Source of the DNA: Oscillospiraceae bacterium
GTDB taxonomy: Bacteria > Bacillota > Clostridia > Oscillospirales > Acutalibacteraceae
DNA length: 40,090 nt
Assembly: GCA_015066205.1 (NCBI GenBank)
Contig: SVOV01000022.1
Span: 1-40,090, forward strand
Reading direction: 5' to 3'
Below the pieces are notes generated by a model. That model ran no database searches. It was not told the DNA's origin and saw only the letters and a program-made list of their open reading frames with translations. How positions within the stretch are numbered: position 1 is the stretch's first letter; each line of letters opens with the position of its first letter. A program made the translations under genes and the position numbers. Below, in pieces: positions 1 to 40,090 of this stretch.

Positions 1-55
1 TGTAAAGCGGATCGGGCAAAACATCACGTTTTGCTATATTGCCTCTTCTTGGCAC
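1..55 (-). CDS. rpsG: Ribosomal protein S7, N-terminal fragment (cut by window edge)
   Basis: Only the first 18 codons are inside the window. The reverse strand reads MPRRGNIAKRDVLPDPLY, the conserved start of bacterial S7, a small-subunit protein that binds the 3' domain of 16S rRNA. The start codon is GTG at 55-53. It is preceded by an AAGGAGGG ribosome binding site at about 63-70, which fixes the start. The gene lies downstream of rpsL, as in the conserved str operon order rpsL-rpsG-fusA, so it is probably co-transcribed with it. The fragment is short, but the match to the S7 start is distinctive. Confidence 0.9.
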   Translation of the reverse strand, partial: MPRRGNIAKRDVLPDPLY

Positions 56-221
56 TTCGCTTCCCTCCTTCATAGTAATGATATCATAGGTACTCGAGTG
101 ACAAATTCCCGCGGCGCCAATGAAGTCACATACCGCTTTAAGCGTATATATATAAACTTACATTGGTGAATAAATTCAACCTGCAAGAAGATTTTGTCCT
201 GATCGATCTTTTGAAAGCGGC
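56..221. other. rpsL-rpsG intergenic spacer
   Basis: This is a 166-bp gap inside the str operon. It contains the rpsG ribosome binding site and a small palindrome (CGCTTTAAGCG-like, about 133-143). No clear promoter, terminator or small gene was seen. Confidence 0.5.
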
Positions 222-641
222 TTATTTCTTAGCCTTTGCTTTCTTTGTTCCGTACTTGGAACGGCTCTGCATTCTGCCGTTAACGCCCTGAGCATCAAGG
301 GTACCGCGGATGATGTGGTAACGCACACCGGGAAGGTCTTTAACTCTTCCGCCTCTTATAAGAACAACTGAGTGTTCCTGAAGATTGTGGCCGACACCGG
401 GAATGTAAGCGGATACTTCGATACCGTTTGTAAGACGAACTCTGGCAAGCTTTCTCAGAGCAGAGTTAGGCTTCTTAGGTGTATCAGTTTTAACAACTGT
501 ACATACGCCACGCTTCTGGGGAGAGTTATGATCAGTCACAACATTCTTATGGGAGTTGAGACCCTTTCCGAGAGCGGGAGCCTTTGACTTCTTCTCAAGA
601 GACTTTCTGCTGTTGCGAACAAGCTGGTTAAAGGTTGGCAA
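222..641 (-). CDS. rpsL: Ribosomal protein S12
   Basis: This 139-residue small-subunit protein lies at the decoding centre. It carries the signature [11 protein letters not shown] (residues 54-64) and [13 protein letters not shown] (97-109). The lysines equivalent to E. coli K43 and K88, where streptomycin-resistance changes occur, are wild type (K56 and K101). D102 is the residue methylthiolated by RimO in other bacteria. The 13-residue insertion before PQKRGVC is typical of the Gram-positive form. The start codon is TTG (641-639), behind a strong AAGGAGGTG at about 648-656. The gene sits between rpoC and rpsG on the same strand and has its own promoter-like sequence upstream (735-764). Confidence 0.97.
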
Positions 642-672
642 GTCTTCTGCACCTCCTTATGGATTTTATATA

Positions 673-709
673 TCAAAAGGGAAAAATCTTGCGACTTTTC
701 CCTTTTTGA
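673..709 (-). terminator. Hairpin in the rpoC-rpsL gap (terminator or leader attenuator)
   Basis: The arms at 673-688 and 693-709 pair over at least 11 bp (AAAAGGGAAAA with TTTTCCCTTTT) around a short loop. Read on the minus strand, the 3' arm is U-rich but is not followed by a clean U-run. It lies downstream of the predicted rpsL promoter, so it is in the rpsL leader as well as behind rpoC. It could trim read-through from rpoBC, attenuate rpsL, or both. Confidence 0.5.
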
Positions 710-734
710 CCAAAATAACATCGCACAGTTGTTA

Positions 735-764
735 ATTTTAACATCAACAGTACCCTTTTGTCAA
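735..764 (-). promoter_or_regulatory. Sigma-A-type promoter for rpsL-rpsG
   Basis: On the minus strand, TTGACA (759-764) is followed after 18 bases by TAAAAT (735-740). The -35 matches consensus perfectly and the -10 matches 5 of 6. It sits in the 176-bp gap between rpoC and rpsL, pointing at rpsL about 90 bases away. Confidence 0.6.
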
Positions 765-817
765 CACCTTTTACAAAGAAAATACCAAAAATTCGTTAAA
801 ATTACCAACAATTCCGA

Positions 818-3800
818 TTATTCTTCTGTTTCTGTATAATTTTTTGTAATATCAACCTCAGAATAGCGCTTCATACCGGTTCCTGAGGGCAGGAGCTTAC
901 CGATAATTACATTTTCCTTAAGACCTACAAGAGGATCTATCTTGCCCTTGATAGCGGCATCGGTAAGAACTCTTGTTGTTTCCTGGAAGGAAGCTGCAGC
1001 AAGGAAGGATTCCGTTGCAAGAGAAGCCTTTGTAATACCGAGAAGTACGGGTGTGCAGGTTGCAGCAGAGAATACGGAGCCTTCTGCCTGGGCACGGGCC
1101 TTTGCGGCATTGTTAGCCTTCTTGAACTCAGTCTTTTCCATAGTTACACCGGGAAGAAGATCTGTTGTTCCGGGATCGTCAACCTTGACCTTTCTCATCA
1201 TCTGACGGACGATAACCTCAATGTGCTTATCATTCAGATCAACACCCTGTCCGCGGTAAGGAGCCTGAACTTCACTGATAAGGTAATTATAAAGAGCATT
1301 TTCGCCGAGAATGTCAAGAACATCGTGGGGATTTGCGGAGCCTTCCGTTAAGGGATCGCCCTTTTCAACACGCTGGCCTTCGGTTACGCACTTTCTGTAG
1401 CCGTAAGGAATGTTCTTTTCAATATATGTGATACCGTCATCATCGGTAATAACAATGCTTTCTGTAGTCTTCTTGCTCTTTGTTGAGGGATTTACGAAGC
1501 TTACTACACCGCTTGCCTTTGCAAGGAATGCAACGGTCTTGGGCTTTCTTGCCTCGAAAAGCTCTTCAACTCGGGGAAGACCTCGTGTGATGTCAGCGGT
1601 TGTAGCAACACCGCCGGTATGGAAAGTTCTCATGGTAAGCTGTGTACCGGGTTCACCGATAGACTGGGCTGCAACAACACCTACTGCTTCACCGATGGAA
1701 ACGGGACGGCCTGTTGCAAGGTTCTTACCGTAGCACTTTCTGCACACACCCTGCTCTGCTTCGCAGGTAAGAAGAGAACGGATAACTACCTTCTTGATGC
1801 CTGCATTTACGATCTTTTCTGCATCTGCATCAGTAAGGATATGCTGATTATCCATAAGAAGCTCACCGTTTTCATCGTACAGATTATTAAGAAGATATCT
1901 GCCGCTGAGTCTTTCGGTAAGGGGCTCACGAAGGTCGCCGTCTGCATAGATGTCGCTTACCTCGAAGCCTGATTCGCAGCCACAGTCATCCTCAAGAATG
2001 ATAACCTCCTGAGAAATATCAACAAGACGGCGGGTAAGGTAACCTGAGTCAGCTGTACGAAGAGCTGTATCGGCAAGACCCTTACGGGCACCACGGGAAG
2101 CGATGAAGTATTCGAGCACATTAAGACCTTCACGGTAGTTAGCCTTGATGGGGATTTCGATGGTCTTACCTGCTGTATTGGAAATAGGACCACGCATACC
2201 TGCAAGCTGGTTAAGCTGTGACTTACTACCACGGGCGCCTGAGTCGATCATCATATGGATGGGGTTAGTCTTTGTATCAAGATTTGCACCGATCTCTTCT
2301 GAGATCTTGTTTGTGCAGGTTGACCAGATCTCGATAACCTTCTTATAACGCTCTTCCTCGCTTACATAACCTCTGCGGTAAAGATCCATTATTCTGTCGA
2401 CCTGAGCCTGTGCTTCATCAAGGTAATACTGCTTCTTTTCGGGGATGATAGCATCGAAAACAGAAACGGTGATACCTGACTGAGTTGAATACTTATAACC
2501 CTGATTCTTTATCTTATCAAGAACATCGGCAGATTCGTTAGTGCCGTGAACCTCGATACATTTATCAATAATTTTTCCGAGCTGCTTCTTGTCAACAACA
2601 CGGTCAACTTCCATAGCAACCATACTGTCGAGATCGGCAGGATCTCTCTTTACGATGCCGAGATTCTGGGGAACGGGTCTGTTGAAGATAACACGGCCGA
2701 GAGTGGTTGAACAGAAGCCAGTATATTCAACGCCGTCAACCTCTACCGTACGGCGGATCTTAACGGGAGCGTGAAGTCCGAGATAGCCTGCTTCATAAGC
2801 CATAATAGCCTCGTCCTCATCCTTGAAGACCTTACCTGCACCGGGTTCGTCTTCTCTTACGAGAGTAAGATAATAGGAACCGAGCACCATATCCTGAGAA
2901 GGAACTGTAACAGGCTTACCGTCTGAAGGCTTAAGAAGGTTATTTGAAGCGAGCATAAGGAAGCGTGCTTCAGCCTGAGCTTCAACAGAAAGCGGCACAT
3001 GAACAGCCATCTGGTCACCGTCGAAGTCAGCATTGAAAGCGGTACAAACAAGGGGATGAAGCTTGATAGCTCTGCCTTCTACAAGCACGGGTTCAAAAGC
3101 CTGAATACCGAGTCTGTGAAGAGTGGGAGCACGGTTAAGCATAACAGGATGGTCCTTGATAACTGTTTCAAGAGCATCCCATACTACGGGCTGAACCTTT
3201 TCGATCATCTTCTTTGCAGCCTTGATATTCTTTGCTTCGCCGATATCGCAAAGGCGTTTCATAACAAAGGGCTTGAAGAGCTCGAGAGCCATTTCCTTGG
3301 GAAGGCCGCACTGATATATCTTAAGTGTGGGACCTACAACGATAACGGAACGGCCTGAATAGTCAACACGCTTACCGAGAAGGTTCTGACGGAAGCGTCC
3401 CTGCTTACCCTTAAGCATATCGGAAAGGGACTTGAAGGGTCTCTGGTTGGGGCCTACAACGGGTCTGCCGCGTCTGCCGTTATCTATAAGAGCGTCAACT
3501 GCTTCCTGAAGCATTCTCTTTTCATTTCTGACAATGATCTCGGGAGCATTTTCATTGATAAGCTTCTTAAGTCTTGTATTTCTGTTGATAACCTTTCTGT
3601 AAAGGTCATTAAGGTCGCTTGTTGCGAATCTGCCACCATCAAGCTGAACCATGGGGCGAAGATCGGGGGGAATAACGGGAAGAACATCAAGAATCATCCA
3701 TTCGGGACGGTTGCCTGACTGTCTGAATGCCTCAACGACCTCAAGACGCTTAAGAACACGGAGCTTCTGCTGGCCCTCTGCCTTTTCAAGCTCAGCTCTC

Positions 3801-4417
3801 AGTTCATTTGCAAGCTCTTCCACATTAATTTCGGAAAGAAGGATCTTGATAGCCTCTGCACCCATCATTGCGGTGAATGAATCAGCATCATATTTTTCTT
3901 CCATATCCTTATAAACGTCATCGGAAATGATCTGATACTTTTTAAGAGTAGTCATACCGGGATCGATAACGATGTAGTGGCTGAAATAAAGTACCTTTTC
4001 AAGGTCACGGGGTCCGATGCCGAGCATAAGACCGATTCTTGAGGGAATGCCCTTGAAATACCAGATATGAGAAACGGGACTTGCAAGCTCAATGCTGCCC
4101 ATTCTTTCACGGCGTACCTTTGATTTTGTAACCTTAACCTCGCACTTTTCACAGACAATGCCCTTATAGCGCTCTCTCTTATATCTTCCGCAGTGACATT
4201 CCCAGTCCTTTACAGGTCCGAATATCTTTTCGCAGAAAAGACCGTCTTTTTCAGGCTTGAGTGTTCTGTAGTTTATGGTTTCAGGCTGCTTGACCTCACC
4301 GAAAGACCATGCTCTGATCTTTTCGGGAGATGCGAGACCGATCTGAATTGATTCAAAATTCAGTTTGTTGTAATTGTCTTCGGTGTATTTTTTAACAGTT
4401 ACTGCACCTTCGCTCAT
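818..4417 (-). CDS. rpoC: DNA-directed RNA polymerase, beta' subunit
   Basis: This 1199-residue protein is the catalytic beta' subunit of RNA polymerase and matches the usual Firmicute length. The N-terminal zinc ribbon is visible (C74, C76, C89, C92). The absolutely conserved NADFDGDQM (462-470) supplies the three aspartates that bind the active-site magnesium. The second zinc site is the CGCESGF plus [11 protein letters not shown] cluster in the C-terminal half. The bridge-helix and trigger-loop region ([19 protein letters not shown]) is intact. The start ATG at 4417 follows an AAAAGGAG site. It is downstream of rpoB, with a 175-bp gap that may hold an extra promoter. Confidence 0.98.
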
Positions 4418-4503
4418 TAATCAGCAACTCCTTTTTATATTTATCTGAAAATTAATCTGTTTTCAAAACTCCGCGGCGAAATGCTATATATAAATATTTT
4501 ATC

Positions 4504-4532
4504 ATTATATAAGCATTCCGCACGGCTGCTAA
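4504..4532 (-). promoter_or_regulatory. Possible internal promoter ahead of rpoC
   Basis: On the minus strand, TTAGCA (4527-4532) is followed after 17 bases by TATAAT (4504-4509). The -10 is perfect and the -35 matches 4 of 6. It lies in the AT-rich rpoB-rpoC spacer (4418-4592) and points at rpoC about 85 bases downstream. rpoC is probably also read from the rpoB promoter. Confidence 0.45.
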
Positions 4533-4592
4533 ATTACTTTTAGGCAAAGAGGGAAAATCATCCTCATTTTACCGTTTTCTTCTGAAGGAAAC

Positions 4593-7500
4593 TCAGCTGA
4601 GATCGTCTTCGCTTAAAACGCTGACACCGTATGTGCTGTCACCGAAATCATTGACAACACCGGCAATATCGCTGTAGATATCAGCAACATCATCGTCTTC
4701 GTCATCATCCTCGGGAAGACCGATATCATCAATATCTTCATCAGAATCATCTGAAACGGGCATTACGGGAACTGCTACGGGAGTTTCGTCATCTCCGTAA
4801 TCCTGCTGAAGATCGATCTCTGCACCGTCTTCGTCATAAACAACAACATCAAGAGCAAGTGACTGAAGCTCTCTGACGAGAACCTTGAAGCTTTCGGGGA
4901 TACCGGGACGGGGAACATCCTCGCCCTTTACGATAGCTTCAAATGCCTTGGCTCTGCCGACGATATCGTCAGACTTGATAGTAAGAATTTCCTGAAGAGT
5001 ATATGCTGCACCGTAAGCTTCAAGTGCCCAAACTTCCATTTCACCGAAACGCTGTCCGCCGAACTGAGCTTTACCGCCGAGGGGCTGCTGGGTAACAAGT
5101 GAGTAAGGACCTGTTGAACGCGCATGTATCTTATCATCTACGAGATGATGTAACTTCAGATAGTACATAACACCGACTGTTACGGGGTTATCAAACTGCT
5201 GACCTGTTCTTCCGTCATAAAGAATTGACTTACCGTCTTCACGAAGTCCTGCTTCTCTTAAACATTCCTGAATGTCACTTTCGTGAGCACCGTCAAATAC
5301 GGGAGTCATAATCCTCCAGCCAAGCTCTCTGCAGGCTCTGCCGAGATGCATTTCGAGAACCTGACCGATATTCATTCGGGAGGGAACGCCGAGGGGATTA
5401 AGAACGATATCAAGAGGAGTACCGTCTGCAAGGAAGGGCATATCCTCCTGAGGAAGAATTCTTGAAACAACACCCTTGTTACCGTGACGGCCTGCCATCT
5501 TGTCGCCGACGGAGAGCTTTCTCTTCTGAGCGACATAGCAGCGTACGATCTTGTTTACTCCGGGGCTCAGGTCATCACAGTTGTCTTTGGTATATACTTC
5601 AACATTGACAACGATACCGTATGCACCGTGAGGAAGCTTAAGGGAGGTTTCTCTGCTTTCACCGGATTTTTCACCGAAGATAGCACGGAGAAGTCTTTCT
5701 TCTGCAGTAAGTTCTGTTTCTCCCTTGGGAGTGATCTTACCTACAAGGATATCACCTGCACGGACCTCTGCACCGATACGGATAATACCCTGTTCGTCAA
5801 GGTTTTTAAGAGCATCCTCGGAAACATTGGGGATATCTCTTGTTATCTGCTCTTCGCCGAGCTTTGTTTCTCTGGCCTCAATTTCGTACTTTTCAATATG
5901 AATTGAGGTATAAACATCATCACGGACGATCTTTTCATTAATGAGAACAGCGTCTTCATAGTTGTAGCCTTCCCAGGTCATAAAGCCGACAAGGGCATTC
6001 TTACCGAGGGAGATCTCACCGTCGCTTGTTGCGGGGCCGTCAGCAATAACATCTGACTTTGCAACAACATCACCGACATTTACGATGGGACGCTGGTTTA
6101 TGCAGGTGCCCTGATTGGAGCGCATAAACTTGATAAGAGGATAGGATGTAACTGTTCCGTCATCGGAGGTGATCTCAACAAGGTCTGCACTTACCTTTGT
6201 AACAGTACCTGCCTTTTCGGCAAGAACACAGACACCTGAGTCGCAAGCGGATTTGTATTCCATACCTGTTCCGATGATGGGAGCTTCTGTCTTAAGAAGC
6301 GGAACTGCCTGACGCTGCATGTTTGCACCCATCAGAGCACGGTTTGCGTCGTCGTTTTCAAGGAAAGGAATCATTGCTGTAGCAACGGACACAACCATCT
6401 TGGGAGAGATATCCATAAAGTCAACTTCATTTGCGTTGATTTCACGGAACTGATCTCTGTAACGGACAATAACTCTTTTGTTTACGAAATGACCGTCTTC
6501 GGTAAGAGGCTCGTTAGCCTGAGCTACCTTGAAGTCATCCTCTCTGTCCGCTGTCATATAAACAACCTCATCAAGAACCTTTCCTGTTTCCTTATCGATT
6601 CTGCGGAAGGGAGCTTCAATGAAGCCGTACTTATTAATTTTAGCAAATGTTGCAAGAGATGAGATAAGACCGATATTGGGACCTTCGGGAGATTCGATGG
6701 GACACATACGGCCGTAGTGGCTGTAATGAACGTCACGGACTTCGAAGCCTGCACGGTCTCTGGAAAGACCGCCGGGGCCGAGGGCTGAAAGACGGCGCTT
6801 ATGAGTAAGCTCTGCAAGGGGGTTGACCTGATCCATAAACTGCGACAAGGGAGAGGATCCGAAGAATTCTTTGATAACTGCAGTTACAGGCTTGATATTT
6901 ATAAGTGAAGCAGCCGTTACGGTGTCCTTTCCGCCTGCACGGGTTGCCATCTTTTCACGGACTACTCTTTCAAGTCTTGAGAAGCCTATTCTGAACTGAT
7001 TCTGGAGAAGCTCACCGACGGAACGGATCCTACGGTTGCCGAGGTGGTCGATATCATCAACGAAACCTACGCCGTGAGCGAGGCAGTTCAGATAGTTGAT
7101 AGAAGCAAATATATCATCGAGAGTGATATGCTTGGGGATAAGCTCGTCACACTTATCGGAAAGAGCTGCAGCGAGAGCTTCTTTATCATCGCCGCATTCC
7201 TCAAGAACCTTCTGAAGCTCGCTGTAAACAACCTTTTCGTTGATACCGAGCTTATCAAGCTCTTCTACGGTGAACTGAGGAAGGAATTCGTAGGGCTCTG
7301 CCATACCGTTGGAGATGACCTTGACCTCTTCGCCGTTTGAATATACATAAACGATGCTGATACCTGCCTGTTCAAAGCTGTTGGCAAGCTCTCTTGTTAC
7401 AAGAGTGTCTGCTGTTGCAAGAACCTCACCGTATTCACTGATAACATCCTGTGAAAGAACCTTGTCAGCGATTCTGTCCGCAAGAGCAAGCTTCTTATTG

Positions 7501-8348
7501 TACTTGTAACGGCCGACTCTTGAAAGGTCATAACGGCGGTCGTCAAAGAAGAGAGAAGAAAGATGGCTCTTTGCCGTGTCAATGTTGGGCGGATCTCCGG
7601 GACGGAGCTTCTTATAAACCTCAATAAGAGCATCTGCGGAATTCTTTGTGATGTCCTTGTCGAGGGTTGCAAGAATTCTTTCATCAGCACCGAAGAAATC
7701 TGTGATCTCTGTGTTGGAGCCGAGCTTGAGAGCTCTGATAAAGGTTGTTATGGGAAGCTTTCTGTTCTTGTCGATTCTGACACTGAAAACATTGTTGGGG
7801 TCAGTTTCATATTCAAGCCATGCACCGCGGTTGGGAATAACGGTTGCAGTATAAAGGTCACAGCCTGTTTTGTCCTTTGTTCTGTCGAAATATATTCCGG
7901 GAGAACGAACCAGCTGAGAGATGATAACACGCTCGGCACCGTTGATAACGAATGTACCGCTTTCGGTCATCTTGGGAAGATCGCCCATATATATCTCATC
8001 GTTGGTAAATACTCCTGTATCCTTGTCATAGAGTCTTACGGATACATATAAACTTTCGGCATATGTTGCGTCGCGCTCTTTACACTCTTTTACAGTATAG
8101 TTGCGGCCGTGTCTGAGAGGATCGTTTCCGAGGTGGGCATCAACGAACTCAAGCACCAGATTACCGTTGTTTGCATTGTCCGTTATACCGCCGATATCCT
8201 TGAAGACCTCTTTAAGACCGACATCAAGAAACCATTGATACGAGTTCTTCTGAACTTCGATAAGATTGGGCATCTCCATAACCTCATTGATCTTTGCGAA
8301 GCTCTTTCTTGTGTTTTTTCCGAGTTTGACAGATTTCACATTTGCCAT
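4593..8348 (-). CDS. rpoB: DNA-directed RNA polymerase, beta subunit
   Basis: This 1251-residue protein is the beta subunit of RNA polymerase. The rifampicin-pocket region is complete and wild-type-like: [15 protein letters not shown], then [13 protein letters not shown], with the usual Asp, His and Ser positions present. Active-site motifs [12 protein letters not shown] and the C-terminal [27 protein letters not shown] stretch (dock for beta') are intact. The final 70 or so residues are strongly acidic (runs of D and E), a variable tail common in Firmicutes. The start ATG at 8348 has a GGAGTGA site upstream. Transcription probably starts from a strong promoter near 8530. Confidence 0.98.
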
Positions 8349-8503
8349 TCGCTCTTCACTCCGTTCTTTTTTCTAAAGATAATCAAAAAGCAACAAAATG
8401 CAGAATGTACAAAATTCCTTGAAAACAGCTAAAAGATTTATTTATTATTATATATAAATCTCTTAAATTAAGGATATGCACATCCATATTTATGCATTTT
8501 AGT

Positions 8504-8532
8504 ATATTATCACAAGCATTTTGCAATGTCAA
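8504..8532 (-). promoter_or_regulatory. Promoter of rpoB-rpoC
   Basis: On the minus strand, TTGACA (8527-8532) is followed after 17 bases by TAATAT (8504-8509). The A/T-only tract at about 8538-8560 lies where an UP element would bind the alpha C-terminal domains. The predicted leader is about 150 bases. Confidence 0.6.
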
Positions 8533-8580
8533 TACTTAAAATAAAAAAATTTTTATTTTTTATATTTTTATTATATAAAC

Positions 8581-8611
8581 CCGTATTTTCAAGGGCATCA
8601 CGGCATATAAC
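8581..8611 (+). promoter_or_regulatory. Weak sigma-E-like promoter for spoIIID
   Basis: CCGTATT (8581-8587) and CATATAAC (8604-8611) resemble the sigma-E -35 and -10 elements, with 16 bases between them. In Bacillus subtilis spoIIID is transcribed by sigma-E. The match is imperfect, so this is tentative. Confidence 0.3.
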
Positions 8612-8648
8612 TTAACAGACTGATATACAGGAAAGGAGCTATAGCCTT

Positions 8649-8915
8649 TTGGATACATTTTCAGACTCAAGAGCGATAAAGCTCGGAGAATACATAGTAA
8701 AAAACAAGGCTACGGTGCGGGCAGCCGCACAGGTATTCGGAATATCAAAATCGACGGTGCATACCGATGTCACTGGGAAGCTTAAAATAATTCAGCCTGC
8801 CCTTTATGTTCAGGTAAGACAGGTACTTGATGTCAACAAGGCACAGCGCCATATAAGAGGCGGTCTTGCAACAAAGGCAAAATACAAAAAGGAAGCCGTC
8901 AATTCGGGGAATTGA
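8649..8915 (+). CDS. spoIIID: Sporulation transcription factor SpoIIID
   Basis: This is an 88-residue DNA-binding protein that tunes the mother-cell sigma-E and sigma-K gene programme during sporulation. The helix-turn-helix lies at about residues 22-45 (TVRAAAQVFGISKSTVHTD). The C-terminal basic segment HIRGGLATKAKYKK matches the SpoIIID signature RHLRGGEATKLKYKK. Length is close to the B. subtilis protein (93 aa). The start is TTG at 8649, supported by AAAGGAG at 8632-8638. It is divergent from rpoB. The stop codon overlaps the -35 box of the promoter for the next gene. Its presence is direct evidence that the organism is a spore former. Confidence 0.95.
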   Translation: MDTFSDSRAIKLGEYIVKNKATVRAAAQVFGISKSTVHTDVTGKLKIIQPALYVQVRQVLDVNKAQRHIRGGLATKAKYKKEAVNSGN

Positions 8916-8940
8916 CAGAAAAAGAAAAGAGAGGTATAAT
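8912..8940 (+). promoter_or_regulatory. Perfect sigma-A consensus promoter
   Basis: TTGACA (8912-8917), 17 bases, TATAAT (8935-8940) is an exact match to consensus with ideal spacing. The -35 overlaps the spoIIID stop codon. It drives the small gene at 8973. Confidence 0.8.
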
Positions 8941-8972
8941 ATCTTTATACTGAAAAAAAACGGAGTTCTGAT

Positions 8973-9284
8973 ATGTTCGGCATAAAAAAGAAAGATAAGA
9001 AAAAGAAAAAAGTTCCCACAGAACGCTTTCTCTCACTGAAAGCAAACGATGTTCAGATAGAGGCAATAAACTTTTCTCTCACAAAAAACAAGGATGGCAC
9101 TCCCCGTCTTGAAATAAGAACAAGGAATGTATGCGAATCTCTTCATTATGAGCATGTGGATTTTGAACTGAAGACATCACAGAAGCTCATCAAGGTAGGC
9201 GGAGTTTTCAAGGAAGCCATTAATGAAAAGCATTTCAAGGTATATGTTTTCGATGTAGACGATTACAGCCAGTTTTATATCTGA
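8973..9284 (+). CDS. Unrecognised 103-residue basic-headed protein
   Basis: I do not recognise a family. The N-terminus is a lysine cluster (about residues 5-13), followed by a compact domain predicted to be mainly beta strands (LEIRTRNV, HVDFELK, FKVYVFDVDDYSQFYI). No signal peptide or membrane helix is visible, so it is probably cytoplasmic. Its lysine head could bind nucleic acid or the membrane, but that is only a guess. It has its own perfect sigma-A promoter, 33 bases upstream of the start, and a strong terminator directly after it. It is therefore a monocistronic, probably well expressed vegetative gene despite sitting behind spoIIID. Confidence 0.8.
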   Translation: MFGIKKKDKKKKKVPTERFLSLKANDVQIEAINFSLTKNKDGTPRLEIRTRNVCESLHYEHVDFELKTSQKLIKVGGVFKEAINEKHFKVYVFDVDDYSQFYI

Positions 9285-9294
9285 TAAAAGTTTT

Positions 9295-9340
9295 AAGCAC
9301 AAAACTACTTGGCGGTAGTTTTGTGCTTATTATCTTTTTA
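9295..9340 (+). terminator. Rho-independent terminator after the 103-residue gene
   Basis: A perfect 14-bp stem (9295-9308 with 9315-9328) with a 6-base loop TTGGCG is followed by ATTATCTTTTTA. It lies 10 bases after the stop codon. Confidence 0.85.
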
Positions 9341-9378
9341 TACGGGGAATTGCCCGAAGTGTAAGCAATTCCCCGTAT
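9340..9378. repeat. Second perfect inverted repeat (possible terminator for the ABC operon)
   Basis: A 14-bp perfect stem (9340-9353 with 9365-9378, ATACGGGGAATTGC) has an 11-base loop. It abuts the first terminator between two convergent transcription units. It is not followed by a clear U-run on either strand, so it may instead stabilise the 3' end of the exporter transcript. Confidence 0.55.
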
Positions 9379-9445
9379 ATCATTTAGTTCCGTGCCCCTC
9401 TCCCGAGTGTGGAGCAGAATACTGTTTTATATTTCTGACTGATTC

Positions 9446-11431
9446 TTACTCAAGCTCAAATGCACCTGTATAAAGCTTATAGTAGGTTCCCTTCTGTGCT
9501 ATAAGCTCATCGTGGTTTCCGCGTTCGATAATTCTGCCGTGGTCAAGCACCATTATGGCATCCGAATTTCTTACAGTCGAAAGACGGTGCGCTATAACGA
9601 AAACCGTTCTGCCCTTCATAAGAGCATCCATACCTCTCTGAACAAGAAGCTCCGTTCTTGTATCGATGGACGAGGTTGCTTCGTCGAGAATCATTACGGG
9701 CGGGTCTGCAACCGCCGCTCTTGCTATTGACAGAAGCTGGCGCTGTCCCTGTGAAAGATTTGCTCCGTTTGAGGTGAGCTCCGTATTATATCCGTCGGGA
9801 AGCCTTGTAATGAAATCGTGGGCATTGGCAAGCTTTGCCGCATTGATACATTCCTCATCCGTAGCATCAAGCTTACCGTAACGGATATTATCCATAACAG
9901 TACCGGTAAAGAGATTCGTATCCTGCAAAACAATGCCGAGGCTTCGTCTGAGGTCATCCTTCTTGATTTTATTGATGTTTATGCCGTCGTATCTTATCTT
10001 ACCGTCAGCTATATCATAGAAGCGGTTTATAAGATTGGTGATAGTGGTTTTACCCGCACCCGTAGCACCCACAAAAGCAACCTTCTGACCGGGCTTTGCA
10101 TAAAGAGAAACATCGAAAAGAACGGGCTTTCCCTCAACATACTGAAAATCAACGCCGTCAAGCACCACATCGCCCTTAAGCTCTGTATAGGTCACAGAGC
10201 CGTCTGCGGAATGGGGATGCTTCCACGCCCAGTGTCCTGTATGCTCCTCACAGGGTATTATCTCACCGTTTTCGATTCGTGCATTGACGAGAGTTACATA
10301 ACCGTCATCAACCTCCTTTTCTCTGTCTATAAGAGAAAAGATTCTTCCCGCACCCGCCATAGCCATTGCTATTGAATTTATCTGCTGGGATGCCTGATTT
10401 ACCATACCCGTAAACTGCTTTGTCATACCGAGATATGAAGCCACAACGGAAATTGCAAGAGGAGCAACTATACTGCCCTTTGTTATAATATTTTCAACGG
10501 AAACATTGAGAAGAAGACCGTCGGACACGATAAGAATACCGCCGACAAACGCAGTTATGACATAGAGGATATTGCCGATATTATTCATTATGGGACCGAA
10601 GACATTCGCAAAAATATGTGCTTTTTCGACATTCTTAAAGAGCTCCTCGTTGACCTTGTCAAAGTCCTCCTTAGAAGCCTCCTCGTGGCAGAAGACCTTT
10701 ACTACCTTCTGTCCGTTCATCATTTCCTCAACAAAGCCCTCCATTTTGCCGACAGCCGCCTGCTGCTTCATAAAGTACTTTGCCGAATTTCCGCCGACAA
10801 ACTTTGTAACCTTGAACATTGCAATTACACCGATTATAACAACGGTCATAAGAGAAACGCTGAAATAGGTCATAACACATACAAGGAAAGCCAAGGTCAC
10901 TGCGGCAGAAATAATGCTGGGAATACCCTGTGAAATAAGCTGACGCAGGGTATCTATATCGTTTGTATAATAGCTCATAATGTCGCCGTGGGTGTTTTCG
11001 TCAAAGAATTTTACGGGAAGATCCTGCATCTTCTCAAACATTCTTTTTCTCATTTTATCAAGAAAGCCCTGAGTGACAATAGCAACAAGCTGAGCCTGTG
11101 TGGCAGAGGAAGCAAGCCCCACAAGGTAAATCACAACCATTGTAATAAGTGCGGAGAGCACCTCGGGGAATACAGTATTCCAGGCTTCTTCAAAGGAGAC
11201 GGAAGCGGTAAGTTCAAGCCCCTCCACAATAATGGATGTGATGTTTTCAATATAAATTGCAGGCATAACGCCGACAATGGCAGAAACTATGATACAGCAA
11301 ATAATTACAATTATCTGCACAGGATAATCGTGCAGAAGAAGCTTTATAAGACGAAGCAGCATTTTGGGGTCGATGTTCTTCGCGGGATGTGCACCGTGCT
11401 TCCGCTTATCGGGAGTCTTTTTCTTACTCAT
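9446..11431 (-). CDS. ABC exporter half-transporter, catalytically competent subunit
   Basis: This is a roughly 661-residue type IV ABC exporter half with an N-terminal six-helix membrane domain and a C-terminal ATPase. Walker A (GATGAGKTT), Q-loop (VLQDTNLFTG), Walker B with the catalytic glutamate (MILDEATSS) and the H-loop (IAHRLSTV) are all canonical, but the signature is LSQGQ rather than LSGGQ. Between the two domains is an insert of about 40 residues (from IPCEEHTGHWAWKH), typical of this subfamily. I chose ATG at 11431 over GTG at 11440 because GGTGAGG lies at the right distance. It overlaps the upstream ABC gene by 8 bases (translational coupling). The likely role is drug or lipid export as a heterodimer; the substrate is unknown. 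Confidence 0.9.
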   Translation of the reverse strand: MSKKKTPDKRKHGAHPAKNIDPKMLLRLIKLLLHDYPVQIIVIICCIIVSAIVGVMPAIYIENITSIIVEGLELTASVSFEEAWNTVFPEVLSALITMVVIYLVGLASSATQAQLVAIVTQGFLDKMRKRMFEKMQDLPVKFFDENTHGDIMSYYTNDIDTLRQLISQGIPSIISAAVTLAFLVCVMTYFSVSLMTVVIIGVIAMFKVTKFVGGNSAKYFMKQQAAVGKMEGFVEEMMNGQKVVKVFCHEEASKEDFDKVNEELFKNVEKAHIFANVFGPIMNNIGNILYVITAFVGGILIVSDGLLLNVSVENIITKGSIVAPLAISVVASYLGMTKQFTGMVNQASQQINSIAMAMAGAGRIFSLIDREKEVDDGYVTLVNARIENGEIIPCEEHTGHWAWKHPHSADGSVTYTELKGDVVLDGVDFQYVEGKPVLFDVSLYAKPGQKVAFVGATGAGKTTITNLINRFYDIADGKIRYDGININKIKKDDLRRSLGIVLQDTNLFTGTVMDNIRYGKLDATDEECINAAKLANAHDFITRLPDGYNTELTSNGANLSQGQRQLLSIARAAVADPPVMILDEATSSIDTRTELLVQRGMDALMKGRTVFVIAHRLSTVRNSDAIMVLDHGRIIERGNHDELIAQKGTYYKLYTGAFELE

Positions 11432-13166
11432 CTTCCTCACCTGCCTTCATCTGAATAGAATAAGCCTCTTTATAGATCTCGTTTGTTTCAAGAAGCTCCT
11501 CGTGAGTTCCCATACCGTCAATTCTGCCGTTATCCAGAACAATTATCTTATCGGCATCCTGTACGGATGAGATCCTCTGTGCAATAATTATCTTTGTTGT
11601 TCCGGGAATTTCTTCACGGAAAGCCTTTCTTATAAGCGCATCAGTTTTTGTATCAACGGCTGAGGTCGAGTCATCAAGAATAAGTATCTTCGGTTTTTTG
11701 AGAAGAGCTCTTGCAATACAAAGCCTCTGCTTCTGACCGCCCGAAACATTGGCACCGCCCTGCTCGATATATGTATCATACTTATCAGGGAAGCCCTCGA
11801 TAAACTCACTTGCCTGTGAAAGCTTGCATATTCTTTCAATTTCCTCATCCGAGGCATCGGGGTCGCCCCAACGAAGATTCTCTTTGATAGTACCTGAGAA
11901 AAGGACATTTTTCTGCAGCACAACGGAAACCGCATCGCGCAGCTCCTTAAGTCCGTATTCCCTGACATCCGTTCCGCCTACGAGCACGCTTCCCTCTGTT
12001 GCATCATAAAGACGGGAGATAAGCTGAATAAGTGTGGTTTTACTTGAGCCCGTACCGCCGATAATACCGACTGTTTCACCGGAGTCAATATGGATATTTA
12101 TATCGGAAAGCGCATAGTTTTCCGCATTTTTTGAATATTTGAAGCTTACATTATTAAAATCGATACTGCCGTCGGGAACAACCGTTACGGGGTTCTCTTT
12201 TTCGGTAATATCGGGAATCTCCTCAAGCACCTCAGTAATTCTTTTGGTCGAAGCTATCGCCATGGTTATCATAACAAATATCATGGAAAGCATCATAAGG
12301 GACATAAGCACCTGCATCGAATAGGTTATCATACTTGAAAGAGTTCCCACATCAAGATATGTTCCGCCCGTGGATACAACAAGCTTTGCGGTAAAGAAGG
12401 ATATAAGAAGCATTGAGGTATACATAGCAAGCTGCATAAGAGGTCCGTTGAGAGCAATTATTCTTTCAACATTCGTAAAATCATCTCTGATATTCTCGGA
12501 TGAAACTGCAAATTTTTCCTTTTCATACTCTTCTCTTACAAAGCTTTTTACAACTCTCATTCCCTTGATATTCTCCTGAACGGAATTGTTGAGCTTATCA
12601 TATTTCTTAAAAACAGCCCTGAATCTCGGAAGAGCATTAAGGCCTATTGTAAGAAGACCAATGGCAAGAGCGGGTGCAATAAACACGAAAATAAGGCTTA
12701 ATTTTTTACCTACTACCGATGCCATGACCGTGGCAAATATCAGCATAAGAGGAGCTCTTACGGCAGTTCTTATTATCATCATAAAAGCCATCTGCACATT
12801 AGTAATATCCGTTGTAAGCCTTGTTACAAGCGAGGAAGTGCTGAAGCGGTCGATATTAAGAAACGAAAAGTCCTGTATCTTATAAAAAATATCGTGTCTG
12901 AGATTCTTTGCAAAGCCCGCAGAGGCTGTAGCAGCGGTCTTTCCCGCAAGAACACCGAAAGCGAGAGATGTAAAAGCCATAAGAACAAGCATAAGGCCGT
13001 ATTTCAATATCTCATTCATTTCACAGCCTGCATTGATAGAATTGATAAGTCTTGCCGTAATAACGGGGATAATACATTCACAGACGACCTCGCCTATCAT
13101 AAGAACAGGCGTAAGCACCGTCTGAAGCTTATATCCGCGGATACAGCGGAAAAGATGTTTCAGCAT
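11424..13166 (-). CDS. ABC exporter half-transporter, degenerate-site subunit
   Basis: This is a roughly 580-residue ABC exporter half (membrane domain plus ATPase). Its ATP site is degenerate: Walker A is GGTGSSKTT, the catalytic glutamate is replaced by Asp (LILDDSTSA), and the H-loop histidine is Gln (IIAQRISSV). Its signature, VSGGQ, is intact. Together with its partner, this gives one dead and one live ATP site, the pattern known from BmrCD, LmrCD and TM287/288. The start at 13166 is chosen because GGAGG at about 13174-13178 is 7 bases before it; the ATG at 13172 would touch the site. It follows marR by 18 bases. Confidence 0.9.
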   Translation of the reverse strand: MLKHLFRCIRGYKLQTVLTPVLMIGEVVCECIIPVITARLINSINAGCEMNEILKYGLMLVLMAFTSLAFGVLAGKTAATASAGFAKNLRHDIFYKIQDFSFLNIDRFSTSSLVTRLTTDITNVQMAFMMIIRTAVRAPLMLIFATVMASVVGKKLSLIFVFIAPALAIGLLTIGLNALPRFRAVFKKYDKLNNSVQENIKGMRVVKSFVREEYEKEKFAVSSENIRDDFTNVERIIALNGPLMQLAMYTSMLLISFFTAKLVVSTGGTYLDVGTLSSMITYSMQVLMSLMMLSMIFVMITMAIASTKRITEVLEEIPDITEKENPVTVVPDGSIDFNNVSFKYSKNAENYALSDINIHIDSGETVGIIGGTGSSKTTLIQLISRLYDATEGSVLVGGTDVREYGLKELRDAVSVVLQKNVLFSGTIKENLRWGDPDASDEEIERICKLSQASEFIEGFPDKYDTYIEQGGANVSGGQKQRLCIARALLKKPKILILDDSTSAVDTKTDALIRKAFREEIPGTTKIIIAQRISSVQDADKIIVLDNGRIDGMGTHEELLETNEIYKEAYSIQMKAGEEDE

Positions 13167-13184
13167 TGTCATTCCTCCAAAAAA

Positions 13185-13619
13185 TTATATATCAACATCA
13201 ACATTTCTGAGCATTCTTATGATAAAGCCTATAAGCTGATTCTTCTCTTCCTCGGAAAAGCCCATTACAAGCTGTGCCTCATATTGTTCGATGCTTTTTT
13301 TCATTTCATTTTCACAGCATTTTGCCTTCTTAGTCAGAATAATATTCTTGAAGCGCCTGTCTTCGTCCGAAAAGCTGCATATGATGAATTCCTTTGCTTC
13401 AAGACGGGATATTATTCCCGAGACCGTCGAATGGGAAAGCTCAAATTGCTTCTCGATATCTCTCTGGCAGATGCTCTCTCCTTGCTTTCGTGACAGATAA
13501 TGCAGTACAAAAAGCTGAGCGGGAGTAAGCCCCATTGAGCTTGCCTTTTCGCTGTGAAGCTGTTCAAACTCTTTATTCAGGAGCTTTATAAGCGGGCCTA
13601 TATGCCCCTTGTTTTTCAT
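13185..13619 (-). CDS. MarR-family transcriptional regulator
   Basis: This 144-residue winged-helix regulator is the first gene of the exporter operon. The recognition helix region is QRDIEKQFELSHSTVSGII (about 53-71). The wing contains the conserved D-R motif (SDEDRRFKNIILTKK, about 83-97). The start ATG follows GAGGGG. Gene order marR-ABC-ABC on one strand with short gaps suggests that it represses its own operon and is relieved by an exported compound. A near-palindrome at 13641-13654, beside the -10 region, is a candidate operator. Confidence 0.9.
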   Translation of the reverse strand: MKNKGHIGPLIKLLNKEFEQLHSEKASSMGLTPAQLFVLHYLSRKQGESICQRDIEKQFELSHSTVSGIISRLEAKEFIICSFSDEDRRFKNIILTKKAKCCENEMKKSIEQYEAQLVMGFSEEEKNQLIGFIIRMLRNVDVDI

Positions 13620-13634
13620 AAAAATCCCCTCTTT

Positions 13635-13654
13635 ATAATATGTCGCACGCTACA
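13635..13654 (-). promoter_or_regulatory. Candidate -10 box and MarR operator
   Basis: TATTAT (minus strand, 13635-13640) directly adjoins TGTAGCGTGCGACA (13641-13654), an imperfect palindrome with 10 of 14 symmetric positions. No convincing -35 was found. This is the expected place for autoregulation by the MarR protein. Confidence 0.35.
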
Positions 13655-13663
13655 TAATAGCAC

Positions 13664-13711
13664 AAAAAACCGATCCGCACAATACATTAATTTAATAAAA
13701 ATCGTGCGGAT
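13664..13711 (-). terminator. Terminator of the DUF5685-like/J-protein operon
   Basis: ATCCGCAC (13673-13680) pairs with GTGCGGAT (13704-13711) around a 23-base AT-rich loop. On the minus strand it is followed by CGGTTTTTT. It lies 25 bases after the stop of the zinc-ribbon gene and just upstream of marR. Confidence 0.65.
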
Positions 13712-13735
13712 TTATTTTTTATTAATATTGATTCT

Positions 13736-14191
13736 TCACATACCCTGATATTTGTTTTTGTATTCTATAAGAACATAAACATTGAACTTCTGCGAGCATC
13801 TGGGACATTTCGTTATATGCTTTCCTCTGATTCTTTTAAGACGGAGCTTTGCAGAGCATTTCGGGCATTTTTTATAGATATATTCCCTGTCGCGTATGCT
13901 CTTTGTCTTCTCATCAAGAAAAGGCAGAGCCTTATTCTTCAGACGGAGATATGTGTCATTTTCAATAGTTCTTTTCAGAGTGTTTTTTGAAAGGATGCGG
14001 TAAAAGGCAAACACATAGAAAAAGGTATTGAGAAATGAACAGATATAGTATGGTATATGAGTGGGAAGAAACCTTAAAAACATACAAAGCACAGCCATAA
14101 CAAGACCTGCACCCATAAGGAATCTTCCAAGCTGATCAAAGCCGTATCTTCCGTACATAAAACGGGCTATTTTACTTCTTAAATCGTTCAT
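13736..14191 (-). CDS. Membrane protein with C-terminal zinc ribbon
   Basis: This 151-residue protein has two hydrophobic segments near the N-terminus (about residues 22-42 and 47-65), then a charged linker. It ends in a zinc ribbon, KKCPKCSAKLRLKRIRGKH followed by KCPRCSQKF (two CxxC knuckles). The soluble ribbon is probably cytoplasmic. It is the last gene of a three-gene operon, 13 bases after the J-protein gene, with an AAAGGAT ribosome binding site. The family is not recognised beyond these parts, and the function is unknown. Confidence 0.8.
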   Translation of the reverse strand: MNDLRSKIARFMYGRYGFDQLGRFLMGAGLVMAVLCMFLRFLPTHIPYYICSFLNTFFYVFAFYRILSKNTLKRTIENDTYLRLKNKALPFLDEKTKSIRDREYIYKKCPKCSAKLRLKRIRGKHITKCPRCSQKFNVYVLIEYKNKYQGM

Positions 14192-14204
14192 GATCTATCC
14201 TTTC

Positions 14205-14906
14205 TTAACAGCAGAATAAAAATGGCATATTTCCTCCGCAAACGGAGCATAAAAGATTTGCAAGACAGCACCAAAGACAGGAGCCCGAAAATCTTCCTCT
14301 CGGTCTTCCGTAGGATGTGCTTGTTTCGTAGTAGGTATTCCCTGCCCCCGAAAGCCTCTCATAAAGCTCTCTGTAATCATCGTTTGAGGGCTCTTCATCA
14401 TATGCTGTCTTTGAGTGATTAAGTGCCGTGACACGGTTTCCGACACCGTAGTTTGCAATAGCGCTGAAATAATGCCAGCGGGCATTTCTCGTTCCGATAA
14501 AGGACAGAAGAGACAGGGCCTGATGATATCTTCCGTTATTGAGAAGCACTCTGACCGACTCCATTTTTGACGCATCATCCGAGCCGTATGAATTTCCCTG
14601 TGAGGAGGTGTCATAAGAATAGGTCTGCCAGGTGAAGCCTCCGAAGGGATTTCCCTGTCCGAAGGGATTTCCCTGTCCGTATGAAGAACGGGTGCTTCCC
14701 GCCGAGGAAGACTGACTTCCCGGCTTATATCCGTTTTTTATCTGATCGTATGCCGCATTTATCTCACTCATTTTTTCGGCGGCGGCACTGTCACCGGGGT
14801 TGAGATCGGGATGGTATTTTTTGGCAAGCCTTCTGTATGCCTTTGTTATTTCCTCTTCTGAATCACCGGGTGAAACACCTAAAATGCTGAAAGGGTCTTT
14901 ATTCAT
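14205..14906 (-). CDS. J-domain (DnaJ-like) protein with Cys-rich hydrophobic tail
   Basis: This 233-residue protein begins with a complete J domain (about 3-62) including the HPD motif (32-34) that stimulates Hsp70/DnaK ATPase. A Gly/Ser/Gln-rich linker follows. Next is a TPR-like helical stretch (about 104-175, repeating NNGRYHQAL and [16 protein letters not shown]). The last 25 residues are hydrophobic with seven cysteines and could sit in a membrane or bind metal. The zinc-finger domain of true DnaJ is absent, so this is a specialised co-chaperone. Its ATG overlaps the stop of the upstream DUF5685-like gene by 4 bases (ATGA). Confidence 0.85.
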
Positions 14907-15712
14907 TGTTTTTTTCCTTTCTTTCTTGCATCATACTGGGTCCAGATGCCCGAAAAAAGAATATTTTCTATAATTTCTCTATCCTGTATTATCGGAAGAG
15001 TTTTGTATTTTTCAACACAGTCTGCCATAAGCATCTGCAAAAGCGGTTCCGTATCACCGAAGCTCATCTGCACAAGAGGGTTATATCTCTGCTTTTTTAT
15101 GTCGTGCTTCAGATCAACTGCAGCATCGGCGATATAAATAAACCTTCCGAGAGCCTCTCCGAAAGAATAAAGGGACTGACGGATATTTTCATCGCCGACG
15201 GCAAATATCTCTCCGAGAAGCCGTCCGAAAATATCTGACGGAATATCGGGGATAAGCACATTTTCCTTTTCCGCTTTTGTAAGCTCACTCAGGCAATTTT
15301 TTACCGCCTCGCACTGACGGGGATATTTTTCTGCAATTTCGCCGCTTACCTTTCGGAAAAGCTTCATCTTAAGATAAGCCTTTTTTGAGTTATCGTCGCT
15401 GTAATCGTCAAGGTATTTATAGTATGCCAAAGCAAGATTCATATCAGCCGCATACTCCGTATACTTATTGCGAAGCCTTATTTTCCTTTTCATCGGATGA
15501 ACGGCACATCTGCCCTCCGACTCCGTATATTCTTCCGAAAAAACGGATGACAGGACCACCGCCAGGAAAACCAGATCATAGGTCAGAGCCATACGGCACA
15601 TAAAGCCTCTGCTTTCTCCGAGATCATCACAAAGACCGCAGTATATTCCCGAATAGCGCTTTTTCTGTTCTTCAGTAAGCTTTTCGGGATTTGCAACAAC
15701 AAAACCGAACAT
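14903..15712 (-). CDS. DUF5685-like protein
   Basis: This 269-residue protein starts at [11 protein letters not shown]. That ATG (15712) follows GGGGTGA at the right distance; the ATG 15 bases upstream has no such site. It resembles the DUF5685 family of Clostridia, whose function is unknown. Features seen: CxxC (C25, C28) and CxxH (C69, H72), a possible metal site; an Asp cluster at 102-107 (DDYSDD); and a second (D196, D200, D204) on a helix before RYNPL. Paired Asp motifs on helices recall all-alpha prenyl or terpenoid synthases, but that is only inference. It is first in the operon with the J protein and the zinc-ribbon protein. The family name is from memory. Confidence 0.75.
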
Positions 15713-15763
15713 ACCGTCACCCCGCATTAATATATTATTAACATTTGCTTAAACTTAACTTTA

Positions 15764-15793
15764 ATTATAGCATACCTGAAAGAGTTTTTGCAA
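15764..15793 (-). promoter_or_regulatory. Promoter of the DUF5685-like/J-protein operon
   Basis: On the minus strand, TTGCAA (15788-15793) is followed after 18 bases by TATAAT (15764-15769). It is divergent from the fba promoter. Confidence 0.55.
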
Positions 15794-15818
15794 TAAGCGT
15801 AATATATTCAAAAAAGCC

Positions 15819-15846
15819 TTGCATTTTTTTAATTTTACAGTATAAT
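15819..15846 (+). promoter_or_regulatory. Promoter of fba
   Basis: TTGCAT (15819-15824) is followed after 16 bases by TATAAT (15841-15846). The start codon lies 35 bases downstream, behind GGAGG at 15867-15871. Confidence 0.6.
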
Positions 15847-15880
15847 TATATTGTTATAAATTTAACGGAGGTAGAAAAAA

Positions 15881-16744
15881 ATGTTAGTATCAGCAAAAGA
15901 AATGCTTAACAAAGCAAAAGCAGGCAAATATGCAGTAGGCCAGTTCAATATCAACAACCTTGAATGGACAAAGGCTATTCTTCTTACAGCACAGGAATTA
16001 AACTCCCCTGTTATTCTCGGTGTTTCCGAAGGTGCAGGAAAATATATGTGCGGTTACAATACCATCGTAGGTATGGTAAACGGCATGATCGAAACTCTCG
16101 GCATTACCGTTCCCGTTGCTCTTCATCTTGACCACGGCTCATATGACGGTGCATATGCAGCTATGAACGCAGGCTTCTCATCAGTTATGTTCGACGGCTC
16201 TCACTATGCTATCGACGAAAATATTGCCAAGACAAAGCAGATCATCGCAGACGCTGAAGCAAAAGGCGTATCCGTTGAAGCTGAGGTCGGCGCTATCGGC
16301 GGCGAAGAAGACGGCGTTGTAGGCAGCGGCGAGGTTGCAGATCCCATGGAATGCAAGATGATCGCTGACCTCGGTGTTACAATGCTTGCAGCAGGTATCG
16401 GTAACATCCACGGCAAGTATCCCGAAAACTGGGCAGGTCTTAACTTTGATGTTCTTGCAAAGATACAGGAGCAGACAGGTACAATGCCCCTCGTTCTTCA
16501 CGGCGGCACAGGCATCCCCGAGGAAATGATCAAGAAGGCTATTTCTCTCGGCGTTTCAAAGATCAATGTTAACACAGAATGTCAGCTTACATTTGCAGCT
16601 GCAACAAGAAAATACATTGAAGACGGAAAAGATCTTCAGGGCAAGGGCTTCGACCCCAGAAAGCTTCTCGCTCCCGGCTTTGAAGCTATCAAGGCTACAG
16701 TCAAGGAAAAGATGGAGCTCTTCGGCTCAGTAGGCAAGGCATAA
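15881..16744 (+). CDS. fba: Class II fructose-1,6-bisphosphate aldolase
   Basis: This 287-residue enzyme cleaves fructose 1,6-bisphosphate to dihydroxyacetone phosphate and glyceraldehyde 3-phosphate in glycolysis, and catalyses the reverse. It is zinc dependent: catalytic D84 and zinc ligand H85 in HLDHGS, EAEVG at 134-138, zinc ligands H177 (GIGNIHG) and H207 (LHGGTGIP), and the substrate-binding NVNTE (229-233). Length fits the class IIA/B short type. GGAGG lies 9 bases before the ATG. Codon use is regular, with many preferred codons, as expected of a highly expressed gene. Related tagatose-bisphosphate aldolases look alike, but the lone glycolytic context favours Fba. Confidence 0.93.
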   Translation: MLVSAKEMLNKAKAGKYAVGQFNINNLEWTKAILLTAQELNSPVILGVSEGAGKYMCGYNTIVGMVNGMIETLGITVPVALHLDHGSYDGAYAAMNAGFSSVMFDGSHYAIDENIAKTKQIIADAEAKGVSVEAEVGAIGGEEDGVVGSGEVADPMECKMIADLGVTMLAAGIGNIHGKYPENWAGLNFDVLAKIQEQTGTMPLVLHGGTGIPEEMIKKAISLGVSKINVNTECQLTFAAATRKYIEDGKDLQGKGFDPRKLLAPGFEAIKATVKEKMELFGSVGKA

Positions 16745-16747
16745 GAA

Positions 16748-17200
16748 ATGACCCCCCACGAGCAAAAGGCAGTTGAGCTTTTCAGAAAGGGATGTAACTG
16801 CTCTCAGGCAGTGTTCACGGCATTTTCCGATGTTACGGGAATAGATGAAAAAACTGCACTCAGGATGTCATCCTCCTTCGGCGGCGGACTCGGCCGTCTT
16901 CGCGAGGTCTGCGGAGCGGTAAGCGGTATGTCACTGGCAGCGGGAATTCTTTGGGGCTATGACAATATAGAAGACAAGTCCTTCAAAACAGAGCATTATG
17001 CCCTTGTGGCGGGAATGGCTCACAGGTTTTCCGATATCTTCGGTTCATACATATGTAAGGAGCTTCTCGGCCTTAAAAATTATGAATATTCCCCTGTTGC
17101 CGAGGACAGGACAAGTGAGTATTATCTCAACCGTCCCTGTGAAAAATGCATAGCTGCGGCAGCAAGGATCCTCGATGAGGAAATCGAAAAAAGAAAATAG
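16748..17200 (+). CDS. C_GCAxxG_C_C family (putative redox) protein
   Basis: This 150-residue protein has the family's cysteine signature: GCNCSQAV (C16, C18), FGGGLGRLREVCGAVSG with a conserved Cys, a later YICKELLG, and a C-terminal RPCEKCIAAAARIL. The family is annotated as a probable redox or metal-binding protein, and its activity is not established. It starts 3 bases after the fba stop with no strong site of its own, so it is likely translated by coupling to fba. It ends just before a strong terminator. A functional link to aldolase is not obvious. Confidence 0.85.
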   Translation: MTPHEQKAVELFRKGCNCSQAVFTAFSDVTGIDEKTALRMSSSFGGGLGRLREVCGAVSGMSLAAGILWGYDNIEDKSFKTEHYALVAGMAHRFSDIFGSYICKELLGLKNYEYSPVAEDRTSEYYLNRPCEKCIAAAARILDEEIEKRK

Positions 17201-17208
17201 CATTATGT

Positions 17209-17240
17209 GAAGCCGTCTTATGACGGCTTCTTGTTTTTTT
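17209..17240 (+). terminator. Terminator of the fba operon
   Basis: A perfect 9-bp stem, GAAGCCGTC (17209-17217) with GACGGCTTC (17222-17230), has a TTAT loop and is followed by TTGTTTTTTT. Confidence 0.9.
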
Positions 17241-17259
17241 GCCTCGTCTGTGATACAAT
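17231..17259 (+). promoter_or_regulatory. Promoter of nnr, embedded in the terminator tail
   Basis: TTGTTT (17231-17236), 17 bases, then TACAAT (17254-17259) preceded by TGA, an extended -10. The -35 is part of the U-run of the preceding terminator. Confidence 0.5.
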
Positions 17260-17288
17260 ACGCTTATAACGATTCAAGGAGAATAATT

Positions 17289-18806
17289 ATGCTGATACTG
17301 ACACCCGATGAAATCAGAAAGGCTGAAGACCTCGCAAACATAAACGGACTTTCATATGATGATATGATGGAAAGCGCAGGCATGGGCTGTGCGGAATATA
17401 TACTTAAAAACCATCCCGAGATAAAAAATGCGGTAATTATCTGCGGAAAAGGAAAGAACGGCGGTGACGGCTTTGTTATCGCAAGATATCTTCACGAGGC
17501 AGGAAAAAATGTCAGCGTAATTCTCGCCTTCAATTCCCCGTCGGATGAGCTTTCCGAAAAGAACAAGAGGCTCTTATCAGGGACCCTTGATATATATGAC
17601 GGAACTCATATAAATAAAAACATAACAGCGCTTCTTGAGAATGCCGATATCATTGTTGATGCTGTTTTCGGAATAGGCTTCAGGGGAGAGCTTCCCGAAA
17701 ATGTCAGGGAGCTTTTTCTTCGTTCAAAATACAGCAGGGCCGTAAAGCTTGCCGTCGATATTCCGAGCGGTCTTTCAATAAATAACGAGGATAATTCATC
17801 CTGCTTTGCGGCAGATGAAACTCTTTCAATGCTCTGCTTTAAAAAAGAGCATATCTATAAGCCCTACAGCTCTTTTTGCGGCAAGATAACAGTAATTCCC
17901 ATAGGCTTCGGACTTATATCTGATTCTGTCAGCTCAAAAACTGCAGAAGAGCTCAGAGAAATGCTTCCCGACAGTCCCTTTGATTCAAACAAAGGAACCT
18001 ACGGCAAGGCACTTATAATAGGCGGAAGCCATAAAATGCCGGGAGCACTTGTAATTTCAGCAAAAGGAGCTGTGAATTCGGGGGCGGGTCTGACATTTTT
18101 AGCCTTCCCTGATAAGATATACACACCCGTCACATCACAGCTGTGTGAATGTGTATTCAGACCGCAGTGTTCCGACAGTGAGGGAGGATTTTCGGAAAGC
18201 TGTACAGACAGCATATTAAAGGAGCTTTCCTCCTTTGATGCCGTTGCAATAGGCCCAGGAATGGGCACGGGTGATGGTGCCGAGGCTCTTCTTACTGCAG
18301 TTTTGAAAAGCTATACAGGTAAGCTTATTATTGATGCAGACGGAATAAATATCATTTCCCGCAATATAAATATACTGAAAGAGTCAAAAGCAGAAATTCT
18401 GTTAACTCCGCACCCCGGTGAAATGTCAAGACTTACCGGAAAGAGCATTAATGAAATAAATTCTGCCCGTGAAGACACAGCATCTCAGTTTTCAAAAGAA
18501 TATAGCGTAACCTTACTTCTTAAGGGTGCAAACACCGTAATTTCAGACAAAGCGGGAAAGCTCTTTATTAATCCCACAGGCTCGCCCGCCCTTTCAAGAG
18601 GCGGAAGCGGAGATCTTCTGACGGGAATTACCGTTTCTCTTGCGGCACAGGGACTTTCCGTCACAGATGCGGCTGTTGCGGGCGCATACATTCACGGACT
18701 TGCAGGAGAAATTGCTGAAAAGAAATTCACCCGCTACAGTGCGACCATTGACAGGATAACAGAATGTATCCCGAAGGCTCTTTCAAAAATCATTTCGGGA
18801 AAGTGA
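17289..18806 (+). CDS. nnr: Bifunctional NAD(P)H-hydrate repair enzyme (epimerase/dehydratase)
   Basis: This roughly 505-residue fusion repairs damaged NADH and NADPH. The N-terminal YjeF_N domain (about 1-210) epimerises R- and S-NAD(P)H hydrates; it shows CGKGKNGGDGFVIARYL and ADIIVDAVFGIGF. The C-terminal kinase-like domain (about 225-505) dehydrates the S form using ADP. It shows KGTYGKALIIGGS, AIGPGMGTG, LLTPHPGEM and the catalytic GGSGDLLTG. An ATG 69 bases upstream (17220) lies inside the terminator hairpin; 17289 is preferred because AAGGAG (17276-17281) is 7 bases before it. It is followed after 4 bases by a lipoprotein gene. The same fusion is common in Firmicutes. Confidence 0.93.
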   Translation: MLILTPDEIRKAEDLANINGLSYDDMMESAGMGCAEYILKNHPEIKNAVIICGKGKNGGDGFVIARYLHEAGKNVSVILAFNSPSDELSEKNKRLLSGTLDIYDGTHINKNITALLENADIIVDAVFGIGFRGELPENVRELFLRSKYSRAVKLAVDIPSGLSINNEDNSSCFAADETLSMLCFKKEHIYKPYSSFCGKITVIPIGFGLISDSVSSKTAEELREMLPDSPFDSNKGTYGKALIIGGSHKMPGALVISAKGAVNSGAGLTFLAFPDKIYTPVTSQLCECVFRPQCSDSEGGFSESCTDSILKELSSFDAVAIGPGMGTGDGAEALLTAVLKSYTGKLIIDADGINIISRNINILKESKAEILLTPHPGEMSRLTGKSINEINSAREDTASQFSKEYSVTLLLKGANTVISDKAGKLFINPTGSPALSRGGSGDLLTGITVSLAAQGLSVTDAAVAGAYIHGLAGEIAEKKFTRYSATIDRITECIPKALSKIISGK

Positions 18807-18810
18807 TAAT

Positions 18811-19326
18811 ATGAAAAAACTGATATCTGTCTTTTTATTAACTCTTATCACAGCATTATTATGCAGCTGTGACTCTTTTGTGAAGCCTGAGGAATTCACC
18901 CCGCAGCTGAGCTTCGGTCTTCATATGACGGCAAAGAAAAATAACAGAGAGTTCGAGGCAGATATCAGATGCACCGATTATGACAGCATAAGCCTGTTCT
19001 TTACCCATCCCGAGGAGCTTAACGGCTTTTCCGTTACATCCTCAGAAAAGGGCTTTTCCGTAAATGTTTTCGGTATTCCCGATGAAATTTCCGATTACGA
19101 GATAAATCCCGAATCCCTCCTGAATGTCCTTTTTGAAACCATAAGAACAGCTGTTTTTTCACAGCACGGGGCGTTTATTATAAATGAGGATTCTGCCGAA
19201 GCAACGCTTTCGGTTGACGGAATCCCCGTAAAGGTTTCCTTTTCAAAGGACGGTTATATCAGAGAAATTTCTGCCGAAAGCATAGATTTTTACGCTCAGT
19301 TTGAAAAATCGGTTGACAAATCGTAA
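18811..19326 (+). CDS. Small predicted lipoprotein of unknown function
   Basis: This 171-residue protein has a lipoprotein signal: MKKL head, a hydrophobic stretch, and the lipobox LCSC with the lipidated cysteine at residue 20. The mature part is predicted to be beta-rich with alternating polar residues. No domain is recognised. It is probably anchored on the outer face of the cell membrane. It begins 4 bases after nnr and is presumably co-transcribed; the connection with cofactor repair is unknown. Its last codons carry the -35 box of the alaS promoter. Confidence 0.8.
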   Translation: MKKLISVFLLTLITALLCSCDSFVKPEEFTPQLSFGLHMTAKKNNREFEADIRCTDYDSISLFFTHPEELNGFSVTSSEKGFSVNVFGIPDEISDYEINPESLLNVLFETIRTAVFSQHGAFIINEDSAEATLSVDGIPVKVSFSKDGYIREISAESIDFYAQFEKSVDKS

Positions 19327-19341
19327 AAAAACAAATATACT
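19313..19341 (+). promoter_or_regulatory. Promoter of the alaS T-box transcript
   Basis: TTGACA (19313-19318), 17 bases, TATACT (19336-19341). The -35 matches consensus perfectly and the -10 matches 5 of 6. It overlaps the 3' end of the lipoprotein gene and starts the T-box leader at about 19348. Confidence 0.8.
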
Positions 19342-19359
19342 TTCATTTGTAATTAAAAT

Positions 19360-19580
19360 AATATTAAGCAAGGGTACAGTCAGGATCAGCAGGTGCTTTT
19401 CAGAGAGAAAACGGTTGGTGCGAGTTTTTAAGAACAGCTGATTTCCGTGCCGCTGTACGGCTTCAGAGTGATGAATTCTGCGTATTTTCTGCGTTAAGGG
19501 ATATCGAGAGGTGCTTGGCACAATTCGGGTGGTACCGCGGCAAATAGCCGTCCCGAAGAAGTGACAGGTATCTTTTTTTT
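19360..19580 (+). ncRNA. T-box riboswitch (tRNA-Ala sensing) upstream of alaS
   Basis: The leader shows the T-box hallmarks in order: AGAGAG (19402-19407), GGTTGGTGCGAG (19413-19424), and the T-box core GGGTGGTACCGCGG (19527-19540). A GCT (Ala) triplet at 19437-19439 in a GAACAGCTGA context is the best specifier candidate. The terminator can form from CTTGGCAC (19514-19521) with GTGACAGG (19561-19568), TTCGGG with CCCGAA, and GCGGC with GCCGT, followed by TATCTTTTTTTT. Uncharged tRNA binding to the T-box bulge would favour the antiterminator, so alaS is raised when alanyl-tRNA is low. The helices were paired by eye only. Confidence 0.93.
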
Positions 19581-19626
19581 ATTTTCAGGGTAAAAAAATC
19601 TTAACATAAAGGACAGTGAAACAAAA

Positions 19627-22257
19627 ATGGAATGGACAAGTCTTAATGAGATAAGAGAAAAGTATCTCAGATTTTTTGAAACAAAGGAGCATATGCGGCT
19701 CCCCAGCTTCTCCCTTGTTCCTCAGGGAGATAAGAGCCTTCTTCTTATCAATGCAGGTATGGCACCCATGAAGAAGTATTTCACAGGAGAGGTCACTCCT
19801 CCGTCAAAGAGAGTTACGACCTGTCAGAAATGCATCAGAACCCCCGATATTGAAAGAGTAGGAAAAACATCCCGCCACGGCACCTTCTTTGAAATGCTCG
19901 GCAATTTCTCTTTCGGTGATTATTTCAAGCACGAGGCTACAAAATGGGCTTGGGAATTCTGCACCGAGGTTATGGAAATGCCTGTTGAGAACCTCTGGGT
20001 AAGCATTTACCACGAGGATGACGAAGCCTTTGACATCTGGACGAAGGAGGTCGGAGTTTCTCCCGACAGAATCGTGCGTCTCGGTAAGGAAGATAATTTC
20101 TGGGAGCACGGTGCAGGCCCCTGCGGTCCCTGTTCCGAGATTTATTACGACAGAGGCGTCGAAAACGGCTGCGGCAGCCCTGACTGTAAGGTAGGCTGTG
20201 ACTGTGACCGCTTCGTTGAATTCTGGAACCTTGTTTTCACACAGTTTGAAAATGACGGCAACGGCAATTATACAAGACTCAAGAACCCCAATATCGATAC
20301 AGGTATGGGACTTGAAAGACTTGCCTGTATTTCTCAGGGTGTTGCCAACCTTTTTGAGGTTGACACGATTCAGAACATTATGAAGCACATAATGGAAATT
20401 GCAGGCGTAAAATACCACGATAACGAGAAGCACGATGTATCTCTCCGTGTTATCACAGACCATATCAGAAGCACGACTATGATGATATCTGACGGCGTTA
20501 TGCCCTCAAATGAAGGCAGAGGCTATGTTCTCAGAAGACTTCTCCGCCGTGCTGCCCGTCACGGAAGACTTCTCGGAATCGAAAGACCCTTCCTCGCAGA
20601 GGTTTGCGAAACCGTTATCAGAGAAAGCGGTGAGGCTTATCCCCAGCTTACCGAAAAGAAGGATTATATCCTTAAGATAATTGCTATCGAAGAAGAAAAC
20701 TTCAATAAGACCATTGACTCGGGTCTTCGTCTTCTTGAAGAAATGATCGCTTCTTCCGACGGCAAAATGCTCAGCGGCGACGATGCATTCAAGCTTTCCG
20801 ATACATTCGGCTTTCCGCTTGACCTTACCCGTGAGATTCTCGAGGAAAAGGGAATGTGCGTTGATGAGGAAAGATTTAACGCTCTTATAAAAATTCAGAA
20901 GGAAACCGCAAGAAATGCAAGAAAAGACGCGGGAGCAGATGCATGGAAGAATTCCTCCGCTTCTCTTAAGGGTATTCCTGAAACCGTATTCACAGGCTAT
21001 GAAGACACAGACGGAAACGGTAAGGTTCTTGCAATACTTTCGTCTGAGGGCGAGCTTAATGAAAGGATCGGCGAGGGTGAAGAAGCAATTATCATTCTCG
21101 ATTCAACCTCGTTTTACGGAGAAGGCGGCGGACAGTGCGGCGATAAGGGTACTATCAGCGGTTCTGCCTTTTCATTTAAGGTAAATGATACAACAAAATC
21201 CGCTAACGGCATTTATTTCCATAAGGGCGTTATGGAAGAGGGTATCGCAAGCGTAGGCGATGAGGTAAAGACATCTGTCTGCTCCTGCTTCAGAAATGCA
21301 GTCAAGAGAAATCACACCTCCGCACATCTTCTTCAGGCGGCTCTCAGAAAAACACTCGGAAGCCATGTTGAACAGGCCGGTCAGCTTGTAAATGACAAGG
21401 TTATGAGATTTGACTTCACACATTTCTCCGCTCTTACAAGTGAAGAAATTGAAAGCATCGAAAAAGAAGTAAATAAGGTTATTCTTCAGGCAATTCCCGT
21501 TGAATCCGCTGAAAAGACTCTTTCAGAAGCAAAAGCAATGGGCGCTATGGCTCTCTTCGGAGAAAAATACGGAGAAACAGTAAGAGTCGTAAACGCAGGC
21601 GGTTATTCACTGGAGCTTTGCGGCGGTACTCACGCTGAAAACACAGGTGCAATAGGTATGTTCAAAATTATTTCCGAAAGCTCCGTCGCTTCGGGTGTCA
21701 GAAGAATCGAAGCCGTAACAGGTCTTAATGCTCTCACATATGTAAATGAACTCAACAGATCTCTTCTTGTAACAGCAGCAAATCTTAAGTGCTCGGCCTT
21801 TGCTGTTGCCGAAAAGGCTGCCGCTCTTACAAATGAGCTTAAACTGAAGGACAAGCAGATAGAAAAGCTGAATTCCGAGCTTGCTTCCGTGAAGGCATCA
21901 GATCTCTTCACCGAAGTCGGAGAATTCGCAGGAATAAAGGTGCTTACTGCAGATCTCGGCGAGGCTGATACAAATGCTCTGAGAACAATGCTCGACTCCT
22001 CAAAGGCTGATGACAAGATAATCGTTGTTGCAGGAAAGAACACCGAAAAGGGCACCTGCTCATTTGCCTGCTCCTGCGGTAAGGATGCTGTTTCAAAGGG
22101 CGCACACGCAGGTAATATTGTAAGAGAAACCGCAAAGATAGCGGGCGGGGCCGGCGGCGGCAAGCCCGATTCTGCAATGGCAGGCGGTAAAGATATTTCA
22201 AAGATCGGCGAAGCTCTCTCTTCTGTAGGAGCTACAGTCGGAGCAATGATAAAATAA
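19627..22257 (+). CDS. alaS: Alanyl-tRNA synthetase
   Basis: This 876-residue enzyme charges tRNA-Ala, matching the usual length. The class II catalytic core shows GMAPMKKYFTGEVTPP and RHGTFFEMLGNFSFGDYFK. The editing domain, which clears Ser and Gly mischarging, has its zinc motif residues in HTSAHLLQAAL and CGGTHAENTG. The C-terminal oligomerisation and tRNA-binding domain ends with GGAGGGKPDSAMAGG. A zinc-like Cys cluster (CGSPDCKVGCDCDR, about 182-196) is also seen. AAAGGA lies 13 bases before the ATG. It is controlled by the T-box leader directly upstream and followed after 20 bases by a HIT gene. Confidence 0.98.
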   Translation: MEWTSLNEIREKYLRFFETKEHMRLPSFSLVPQGDKSLLLINAGMAPMKKYFTGEVTPPSKRVTTCQKCIRTPDIERVGKTSRHGTFFEMLGNFSFGDYFKHEATKWAWEFCTEVMEMPVENLWVSIYHEDDEAFDIWTKEVGVSPDRIVRLGKEDNFWEHGAGPCGPCSEIYYDRGVENGCGSPDCKVGCDCDRFVEFWNLVFTQFENDGNGNYTRLKNPNIDTGMGLERLACISQGVANLFEVDTIQNIMKHIMEIAGVKYHDNEKHDVSLRVITDHIRSTTMMISDGVMPSNEGRGYVLRRLLRRAARHGRLLGIERPFLAEVCETVIRESGEAYPQLTEKKDYILKIIAIEEENFNKTIDSGLRLLEEMIASSDGKMLSGDDAFKLSDTFGFPLDLTREILEEKGMCVDEERFNALIKIQKETARNARKDAGADAWKNSSASLKGIPETVFTGYEDTDGNGKVLAILSSEGELNERIGEGEEAIIILDSTSFYGEGGGQCGDKGTISGSAFSFKVNDTTKSANGIYFHKGVMEEGIASVGDEVKTSVCSCFRNAVKRNHTSAHLLQAALRKTLGSHVEQAGQLVNDKVMRFDFTHFSALTSEEIESIEKEVNKVILQAIPVESAEKTLSEAKAMGAMALFGEKYGETVRVVNAGGYSLELCGGTHAENTGAIGMFKIISESSVASGVRRIEAVTGLNALTYVNELNRSLLVTAANLKCSAFAVAEKAAALTNELKLKDKQIEKLNSELASVKASDLFTEVGEFAGIKVLTADLGEADTNALRTMLDSSKADDKIIVVAGKNTEKGTCSFACSCGKDAVSKGAHAGNIVRETAKIAGGAGGGKPDSAMAGGKDISKIGEALSSVGATVGAMIK

Positions 22258-22277
22258 ACCGTAAGGAGTAAAATACA

Positions 22278-22616
22278 ATGGATTGCATTTTCTGTAAAAT
22301 TGCAAACGGTGAGATCCCCTCAACAAAGGTTTATGAGGATGACAAGATCCTTGCATTCAAGGACCTTGACCCTCAGGCTCCCGTTCATATTCTTATAATC
22401 CCCAAAGAGCACATAAAATGGGCTTATGATGTAAATTCGGAAAACTGTGCCGTTATAGCTCATATCTTCTCAAAGATTCCCGAGATCGCAAGGTCACAGG
22501 GACTTGAAAACGGCTTCAGAATCGTAAACAACTGCGGTGAAAGTGCAGGACAGACCGTTCATCACATCCATTTTCACCTTATGGGCGGAAGAGATTTCGG
22601 CTGGCCCGCAGGTTAA
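22278..22616 (+). CDS. HIT-family nucleotide hydrolase (HinT-like)
   Basis: This 112-residue protein has CIFCKIANGEIPS at the N-terminus (possible zinc Cys pair) and the histidine triad HHIHFHLMGG near residue 97, the catalytic motif of HinT phosphoramidases. These hydrolyse AMP-linked substrates such as aminoacyl-adenylates. Location directly behind alaS is suggestive, because HinT can act on aminoacyl-AMP released by synthetases; that link is inference. GTAAGGAG precedes the ATG. A strong terminator follows at 22785. Confidence 0.93.
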   Translation: MDCIFCKIANGEIPSTKVYEDDKILAFKDLDPQAPVHILIIPKEHIKWAYDVNSENCAVIAHIFSKIPEIARSQGLENGFRIVNNCGESAGQTVHHIHFHLMGGRDFGWPAG

Positions 22617-22646
22617 GTCAGGTTTTGCCTTTGATAGATTCTGACA

Positions 22647-22758
22647 GAGATATTGCCCTGCGGGCAGTGATATTCGTTTCTGCGAAACGAGTGATATCTG
22701 TTCCGTCGGAACAGGTGATATATTTTCCTGCGGAAAATGTGAAGGAAGGCTTCGCCTT
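22647..22758. repeat. Tandem hairpin array with GTGATAT linkers (24-nt period)
   Basis: Three exact 24-nt units (22667-22690, 22691-22714, 22715-22738) each consist of GTGATAT, a 7-nt arm, a 3-nt loop and the perfect reverse complement of the arm. The arms differ between units (TCGTTTC, CTGTTCC, ATTTTCC), so sequence varies while pairing is kept. Shorter flanking units show the same plan: GAGATAT plus TGCCC/GGGCA (22647-22666), and GTGAAGG plus AAGGC/GCCTT (22739-22758). Loops are TGC, GTC or TTC. It is not a CRISPR, because the conserved part is only 7 nt. It lies between the HIT stop codon and its terminator, so it would be in the 3' end of the alaS-HIT mRNA. Confidence 0.8.
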
Positions 22759-22784
22759 GTTCCGCTTCGCTCTATGATTTTTCG

Positions 22785-22830
22785 GCACGGGATTCTCTTT
22801 AAGAGTCCCGTGCTGATTTTATCTTTTTTA
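22785..22830 (+). terminator. Terminator of the alaS-HIT operon
   Basis: GCACGGGA (22785-22792) pairs with TCCCGTGC (22806-22813). The inner CTC/GAG extends the stem, and TGATTTTATCTTTTTT follows. Confidence 0.85.
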
Positions 22831-22905
22831 ATTGCTCGTGCCGTTGGCACATTGCTGAGGTTACATATTATTAAGATTACGGATGGGCAATTCGCCTTGC
22901 ATTCT

Positions 22906-22933
22906 CCGAAATCCGAATTCCGAAATCCGAATT
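22906..22933. repeat. Perfect 14-bp tandem duplication
   Basis: CCGAAATCCGAATT occurs twice head to tail (22906-22919, 22920-22933). Each copy is itself two near-identical 7-mers, so the tract reads as four 7-nt units. It lies 10 bases upstream of the sigma-K-like promoter. Confidence 0.85.
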
Positions 22934-22942
22934 TTTACACTC

Positions 22943-22969
22943 ACTCTTTCCGTTTCCTTTCATAGTATA
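22943..22969 (+). promoter_or_regulatory. Sigma-K-like promoter for the Cys-rich micro-gene
   Basis: AC (22943-22944), 16 bases, then CATAGTATA (22961-22969) fits the sigma-K pattern AC-N16/17-CATAnnnTA known from Bacillus. The start codon is 31 bases downstream. Sigma-K acts late in the mother cell. The motif is short, so chance is possible. Confidence 0.45.
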
Positions 22970-22999
22970 TAGTGGAAGGTGCGAAAGGAGGTCAGGCGA

Positions 23000-23146
23000 A
23001 TGTTCTTTGGTAACGGATGCAACAGTTACTGGATTCTCTTCATCATCCTTATTCTCGTTCTCACAGGCGACAACGGATGCTGCAACCAGAACACTAATAA
23101 CTGCTGCTGCAATCAGAACAACAACTGCGGCTGCGGCTGTAACTAA
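23000..23146 (+). CDS. 48-residue Cys/Asn-rich micro-protein
   Basis: Reading from ATG 23000 gives a 48-residue protein: a short polar head (MFFGNGCNSYW), a hydrophobic segment (about residues 11-22, ILFIILILVLTG), and a tail dense in Asn, Gln, Gly and Cys (GCCNQ, NCCCNQ, NCGCGCN; 9 Cys in the last 22 residues). AAAGGAGG (22984-22991) at ideal spacing, a terminator directly after, and a sigma-K-like promoter before it support a real gene. Similar tiny Cys-rich proteins occur in spore coats, where they can be cross-linked; that role is inference. No family was identified. Confidence 0.75.
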   Translation: MFFGNGCNSYWILFIILILVLTGDNGCCNQNTNNCCCNQNNNCGCGCN

Positions 23147-23160
23147 CTGAATAAAAAAAT

Positions 23161-23195
23161 CCGCTGCAAGTCTATGGCTTGCGGCGGTATTTTTA
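23161..23195 (+). terminator. Terminator after the micro-gene
   Basis: CCGCTGCAAG (23161-23170) pairs with CTTGCGGCGG (23178-23187) with one wobble pair. The loop is TCTATGG and the tail TATTTTTAT. Confidence 0.85.
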
Positions 23196-23202
23196 TCTGT
23201 AT

Positions 23203-23230
23203 AAGTCTTTCAGAGGAGAAAGGCTTTTTT
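23203..23230 (+). terminator. Second, weaker terminator-like hairpin
   Basis: AAGTCTTTC (23203-23211) pairs with GAAAGGCTT (23218-23226) with one wobble pair; TTTT follows. It backs up the preceding terminator against the convergent tetR gene. Confidence 0.6.
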
Positions 23231-23265
23231 ACCCAAAAGGAAAACTGCAACGGAAAAGCATATTT

Positions 23266-23844
23266 TTACATATTAAAAAATGTAGCCTGATTTGAAAAAG
23301 CAACAGCCTTTCTTATTCCGTGGTTTGTTATTGTCGTTATAAGCTCGGCAACTGATTTCGGGGGCATTCTGTTTTCGTTATTGAGCCACAGCCACAGTAT
23401 ATTTGCAACACCCGCAGAAATAAATTGGGCACAGTACATCGAAAGCTCCGAATCTGACTCAACACCGATAAATTTACCCATAATATTGGAAAGTTTCTCC
23501 CCTATTCCGATATTACCTCTGTCACTGAGAATTACAAGAAAAAGCTCTCTTCTGTTTTCAATAAATGTCAGCATCTGAGTTATCAGCTCTGACTGACTGC
23601 AGCCGTCGGCGATTGCTTTTCCCAATATCTCATTGAAATCCTGAGACAAATCGTTTATTATATCATCATAAAGCTCCTGTGGAGACTGATAATGATGATA
23701 AAATGTGCTTCTGTTCACATCTGCAGTTTCGCAGATTTTTTTTATGCTTATTTCGTGAATTGGCTTTGTATGCATAATTTCAATAAGAGCCTCTTTAAGA
23801 ATCTTTTTGGTCATTTTTACTCTTCTGTCATCAGCGTTGGGCAT
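23266..23844 (-). CDS. TetR-family transcriptional regulator
   Basis: This roughly 192-residue one-domain-plus-ligand-domain repressor has its DNA-binding helix-turn-helix at about 25-45 (ISIKKICETADVNRSTFYHHYQSPQEL). The C-terminal domain is helical with no recognised ligand motif. The start ATG at 23844 is preferred over GTG at 23853 because AAAAGGAG lies 8 bases before it. No target gene adjoins it on the same strand; argF lies upstream on the same strand but is separated by a terminator. The regulon is therefore unknown. Confidence 0.9.
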   Translation of the reverse strand: MPNADDRRVKMTKKILKEALIEIMHTKPIHEISIKKICETADVNRSTFYHHYQSPQELYDDIINDLSQDFNEILGKAIADGCSQSELITQMLTFIENRRELFLVILSDRGNIGIGEKLSNIMGKFIGVESDSELSMYCAQFISAGVANILWLWLNNENRMPPKSVAELITTITNHGIRKAVAFSNQATFFNM

Positions 23845-23873
23845 AAAATACACTCCTTTTTTTGTATGTGCCT

Positions 23874-23902
23874 ATTATAATCCTTTTTTTTACAAAATGC
23901 AA
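23874..23902 (-). promoter_or_regulatory. Promoter of the tetR-type gene
   Basis: On the minus strand, TTGCAT (23897-23902) is followed after 17 bases by TATAAT (23874-23879), 30 bases before the start codon. Confidence 0.65.
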
Positions 23903-23967
23903 CACTGTGTTTACCTTTTATCTCTGTGCTTATATTTCAGCACCGAGCCTGTATTTCAGCACCGTGT

Positions 23968-24016
23968 AAAAAAAAAGAACGGCGGAATGAAAAATCATTC
24001 CCGCCGCTCTTTTTTT
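23968..24016. terminator. Terminator of the arginine operon (bidirectional form)
   Basis: CGGCGGAATGA (23980-23990) pairs with TCATTCCCGCCG (23995-24006) with a one-base bulge and AAAA loop. U-rich tails occur on both strands (minus: TTCTTTTTTTTTA; plus: CTCTTTTTTTT). It lies 23 bases after the argF stop. Confidence 0.85.
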
Positions 24017-24039
24017 GGAAAGACAAAACTCTGAAGAAC

Positions 24040-25026
24040 TTATTTTAATGTGGCAAGCATTACCGCCTTTATGGTATGCATACGGTTTTCGGCTTCCTTG
24101 AAAACAACCGAAGCTTCGCTTTCAAAGACATCGTTTGTAACCTCGAAGGCCTCCATATTGAATTTTTCTCCCATCTCCTTACCGACCTTGGTTTTATGGT
24201 CGTGATAAGACGGAAGACAGTGCATAAAGATGCAGTTTTCACCCGCAATATCCATTTTTTCTTTATTTACCTGATAGGGAGAAAGCTCCTTTACTCTCTC
24301 CTCCCAGACCTCAACAGGTTCACCCATAGAAACCCACACATCAGTGCAGATAACATCTGCGCCCTTACAAGCGACGGCGGGATCTTCAATAAAGTGAAGC
24401 TTTGCTCCTGTTTCCTTTGCGATTTCCTCACATTTTTCTATAAGTGCTTTTTCGGGGAAATATTTTGCGGGAGAGCAGGCAGTAAATTCAAGGCCCATTT
24501 TTGCACAGCCTATCATAAGAGAATTACCCATATTATAGCGGGCATCGCCCATATATACGAATTTGATTCCCTTAAGATAGCCGAAATGCTCCTTTATTGT
24601 AAGAAGGTCGGCAAGTATCTGTGTGGGGTGGTATTCATTTGTAAGGCCGTTCCAGACGGGAACGGAAGAATACTCGGCAAGCTCTTCGACTATTTCCTGA
24701 CCGAAGCCCCTGTATTCGATGCCGTCAAAAATACCTGCAAGAACTCTCGCAGTATCGGCAATACTCTCCTTTTTTCCTATCTGAGAGCCCGAGGGGTCAA
24801 GATATGTTGTTCCCATTCCGAGGTCATGAGCCGCTACCTCAAAGCTTGAACGGGTGCGGGTACTGGTTTTTTCAAAAATAAGAGCAACATTTTTTCCTCT
24901 TAATTCATCATGGAGAATACCGTTCTTTTTCTTGTACTTAAGCTCCCCTGAAAGCTCAAGAAGATAGTCTATTTCTTCGGGAGTAAAATCGAGTAATGTT
25001 AAAAAATCTCTTCCTTTAAGCGTCAT
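24040..25026 (-). CDS. argF: Ornithine carbamoyltransferase
   Basis: This 328-residue enzyme makes citrulline from ornithine and carbamoyl phosphate. The carbamoyl-phosphate motif STRTR is in FEKTSTRTRSSFEVAA (about 50-65), and the ornithine-side HCLP motif is at about 265. The start ATG at 25026 overlaps the argD stop as ATGA and has GAGGT 6 bases before it; the TTG 15 bases earlier is rejected. It is the last gene of the operon. A catabolic ArcB role is unlikely given the biosynthetic cluster. Confidence 0.96.
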   Translation of the reverse strand: MTLKGRDFLTLLDFTPEEIDYLLELSGELKYKKKNGILHDELRGKNVALIFEKTSTRTRSSFEVAAHDLGMGTTYLDPSGSQIGKKESIADTARVLAGIFDGIEYRGFGQEIVEELAEYSSVPVWNGLTNEYHPTQILADLLTIKEHFGYLKGIKFVYMGDARYNMGNSLMIGCAKMGLEFTACSPAKYFPEKALIEKCEEIAKETGAKLHFIEDPAVACKGADVICTDVWVSMGEPVEVWEERVKELSPYQVNKEKMDIAGENCIFMHCLPSYHDHKTKVGKEMGEKFNMEAFEVTNDVFESEASVVFKEAENRMHTIKAVMLATLK

Positions 25027-26195
25027 ACATTTACCTCGCAAGCCTTTTTTAATACGGATATTGCCTTTATGAGCAAATCATCGGGAATATTAAGAGCCGG
25101 AAGAAGCCTTACCTTTGTTTTGGCTTTAAGAACAAGCACACCGTTTGCCATACATTCATTAATAACATCGGCTGCATTCTTTTCTGTTTCAATACCTATC
25201 ATCAGCCCCATACCGCTGACGCTTTTCACACCGTTTGCGCCGCTGAGCTCATTAAAGATGTATTCCGACTTTCTTCTGACATCATAAAGAAGCCTATCAT
25301 CAATTCTTGAAATTATGCTGAGAGCTCCCGCACAGCATACGGGATTTCCGCCGAAGGTAGAGCCGTGGTCGGATGCTCCGAGAACATCCTTTGTCTTTTC
25401 TCCGAAAAGAGTGGCTCCGAGAGGAAGACCGCCACCCAGTCCCTTTGCGGTGGACACGATATCGGGAGAAATTCCGTAATTCATATAGCAGTAAAGCTCT
25501 CCGCATCTGCCGTTTCCGCACTGAACCTCATCACAGATAAGAATTATATCCTCTTTTTCGCAGATATCCGCTATAGTCTTAACAAAATCCTCATTAAGAG
25601 CGGCAACACCGCCCTCACCCTGAACACATTCTATCATAATGGCGGCAACCTTATTCTCCGTTGCCATTTTTACGATGTTTTCACAGTCATTCACATCAGC
25701 ATACAAAAAACCTTCCGTAAGAGGCAAGAAATCCTTATGAAAAACATCCTGTCCCGTTGCAGCAAGTGTTGTAACGGTTCTGCCGTGAAAGCTGTTTTTA
25801 AGGGTGATTATATTGAAATACTCCGCACCCTTTTTTTCTGCGGCATATTTTCTTGCCGTTTTTATGGCACATTCATTGGCTTCCGCACCGGAGTTTGAGA
25901 AGAACACCTTCTTCATCCCCGTTTTTTCAGAAAGCATCTGTGCAAGCTTTACCGCAGGGGATGTGTAATAAAGGTTTGAGGTATGCTGAAGAGTTGATGC
26001 CTGTGTGCTTACAGCCTCAGCCCATTTTTCATCGGCAATGCCGAAAGCCGTTACCGCAATTCCCGAGCCGAGGTCAATATATTCTTTTCCTTCTTCATCT
26101 TGTACGAGAGAGCCCTTACCCTTTACGAGTTCAAGCGGGAATCTCGCATATGTATTTGCTATATATTCTTTATCAAGTGCTTTAATATCACTCAT
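25023..26195 (-). CDS. argD: Acetylornithine aminotransferase
   Basis: This 390-residue PLP enzyme converts N-acetylglutamate semialdehyde to N-acetylornithine. Class III aminotransferase features include FSNSGAEANECAIKTAR, FHGRT, ICDEVQCGNGR and the PLP lysine in STAKGLGGGLPLGA. The start at 26195 (MSDIKALDKEYI) is chosen because AGGTGA lies 5 bases upstream; the longer reading has no family homology at its head. It overlaps argB by 8 bases and argF by 4, so translation is coupled through the operon. Confidence 0.96.
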   Translation of the reverse strand: MSDIKALDKEYIANTYARFPLELVKGKGSLVQDEEGKEYIDLGSGIAVTAFGIADEKWAEAVSTQASTLQHTSNLYYTSPAVKLAQMLSEKTGMKKVFFSNSGAEANECAIKTARKYAAEKKGAEYFNIITLKNSFHGRTVTTLAATGQDVFHKDFLPLTEGFLYADVNDCENIVKMATENKVAAIMIECVQGEGGVAALNEDFVKTIADICEKEDIILICDEVQCGNGRCGELYCYMNYGISPDIVSTAKGLGGGLPLGATLFGEKTKDVLGASDHGSTFGGNPVCCAGALSIISRIDDRLLYDVRRKSEYIFNELSGANGVKSVSGMGLMIGIETEKNAADVINECMANGVLVLKAKTKVRLLPALNIPDDLLIKAISVLKKACEVNV

Positions 26196-27057
26196 TTTTG
26201 TCACCTGCCGTAAACATAGTTCCCATACCCTCATTAGTAAGAGTTTCAATAAGAATTGAATGAGGAACTCTGCCGTCGATTATAAATACTTTCTTTACTC
26301 CCCAGTTAAGTGCATTGATACAGCACTCTGTCTTGGGTATCATTCCGTCCTTTATTGTTCCGTCCGAGATCAGAGCCTCGGCTTCAGCGATAGTAAGAGA
26401 GGAAATAAGAGAAGACGGGTCATTTTTATCTCTCATAATACCGCTTATATCTGTCATTGAAATAAGACTTTCCGCATTAAGAGCACCGGCTATCTTAGCT
26501 GCAGCGGTATCTGCGTTTATATTATATACATTTCCGTCCTTATCACAGCCTACGGTGGAAATAATGGGAATATACCCTTTTTCAAGGGAATCTGTTATGA
26601 TATCGGGATTGATATTTGTTATTTCTCCCACAAAGCCCAGCTTTTCATTCTTCATCGCGGCCTCTATCATAGATCCGTCAACACCTGAAAGACCTATGGC
26701 TTTTCCGCCCTTTTGCTCAATAAGTCCCACAAGGCCCTTATTGATCTTTCCCGAAAGCACCATAAGAACTATCTGTGCGGTCTCGGCGTCTGTGACTCTG
26801 AGACCGTCAACAAAAACAGTTTCCTTACCGACTTTTCCGAGCATCTCCGTGATTTCGGGGCCTCCTCCGTGGACAAGTACTACCTTGACTCCGATAAGAT
26901 TAAGAAGAACGATATCCCTCATAACGGAATCCTTAAGCTCTCCGTTTATCATAGCGTTTCCGCCGTATTTTACAACGAGGACCTTTCCTCTGTATTTTAA
27001 TATATAGGGCAGTGCCTCAACAATTACTTCGGCACGGCTTGCATTTGAAATATCCAT
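26188..27057 (-). CDS. argB: Acetylglutamate kinase
   Basis: This 289-residue amino-acid kinase phosphorylates N-acetylglutamate. It shows VVKYGGNAM (about 27-35), VLVHGGGPEI (about 61-70) and the ATP-site GLSGVDG. The N-terminal helix (ASRAEVIVEALPYILKYRGK) is the type found in arginine-feedback-inhibited hexameric kinases, consistent with an operon using ArgJ. It lies 14 bases after argJ. Confidence 0.96.
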   Translation of the reverse strand: MDISNASRAEVIVEALPYILKYRGKVLVVKYGGNAMINGELKDSVMRDIVLLNLIGVKVVLVHGGGPEITEMLGKVGKETVFVDGLRVTDAETAQIVLMVLSGKINKGLVGLIEQKGGKAIGLSGVDGSMIEAAMKNEKLGFVGEITNINPDIITDSLEKGYIPIISTVGCDKDGNVYNINADTAAAKIAGALNAESLISMTDISGIMRDKNDPSSLISSLTIAEAEALISDGTIKDGMIPKTECCINALNWGVKKVFIIDGRVPHSILIETLTNEGMGTMFTAGDKNE

Positions 27058-27071
27058 TGTCTTACCCCTTA

Positions 27072-28286
27072 TCAGGTTCTGTAGTCACCGTTGATTTTCA
27101 CATAATCATATGTAAGGTCGCATCCCCAGGCGGTACTGCTGAATTCACCGTCATTGAGAGCTACAATAATTTCGATTTCTTTTTCGAGAAGTATCTCCTT
27201 TGCCTTTTCCTCTGAGAAAGGAATACCTGCACCGTTTTTACAAACCTCAACAGTGCCCTTGGGAGAGCTGAAAGCAACATCTATCTTTGTTACATCAACA
27301 TCCGCACCGGAATATCCGATAGCACATAAAACTCTGCCCCAGTTGGCATCTGCACCGAACATTGCGGCTTTTGTAAGTGATGAACAGATAACGCTCTTTG
27401 CCACGGTTTTTGCAATTTCTTTTGTCTTTGCACCGCTGAGCTTACACTCAAGAAGCTTGGTTGCACCCTCGCCGTCGCCTGCAATACATCTGCAAAGATA
27501 AACCGTAACGGTATTGAGAGCCTTCATAAATTCATCGAAAGCCTCTCCCTCTGATACGATCTCTTCATTTTCTGCCAAACCGTTTGCGAGCACGGTTACC
27601 ATATCATTTGTTGAGGTATCGCCGTCAACGCTGACCATATTGAAGGTATCTGCAATGTCGCTTTTAAGAGCCTTTGACAGCATTTCAGAGCTTATGGCAC
27701 AGTCTGTTGTTATAAATACAAGCATAGTTGCCATATTGGGATGGATCATTCCCGAGCCCTTTGCAATACCGCCGATGGTACACTGCTTTCCGCCGACCGT
27801 AAATTCAACTGCAATTTCCTTGAGGACTGTATCGGTCGTCATAATTCCCTCCGCGGCTTCCTTGGAATTATTTCCGAGGCTTTTTACAAGCTCATCCATA
27901 CCGTTTTCAATGGGATTTATATCAAGAGTCTGACCGATAACACCGGTGGATGCTACAACAACATCCTTTTCGCTGATACCAAGGCTATCTGAAACAAGCT
28001 TGCACATAGCCTGAGCTTTTTCGATTCCGTCTGCATTACAGGTATTGGCATTACCCGAATTACAAATAACCGCCTGAGCAAAGCCGTCCGAAATATTTTC
28101 CTTTGTTACCACAAGCGGAGCACCCTTTACAAGGTTGGTGGTATAAACTGCCGCCGCCTTTGCTCTGACCTCACTTACAATGAGAGCGAGATCTCTTTTT
28201 GTCTTATTTTTGCGGATACCGCAATGAATACCGCCTGCTTTATATCCTTTTGCGGCACATACGCCGCCTGAAACTGTCTTTATCAT
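27072..28286 (-). CDS. argJ: Glutamate N-acetyltransferase / ornithine acetyltransferase
   Basis: This 404-residue enzyme moves the acetyl group from N-acetylornithine back to glutamate, giving the recycling form of the pathway. The self-cleavage site is visible in KGSGMIHPNMATML: cleavage falls between Ala and Thr and frees the catalytic Thr. Whether it also uses acetyl-CoA (bifunctional) cannot be told from sequence alone, but no separate N-acetylglutamate synthase is present. The start ATG at 28286 has GGAG 8 bases before it; GTG at 28295 touches that site and is rejected. Confidence 0.95.
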   Translation of the reverse strand: MIKTVSGGVCAAKGYKAGGIHCGIRKNKTKRDLALIVSEVRAKAAAVYTTNLVKGAPLVVTKENISDGFAQAVICNSGNANTCNADGIEKAQAMCKLVSDSLGISEKDVVVASTGVIGQTLDINPIENGMDELVKSLGNNSKEAAEGIMTTDTVLKEIAVEFTVGGKQCTIGGIAKGSGMIHPNMATMLVFITTDCAISSEMLSKALKSDIADTFNMVSVDGDTSTNDMVTVLANGLAENEEIVSEGEAFDEFMKALNTVTVYLCRCIAGDGEGATKLLECKLSGAKTKEIAKTVAKSVICSSLTKAAMFGADANWGRVLCAIGYSGADVDVTKIDVAFSSPKGTVEVCKNGAGIPFSEEKAKEILLEKEIEIIVALNDGEFSSTAWGCDLTYDYVKINGDYRT

Positions 28287-28291
28287 TTTGA

Positions 28292-29218
28292 TCACTCCGT
28301 GAGTCCGCAGGAAAAATCATTTCCGAGAACTATATTCATACATTCAAGAGCCGCTCCCGATGCACCCTTACCGAGATTATCGTACACCGCTTCAAGAGTT
28401 ATTCTCTCATCATTTCCCGAAACGGTGATCTCCATCGAATCGCGAAGAGAATGTGCGGCTGCAGATAAGAATCCGTCCTTATCGATTTTTTCCTTGCAGG
28501 AAACCATTCCCCAATTATATTTTTCTTTGTAAATCTTTTTTATGTCCTCTGCGGTGCCGTCAAGCTGACTTGAAAACAAAGGCACGGTTACAAGCATTCC
28601 CGAATAAAAGGGAGCTACAACGGGCACAAACACGGGAAATTCATCAATTCCCGTAATTGCCTTCATTTCCTTAAGGTGCTTATGATTCTGGGTAAGTCCG
28701 TAAATTCTCGGAGCCGAAAGAAGAGCATCTCTCTTGTCCTCCTCATATTCACCTATCATCTTTTTTCCGCCGCCCGAATATCCTGTCAGTGAAAAACAGG
28801 AAAGAAGAGCATCCTTTGAAAGTATCCCTTTTTCTATAAGAGGATATACGAGAGCTATAAAACCGCTTGCGTGACACCCCGGTACGGCAATACGCTTTGA
28901 GCACTTGATTTTTTCAAGATGGCTCTCCGATAATTCGGGGAAGCCGTATGCCCAGTCACTTAATGTCCTGTGAGCGGTGGATGTATCGATTATTACCGTT
29001 TTATCGTTTTCAATAAAGCTTACCGACTCTCTTGCCGCATCATCCGGAAGACATAAAAATGAAATATCGGATTCATTTATTGCTTCCTTTCTGTAAGCGG
29101 GATCCTTTCTTTTGTCATCAGAAAGAGTAATAAGCTCAATGTCAGTTCTTTCTGCAAGTCTTTCGTGGATGCGAAGCCCCGTAGTACCTGCCGAGCCGTC
29201 AATAAATACCTTTTTCAT
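28292..29218 (-). CDS. argC: N-acetyl-gamma-glutamyl-phosphate reductase, type 2
   Basis: This 308-residue NADPH-dependent enzyme reduces acetylglutamyl phosphate to the semialdehyde. It is the shorter type 2 form (the common type 1 is about 345 residues). The catalytic Cys is in AVPGCHASGF; most relatives have Tyr or another residue where this protein has His after Cys. A nucleotide-binding start (VFIDGSAGTTGLRI) and the SLTGYSGGGKKMI loop are intact. The gene overlaps argH by 20 bases. Confidence 0.93.
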   Translation of the reverse strand: MKKVFIDGSAGTTGLRIHERLAERTDIELITLSDDKRKDPAYRKEAINESDISFLCLPDDAARESVSFIENDKTVIIDTSTAHRTLSDWAYGFPELSESHLEKIKCSKRIAVPGCHASGFIALVYPLIEKGILSKDALLSCFSLTGYSGGGKKMIGEYEEDKRDALLSAPRIYGLTQNHKHLKEMKAITGIDEFPVFVPVVAPFYSGMLVTVPLFSSQLDGTAEDIKKIYKEKYNWGMVSCKEKIDKDGFLSAAAHSLRDSMEITVSGNDERITLEAVYDNLGKGASGAALECMNIVLGNDFSCGLTE

Positions 29219-30590
29219 TGTCTAAAAATTCCTTAACCTGTGCTATTTGAGTTTTTACAGATTCTATTCCCGTTCCGCCTGCGGAGATTCTGAGATTCAC
29301 GCAGTTTTCAAGGTCTATTGCTTTATAGAGATCCTCATCAAACAGCTCTCCGAATTCCTTGTACTTTTCAAGAGGAATATCCTCCAGTATGGTCTTATTT
29401 GCAACGCAGTAGCCTACTATCTGTCCCACTGTCTTATAAGCCGAGCGGAAAGGAAGTCCCTTTCCTACAAGATAATCGGCAAGATCAGTTGCATTGATAA
29501 AGCCGTTTTGTGCCGCCTTTTTCATATTTTCGGGAATAGGCTTCATAGTGTCTATCATAGGAATAAAGATGGAAAGACATTTTTTCACTGTTTCAATGCT
29601 GTCGAAAACTGCTTCCTTGTCCTCTTGCATATCCTTATTGTAAGCAAGCGGAATACCCTTGAGAGTTGTGAGAAGAGAGAAAAGGTCGCCGTAAACTCTT
29701 CCCGTCTTTCCTCTTACAAGCTCTGCCATATCGGGATTCTTTTTCTGGGGCATTATGCTGGAGCCCGTAGTATATGCATCGTCAAGCTCAATGAATTTGA
29801 ATTCCCAGCTTGACCATAAAATGATCTCCTCGGAAAAACGGGAAAGATGCATCATAATTGTTGAAAATGCACTCATAAGCTCAATGCAGTAATCACGGTC
29901 GGAAACACCGTCAAGGGAATTGAGCATAATTCCGTCAAAGCCGAGAGCCTTTGCTGTCATCATTCTGTCTGTGGGATAGGTAGTTCCCGCAAGAGCACAG
30001 CAGCCGAGAGGAGAATAATTCATTCTCTTAAGTGCATCCTTGATTCTTCCAGTATCTCTCATAAGCATCATAGCATATGCGAGAAGATGCTGACCGAAGG
30101 TTATGGGCTGGGCACGCTGAAGATGTGTATAGCCCGGCATAATGACAGCAGCATTCTCTTCTGCCTTTTTATTTACGGTTTCAATAAGAGAATAAAGAAG
30201 CTCCAAAACGCCTGCTGTTTCATCTCTCAGATAAAGACGGAGATCCACAGCCACCTGATCGTTTCTGCTTCTTGCGGTATGAAGCTTTTTACCTACATCG
30301 CCGATACGCTGAGTAAGCACCGATTCAACAAACATATGAATATCTTCCGCATTTTCATCAATGGGAAGCTTTCCGCTTTCAATATCTTCAAGAATAGTCT
30401 GCAGACCGTCAATGATCTGCAGACTATCACTTTCTGTAATAATATTGCAAGCGGCAAGCATAGCTGCATGCTCCATAGAGCCTTTTATGTCCTGTTTATA
30501 CATTTTGCAGTCAAAGTGTATGGATGAATTGAAATCATCCGCCTCTTTGTTGAGAGCCTTCTCAAATCTGCCCGCCCACATTTTTTCCAT
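29199..30590 (-). CDS. argH: Argininosuccinate lyase
   Basis: This 463-residue enzyme of the fumarase/aspartase superfamily splits argininosuccinate to arginine and fumarate. The superfamily signature GSSIMPQKKNPD is present. Also seen are the N-terminal MWAGRFEKAL, SRNDQVAVDLRLYLRD and the catalytic TYPTDR region. GGAG lies about 7 bases before the ATG. It starts 18 bases after argG. Confidence 0.97.
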   Translation of the reverse strand: MEKMWAGRFEKALNKEADDFNSSIHFDCKMYKQDIKGSMEHAAMLAACNIITESDSLQIIDGLQTILEDIESGKLPIDENAEDIHMFVESVLTQRIGDVGKKLHTARSRNDQVAVDLRLYLRDETAGVLELLYSLIETVNKKAEENAAVIMPGYTHLQRAQPITFGQHLLAYAMMLMRDTGRIKDALKRMNYSPLGCCALAGTTYPTDRMMTAKALGFDGIMLNSLDGVSDRDYCIELMSAFSTIMMHLSRFSEEIILWSSWEFKFIELDDAYTTGSSIMPQKKNPDMAELVRGKTGRVYGDLFSLLTTLKGIPLAYNKDMQEDKEAVFDSIETVKKCLSIFIPMIDTMKPIPENMKKAAQNGFINATDLADYLVGKGLPFRSAYKTVGQIVGYCVANKTILEDIPLEKYKEFGELFDEDLYKAIDLENCVNLRISAGGTGIESVKTQIAQVKEFLDNEKGIY

Positions 30591-30608
30591 TTTATTCTTC
30601 TCCGGAAT

Positions 30609-31838
30609 TTATTTGATATTGTTCTTTGCCTTCATTTTTGCATAAACCTTGGTGGGAAGTCCGTAAAGATTGATAAATCCTGCGGAATCAGCCTGATTAT
30701 AAACATTATCCTCATCAAAGGTTGCAATTTCGGGGTCATAAAGTGAATAGGGTGAAGTAACGCCTGCATTTATCATATTACCCTTATAAAGCTTAAGAGT
30801 AACATCGCCGGTAACGGTCTTCTGGGTGGTCTTTACAAAGCTTAAGATAGCTTCTGTAAGAGGAGTGAACCACTGAGCGTTATAAACGAGCTCTGCAAGC
30901 TTCTGAGCAACAAGGGACTTGTAATGAGCGGTCTCCTTGTCAAGGGTTATTGTTTCAAGCACCTCGTGAGCCTTATAGATGATAGCTCCGCCGGGAGTTT
31001 CATATACACCGCGGCATTTCATACCGACAAGTCTGTTTTCAACGATATCAAGAAGACCGATTCCGTTTGCTCCGCCCAGTTCATTGAGCTTTGCAACAAG
31101 AGAAACAGCATCCATTTCAACACCGTCAACGCAGGTGGGAACACCCTGTTCGAAGTGTATCTTTACATAAGTGGGCTTATCGGGAGCCATTTCGGGAGAA
31201 ACGCCCATTTCAAGGAAGCCGGGCTTATTGTACTGAGGCTCGTTTGCGGGATCCTCAAGATCAAGGCCCTCGTGTGAAAGATGCCAGATATTCTTATCCT
31301 TTGAGTAATTTGTTTCACGGTTTATCTTAAGGGGAACATTATGAGCCTCTGCATATTCAATTTCCTCTTCACGGCTCTTGATGGTCCATTCTCTCCAGGG
31401 AGCAATGATGGGCATATCGGGAGCAAATGCCTTTATTGCAAGCTCAAATCTTACCTGATCGTTACCCTTACCCGTACAGCCGTGGCAGATAGCATCTGCG
31501 CCTTCCTTGAGAGCAATTTCAGCAATTCTCTTTGCGATGGGAGGACGGGCAAAAGCTGTACCGAGAAGATAATCCTCATATTTTGCGCCTGCCTGAACAC
31601 AGGGGAACACATAATCCTCGATAAATTCCTTTGTAAGGTCTTCGATATAAAGCTTTGAAGCACCTGTCTTGAGAGCCTTTTCCTCAAGTCCTTCAAGCTC
31701 ATCTGCCTGTCCGACATTACCTGAAACAGCAATAACCTCACAGTTGTTATAGTTTTCTTTGAGCCAGGGGATAATGATAGAAGTATCAAGACCGCCTGAA
31801 TATGCAAGTACTACCTTTTTGATTTTTGACTTATCCAT
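30609..31838 (-). CDS. argG: Argininosuccinate synthase
   Basis: This 409-residue enzyme joins citrulline and aspartate with ATP. The pyrophosphatase loop AYSGGLDTS (13-21) and [15 protein letters not shown] are intact. It is the first gene of the operon argG-argH-argC-argJ-argB-argD-argF, preceded by GGAGG and a sigma-A promoter with ARG-box-like sites, which suggests arginine repression through an ArgR/AhrC encoded elsewhere. Confidence 0.97.
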
Positions 31839-31856
31839 TTAATTTTCCTCCAAGTG

Positions 31857-31870
31857 CGAATTAATATTCA
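31857..31870 (-). promoter_or_regulatory. ARG-box-like operator downstream of the arg promoter
   Basis: TGAATATTAATTCG (minus strand) matches the ARG half-site pattern TGAATWWWWATTCA at 13 of 14 positions. It lies just after the predicted start of transcription. A weaker copy, TGAATATTGATGTA, lies in the -35/-10 spacer. ArgR-type hexamers bind such paired sites. Confidence 0.55.
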
Positions 31871-31883
31871 TCTGATGTGCATA

Positions 31884-31912
31884 ACTATACATCAATATTC
31901 AGTTTTTGTCAA
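31884..31912 (-). promoter_or_regulatory. Promoter of the arginine operon
   Basis: On the minus strand, TTGACA (31907-31912) is followed after 17 bases by TATAGT (31884-31889). The start codon of argG lies 46 bases downstream. Confidence 0.75.
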
Positions 31913-32051
31913 GCATATATATAAGAATTTTAATTTTATGGAGCTTTTAACAAAATATATCGCTTTGCTTAAAATATTATATTGATATTTACTAATATAC
32001 AGACGGTATGATTAGTTTTCCCGCTGCATATGCTTATGCATATATACAATA

Positions 32052-32070
32052 ATTTATGCATAAATATTCC
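32052..32070. promoter_or_regulatory. Palindrome with ARG-box-like extension upstream of the transhydrogenase operon
   Basis: ATTTATGCATAAAT (32052-32065) is a perfect 14-bp palindrome. TGCATAAATATTCC (32057-32070) overlaps it and is close to an ARG box. Two more TGCATA-type motifs lie at 32025-32042. Which regulator binds, if any, cannot be told. Confidence 0.35.
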
Positions 32071-32105
32071 AAAATTATTTTTCGCTTACCTATGGAAAAA
32101 GCAAA

Positions 32106-32111
32106 TATAAT
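32106..32111 (+). promoter_or_regulatory. Possible -10 box of the transhydrogenase operon
   Basis: TATAAT at 32106-32111 is a perfect -10 match, but no good -35 lies at 16-18 bases upstream. The promoter may depend on an activator, or the element may be chance in AT-rich DNA. Confidence 0.35.
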
Positions 32112-32153
32112 ATGATAAAATAATATTATTGTTATATAAAGGAGAAAAAGAAT

Positions 32154-32642
32154 ATGTGCGAAAACTGCCAAAAAAGCGATCTCAGTCTTCTTGACGGAGT
32201 TTTCCGCGATATGGAAAAGAATCAGGATAATCTTATCACGGTGCTTCAGAAGGCACAGGAGATATACGGATACCTTCCCACAGATGTATTATATGAAATC
32301 GCAGAGAATACAGGCAACTCTCCCGCAAAGGTTATGGGCGTTGCCACATTCTATACCCAATTCAGGCTGAAAAAGGTAGGCAAATACCTGATCCTTCTCT
32401 GCAAGGGTACTGCCTGTCATGTAAACGGAGCAGACGGCATTGAAAAGGCTATCTGCGAGGAGCTTAAAATTTCAGACGGTAACACAACGGACGACGGTCT
32501 GTTCTCTCTTAAAACAGTAGCCTGTCTCGGCTGCTGCAGCCTGTCACCCGTTATGATGATAAATGAAGAAACCTACGGCTCACTTACCCCGTCAAAAACT
32601 GTCGAGATATTAAGAGAAATAAAAGCGAGGGAAGAAAAATGA
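32154..32642 (+). CDS. NuoE-like [2Fe-2S] subunit of a bifurcating transhydrogenase (StnABC-type)
   Basis: This 162-residue thioredoxin-fold protein is homologous to the 24-kDa complex I subunit (NuoE) and to HydC/HndA of bifurcating hydrogenases. The four [2Fe-2S] ligands are clear: C83, C88 (CKGTAC) and C124, C128 (CLGCC). The N-terminal helical bundle (ITVLQKAQEIYGYLP, GVATFYTQF) is typical. It is likely the electron-carrier partner of the NuoF-like subunit encoded next, whose ATG overlaps this stop (ATGA). AAAGGAG lies 9 bases before the start. Confidence 0.93.
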   Translation: MCENCQKSDLSLLDGVFRDMEKNQDNLITVLQKAQEIYGYLPTDVLYEIAENTGNSPAKVMGVATFYTQFRLKKVGKYLILLCKGTACHVNGADGIEKAICEELKISDGNTTDDGLFSLKTVACLGCCSLSPVMMINEETYGSLTPSKTVEILREIKAREEK

Positions 32643-34387
32643 GAATTATTATAGGTGAAGGCTCCTGCGGTATTGCGGCAGGCGCATCAAAGGTACATAA
32701 TGCCTTTTCGGAGGCTCTCAGGGGAACGGATATCGATATCGGTATCACAGGCTGTATCGGAATGTGCTTCCTTGAGCCTATCGTCGATATCTATGACGGC
32801 AAAATGCTTCTCAAAAGGCTTGTAAGAATAAAGGAAAGCGATGCCGCCGTTATTGCCGAGGCAGTTAAGAATAATGATATACAGGCACTCAGCCGTTTTG
32901 AAATAAGCGATGAGGACAGCGTTTTTCTCAAAAAGCAGAAAAGAATCGCTCTCAGACGCTGCGGACTTATTGACCCCGAAAGCATATCCTCATATACCGA
33001 CGACGGCGGTTACCGAGCCCTCAAAAAGGTGCTCGGCAGTATGTCCCCCGAGGAGGTTATTGAGGAGATAAAGCTTTCAGGTCTTGCCGGACGCGGCGGC
33101 GCAGGCTTTCCCACCTGGTTCAAGTGGAACGCCGCAAGAAAATCCGAGGGAAAAGAAAAATACCTTATCTGTAATGCAGATGAGGGTGACCCCGGTGCAT
33201 TTATGGACAGAGCAGTTATTGAAAGTGATCCTCATACTCTTATCGAGGGTATGCTCATAGGCGCTTATGCCATCGGAGCCGCTCACGCCTTTGTTTATGT
33301 AAGAGCGGAATACCCTCTTGCAATACTTCGTCTTCAGAAGGCTATTGATGAAGCAACAAAAAATGGCTTCCTCGGAGATAACATTCTCGGTACGGACTTT
33401 TCCTGCCATCTTAAAATTAAAGCGGGTGCGGGCGCATTCGTATGCGGAGAGGAAACCGCACTTATTGAATCCCTCGAGGGAAAAAGAGGTATGCCCCGTC
33501 TTAAGCCCCCCTTCCCCGCTGAAAAGGGCTATGAAGATAAGCCCTCAAATATCAATAATGTAGAAACCTTTGCCAATGTATCATGGATAATCGAAAACGG
33601 CGGTGAGGCTTTCTCCGCAATGGGAACAGAAAACAGCAAGGGTACAAAGGTCTTTGCTCTTACGGGTAAGATCAAAAGAGGCGGTCTTGTGGAGATTCCC
33701 ATGGGACTTACCTTAAGAGAGGTCATTTTTGACATCGGCGGCGGAATCCGTGATGATAAAGAATTCAAGGCTGTTCAGCTGGGCGGTCCCTCAGGCGGAT
33801 GTATCCCCAAGGAGCTGCTTGATACGGTTATTGATTACAAGGCTCTTTCCGCAACGGGTGCAATTATGGGCTCAGGCGGTATGGTAGTTATGGACGAGGA
33901 CACCTGCATGGTAAATATGGCACGCTTCTTCCTTGACTTTACAACAAAGGAATCCTGCGGAAAATGTGTTCATTGCAGAATCGGAACGAAAAGAATGTTT
34001 GAGATACTCACCCGCATTACCGAAGGAGAGGGCAAAGAGGGAGATATTGAGCTTCTCACCGAGCTTTGTGAGGGTATCCGCTCGGGTGCACTCTGCGGTC
34101 TCGGTCAGACAGCACCAAACCCCGTACTTACAACCATAAAATATTTCAGAAATGAATATGAAGCCCATATCAATGAAAAGAGATGCCCCGCAGGTGAATG
34201 TGCGGCACTGAGAGCTTATGTAATTGACGCCGACAAATGTAAGGGCTGTACACTCTGTTCAAAGAAATGTCCCGTAAATGCAATTTCGGGCAAGCTCAAG
34301 GAAGCACATATTATAGATACTGAAAAGTGTATCAAGTGCGGACAGTGTAAAGAGGTCTGCCGCTTCGGTGCAGTCGAAATAAGATAA
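32639..34387 (+). CDS. NuoF/HydB-like NADH-binding flavoprotein subunit (StnABC-type)
   Basis: This 582-residue protein has an N-terminal thioredoxin-like region (1-60, C10, C39, C43), then the NuoF core that binds FMN and NADH: LAGRGGAGFPTWFKWN (149-164), CNADEGDPGAF (178-188), GAGAFVCGEETALIESLEG. A [4Fe-4S] site is at C440, C443, C446 and C486. The C-terminus carries two more [4Fe-4S] clusters (CKGCTLCSKKC, CIKCGQCKEVC; 534-574). This is the layout of HydB/HndC, the NADH-oxidising and bifurcating module of soluble complexes. The third gene is not a hydrogenase, so an NADH/NADP/ferredoxin function is favoured. Confidence 0.93.
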   Translation: MRIIIGEGSCGIAAGASKVHNAFSEALRGTDIDIGITGCIGMCFLEPIVDIYDGKMLLKRLVRIKESDAAVIAEAVKNNDIQALSRFEISDEDSVFLKKQKRIALRRCGLIDPESISSYTDDGGYRALKKVLGSMSPEEVIEEIKLSGLAGRGGAGFPTWFKWNAARKSEGKEKYLICNADEGDPGAFMDRAVIESDPHTLIEGMLIGAYAIGAAHAFVYVRAEYPLAILRLQKAIDEATKNGFLGDNILGTDFSCHLKIKAGAGAFVCGEETALIESLEGKRGMPRLKPPFPAEKGYEDKPSNINNVETFANVSWIIENGGEAFSAMGTENSKGTKVFALTGKIKRGGLVEIPMGLTLREVIFDIGGGIRDDKEFKAVQLGGPSGGCIPKELLDTVIDYKALSATGAIMGSGGMVVMDEDTCMVNMARFFLDFTTKESCGKCVHCRIGTKRMFEILTRITEGEGKEGDIELLTELCEGIRSGALCGLGQTAPNPVLTTIKYFRNEYEAHINEKRCPAGECAALRAYVIDADKCKGCTLCSKKCPVNAISGKLKEAHIIDTEKCIKCGQCKEVCRFGAVEIR

Positions 34388-34400
34388 GGAGGTCTTACAA

Positions 34401-36431
34401 ATGTCTGATAAAATAAAGCTTATAATCGACGGAAAAGAAATTACTGCAGACAAGGGTGATACCGTTCTTATCGCAGCCGAGAAAAACGGCATTGAAATCC
34501 CAAATCTCTGCTATCTCAAGGAATTATCCCCCTACGGTGCCTGCGGAATGTGTGTTGTTGAGATGGAGGGCTCTCCCAAGCTTCTCAGAGCCTGTTCCCA
34601 GAAGGTCAGTGAGGGTATGGTAATAAACACAATGGGCGAAAGAGCTCTCAAGGCAAGAAGACTCGCACTGGAGCTTATAATGGGAGATCATAAGGGTGAC
34701 TGTATAGGTCCCTGCTCTCTCAACTGCCCTGCGCATACCGACTGTCAGAAATATGTAAAGGAGATCGGCGAAGGCAAATTTACCGAAGCCGTAAAAACAA
34801 TAAAAGAGGTTATTTCTCTTCCCGCTTCAATAGGAAGAGTCTGTCCCCACCCTTGCGAAACAGCCTGCAGAAGACAGCATGTTGAAGAGCCCATCTCCAT
34901 AGCCTATCTCAAGGCATTTGCCGCTGACGAGGTATTAAAAAGCGGAAATCATGTACTTCCTGAAAAGAAAGCTCCTACAGGAAAGACTGTAGGAATCATC
35001 GGCGGCGGTCCCGCAGGTCTTTCGGCAGCATTTAAGCTTATTCAGCAAGGTCACTCCGTAACGATTTATGATAAAATGCCTAAAATGGGCGGTATGCTCA
35101 GATACGGAATCCCCGAGTACAGACTCCCGAAAGCAGTTCTTGATAATGAAATAGAAGAGATCCGTTCCCTCGGCGTTGAAATGATAAACAACTGTACTCT
35201 CGGAAAAGATATTACTCTTTCTGATCTTCGGGAAAAGCACGATGCTGTTTTGGTTGCAAACGGCGCGTGGAAGAGCAGCTCCATAAGATGCCCCGGCGAA
35301 GAGCTTGAGGGTGTTTTCGGCGGTATTGATTTCTTAAGAGCCGCTTCTCTCGGTGAAAAACCCGACATCGGAGAAAAAACTGCCGTTGTCGGCGGAGGAA
35401 ACACCGCTATGGATGCCTGCCGTACAGCCATTCGTCTCGGAGCAAAAGAGGTCAGCATCATATACAGAAGAACAAGAGATGAAATGCCCGCAGAGGACAT
35501 TGAAATTGAAGAGGCTATGGAAGAGGGTGTAGTTTTCCGCTTCCTTACAAATCCCGCCGAAATTACGGGAGAAAACGGCAGAGTCACCGCTGTAAAGCTT
35601 CAGGTTATGCGTTTAGGCGAGCCTGACGAAAAGGGCAGACGCTCCCCCGTTCCCGTTGAGGGTGAATTCATCACACTGCCCCTTGATTCAATAATCATTG
35701 CAGCAGGTCAGAAGAATGACCCCGCAGGCTTTGAAGAAATTGAAACGACAAACCGCGGAACGATCCTCGCAGACGAAATAACCTATATGACATCGATTCC
35801 CGGTGTTTTTGCCGCAGGTGACACAACAAATTCAGGTGCTTCAATAGCAATAAAGGCTATCGCAGAAGCAAACGAAGCCGCAAAATATATTGATGCATAC
35901 CTTGACGGTATTGAGCTTCCCTTCAGGCGTCCCGTAATATCCGAAAGAGATGTAACAGAGGATATGTTCACGGAATATGAAAAGCACCCGAGAATAAAAA
36001 TGCCTCAGCGTGCCCCCGAGGAAAGAAGAAACGATTTTGAGGAAATAAACCTCGGCTTCACTGAGGAGAAGGCTGTTGAAGAGGCAAAGCGCTGTCTTTC
36101 CTGCGGTTGTCACGATTACGGAAACTGCAAGCTCATAAAGTATGCAGATGCTTATTGCACCGACTGTAAAAAATTCAAGGGTGAGTATCATAAGGGCTTC
36201 AAGGAAACAAAGCTTGAGGTTATTTTCAGAGATCAGAATAAATGTATCCTCTGCGGACTTTGTGTAAGAGCCTGTGAGGATATTGCAAAGCAGGGTATTC
36301 TCGGTCTCGTAGGAAGAGGCTTTGATACTGTTATAAGACCTGAATTCAGAAATACCGACATAAAAGCTATCTGTAAGGATTGCAAAAAATGTGTCGAAGC
36401 TTGTCCTACCGGTGCACTCAAGCTCATATAA
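34401..36431 (+). CDS. NfnB/GltD-like NADP-binding flavoprotein with extra Fe-S domains (StnABC-type)
   Basis: This 676-residue fusion has a NuoG-like [2Fe-2S] ferredoxin (C37, C48, C51, C65), then a Cys-rich segment (C101, C105, C109, C115) and the GltD-type cluster CPHPCETAC (148-156). The FAD site VGIIGGGPAGLSAA (197-210) and the NADP-type site VVGGGNTAMD (329-338) with IIYRRTRDEMPAED follow. The C-terminal ferredoxin part has CILCGLCVRAC and CKDCKKCVEAC. No [FeFe]-hydrogenase H-cluster motif and no NfnA-like gene are present. The set matches the Stn (Sporomusa-type Nfn) transhydrogenase, which couples NADH oxidation to NADP and ferredoxin redox. AAGGAGGT precedes the ATG. Confidence 0.9.
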   Translation: MSDKIKLIIDGKEITADKGDTVLIAAEKNGIEIPNLCYLKELSPYGACGMCVVEMEGSPKLLRACSQKVSEGMVINTMGERALKARRLALELIMGDHKGDCIGPCSLNCPAHTDCQKYVKEIGEGKFTEAVKTIKEVISLPASIGRVCPHPCETACRRQHVEEPISIAYLKAFAADEVLKSGNHVLPEKKAPTGKTVGIIGGGPAGLSAAFKLIQQGHSVTIYDKMPKMGGMLRYGIPEYRLPKAVLDNEIEEIRSLGVEMINNCTLGKDITLSDLREKHDAVLVANGAWKSSSIRCPGEELEGVFGGIDFLRAASLGEKPDIGEKTAVVGGGNTAMDACRTAIRLGAKEVSIIYRRTRDEMPAEDIEIEEAMEEGVVFRFLTNPAEITGENGRVTAVKLQVMRLGEPDEKGRRSPVPVEGEFITLPLDSIIIAAGQKNDPAGFEEIETTNRGTILADEITYMTSIPGVFAAGDTTNSGASIAIKAIAEANEAAKYIDAYLDGIELPFRRPVISERDVTEDMFTEYEKHPRIKMPQRAPEERRNDFEEINLGFTEEKAVEEAKRCLSCGCHDYGNCKLIKYADAYCTDCKKFKGEYHKGFKETKLEVIFRDQNKCILCGLCVRACEDIAKQGILGLVGRGFDTVIRPEFRNTDIKAICKDCKKCVEACPTGALKLI

Positions 36432-36438
36432 ATTATTC

Positions 36439-36472
36439 ACAGACAGAATTTCACCGTTCTGTCTGTTTTTTA
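36439..36472 (+). terminator. Terminator of the transhydrogenase operon
   Basis: A perfect 10-bp stem, ACAGACAGAA (36439-36448) with TTCTGTCTGT (36457-36466), has an 8-base loop followed by TTTTTA. It starts 7 bases after the stop codon. Confidence 0.9.
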
Positions 36473-36501
36473 TTGCGAAAGAACAAAAGGTATGATAAAA
36501 T
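36473..36501 (+). promoter_or_regulatory. Promoter of the NifU-like/mannosidase operon
   Basis: TTGCGA (36473-36478), 17 bases, TAAAAT (36496-36501). It follows the terminator directly. Transcription would begin near 36508, which rules out the ATG at 36492 as a start. Confidence 0.55.
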
Positions 36502-36530
36502 ATATTCATTCTATGAAAGGCAGTAGATCT

Positions 36531-36764
36531 ATGAAGGATTATATCAACAATACCCTCTCCCCTCTTTTACAGGGCGACGGAGGTTATATTGAGTTTATTT
36601 CGGAAAATAATAATGAAATTCAGGTTCTTGCCCGCGGTGAATGCTCAAAATGTCATAAATTAGAGCTTTGCCTTAAGTGGTGTGAAGAAATGATACAAAG
36701 GGACAAAAACCGAGAGGTAAAACTGACGGCTGTCAGAAAAAAGCCTTTTTTCTGGGATAAGTGA
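36531..36764 (+). CDS. NifU C-terminal-like small protein
   Basis: This 77-residue protein reads NTLSPLLQGDGGYIEFI near its start, matching the LxPxLxxDGGxVE pattern of NifU C-terminal (Nfu) domains that carry Fe-S clusters. The following ARGECSKCHKLELCLKW contains a CxxC in the expected place. The match is partial, so an Fe-S carrier role is plausible rather than shown. The start at 36531 (MKDYINNTL) is preferred over upstream ATGs at 36492 and 36513; AAAGG lies about 10 bases before it. It is followed after 8 bases by the mannosidase gene. Confidence 0.7.
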   Translation: MKDYINNTLSPLLQGDGGYIEFISENNNEIQVLARGECSKCHKLELCLKWCEEMIQRDKNREVKLTAVRKKPFFWDK

Positions 36765-36772
36765 GGTAAATT

Positions 36773-39709
36773 ATGGCACATATAAAAGTTATAAGACGCT
36801 CAATGCGTCCCGAGGAATATATAGAGCTACGCTACGGCTGGCTTAAAAGATGCATCTATAATAAGATGTATGACCTCTCCCCTGTCTTTGTCAGAGAAGC
36901 TCATCAGATATCGGAAAATGAATATGAATTCTATGATGAGGATTTCAGACCTCTTAATAAGGAGGACTTTTTTTACACTCCCGACGGCAGTGCCTTTCTT
37001 AAATGCGAATGCTCCGTTCCCCATGAGCTTCAGAATAAGGAGTATTATTTCTTTTTCAAGACCGCCAGCGAAATGATAGTTAAGATAAACGGAAAATATG
37101 CGGGCGGAGTTGATCCCAACCGCGAAAGGATAGCGGCATCTGAATTTGTTGACGGTGACAGAATTTTCATTGAAGCCGAGGGCTTCAACCGTTCAAAGCC
37201 CGATGATGAAAGAAATCCCGAAACTCTTGCAAGAAGAGGCTGCCGACAGGAATTCACAGGCTTTTATTTGACAACGGTCAATAAAAATATTCAATCACTC
37301 TGCTATGACCTTGAAATTTTCACCGACATCATTTCAAGCGGTCAGTTCCCCGAGGAATATGTAAATATCGTAATCAATAAGCTTGATAAGGCACTTAATC
37401 TCATTGATTATGATGATATAAGAGAAGAGGATGCGGGCCGTGCCATAGAATATATCGAAAAGAATATATATGCCGATAAGACCTTCCGTTCATCGGGTAA
37501 GGTAGCACTTACAGGCCATTCCCATCTTGATATCGCATATTATTGGAGAAGAATTCACGCCGTTCAGAAAAATCTTCGTACGGTTCTTATTCAGCTGAGG
37601 CTTATGGATAAATACCCCGATTTCAGGTATGCCCATACTCAGGCTTATACCTATGAAACCGTTGAAAAGTATTATCCCGAGGTATTCGAGGAATTAAAGC
37701 AGAAAATAGCCGACGGCAGCTTCGAAATTGTGGGTGCGATGTATGTCGAGCCCGACTGTAATGTTCCCTCTGCCGAAAGTCTTATCCGCCAATGCCTTTA
37801 CGGTCAGCTTTATTTCAGAGAAAAATTCGGAAAAACTGTGGATTCCTGTTTTCTTCCCGATGTTTTCGGTAACAGCTGGATATTACCGCAGATATTAAAA
37901 AAGAGCGGTGTAGATTACTTTATTTCAAATAAAATGAGTACATGGAATGATACAAACCGCTTCCCTCACAATAATTTTATATGGCGAGGAATCGACGGCA
38001 GTGAGGTGTTCGCATCCGTTCCGCCCACTCATTTTATAACCTGGAACGAGCCCTCGCAGGTGGTCGAAAACTGGGAGGCATTTCAGGATAAGCATACGGG
38101 GACCGAAACTCTTTCGATGTTCGGCTACGGTGACGGCGGCTCGGGAGCAACAGAAGAAATGATAGAGCTGATGCACCGCTTCGGTAAGCTTTCCGTAATG
38201 CCCGAAACAAGACATATCACCGTTAAGCAGTTTTTACACGATAACTTTAACGAAAATCATAAATTTGATGTCTGGGACGGAGAGCTTTACCTTGAAATGC
38301 ACCGAGGCACATTCACAACAAAATCAGACATCAAAAAATACAACAGAAGGCTTGAAAACAAATTCAGGCTTGCTGAAATGCTAAGTCTTTTAAGAGAAGA
38401 AAAGGAGGAATATCCGAAAGAAAAAATCAGGGAGCTTTATAAAAAATTCCTGATAAATCAGTTCCACGATATTCTCCCCGGAAGCCACATTACCCCTGTT
38501 TTCAGGGACTGCATAAATGACTATAAAGAAATTGAAGAAGAGCTTGATAAGATACTTGGCAAAGGAGAAATCCTTTTCAATCCCCTTAACATAATGCGAA
38601 ATTCAGTTGAATTCATTGAAGACGAAAAAGGCCGCTTTATCAGAGAGGGAAAAACGGGATATTTTGCAAAAACCTCTTTCGGAGCTTTTGAAAACGGCGA
38701 TGTTACATATTCAGAGGAGAACTCCGACTGGTTCAGCTTAAACCAGAATACTCTTGAAACTCCGTTTTATGTTGTAGGTCTGAATCCTGACGGAAGCTTC
38801 AGCTCCCTTTTCGACAAGGAGCTTGACAGAGAATTCACTGACGGGGATTTCAACAAGCTGAAGATTTATGACGACCGCCCCGGCAACTATGATGCCTGGG
38901 ATATCCTTCCCGATTATAAAGACAAAGAGCTTCCTCTCACTCTTGAAAAGCCTGTTTCTTTCGTAAAAGCAGACGGTGAAGCTATAGAATTCACCGTGAC
39001 CGAAAGAACTGAAAAAAGCACATGGGAAAGAATAATCAGATTTTTCCGTCATTCAAGAAAAATTGAGGTTGAAAACAAGGTGGACTGGAATGAGAGCCAC
39101 CGCCTTATGAAAGCCGCTTTCAACTGCAATATTCTCACAAGAGAGCTTGTCTGCGACACCTCAGCGGGCTTTATCAAGAGAGAAATGCATAAAAACACCA
39201 CCTGGCAGCAGGCAAGATTCGAGTGCTGTCAGCACAAGTGGTTTGACATTTCCGAGGAGGGCGGCGGTATTGCTGTTCTCAATGACTGCAAATACGGTGT
39301 AGGTGTATCCCAAAAGGAAATCACACTGTCACTTCTTCGAGCAACTGAACGGCCTGATCCCTTATCCGACCTCGGGAAACATAATTTCACCTATGTCATT
39401 CTGCCTCACGGTAATATGTCCTTTGGTGAAATCAATAATGAAGCACTGATATTCAATAATCCTCTTATAAAAACAGAAGAGCTTTCAGTACCTGAGGAAT
39501 GGCTCGGCGACGGTAAACTGATTCTTCAGAGTGCAAAAAAGGCTGAAAACTCTGATATGACAGTTTTAAGATTCGCGGAAACAAAAGGCGCAAGAGGAAA
39601 ACTGACATTCAGCAAAAAAATAAAGGTCCTCAATATGCTTGAGGACACCGAATATGAAGCAAATGAGATCACCTATAAGCCCTTTGAAATTATTACAATA
39701 GGATACTAA
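36773..39709 (+). CDS. GH38 alpha-mannosidase
   Basis: This 978-residue glycoside hydrolase family 38 protein probably removes alpha-linked mannose from host or dietary glycans or their fragments. The metal-site motif GHSHLDIAYYW gives H251 and D253 (with H249 next to it), and the catalytic nucleophile is D363 in LPDVFGNSW. FGYGDGGSGATEEMI and NQFHDILPGSHI are typical of the family. The first 240 residues form the usual beta-sandwich head, and the C-terminal third is beta-rich. No signal peptide is visible, so it acts in the cytoplasm on imported oligosaccharides. GAGGT lies 8 bases before the ATG. It is coupled to the NifU-like gene; no sugar transporter is next to it in this window. Confidence 0.93.
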   Translation: MAHIKVIRRSMRPEEYIELRYGWLKRCIYNKMYDLSPVFVREAHQISENEYEFYDEDFRPLNKEDFFYTPDGSAFLKCECSVPHELQNKEYYFFFKTASEMIVKINGKYAGGVDPNRERIAASEFVDGDRIFIEAEGFNRSKPDDERNPETLARRGCRQEFTGFYLTTVNKNIQSLCYDLEIFTDIISSGQFPEEYVNIVINKLDKALNLIDYDDIREEDAGRAIEYIEKNIYADKTFRSSGKVALTGHSHLDIAYYWRRIHAVQKNLRTVLIQLRLMDKYPDFRYAHTQAYTYETVEKYYPEVFEELKQKIADGSFEIVGAMYVEPDCNVPSAESLIRQCLYGQLYFREKFGKTVDSCFLPDVFGNSWILPQILKKSGVDYFISNKMSTWNDTNRFPHNNFIWRGIDGSEVFASVPPTHFITWNEPSQVVENWEAFQDKHTGTETLSMFGYGDGGSGATEEMIELMHRFGKLSVMPETRHITVKQFLHDNFNENHKFDVWDGELYLEMHRGTFTTKSDIKKYNRRLENKFRLAEMLSLLREEKEEYPKEKIRELYKKFLINQFHDILPGSHITPVFRDCINDYKEIEEELDKILGKGEILFNPLNIMRNSVEFIEDEKGRFIREGKTGYFAKTSFGAFENGDVTYSEENSDWFSLNQNTLETPFYVVGLNPDGSFSSLFDKELDREFTDGDFNKLKIYDDRPGNYDAWDILPDYKDKELPLTLEKPVSFVKADGEAIEFTVTERTEKSTWERIIRFFRHSRKIEVENKVDWNESHRLMKAAFNCNILTRELVCDTSAGFIKREMHKNTTWQQARFECCQHKWFDISEEGGGIAVLNDCKYGVGVSQKEITLSLLRATERPDPLSDLGKHNFTYVILPHGNMSFGEINNEALIFNNPLIKTEELSVPEEWLGDGKLILQSAKKAENSDMTVLRFAETKGARGKLTFSKKIKVLNMLEDTEYEANEITYKPFEIITIGY

Positions 39710-39725
39710 ACAAAAAGGATACTAA

Positions 39726-39769
39726 AAAATGAGCTGTAAAAAAACGAAAGTTTTTTTGCAGCTCATTTT
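39726..39769 (+). terminator. Terminator of the mannosidase operon
   Basis: A 20-bp stem (39726-39745 with 39750-39769, one G-T wobble pair) is closed by a GAAA tetraloop. The U-run is part of the 3' arm (CATTTT). Confidence 0.8.
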
Positions 39770-39794
39770 CAGGGGCGTGAAAAAAAGAGGCAGA

Positions 39795-39885
39795 ATAAGC
39801 AAACTGAGCGAAAAACAAAGCTTTGCTTTGTTTTTCGGTTACCCGAAGGCGTACAAAGGTACGCCGAGAGGCGAAGTTTGTTTAT
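39795..39885. repeat. Three-way-junction-like structured element
   Basis: An outer stem (ATAAGCAAACT 39795-39805 with AGTTTGTTTAT 39875-39885, one G-U) encloses two perfect hairpins. One is 13 bp with a TTT loop (39809-39821/39825-39837); the other is 7 bp with an AAAG loop (39848-39854/39859-39865). This is about 91 nt in total with nested pairing. It may be a mobile-repeat relic or a structured RNA. No family was recognised. Confidence 0.6.
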
Positions 39886-40006
39886 AGCATAAAACACAAA
39901 AAACGCAGTTTTTTGTCATTTTTTAAGTATATATATGCATAAAAGGGTTTCTTGAAGACTTCAAAAGTGAACAAGTCCAGTAAAAACGGACAATAGAAAA
40001 AAGAGA

Positions 40007-40043
40007 CCTCCTATGGTAGAATTAAAGAAACTACCATAGGAGG
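40007..40043 (+). promoter_or_regulatory. Perfect 13-bp inverted repeat sequestering the transposase RBS
   Basis: CCTCCTATGGTAG (40007-40019) and CTACCATAGGAGG (40031-40043) pair perfectly around an 11-base loop. The 3' arm contains the AGGAGG ribosome binding site (40038-40043), 8 bases before the ATG at 40052, so the folded mRNA would hide it. Confidence 0.8.
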
Positions 40044-40051
40044 AATTTTTT

Positions 40052-40090
40052 ATGTCAAGAAAGTATCAAAACATTAAACAATATGAAAAA
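40052..40090 (+). CDS. Start of a putative IS3-type transposase OrfA (partial)
   Basis: Thirteen codons are visible: MSRKYQNIKQYEK. This resembles the start of small helix-turn-helix OrfA proteins of IS3-group elements in Clostridia, from memory. The ribosome binding site AGGAGG is clear, so the start is secure. The family cannot be proved from 13 residues. Confidence 0.55.
   Translation, partial: MSRKYQNIKQYEK

Follow-up and report, generated by a model that had tools for sequence, protein, structure and literature searches.

Gut-1 RNA (Rfam RF01706) consists of three hairpins joined by GUGAAAU-like linkers, and a 2009 Nature paper is reportedly linked to it. A literature search for Gut-1 or RF01706, with subscription journals mostly outside its coverage, found a single source naming either. 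In the available text of that source Gut-1 is a likely non-coding RNA ('Y', not cis-regulatory), is given as 'human gut only' and was known only from environmental sequences when listed (PMC2864571, Weinberg et al. 2010). REPINs, according to the available part of PMC3116915, are short dispersed extragenic palindromes that occur as inverted pairs, show compensatory changes and are predicted to fold as single-stranded DNA. According to the available text of PMC4686876, a DNA mini-hairpin is extraordinarily stable and resists nucleases when a GNA or GNNA loop stands on two or more G-C pairs. For the hairpins of RNA genes it has been inferred that a stable loop may allow the growing strand to turn back on itself and be extended along the opposite arm, which fixes the stem and leaves the loop as it was; loops of 4 bases, not of 3, were enriched among the template-switch candidates (available text of PMC8794818).

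The array beside the HIT gene

The window, meaning the whole stretch of DNA analysed here, comprises 40,090 nucleotides from an Oscillospiraceae bacterium. The array lies in it between the stop codon of an open reading frame which we take to encode a HIT-family protein and a terminator-like hairpin (Table 1), as the preliminary description had placed it. Because it precedes this hairpin the array probably belongs to the HIT mRNA. Three 24-nt units with a GTGATAT linker, 7-bp stem and 3-nt loop had been described and were found as such, within a run of four perfect hairpins (5, 7, 7 and 7 bp) at 22647-22738. Shorter units had been placed on both sides of them. There is one such unit before, of 5 bp and with the linker GAGATAT, and what follows is a tail with a GGCTTCGCC hairpin. 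The pattern GTGATAT-N14-20-GTGATAT has two matches in the window, both in the array, and none of 100 dinucleotide shuffles contained a match. An automated repeat search reported no repeat. A probable remnant of a leading hairpin, h0, precedes the array; in other copies h0 starts near the stop codon, and its intact counterpart GTCAGAATTTATC/GATAAATTCTGAC is found at L013, L015 and L036 (L-numbers are sequence stretches or loci). Folding of 22647-22745 as DNA gave z = -5.2 for the + strand and -6.1 for the - strand, and folding as RNA gave -4.7 and -4.6; a longer RNA fold of 22620-22800 was less striking (z -1.9). A gene for a small Cys/Asn-rich protein (MFFGNGCNSYWILFIILILVL...) is found further on, at 23000-23146 (+), and lies downstream of HIT in several relatives too.

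Table 1. Features of the array region in the window, followed by groups of loci elsewhere.
Feature	Position or loci	Strand	Basis
Gene of presumed HIT-family protein (112 aa)	22278..22616	+	ORF; upstream neighbour of array
Probable remnant of leading hairpin h0	22617..22645	+	GTCAG/CTGAC arms alone left
Linker 1, GAGATAT	22647..22653	+	sequence
Hairpin 1, TGCCC(TGC)GGGCA, 5 bp, loop TGC	22654..22666	+	sequence, fold
Linker 2, GTGATAT	22667..22673	+	sequence, shuffle test
Hairpin 2, TCGTTTC(TGC)GAAACGA, 7 bp, loop TGC	22674..22690	+	sequence, fold
Linker 3, GTGATAT	22691..22697	+	sequence, shuffle test
Hairpin 3, CTGTTCC(GTC)GGAACAG, 7 bp, loop GTC	22698..22714	+	sequence, fold
Linker 4, GTGATAT	22715..22721	+	sequence, shuffle test
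Hairpin 4, ATTTTCC(TGC)GGAAAAT, 7 bp, loop TGC	22722..22738	+	sequence, fold
Tail GTGAAGGAAGGCTTCGCCTTGTTCCGCTTCGCTCTAT, beginning GTGAAGGAAGGCTTCGCC	22739..22775	+	close forms in most type A copies of the same genome
Rfam Gut-1 RNA (RF01706) match, 46.0 bits (cut-off 50)	22645..22726	+	covariance model
Terminator-like hairpin, 15 pairs, T-rich tail	22782..22816	+	3' of array
Convergent arrays 3' of tRNA gene	L085, L086, L087/L091, L092, L094-L096, L101, L109, L110		by eye
'B' sites with complementary flanking arms	L014, L017, L027, L028, L029, L032, L102; not L030		by eye
'B' subtype 1	L028, L030, L102		
'B' subtype 2	L014, L017, L027, L042		

Gut-1 and the kinds of element

At the gathering score Rfam gave no hit in the window. 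In E-value mode it gave Gut-1, with E 2.8e-8 on 251 bases and a score below the cut-off. The alignment covers model positions 1-77, with GAGAUAU/GUGAUAU in place of the consensus linkers, and the window copy has the three hairpins with linkers of GUGAAAU type that mark Gut-1. In the window's own genome (G000, 85% complete; other G-numbers are related genomes) there are at least 79 Gut-1 matches at E<=1e-3, several of them overlapping within one array, and at least 36 over the cut-off, 150 of 495 candidates having been scored. Scoring of at most 65 candidates per genome gave a match in at least 43 of 59 genomes (own included), over the cut-off in at least 38; among 14 control genomes only E. 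coli had a match, below the cut-off. Given the score and the many matches, the window copy is therefore a Gut-1 relative just under the curated limit.

A search for further GTGATAT arrays, the absence of which was to have counted against the preliminary description, clearly found many. The paired-linker pattern matched 60 times in the own genome and in 34 of the 59 genomes (own included); the reversed pattern matched nowhere in the own genome and four times over all 59. Identical hairpins in identical order recur at several places of the own genome. In its stretches L011-L040, 52 of 58 inter-linker spacers are perfect stems of at least 5 bp, as are 21 of the 26 distinct spacers, against 38 of 11600 shuffled ones. 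Ordinary tandem slippage or chance palindromes would suit the regular 24-nt period. This explanation is rejected as vanishingly improbable in view of the multicopy Gut-1 matches, the perfect-stem spacers, the shuffled windows and the stem covariation given below, and since neighbouring stems differ from each other and recur elsewhere in the same order. The earlier preference for modular copying over slippage is thus supported.

The restriction to the human gut, stated in the available text on Gut-1, does not extend to the arrays seen here, which occur in ruminant hindgut MAGs too. Hairpin spacers accompany GTGATAT arrays in at least 79 of the 117 genome-contig loci listed, a count resting on the pattern and its spacers and not on the Gut-1 covariance model, and among 80 matches listed by title many are goat, sheep, deer, cattle and buffalo hindgut MAGs. 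The remaining 38 of the 117 loci listed do not have hairpin spacers in both positions and include unrelated phyla. As regards a phage origin, hairpin spacers were present in both positions at 8 of 65 viral-contig loci among the matches listed.

The Gut-1 motif is here an excerpt of a multicopy element that mostly has four hairpins or two arms. In elements of the window kind, type A, h0 lies near a stop codon and is followed by linker-hairpin units and then by the GTG..GGAA tail. Two or more hairpins were recognised in 40 of them: four in 30, three in nine and two in one. In the two-armed kind two arrays converge. Ten such elements of the own genome stand directly 3' of a tRNA gene and terminator-like hairpin (Table 1), and others have no tRNA beside them (L073). 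Of 44 convergent pairs, 42 carry one linker core in both arms, which makes their linkers complementary, where 18 were expected. Target site duplications, which together with terminal inverted repeats would mark a MITE, were not established at the orthologous sites compared. Several convergent elements (L073, L074, L076, L087, L095, L109) end in a conserved GAGTTCGAATTCATACGCAAAANTGCCGAAAATATC-like sequence, which is present in other families of the order too and resembles a tRNA T-arm.

Elements of a further kind, 'B', measure a few hundred bp, have a conserved 5' part (TTGCTAAGGACAG... or AAGAGTTAATGTAGC...) and seem to lie within the loop of an intrinsic terminator. Complementary arms flank seven of the eight own-genome sites having both flanks, judged by eye (Table 1). 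Swapping of flanks between sites separated only weakly, own flanks scoring a mean of 8.25 with 5/8 at >=8 and swapped flanks a mean of 6.34 with 15/56, and a looser version of the test did not separate own from swapped. Independent support comes from L028, since the orthologous places in G014 and G019 carry a plain small-loop terminator-like hairpin. Group IIC introns and similar elements seek intrinsic terminators, and the arrays have the same apparent preference. In contrast to such introns, four 'B' loci (L017, L027, L028, L030) contain no Rfam family, introns included, beside Gut-1 at E<=0.01, and the reverse transcriptase profile RVT_1 has no match in the own genome at its 85% completeness.

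Copies tend toward the 3' ends of genes. In a set of 90 distinct arrays of at least three units, among them second arms of convergent elements, a feature stands no more than 100 nt upstream of 42, on the same strand in 32, and no more than 300 nt upstream of 70, on the same strand in 45; the ORFs come from a simple script and single cases may err.

A second hairpin-array family, with linker TGATGATAT and hairpins such as CAGCTTCGCTG and GCACGCTGGCGCGTG, was seen at L011, L013:4787, L038:4432 and L083. It stands directly after type A tails in several loci and the loops seen obey the C(T..C)G rule. A third array-like repeat has the linker ATTTAGC (AATTTAGCTGCGAAGCAATTTAGC...), lies downstream of a type A tail at L020, L025 and L088, and carries GAA/GCA loops on its linker strand. 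Repeats of CGAATTCCGAATT type, found at 22908-22935 of the window, at L013:4690, in L035 and in several intergenic regions of these genomes, interrupt some type A tails.

Turnover, pairing and loops of the stems

Of the genus, 26 genomes were compared, own included; 22 have an orthologue of the HIT gene, and one of these orthologues ends at a contig end. Over 420 bases read 3' of the gene, arrays were present in three of 21 genomes, namely the own genome, G006 with the linker GTGAAAT and G004 with GTGATGY (by eye), and the stems differ in all three. Site A1 (L013:1602) has arrays in G000, G006 and G019, each with its own stems, and none in G014 and G017. Sites A2 (L013:4589) and A3 (L038:10661) have an array in G000 alone, among five and four genomes respectively, while at A4 (L038:4090) G000 and G019 have the array and G014 and G017 show only a terminator-like hairpin. 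Two copies within one genome are thus more alike than two that occupy orthologous places in different genomes, which means that copies either change in concert or insert repeatedly where they prefer to lie. At A2 in G006 (L159, G006:C20) the gene 3' end CTGAACAAGATTTAA is followed by its own inverted copy, which is absent from the four other genomes compared. Such a palindrome is as template switching would make.

Covariation was examined in 22 of the 24 listed type A arrays, the shorter L020 and L035 being left out and the HIT copy being taken from the window. This gave 20 distinct rows with 19 pairs in three hairpin columns, the third hairpin being uncounted. In the alignment 95.8% of cells pair. 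Both partners have changed in 41 cells, whereas shuffles gave 7.0 +- 2.2 such cells (0/500) and slid structures 2-10; the weakest measure, that of further pair types, was reached by 19/500 shuffles. Such covariation supports an RNA-level element, that is a 3' mRNA fold or a separate non-coding RNA (Gut-1 as published) that protects the RNA or binds a protein, the pairing being under RNA selection. The placing of arrays on the strand of a close upstream feature and the verdict on Gut-1 in the available text of PMC2864571 point the same way.

The covariation here does not settle for RNA, the pairing being near purely Watson-Crick. In 317 distinct hairpins the 1574 stem pairs comprise 1498 Watson-Crick, 4 G-T, 22 A-C and 50 other pairs, with the closing pair counted apart, the loop length set by parity and a filter of at most 1 or 2 non-Watson-Crick pairs that limits G-T and A-C alike. 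These hairpins are what a symmetry filter kept of 369 distinct spacers; some of the 52 that it rejected are hairpins in another register. By comparison, G-U accounts for 98 of the 1201 stem pairs in 56 tRNAs from these loci, as counted by a program that may mark only standard pairs. Where two hairpins differ at a single stem pair, the change is a Watson-Crick swap in 226 cases, one-sided in 78 and of another kind in 11, and a spanning forest biased to one-sided steps still has 91 swaps, 67 one-sided and 2 other. Strong selection on structure could also cause such a rarity of one-sided intermediates. A-C pairs exceed G-T pairs on the linker strand (22:4 in the first set and 13:4 in further contigs, alone p 0.049, pooled p 4e-5, values which are optimistic in that the hairpins are mutually related and not independent samples), and the wobble pairs therefore lie on the complement strand.

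The loops too are polarised. Among 198 triloops read on the linker strand, C(TNC)G accounts for 113 and C(GNA)G for none; of 119 tetraloops 82 are C(TNNC)G and none is C(GNNA)G or C(TTCG)G. The complement strand therefore reads C(GNA)G or C(GNNA)G. Hairpins of further genome contigs, some of whose genomes may coincide with those of the first set, gave 46 C(TNC)G against 2 C(GNA)G in 107 triloops, and 47 C(TNNC)G against 0 C(GNNA)G in 83 tetraloops, among the matches listed. The G-C share is 95% and 83% in the two loop-proximal pairs and at most 50% further out. Polarised loops above GC-rich pairs match the recipe of ultra-stable DNA mini-hairpins on the complement strand, the one exception among the four window loops being GTC, which is not of GNA type. 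Of the 82 C(GNNA)G loops read on the complement strand 44 are GNRA, which is no clear preference, and thus DNA fits better than RNA. Terminator-like hairpins used as a control had one C(TNC)G and one C(GNA)G among 64 triloops and two C(TTCG)G among 61 tetraloops. This control separates arrays from terminators and says little on RNA loops in general. In other hairpins the two loop orientations are equal by construction (112 and 112 of 1773 triloops), counts which may represent an enrichment of their own kind, partly from other array families.

Two further observations favour RNA. Among the 121 hairpins of the first set, 9 contain the string CTTCGG, an out-of-register form of the UUCG loop that is stable in RNA, and none contains its complement CCGAAG. 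RNA of the + strand also folds better than RNA of the - strand (-36.7 against -27.0 kcal/mol) because the GUG of one linker pairs with the UAU of the preceding linker. As a cause of linker conservation this pairing of adjacent linkers was rejected; it forms in GTGATAT RNA and, judged by eye, not fully with GTGAAAT or GTGAAGT. The RNA-level element has against it the near absence of G-U, the polarity of loops and mismatches toward the strand opposite the mRNA, the lack of any in-register UUCG tetraloop, and the lack of conservation of stems, linkers and presence between orthologous sites. Some arrays moreover follow a terminator-like hairpin or seem to lie inside one. We regard it as doubtful, with an appreciable probability nonetheless. 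The roles as protein-binding scaffold or mRNA stability element offered in the preliminary description are without support on the same grounds, and its interpretation as a whole is partly supported; an RNA function of the arrays is possible and unsupported by what could be tested.

Maintenance of the arrays

To what is known of Gut-1 the present results add multicopy dispersal, four-hairpin and two-armed architectures, sites 3' of genes and tRNAs, loop polarity, G-U depletion and wider hosts. Several of these features recall REPs and REPINs, and the arrays could be non-autonomous transposons, mobilised in trans by an HUH (Y1) transposase that recognises their hairpins in the form of single-stranded DNA. 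Like REPINs, as far as the available text of PMC3116915 describes them, the arrays are short dispersed extragenic palindromes with strand-specific features, inverted pairs, compensatory changes and predicted folding of single-stranded DNA, and the convergent elements with complementary linkers resemble REPINs in particular; the profile Y1_Tnp has matches in the own genome. However, array stems vary (317 distinct hairpins) while linker and loop type are conserved, unlike the conserved palindromes of REPs, and four recognised hairpins are the rule in type A. Nor does a Y1/RAYT gene consistently accompany the arrays. Among the 27 array-rich genomes (those with at least 10 Gut-1 matches, several incomplete) 13 lack a Y1_Tnp match, and the own-genome contigs with Y1 matches (C15, C19) have no listed Gut-1 match. 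A REP-like transposon therefore seems unlikely. A Y1 transposase is unsupported as an obligatory partner, and so is a reverse transcriptase, RVT_1 matches being absent from 15 of these 27 genomes, the own genome among them. No mobilising enzyme was found.

The reading we prefer, and hold about as likely to be right as wrong, is that the window array belongs to a dispersed family of modular DNA repeats (type A, Gut-1-related) that act at the DNA level and are maintained by hairpin-primed template switching. DNA-level action, folding of single-stranded DNA and template switching are what we infer. The complement strand of the linkers would fold into mini-hairpins with GNA or GNNA loops closed by G-C pairs. 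Once nucleated in single-stranded DNA, these hairpins would prime template switches within the strand, which would rewrite the stem arms as perfect palindromes with the loop retained, and the stems would drift yet stay paired. Copies would spread by some process possibly favouring terminator-like hairpins. The array may be transcribed, and transcription would not be what maintains it.

Fold-back template switching would explain the variable perfect stems, the kept loops, the full swaps and the missing G-U. The arrays share with the template-switch hairpins in the available text of PMC8794818 the renewal of perfect stems, the keeping of loops and the enrichment of DNA-stable loop types. In the latter, inferred for RNA genes, 4-base loops are enriched, whereas the polarised loops of the dispersed arrays have 3 or 4 bases, triloops prevailing, and this difference in loop length speaks against the DNA reading. 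So do the better fold of + strand RNA, the CTTCGG strings, the probable place of the window array in an mRNA and its GTC loop. Non-Watson-Crick pairs are commoner in the four loop-proximal pairs than further out, which simple early-stopping fold-back synthesis does not predict, and neither a template switch nor a movement of the element was observed on any dated branch.

Extended to the whole family that includes Gut-1, the preferred reading becomes tentative and, in our judgement, possible without being probable. The family would be a class of DNA elements in which polarised GNA/GNNA mini-hairpins template their own palindromes, with fast concerted turnover of stems while loop, linker and architecture persist, through copying and not RNA selection, and with a terminator-seeking spread.

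Strong covariation usually counts as proof that an RNA is functional. In these arrays it is accompanied by a near absence of G-U and by a loop polarity that points to DNA on the opposite strand, and a published 'structured RNA' may thus be a DNA repeat. If this is true, covariation-based RNA discovery would need a check of G-U pairs and loop polarity, and these genomes would be a natural system for hairpin-primed template switching.
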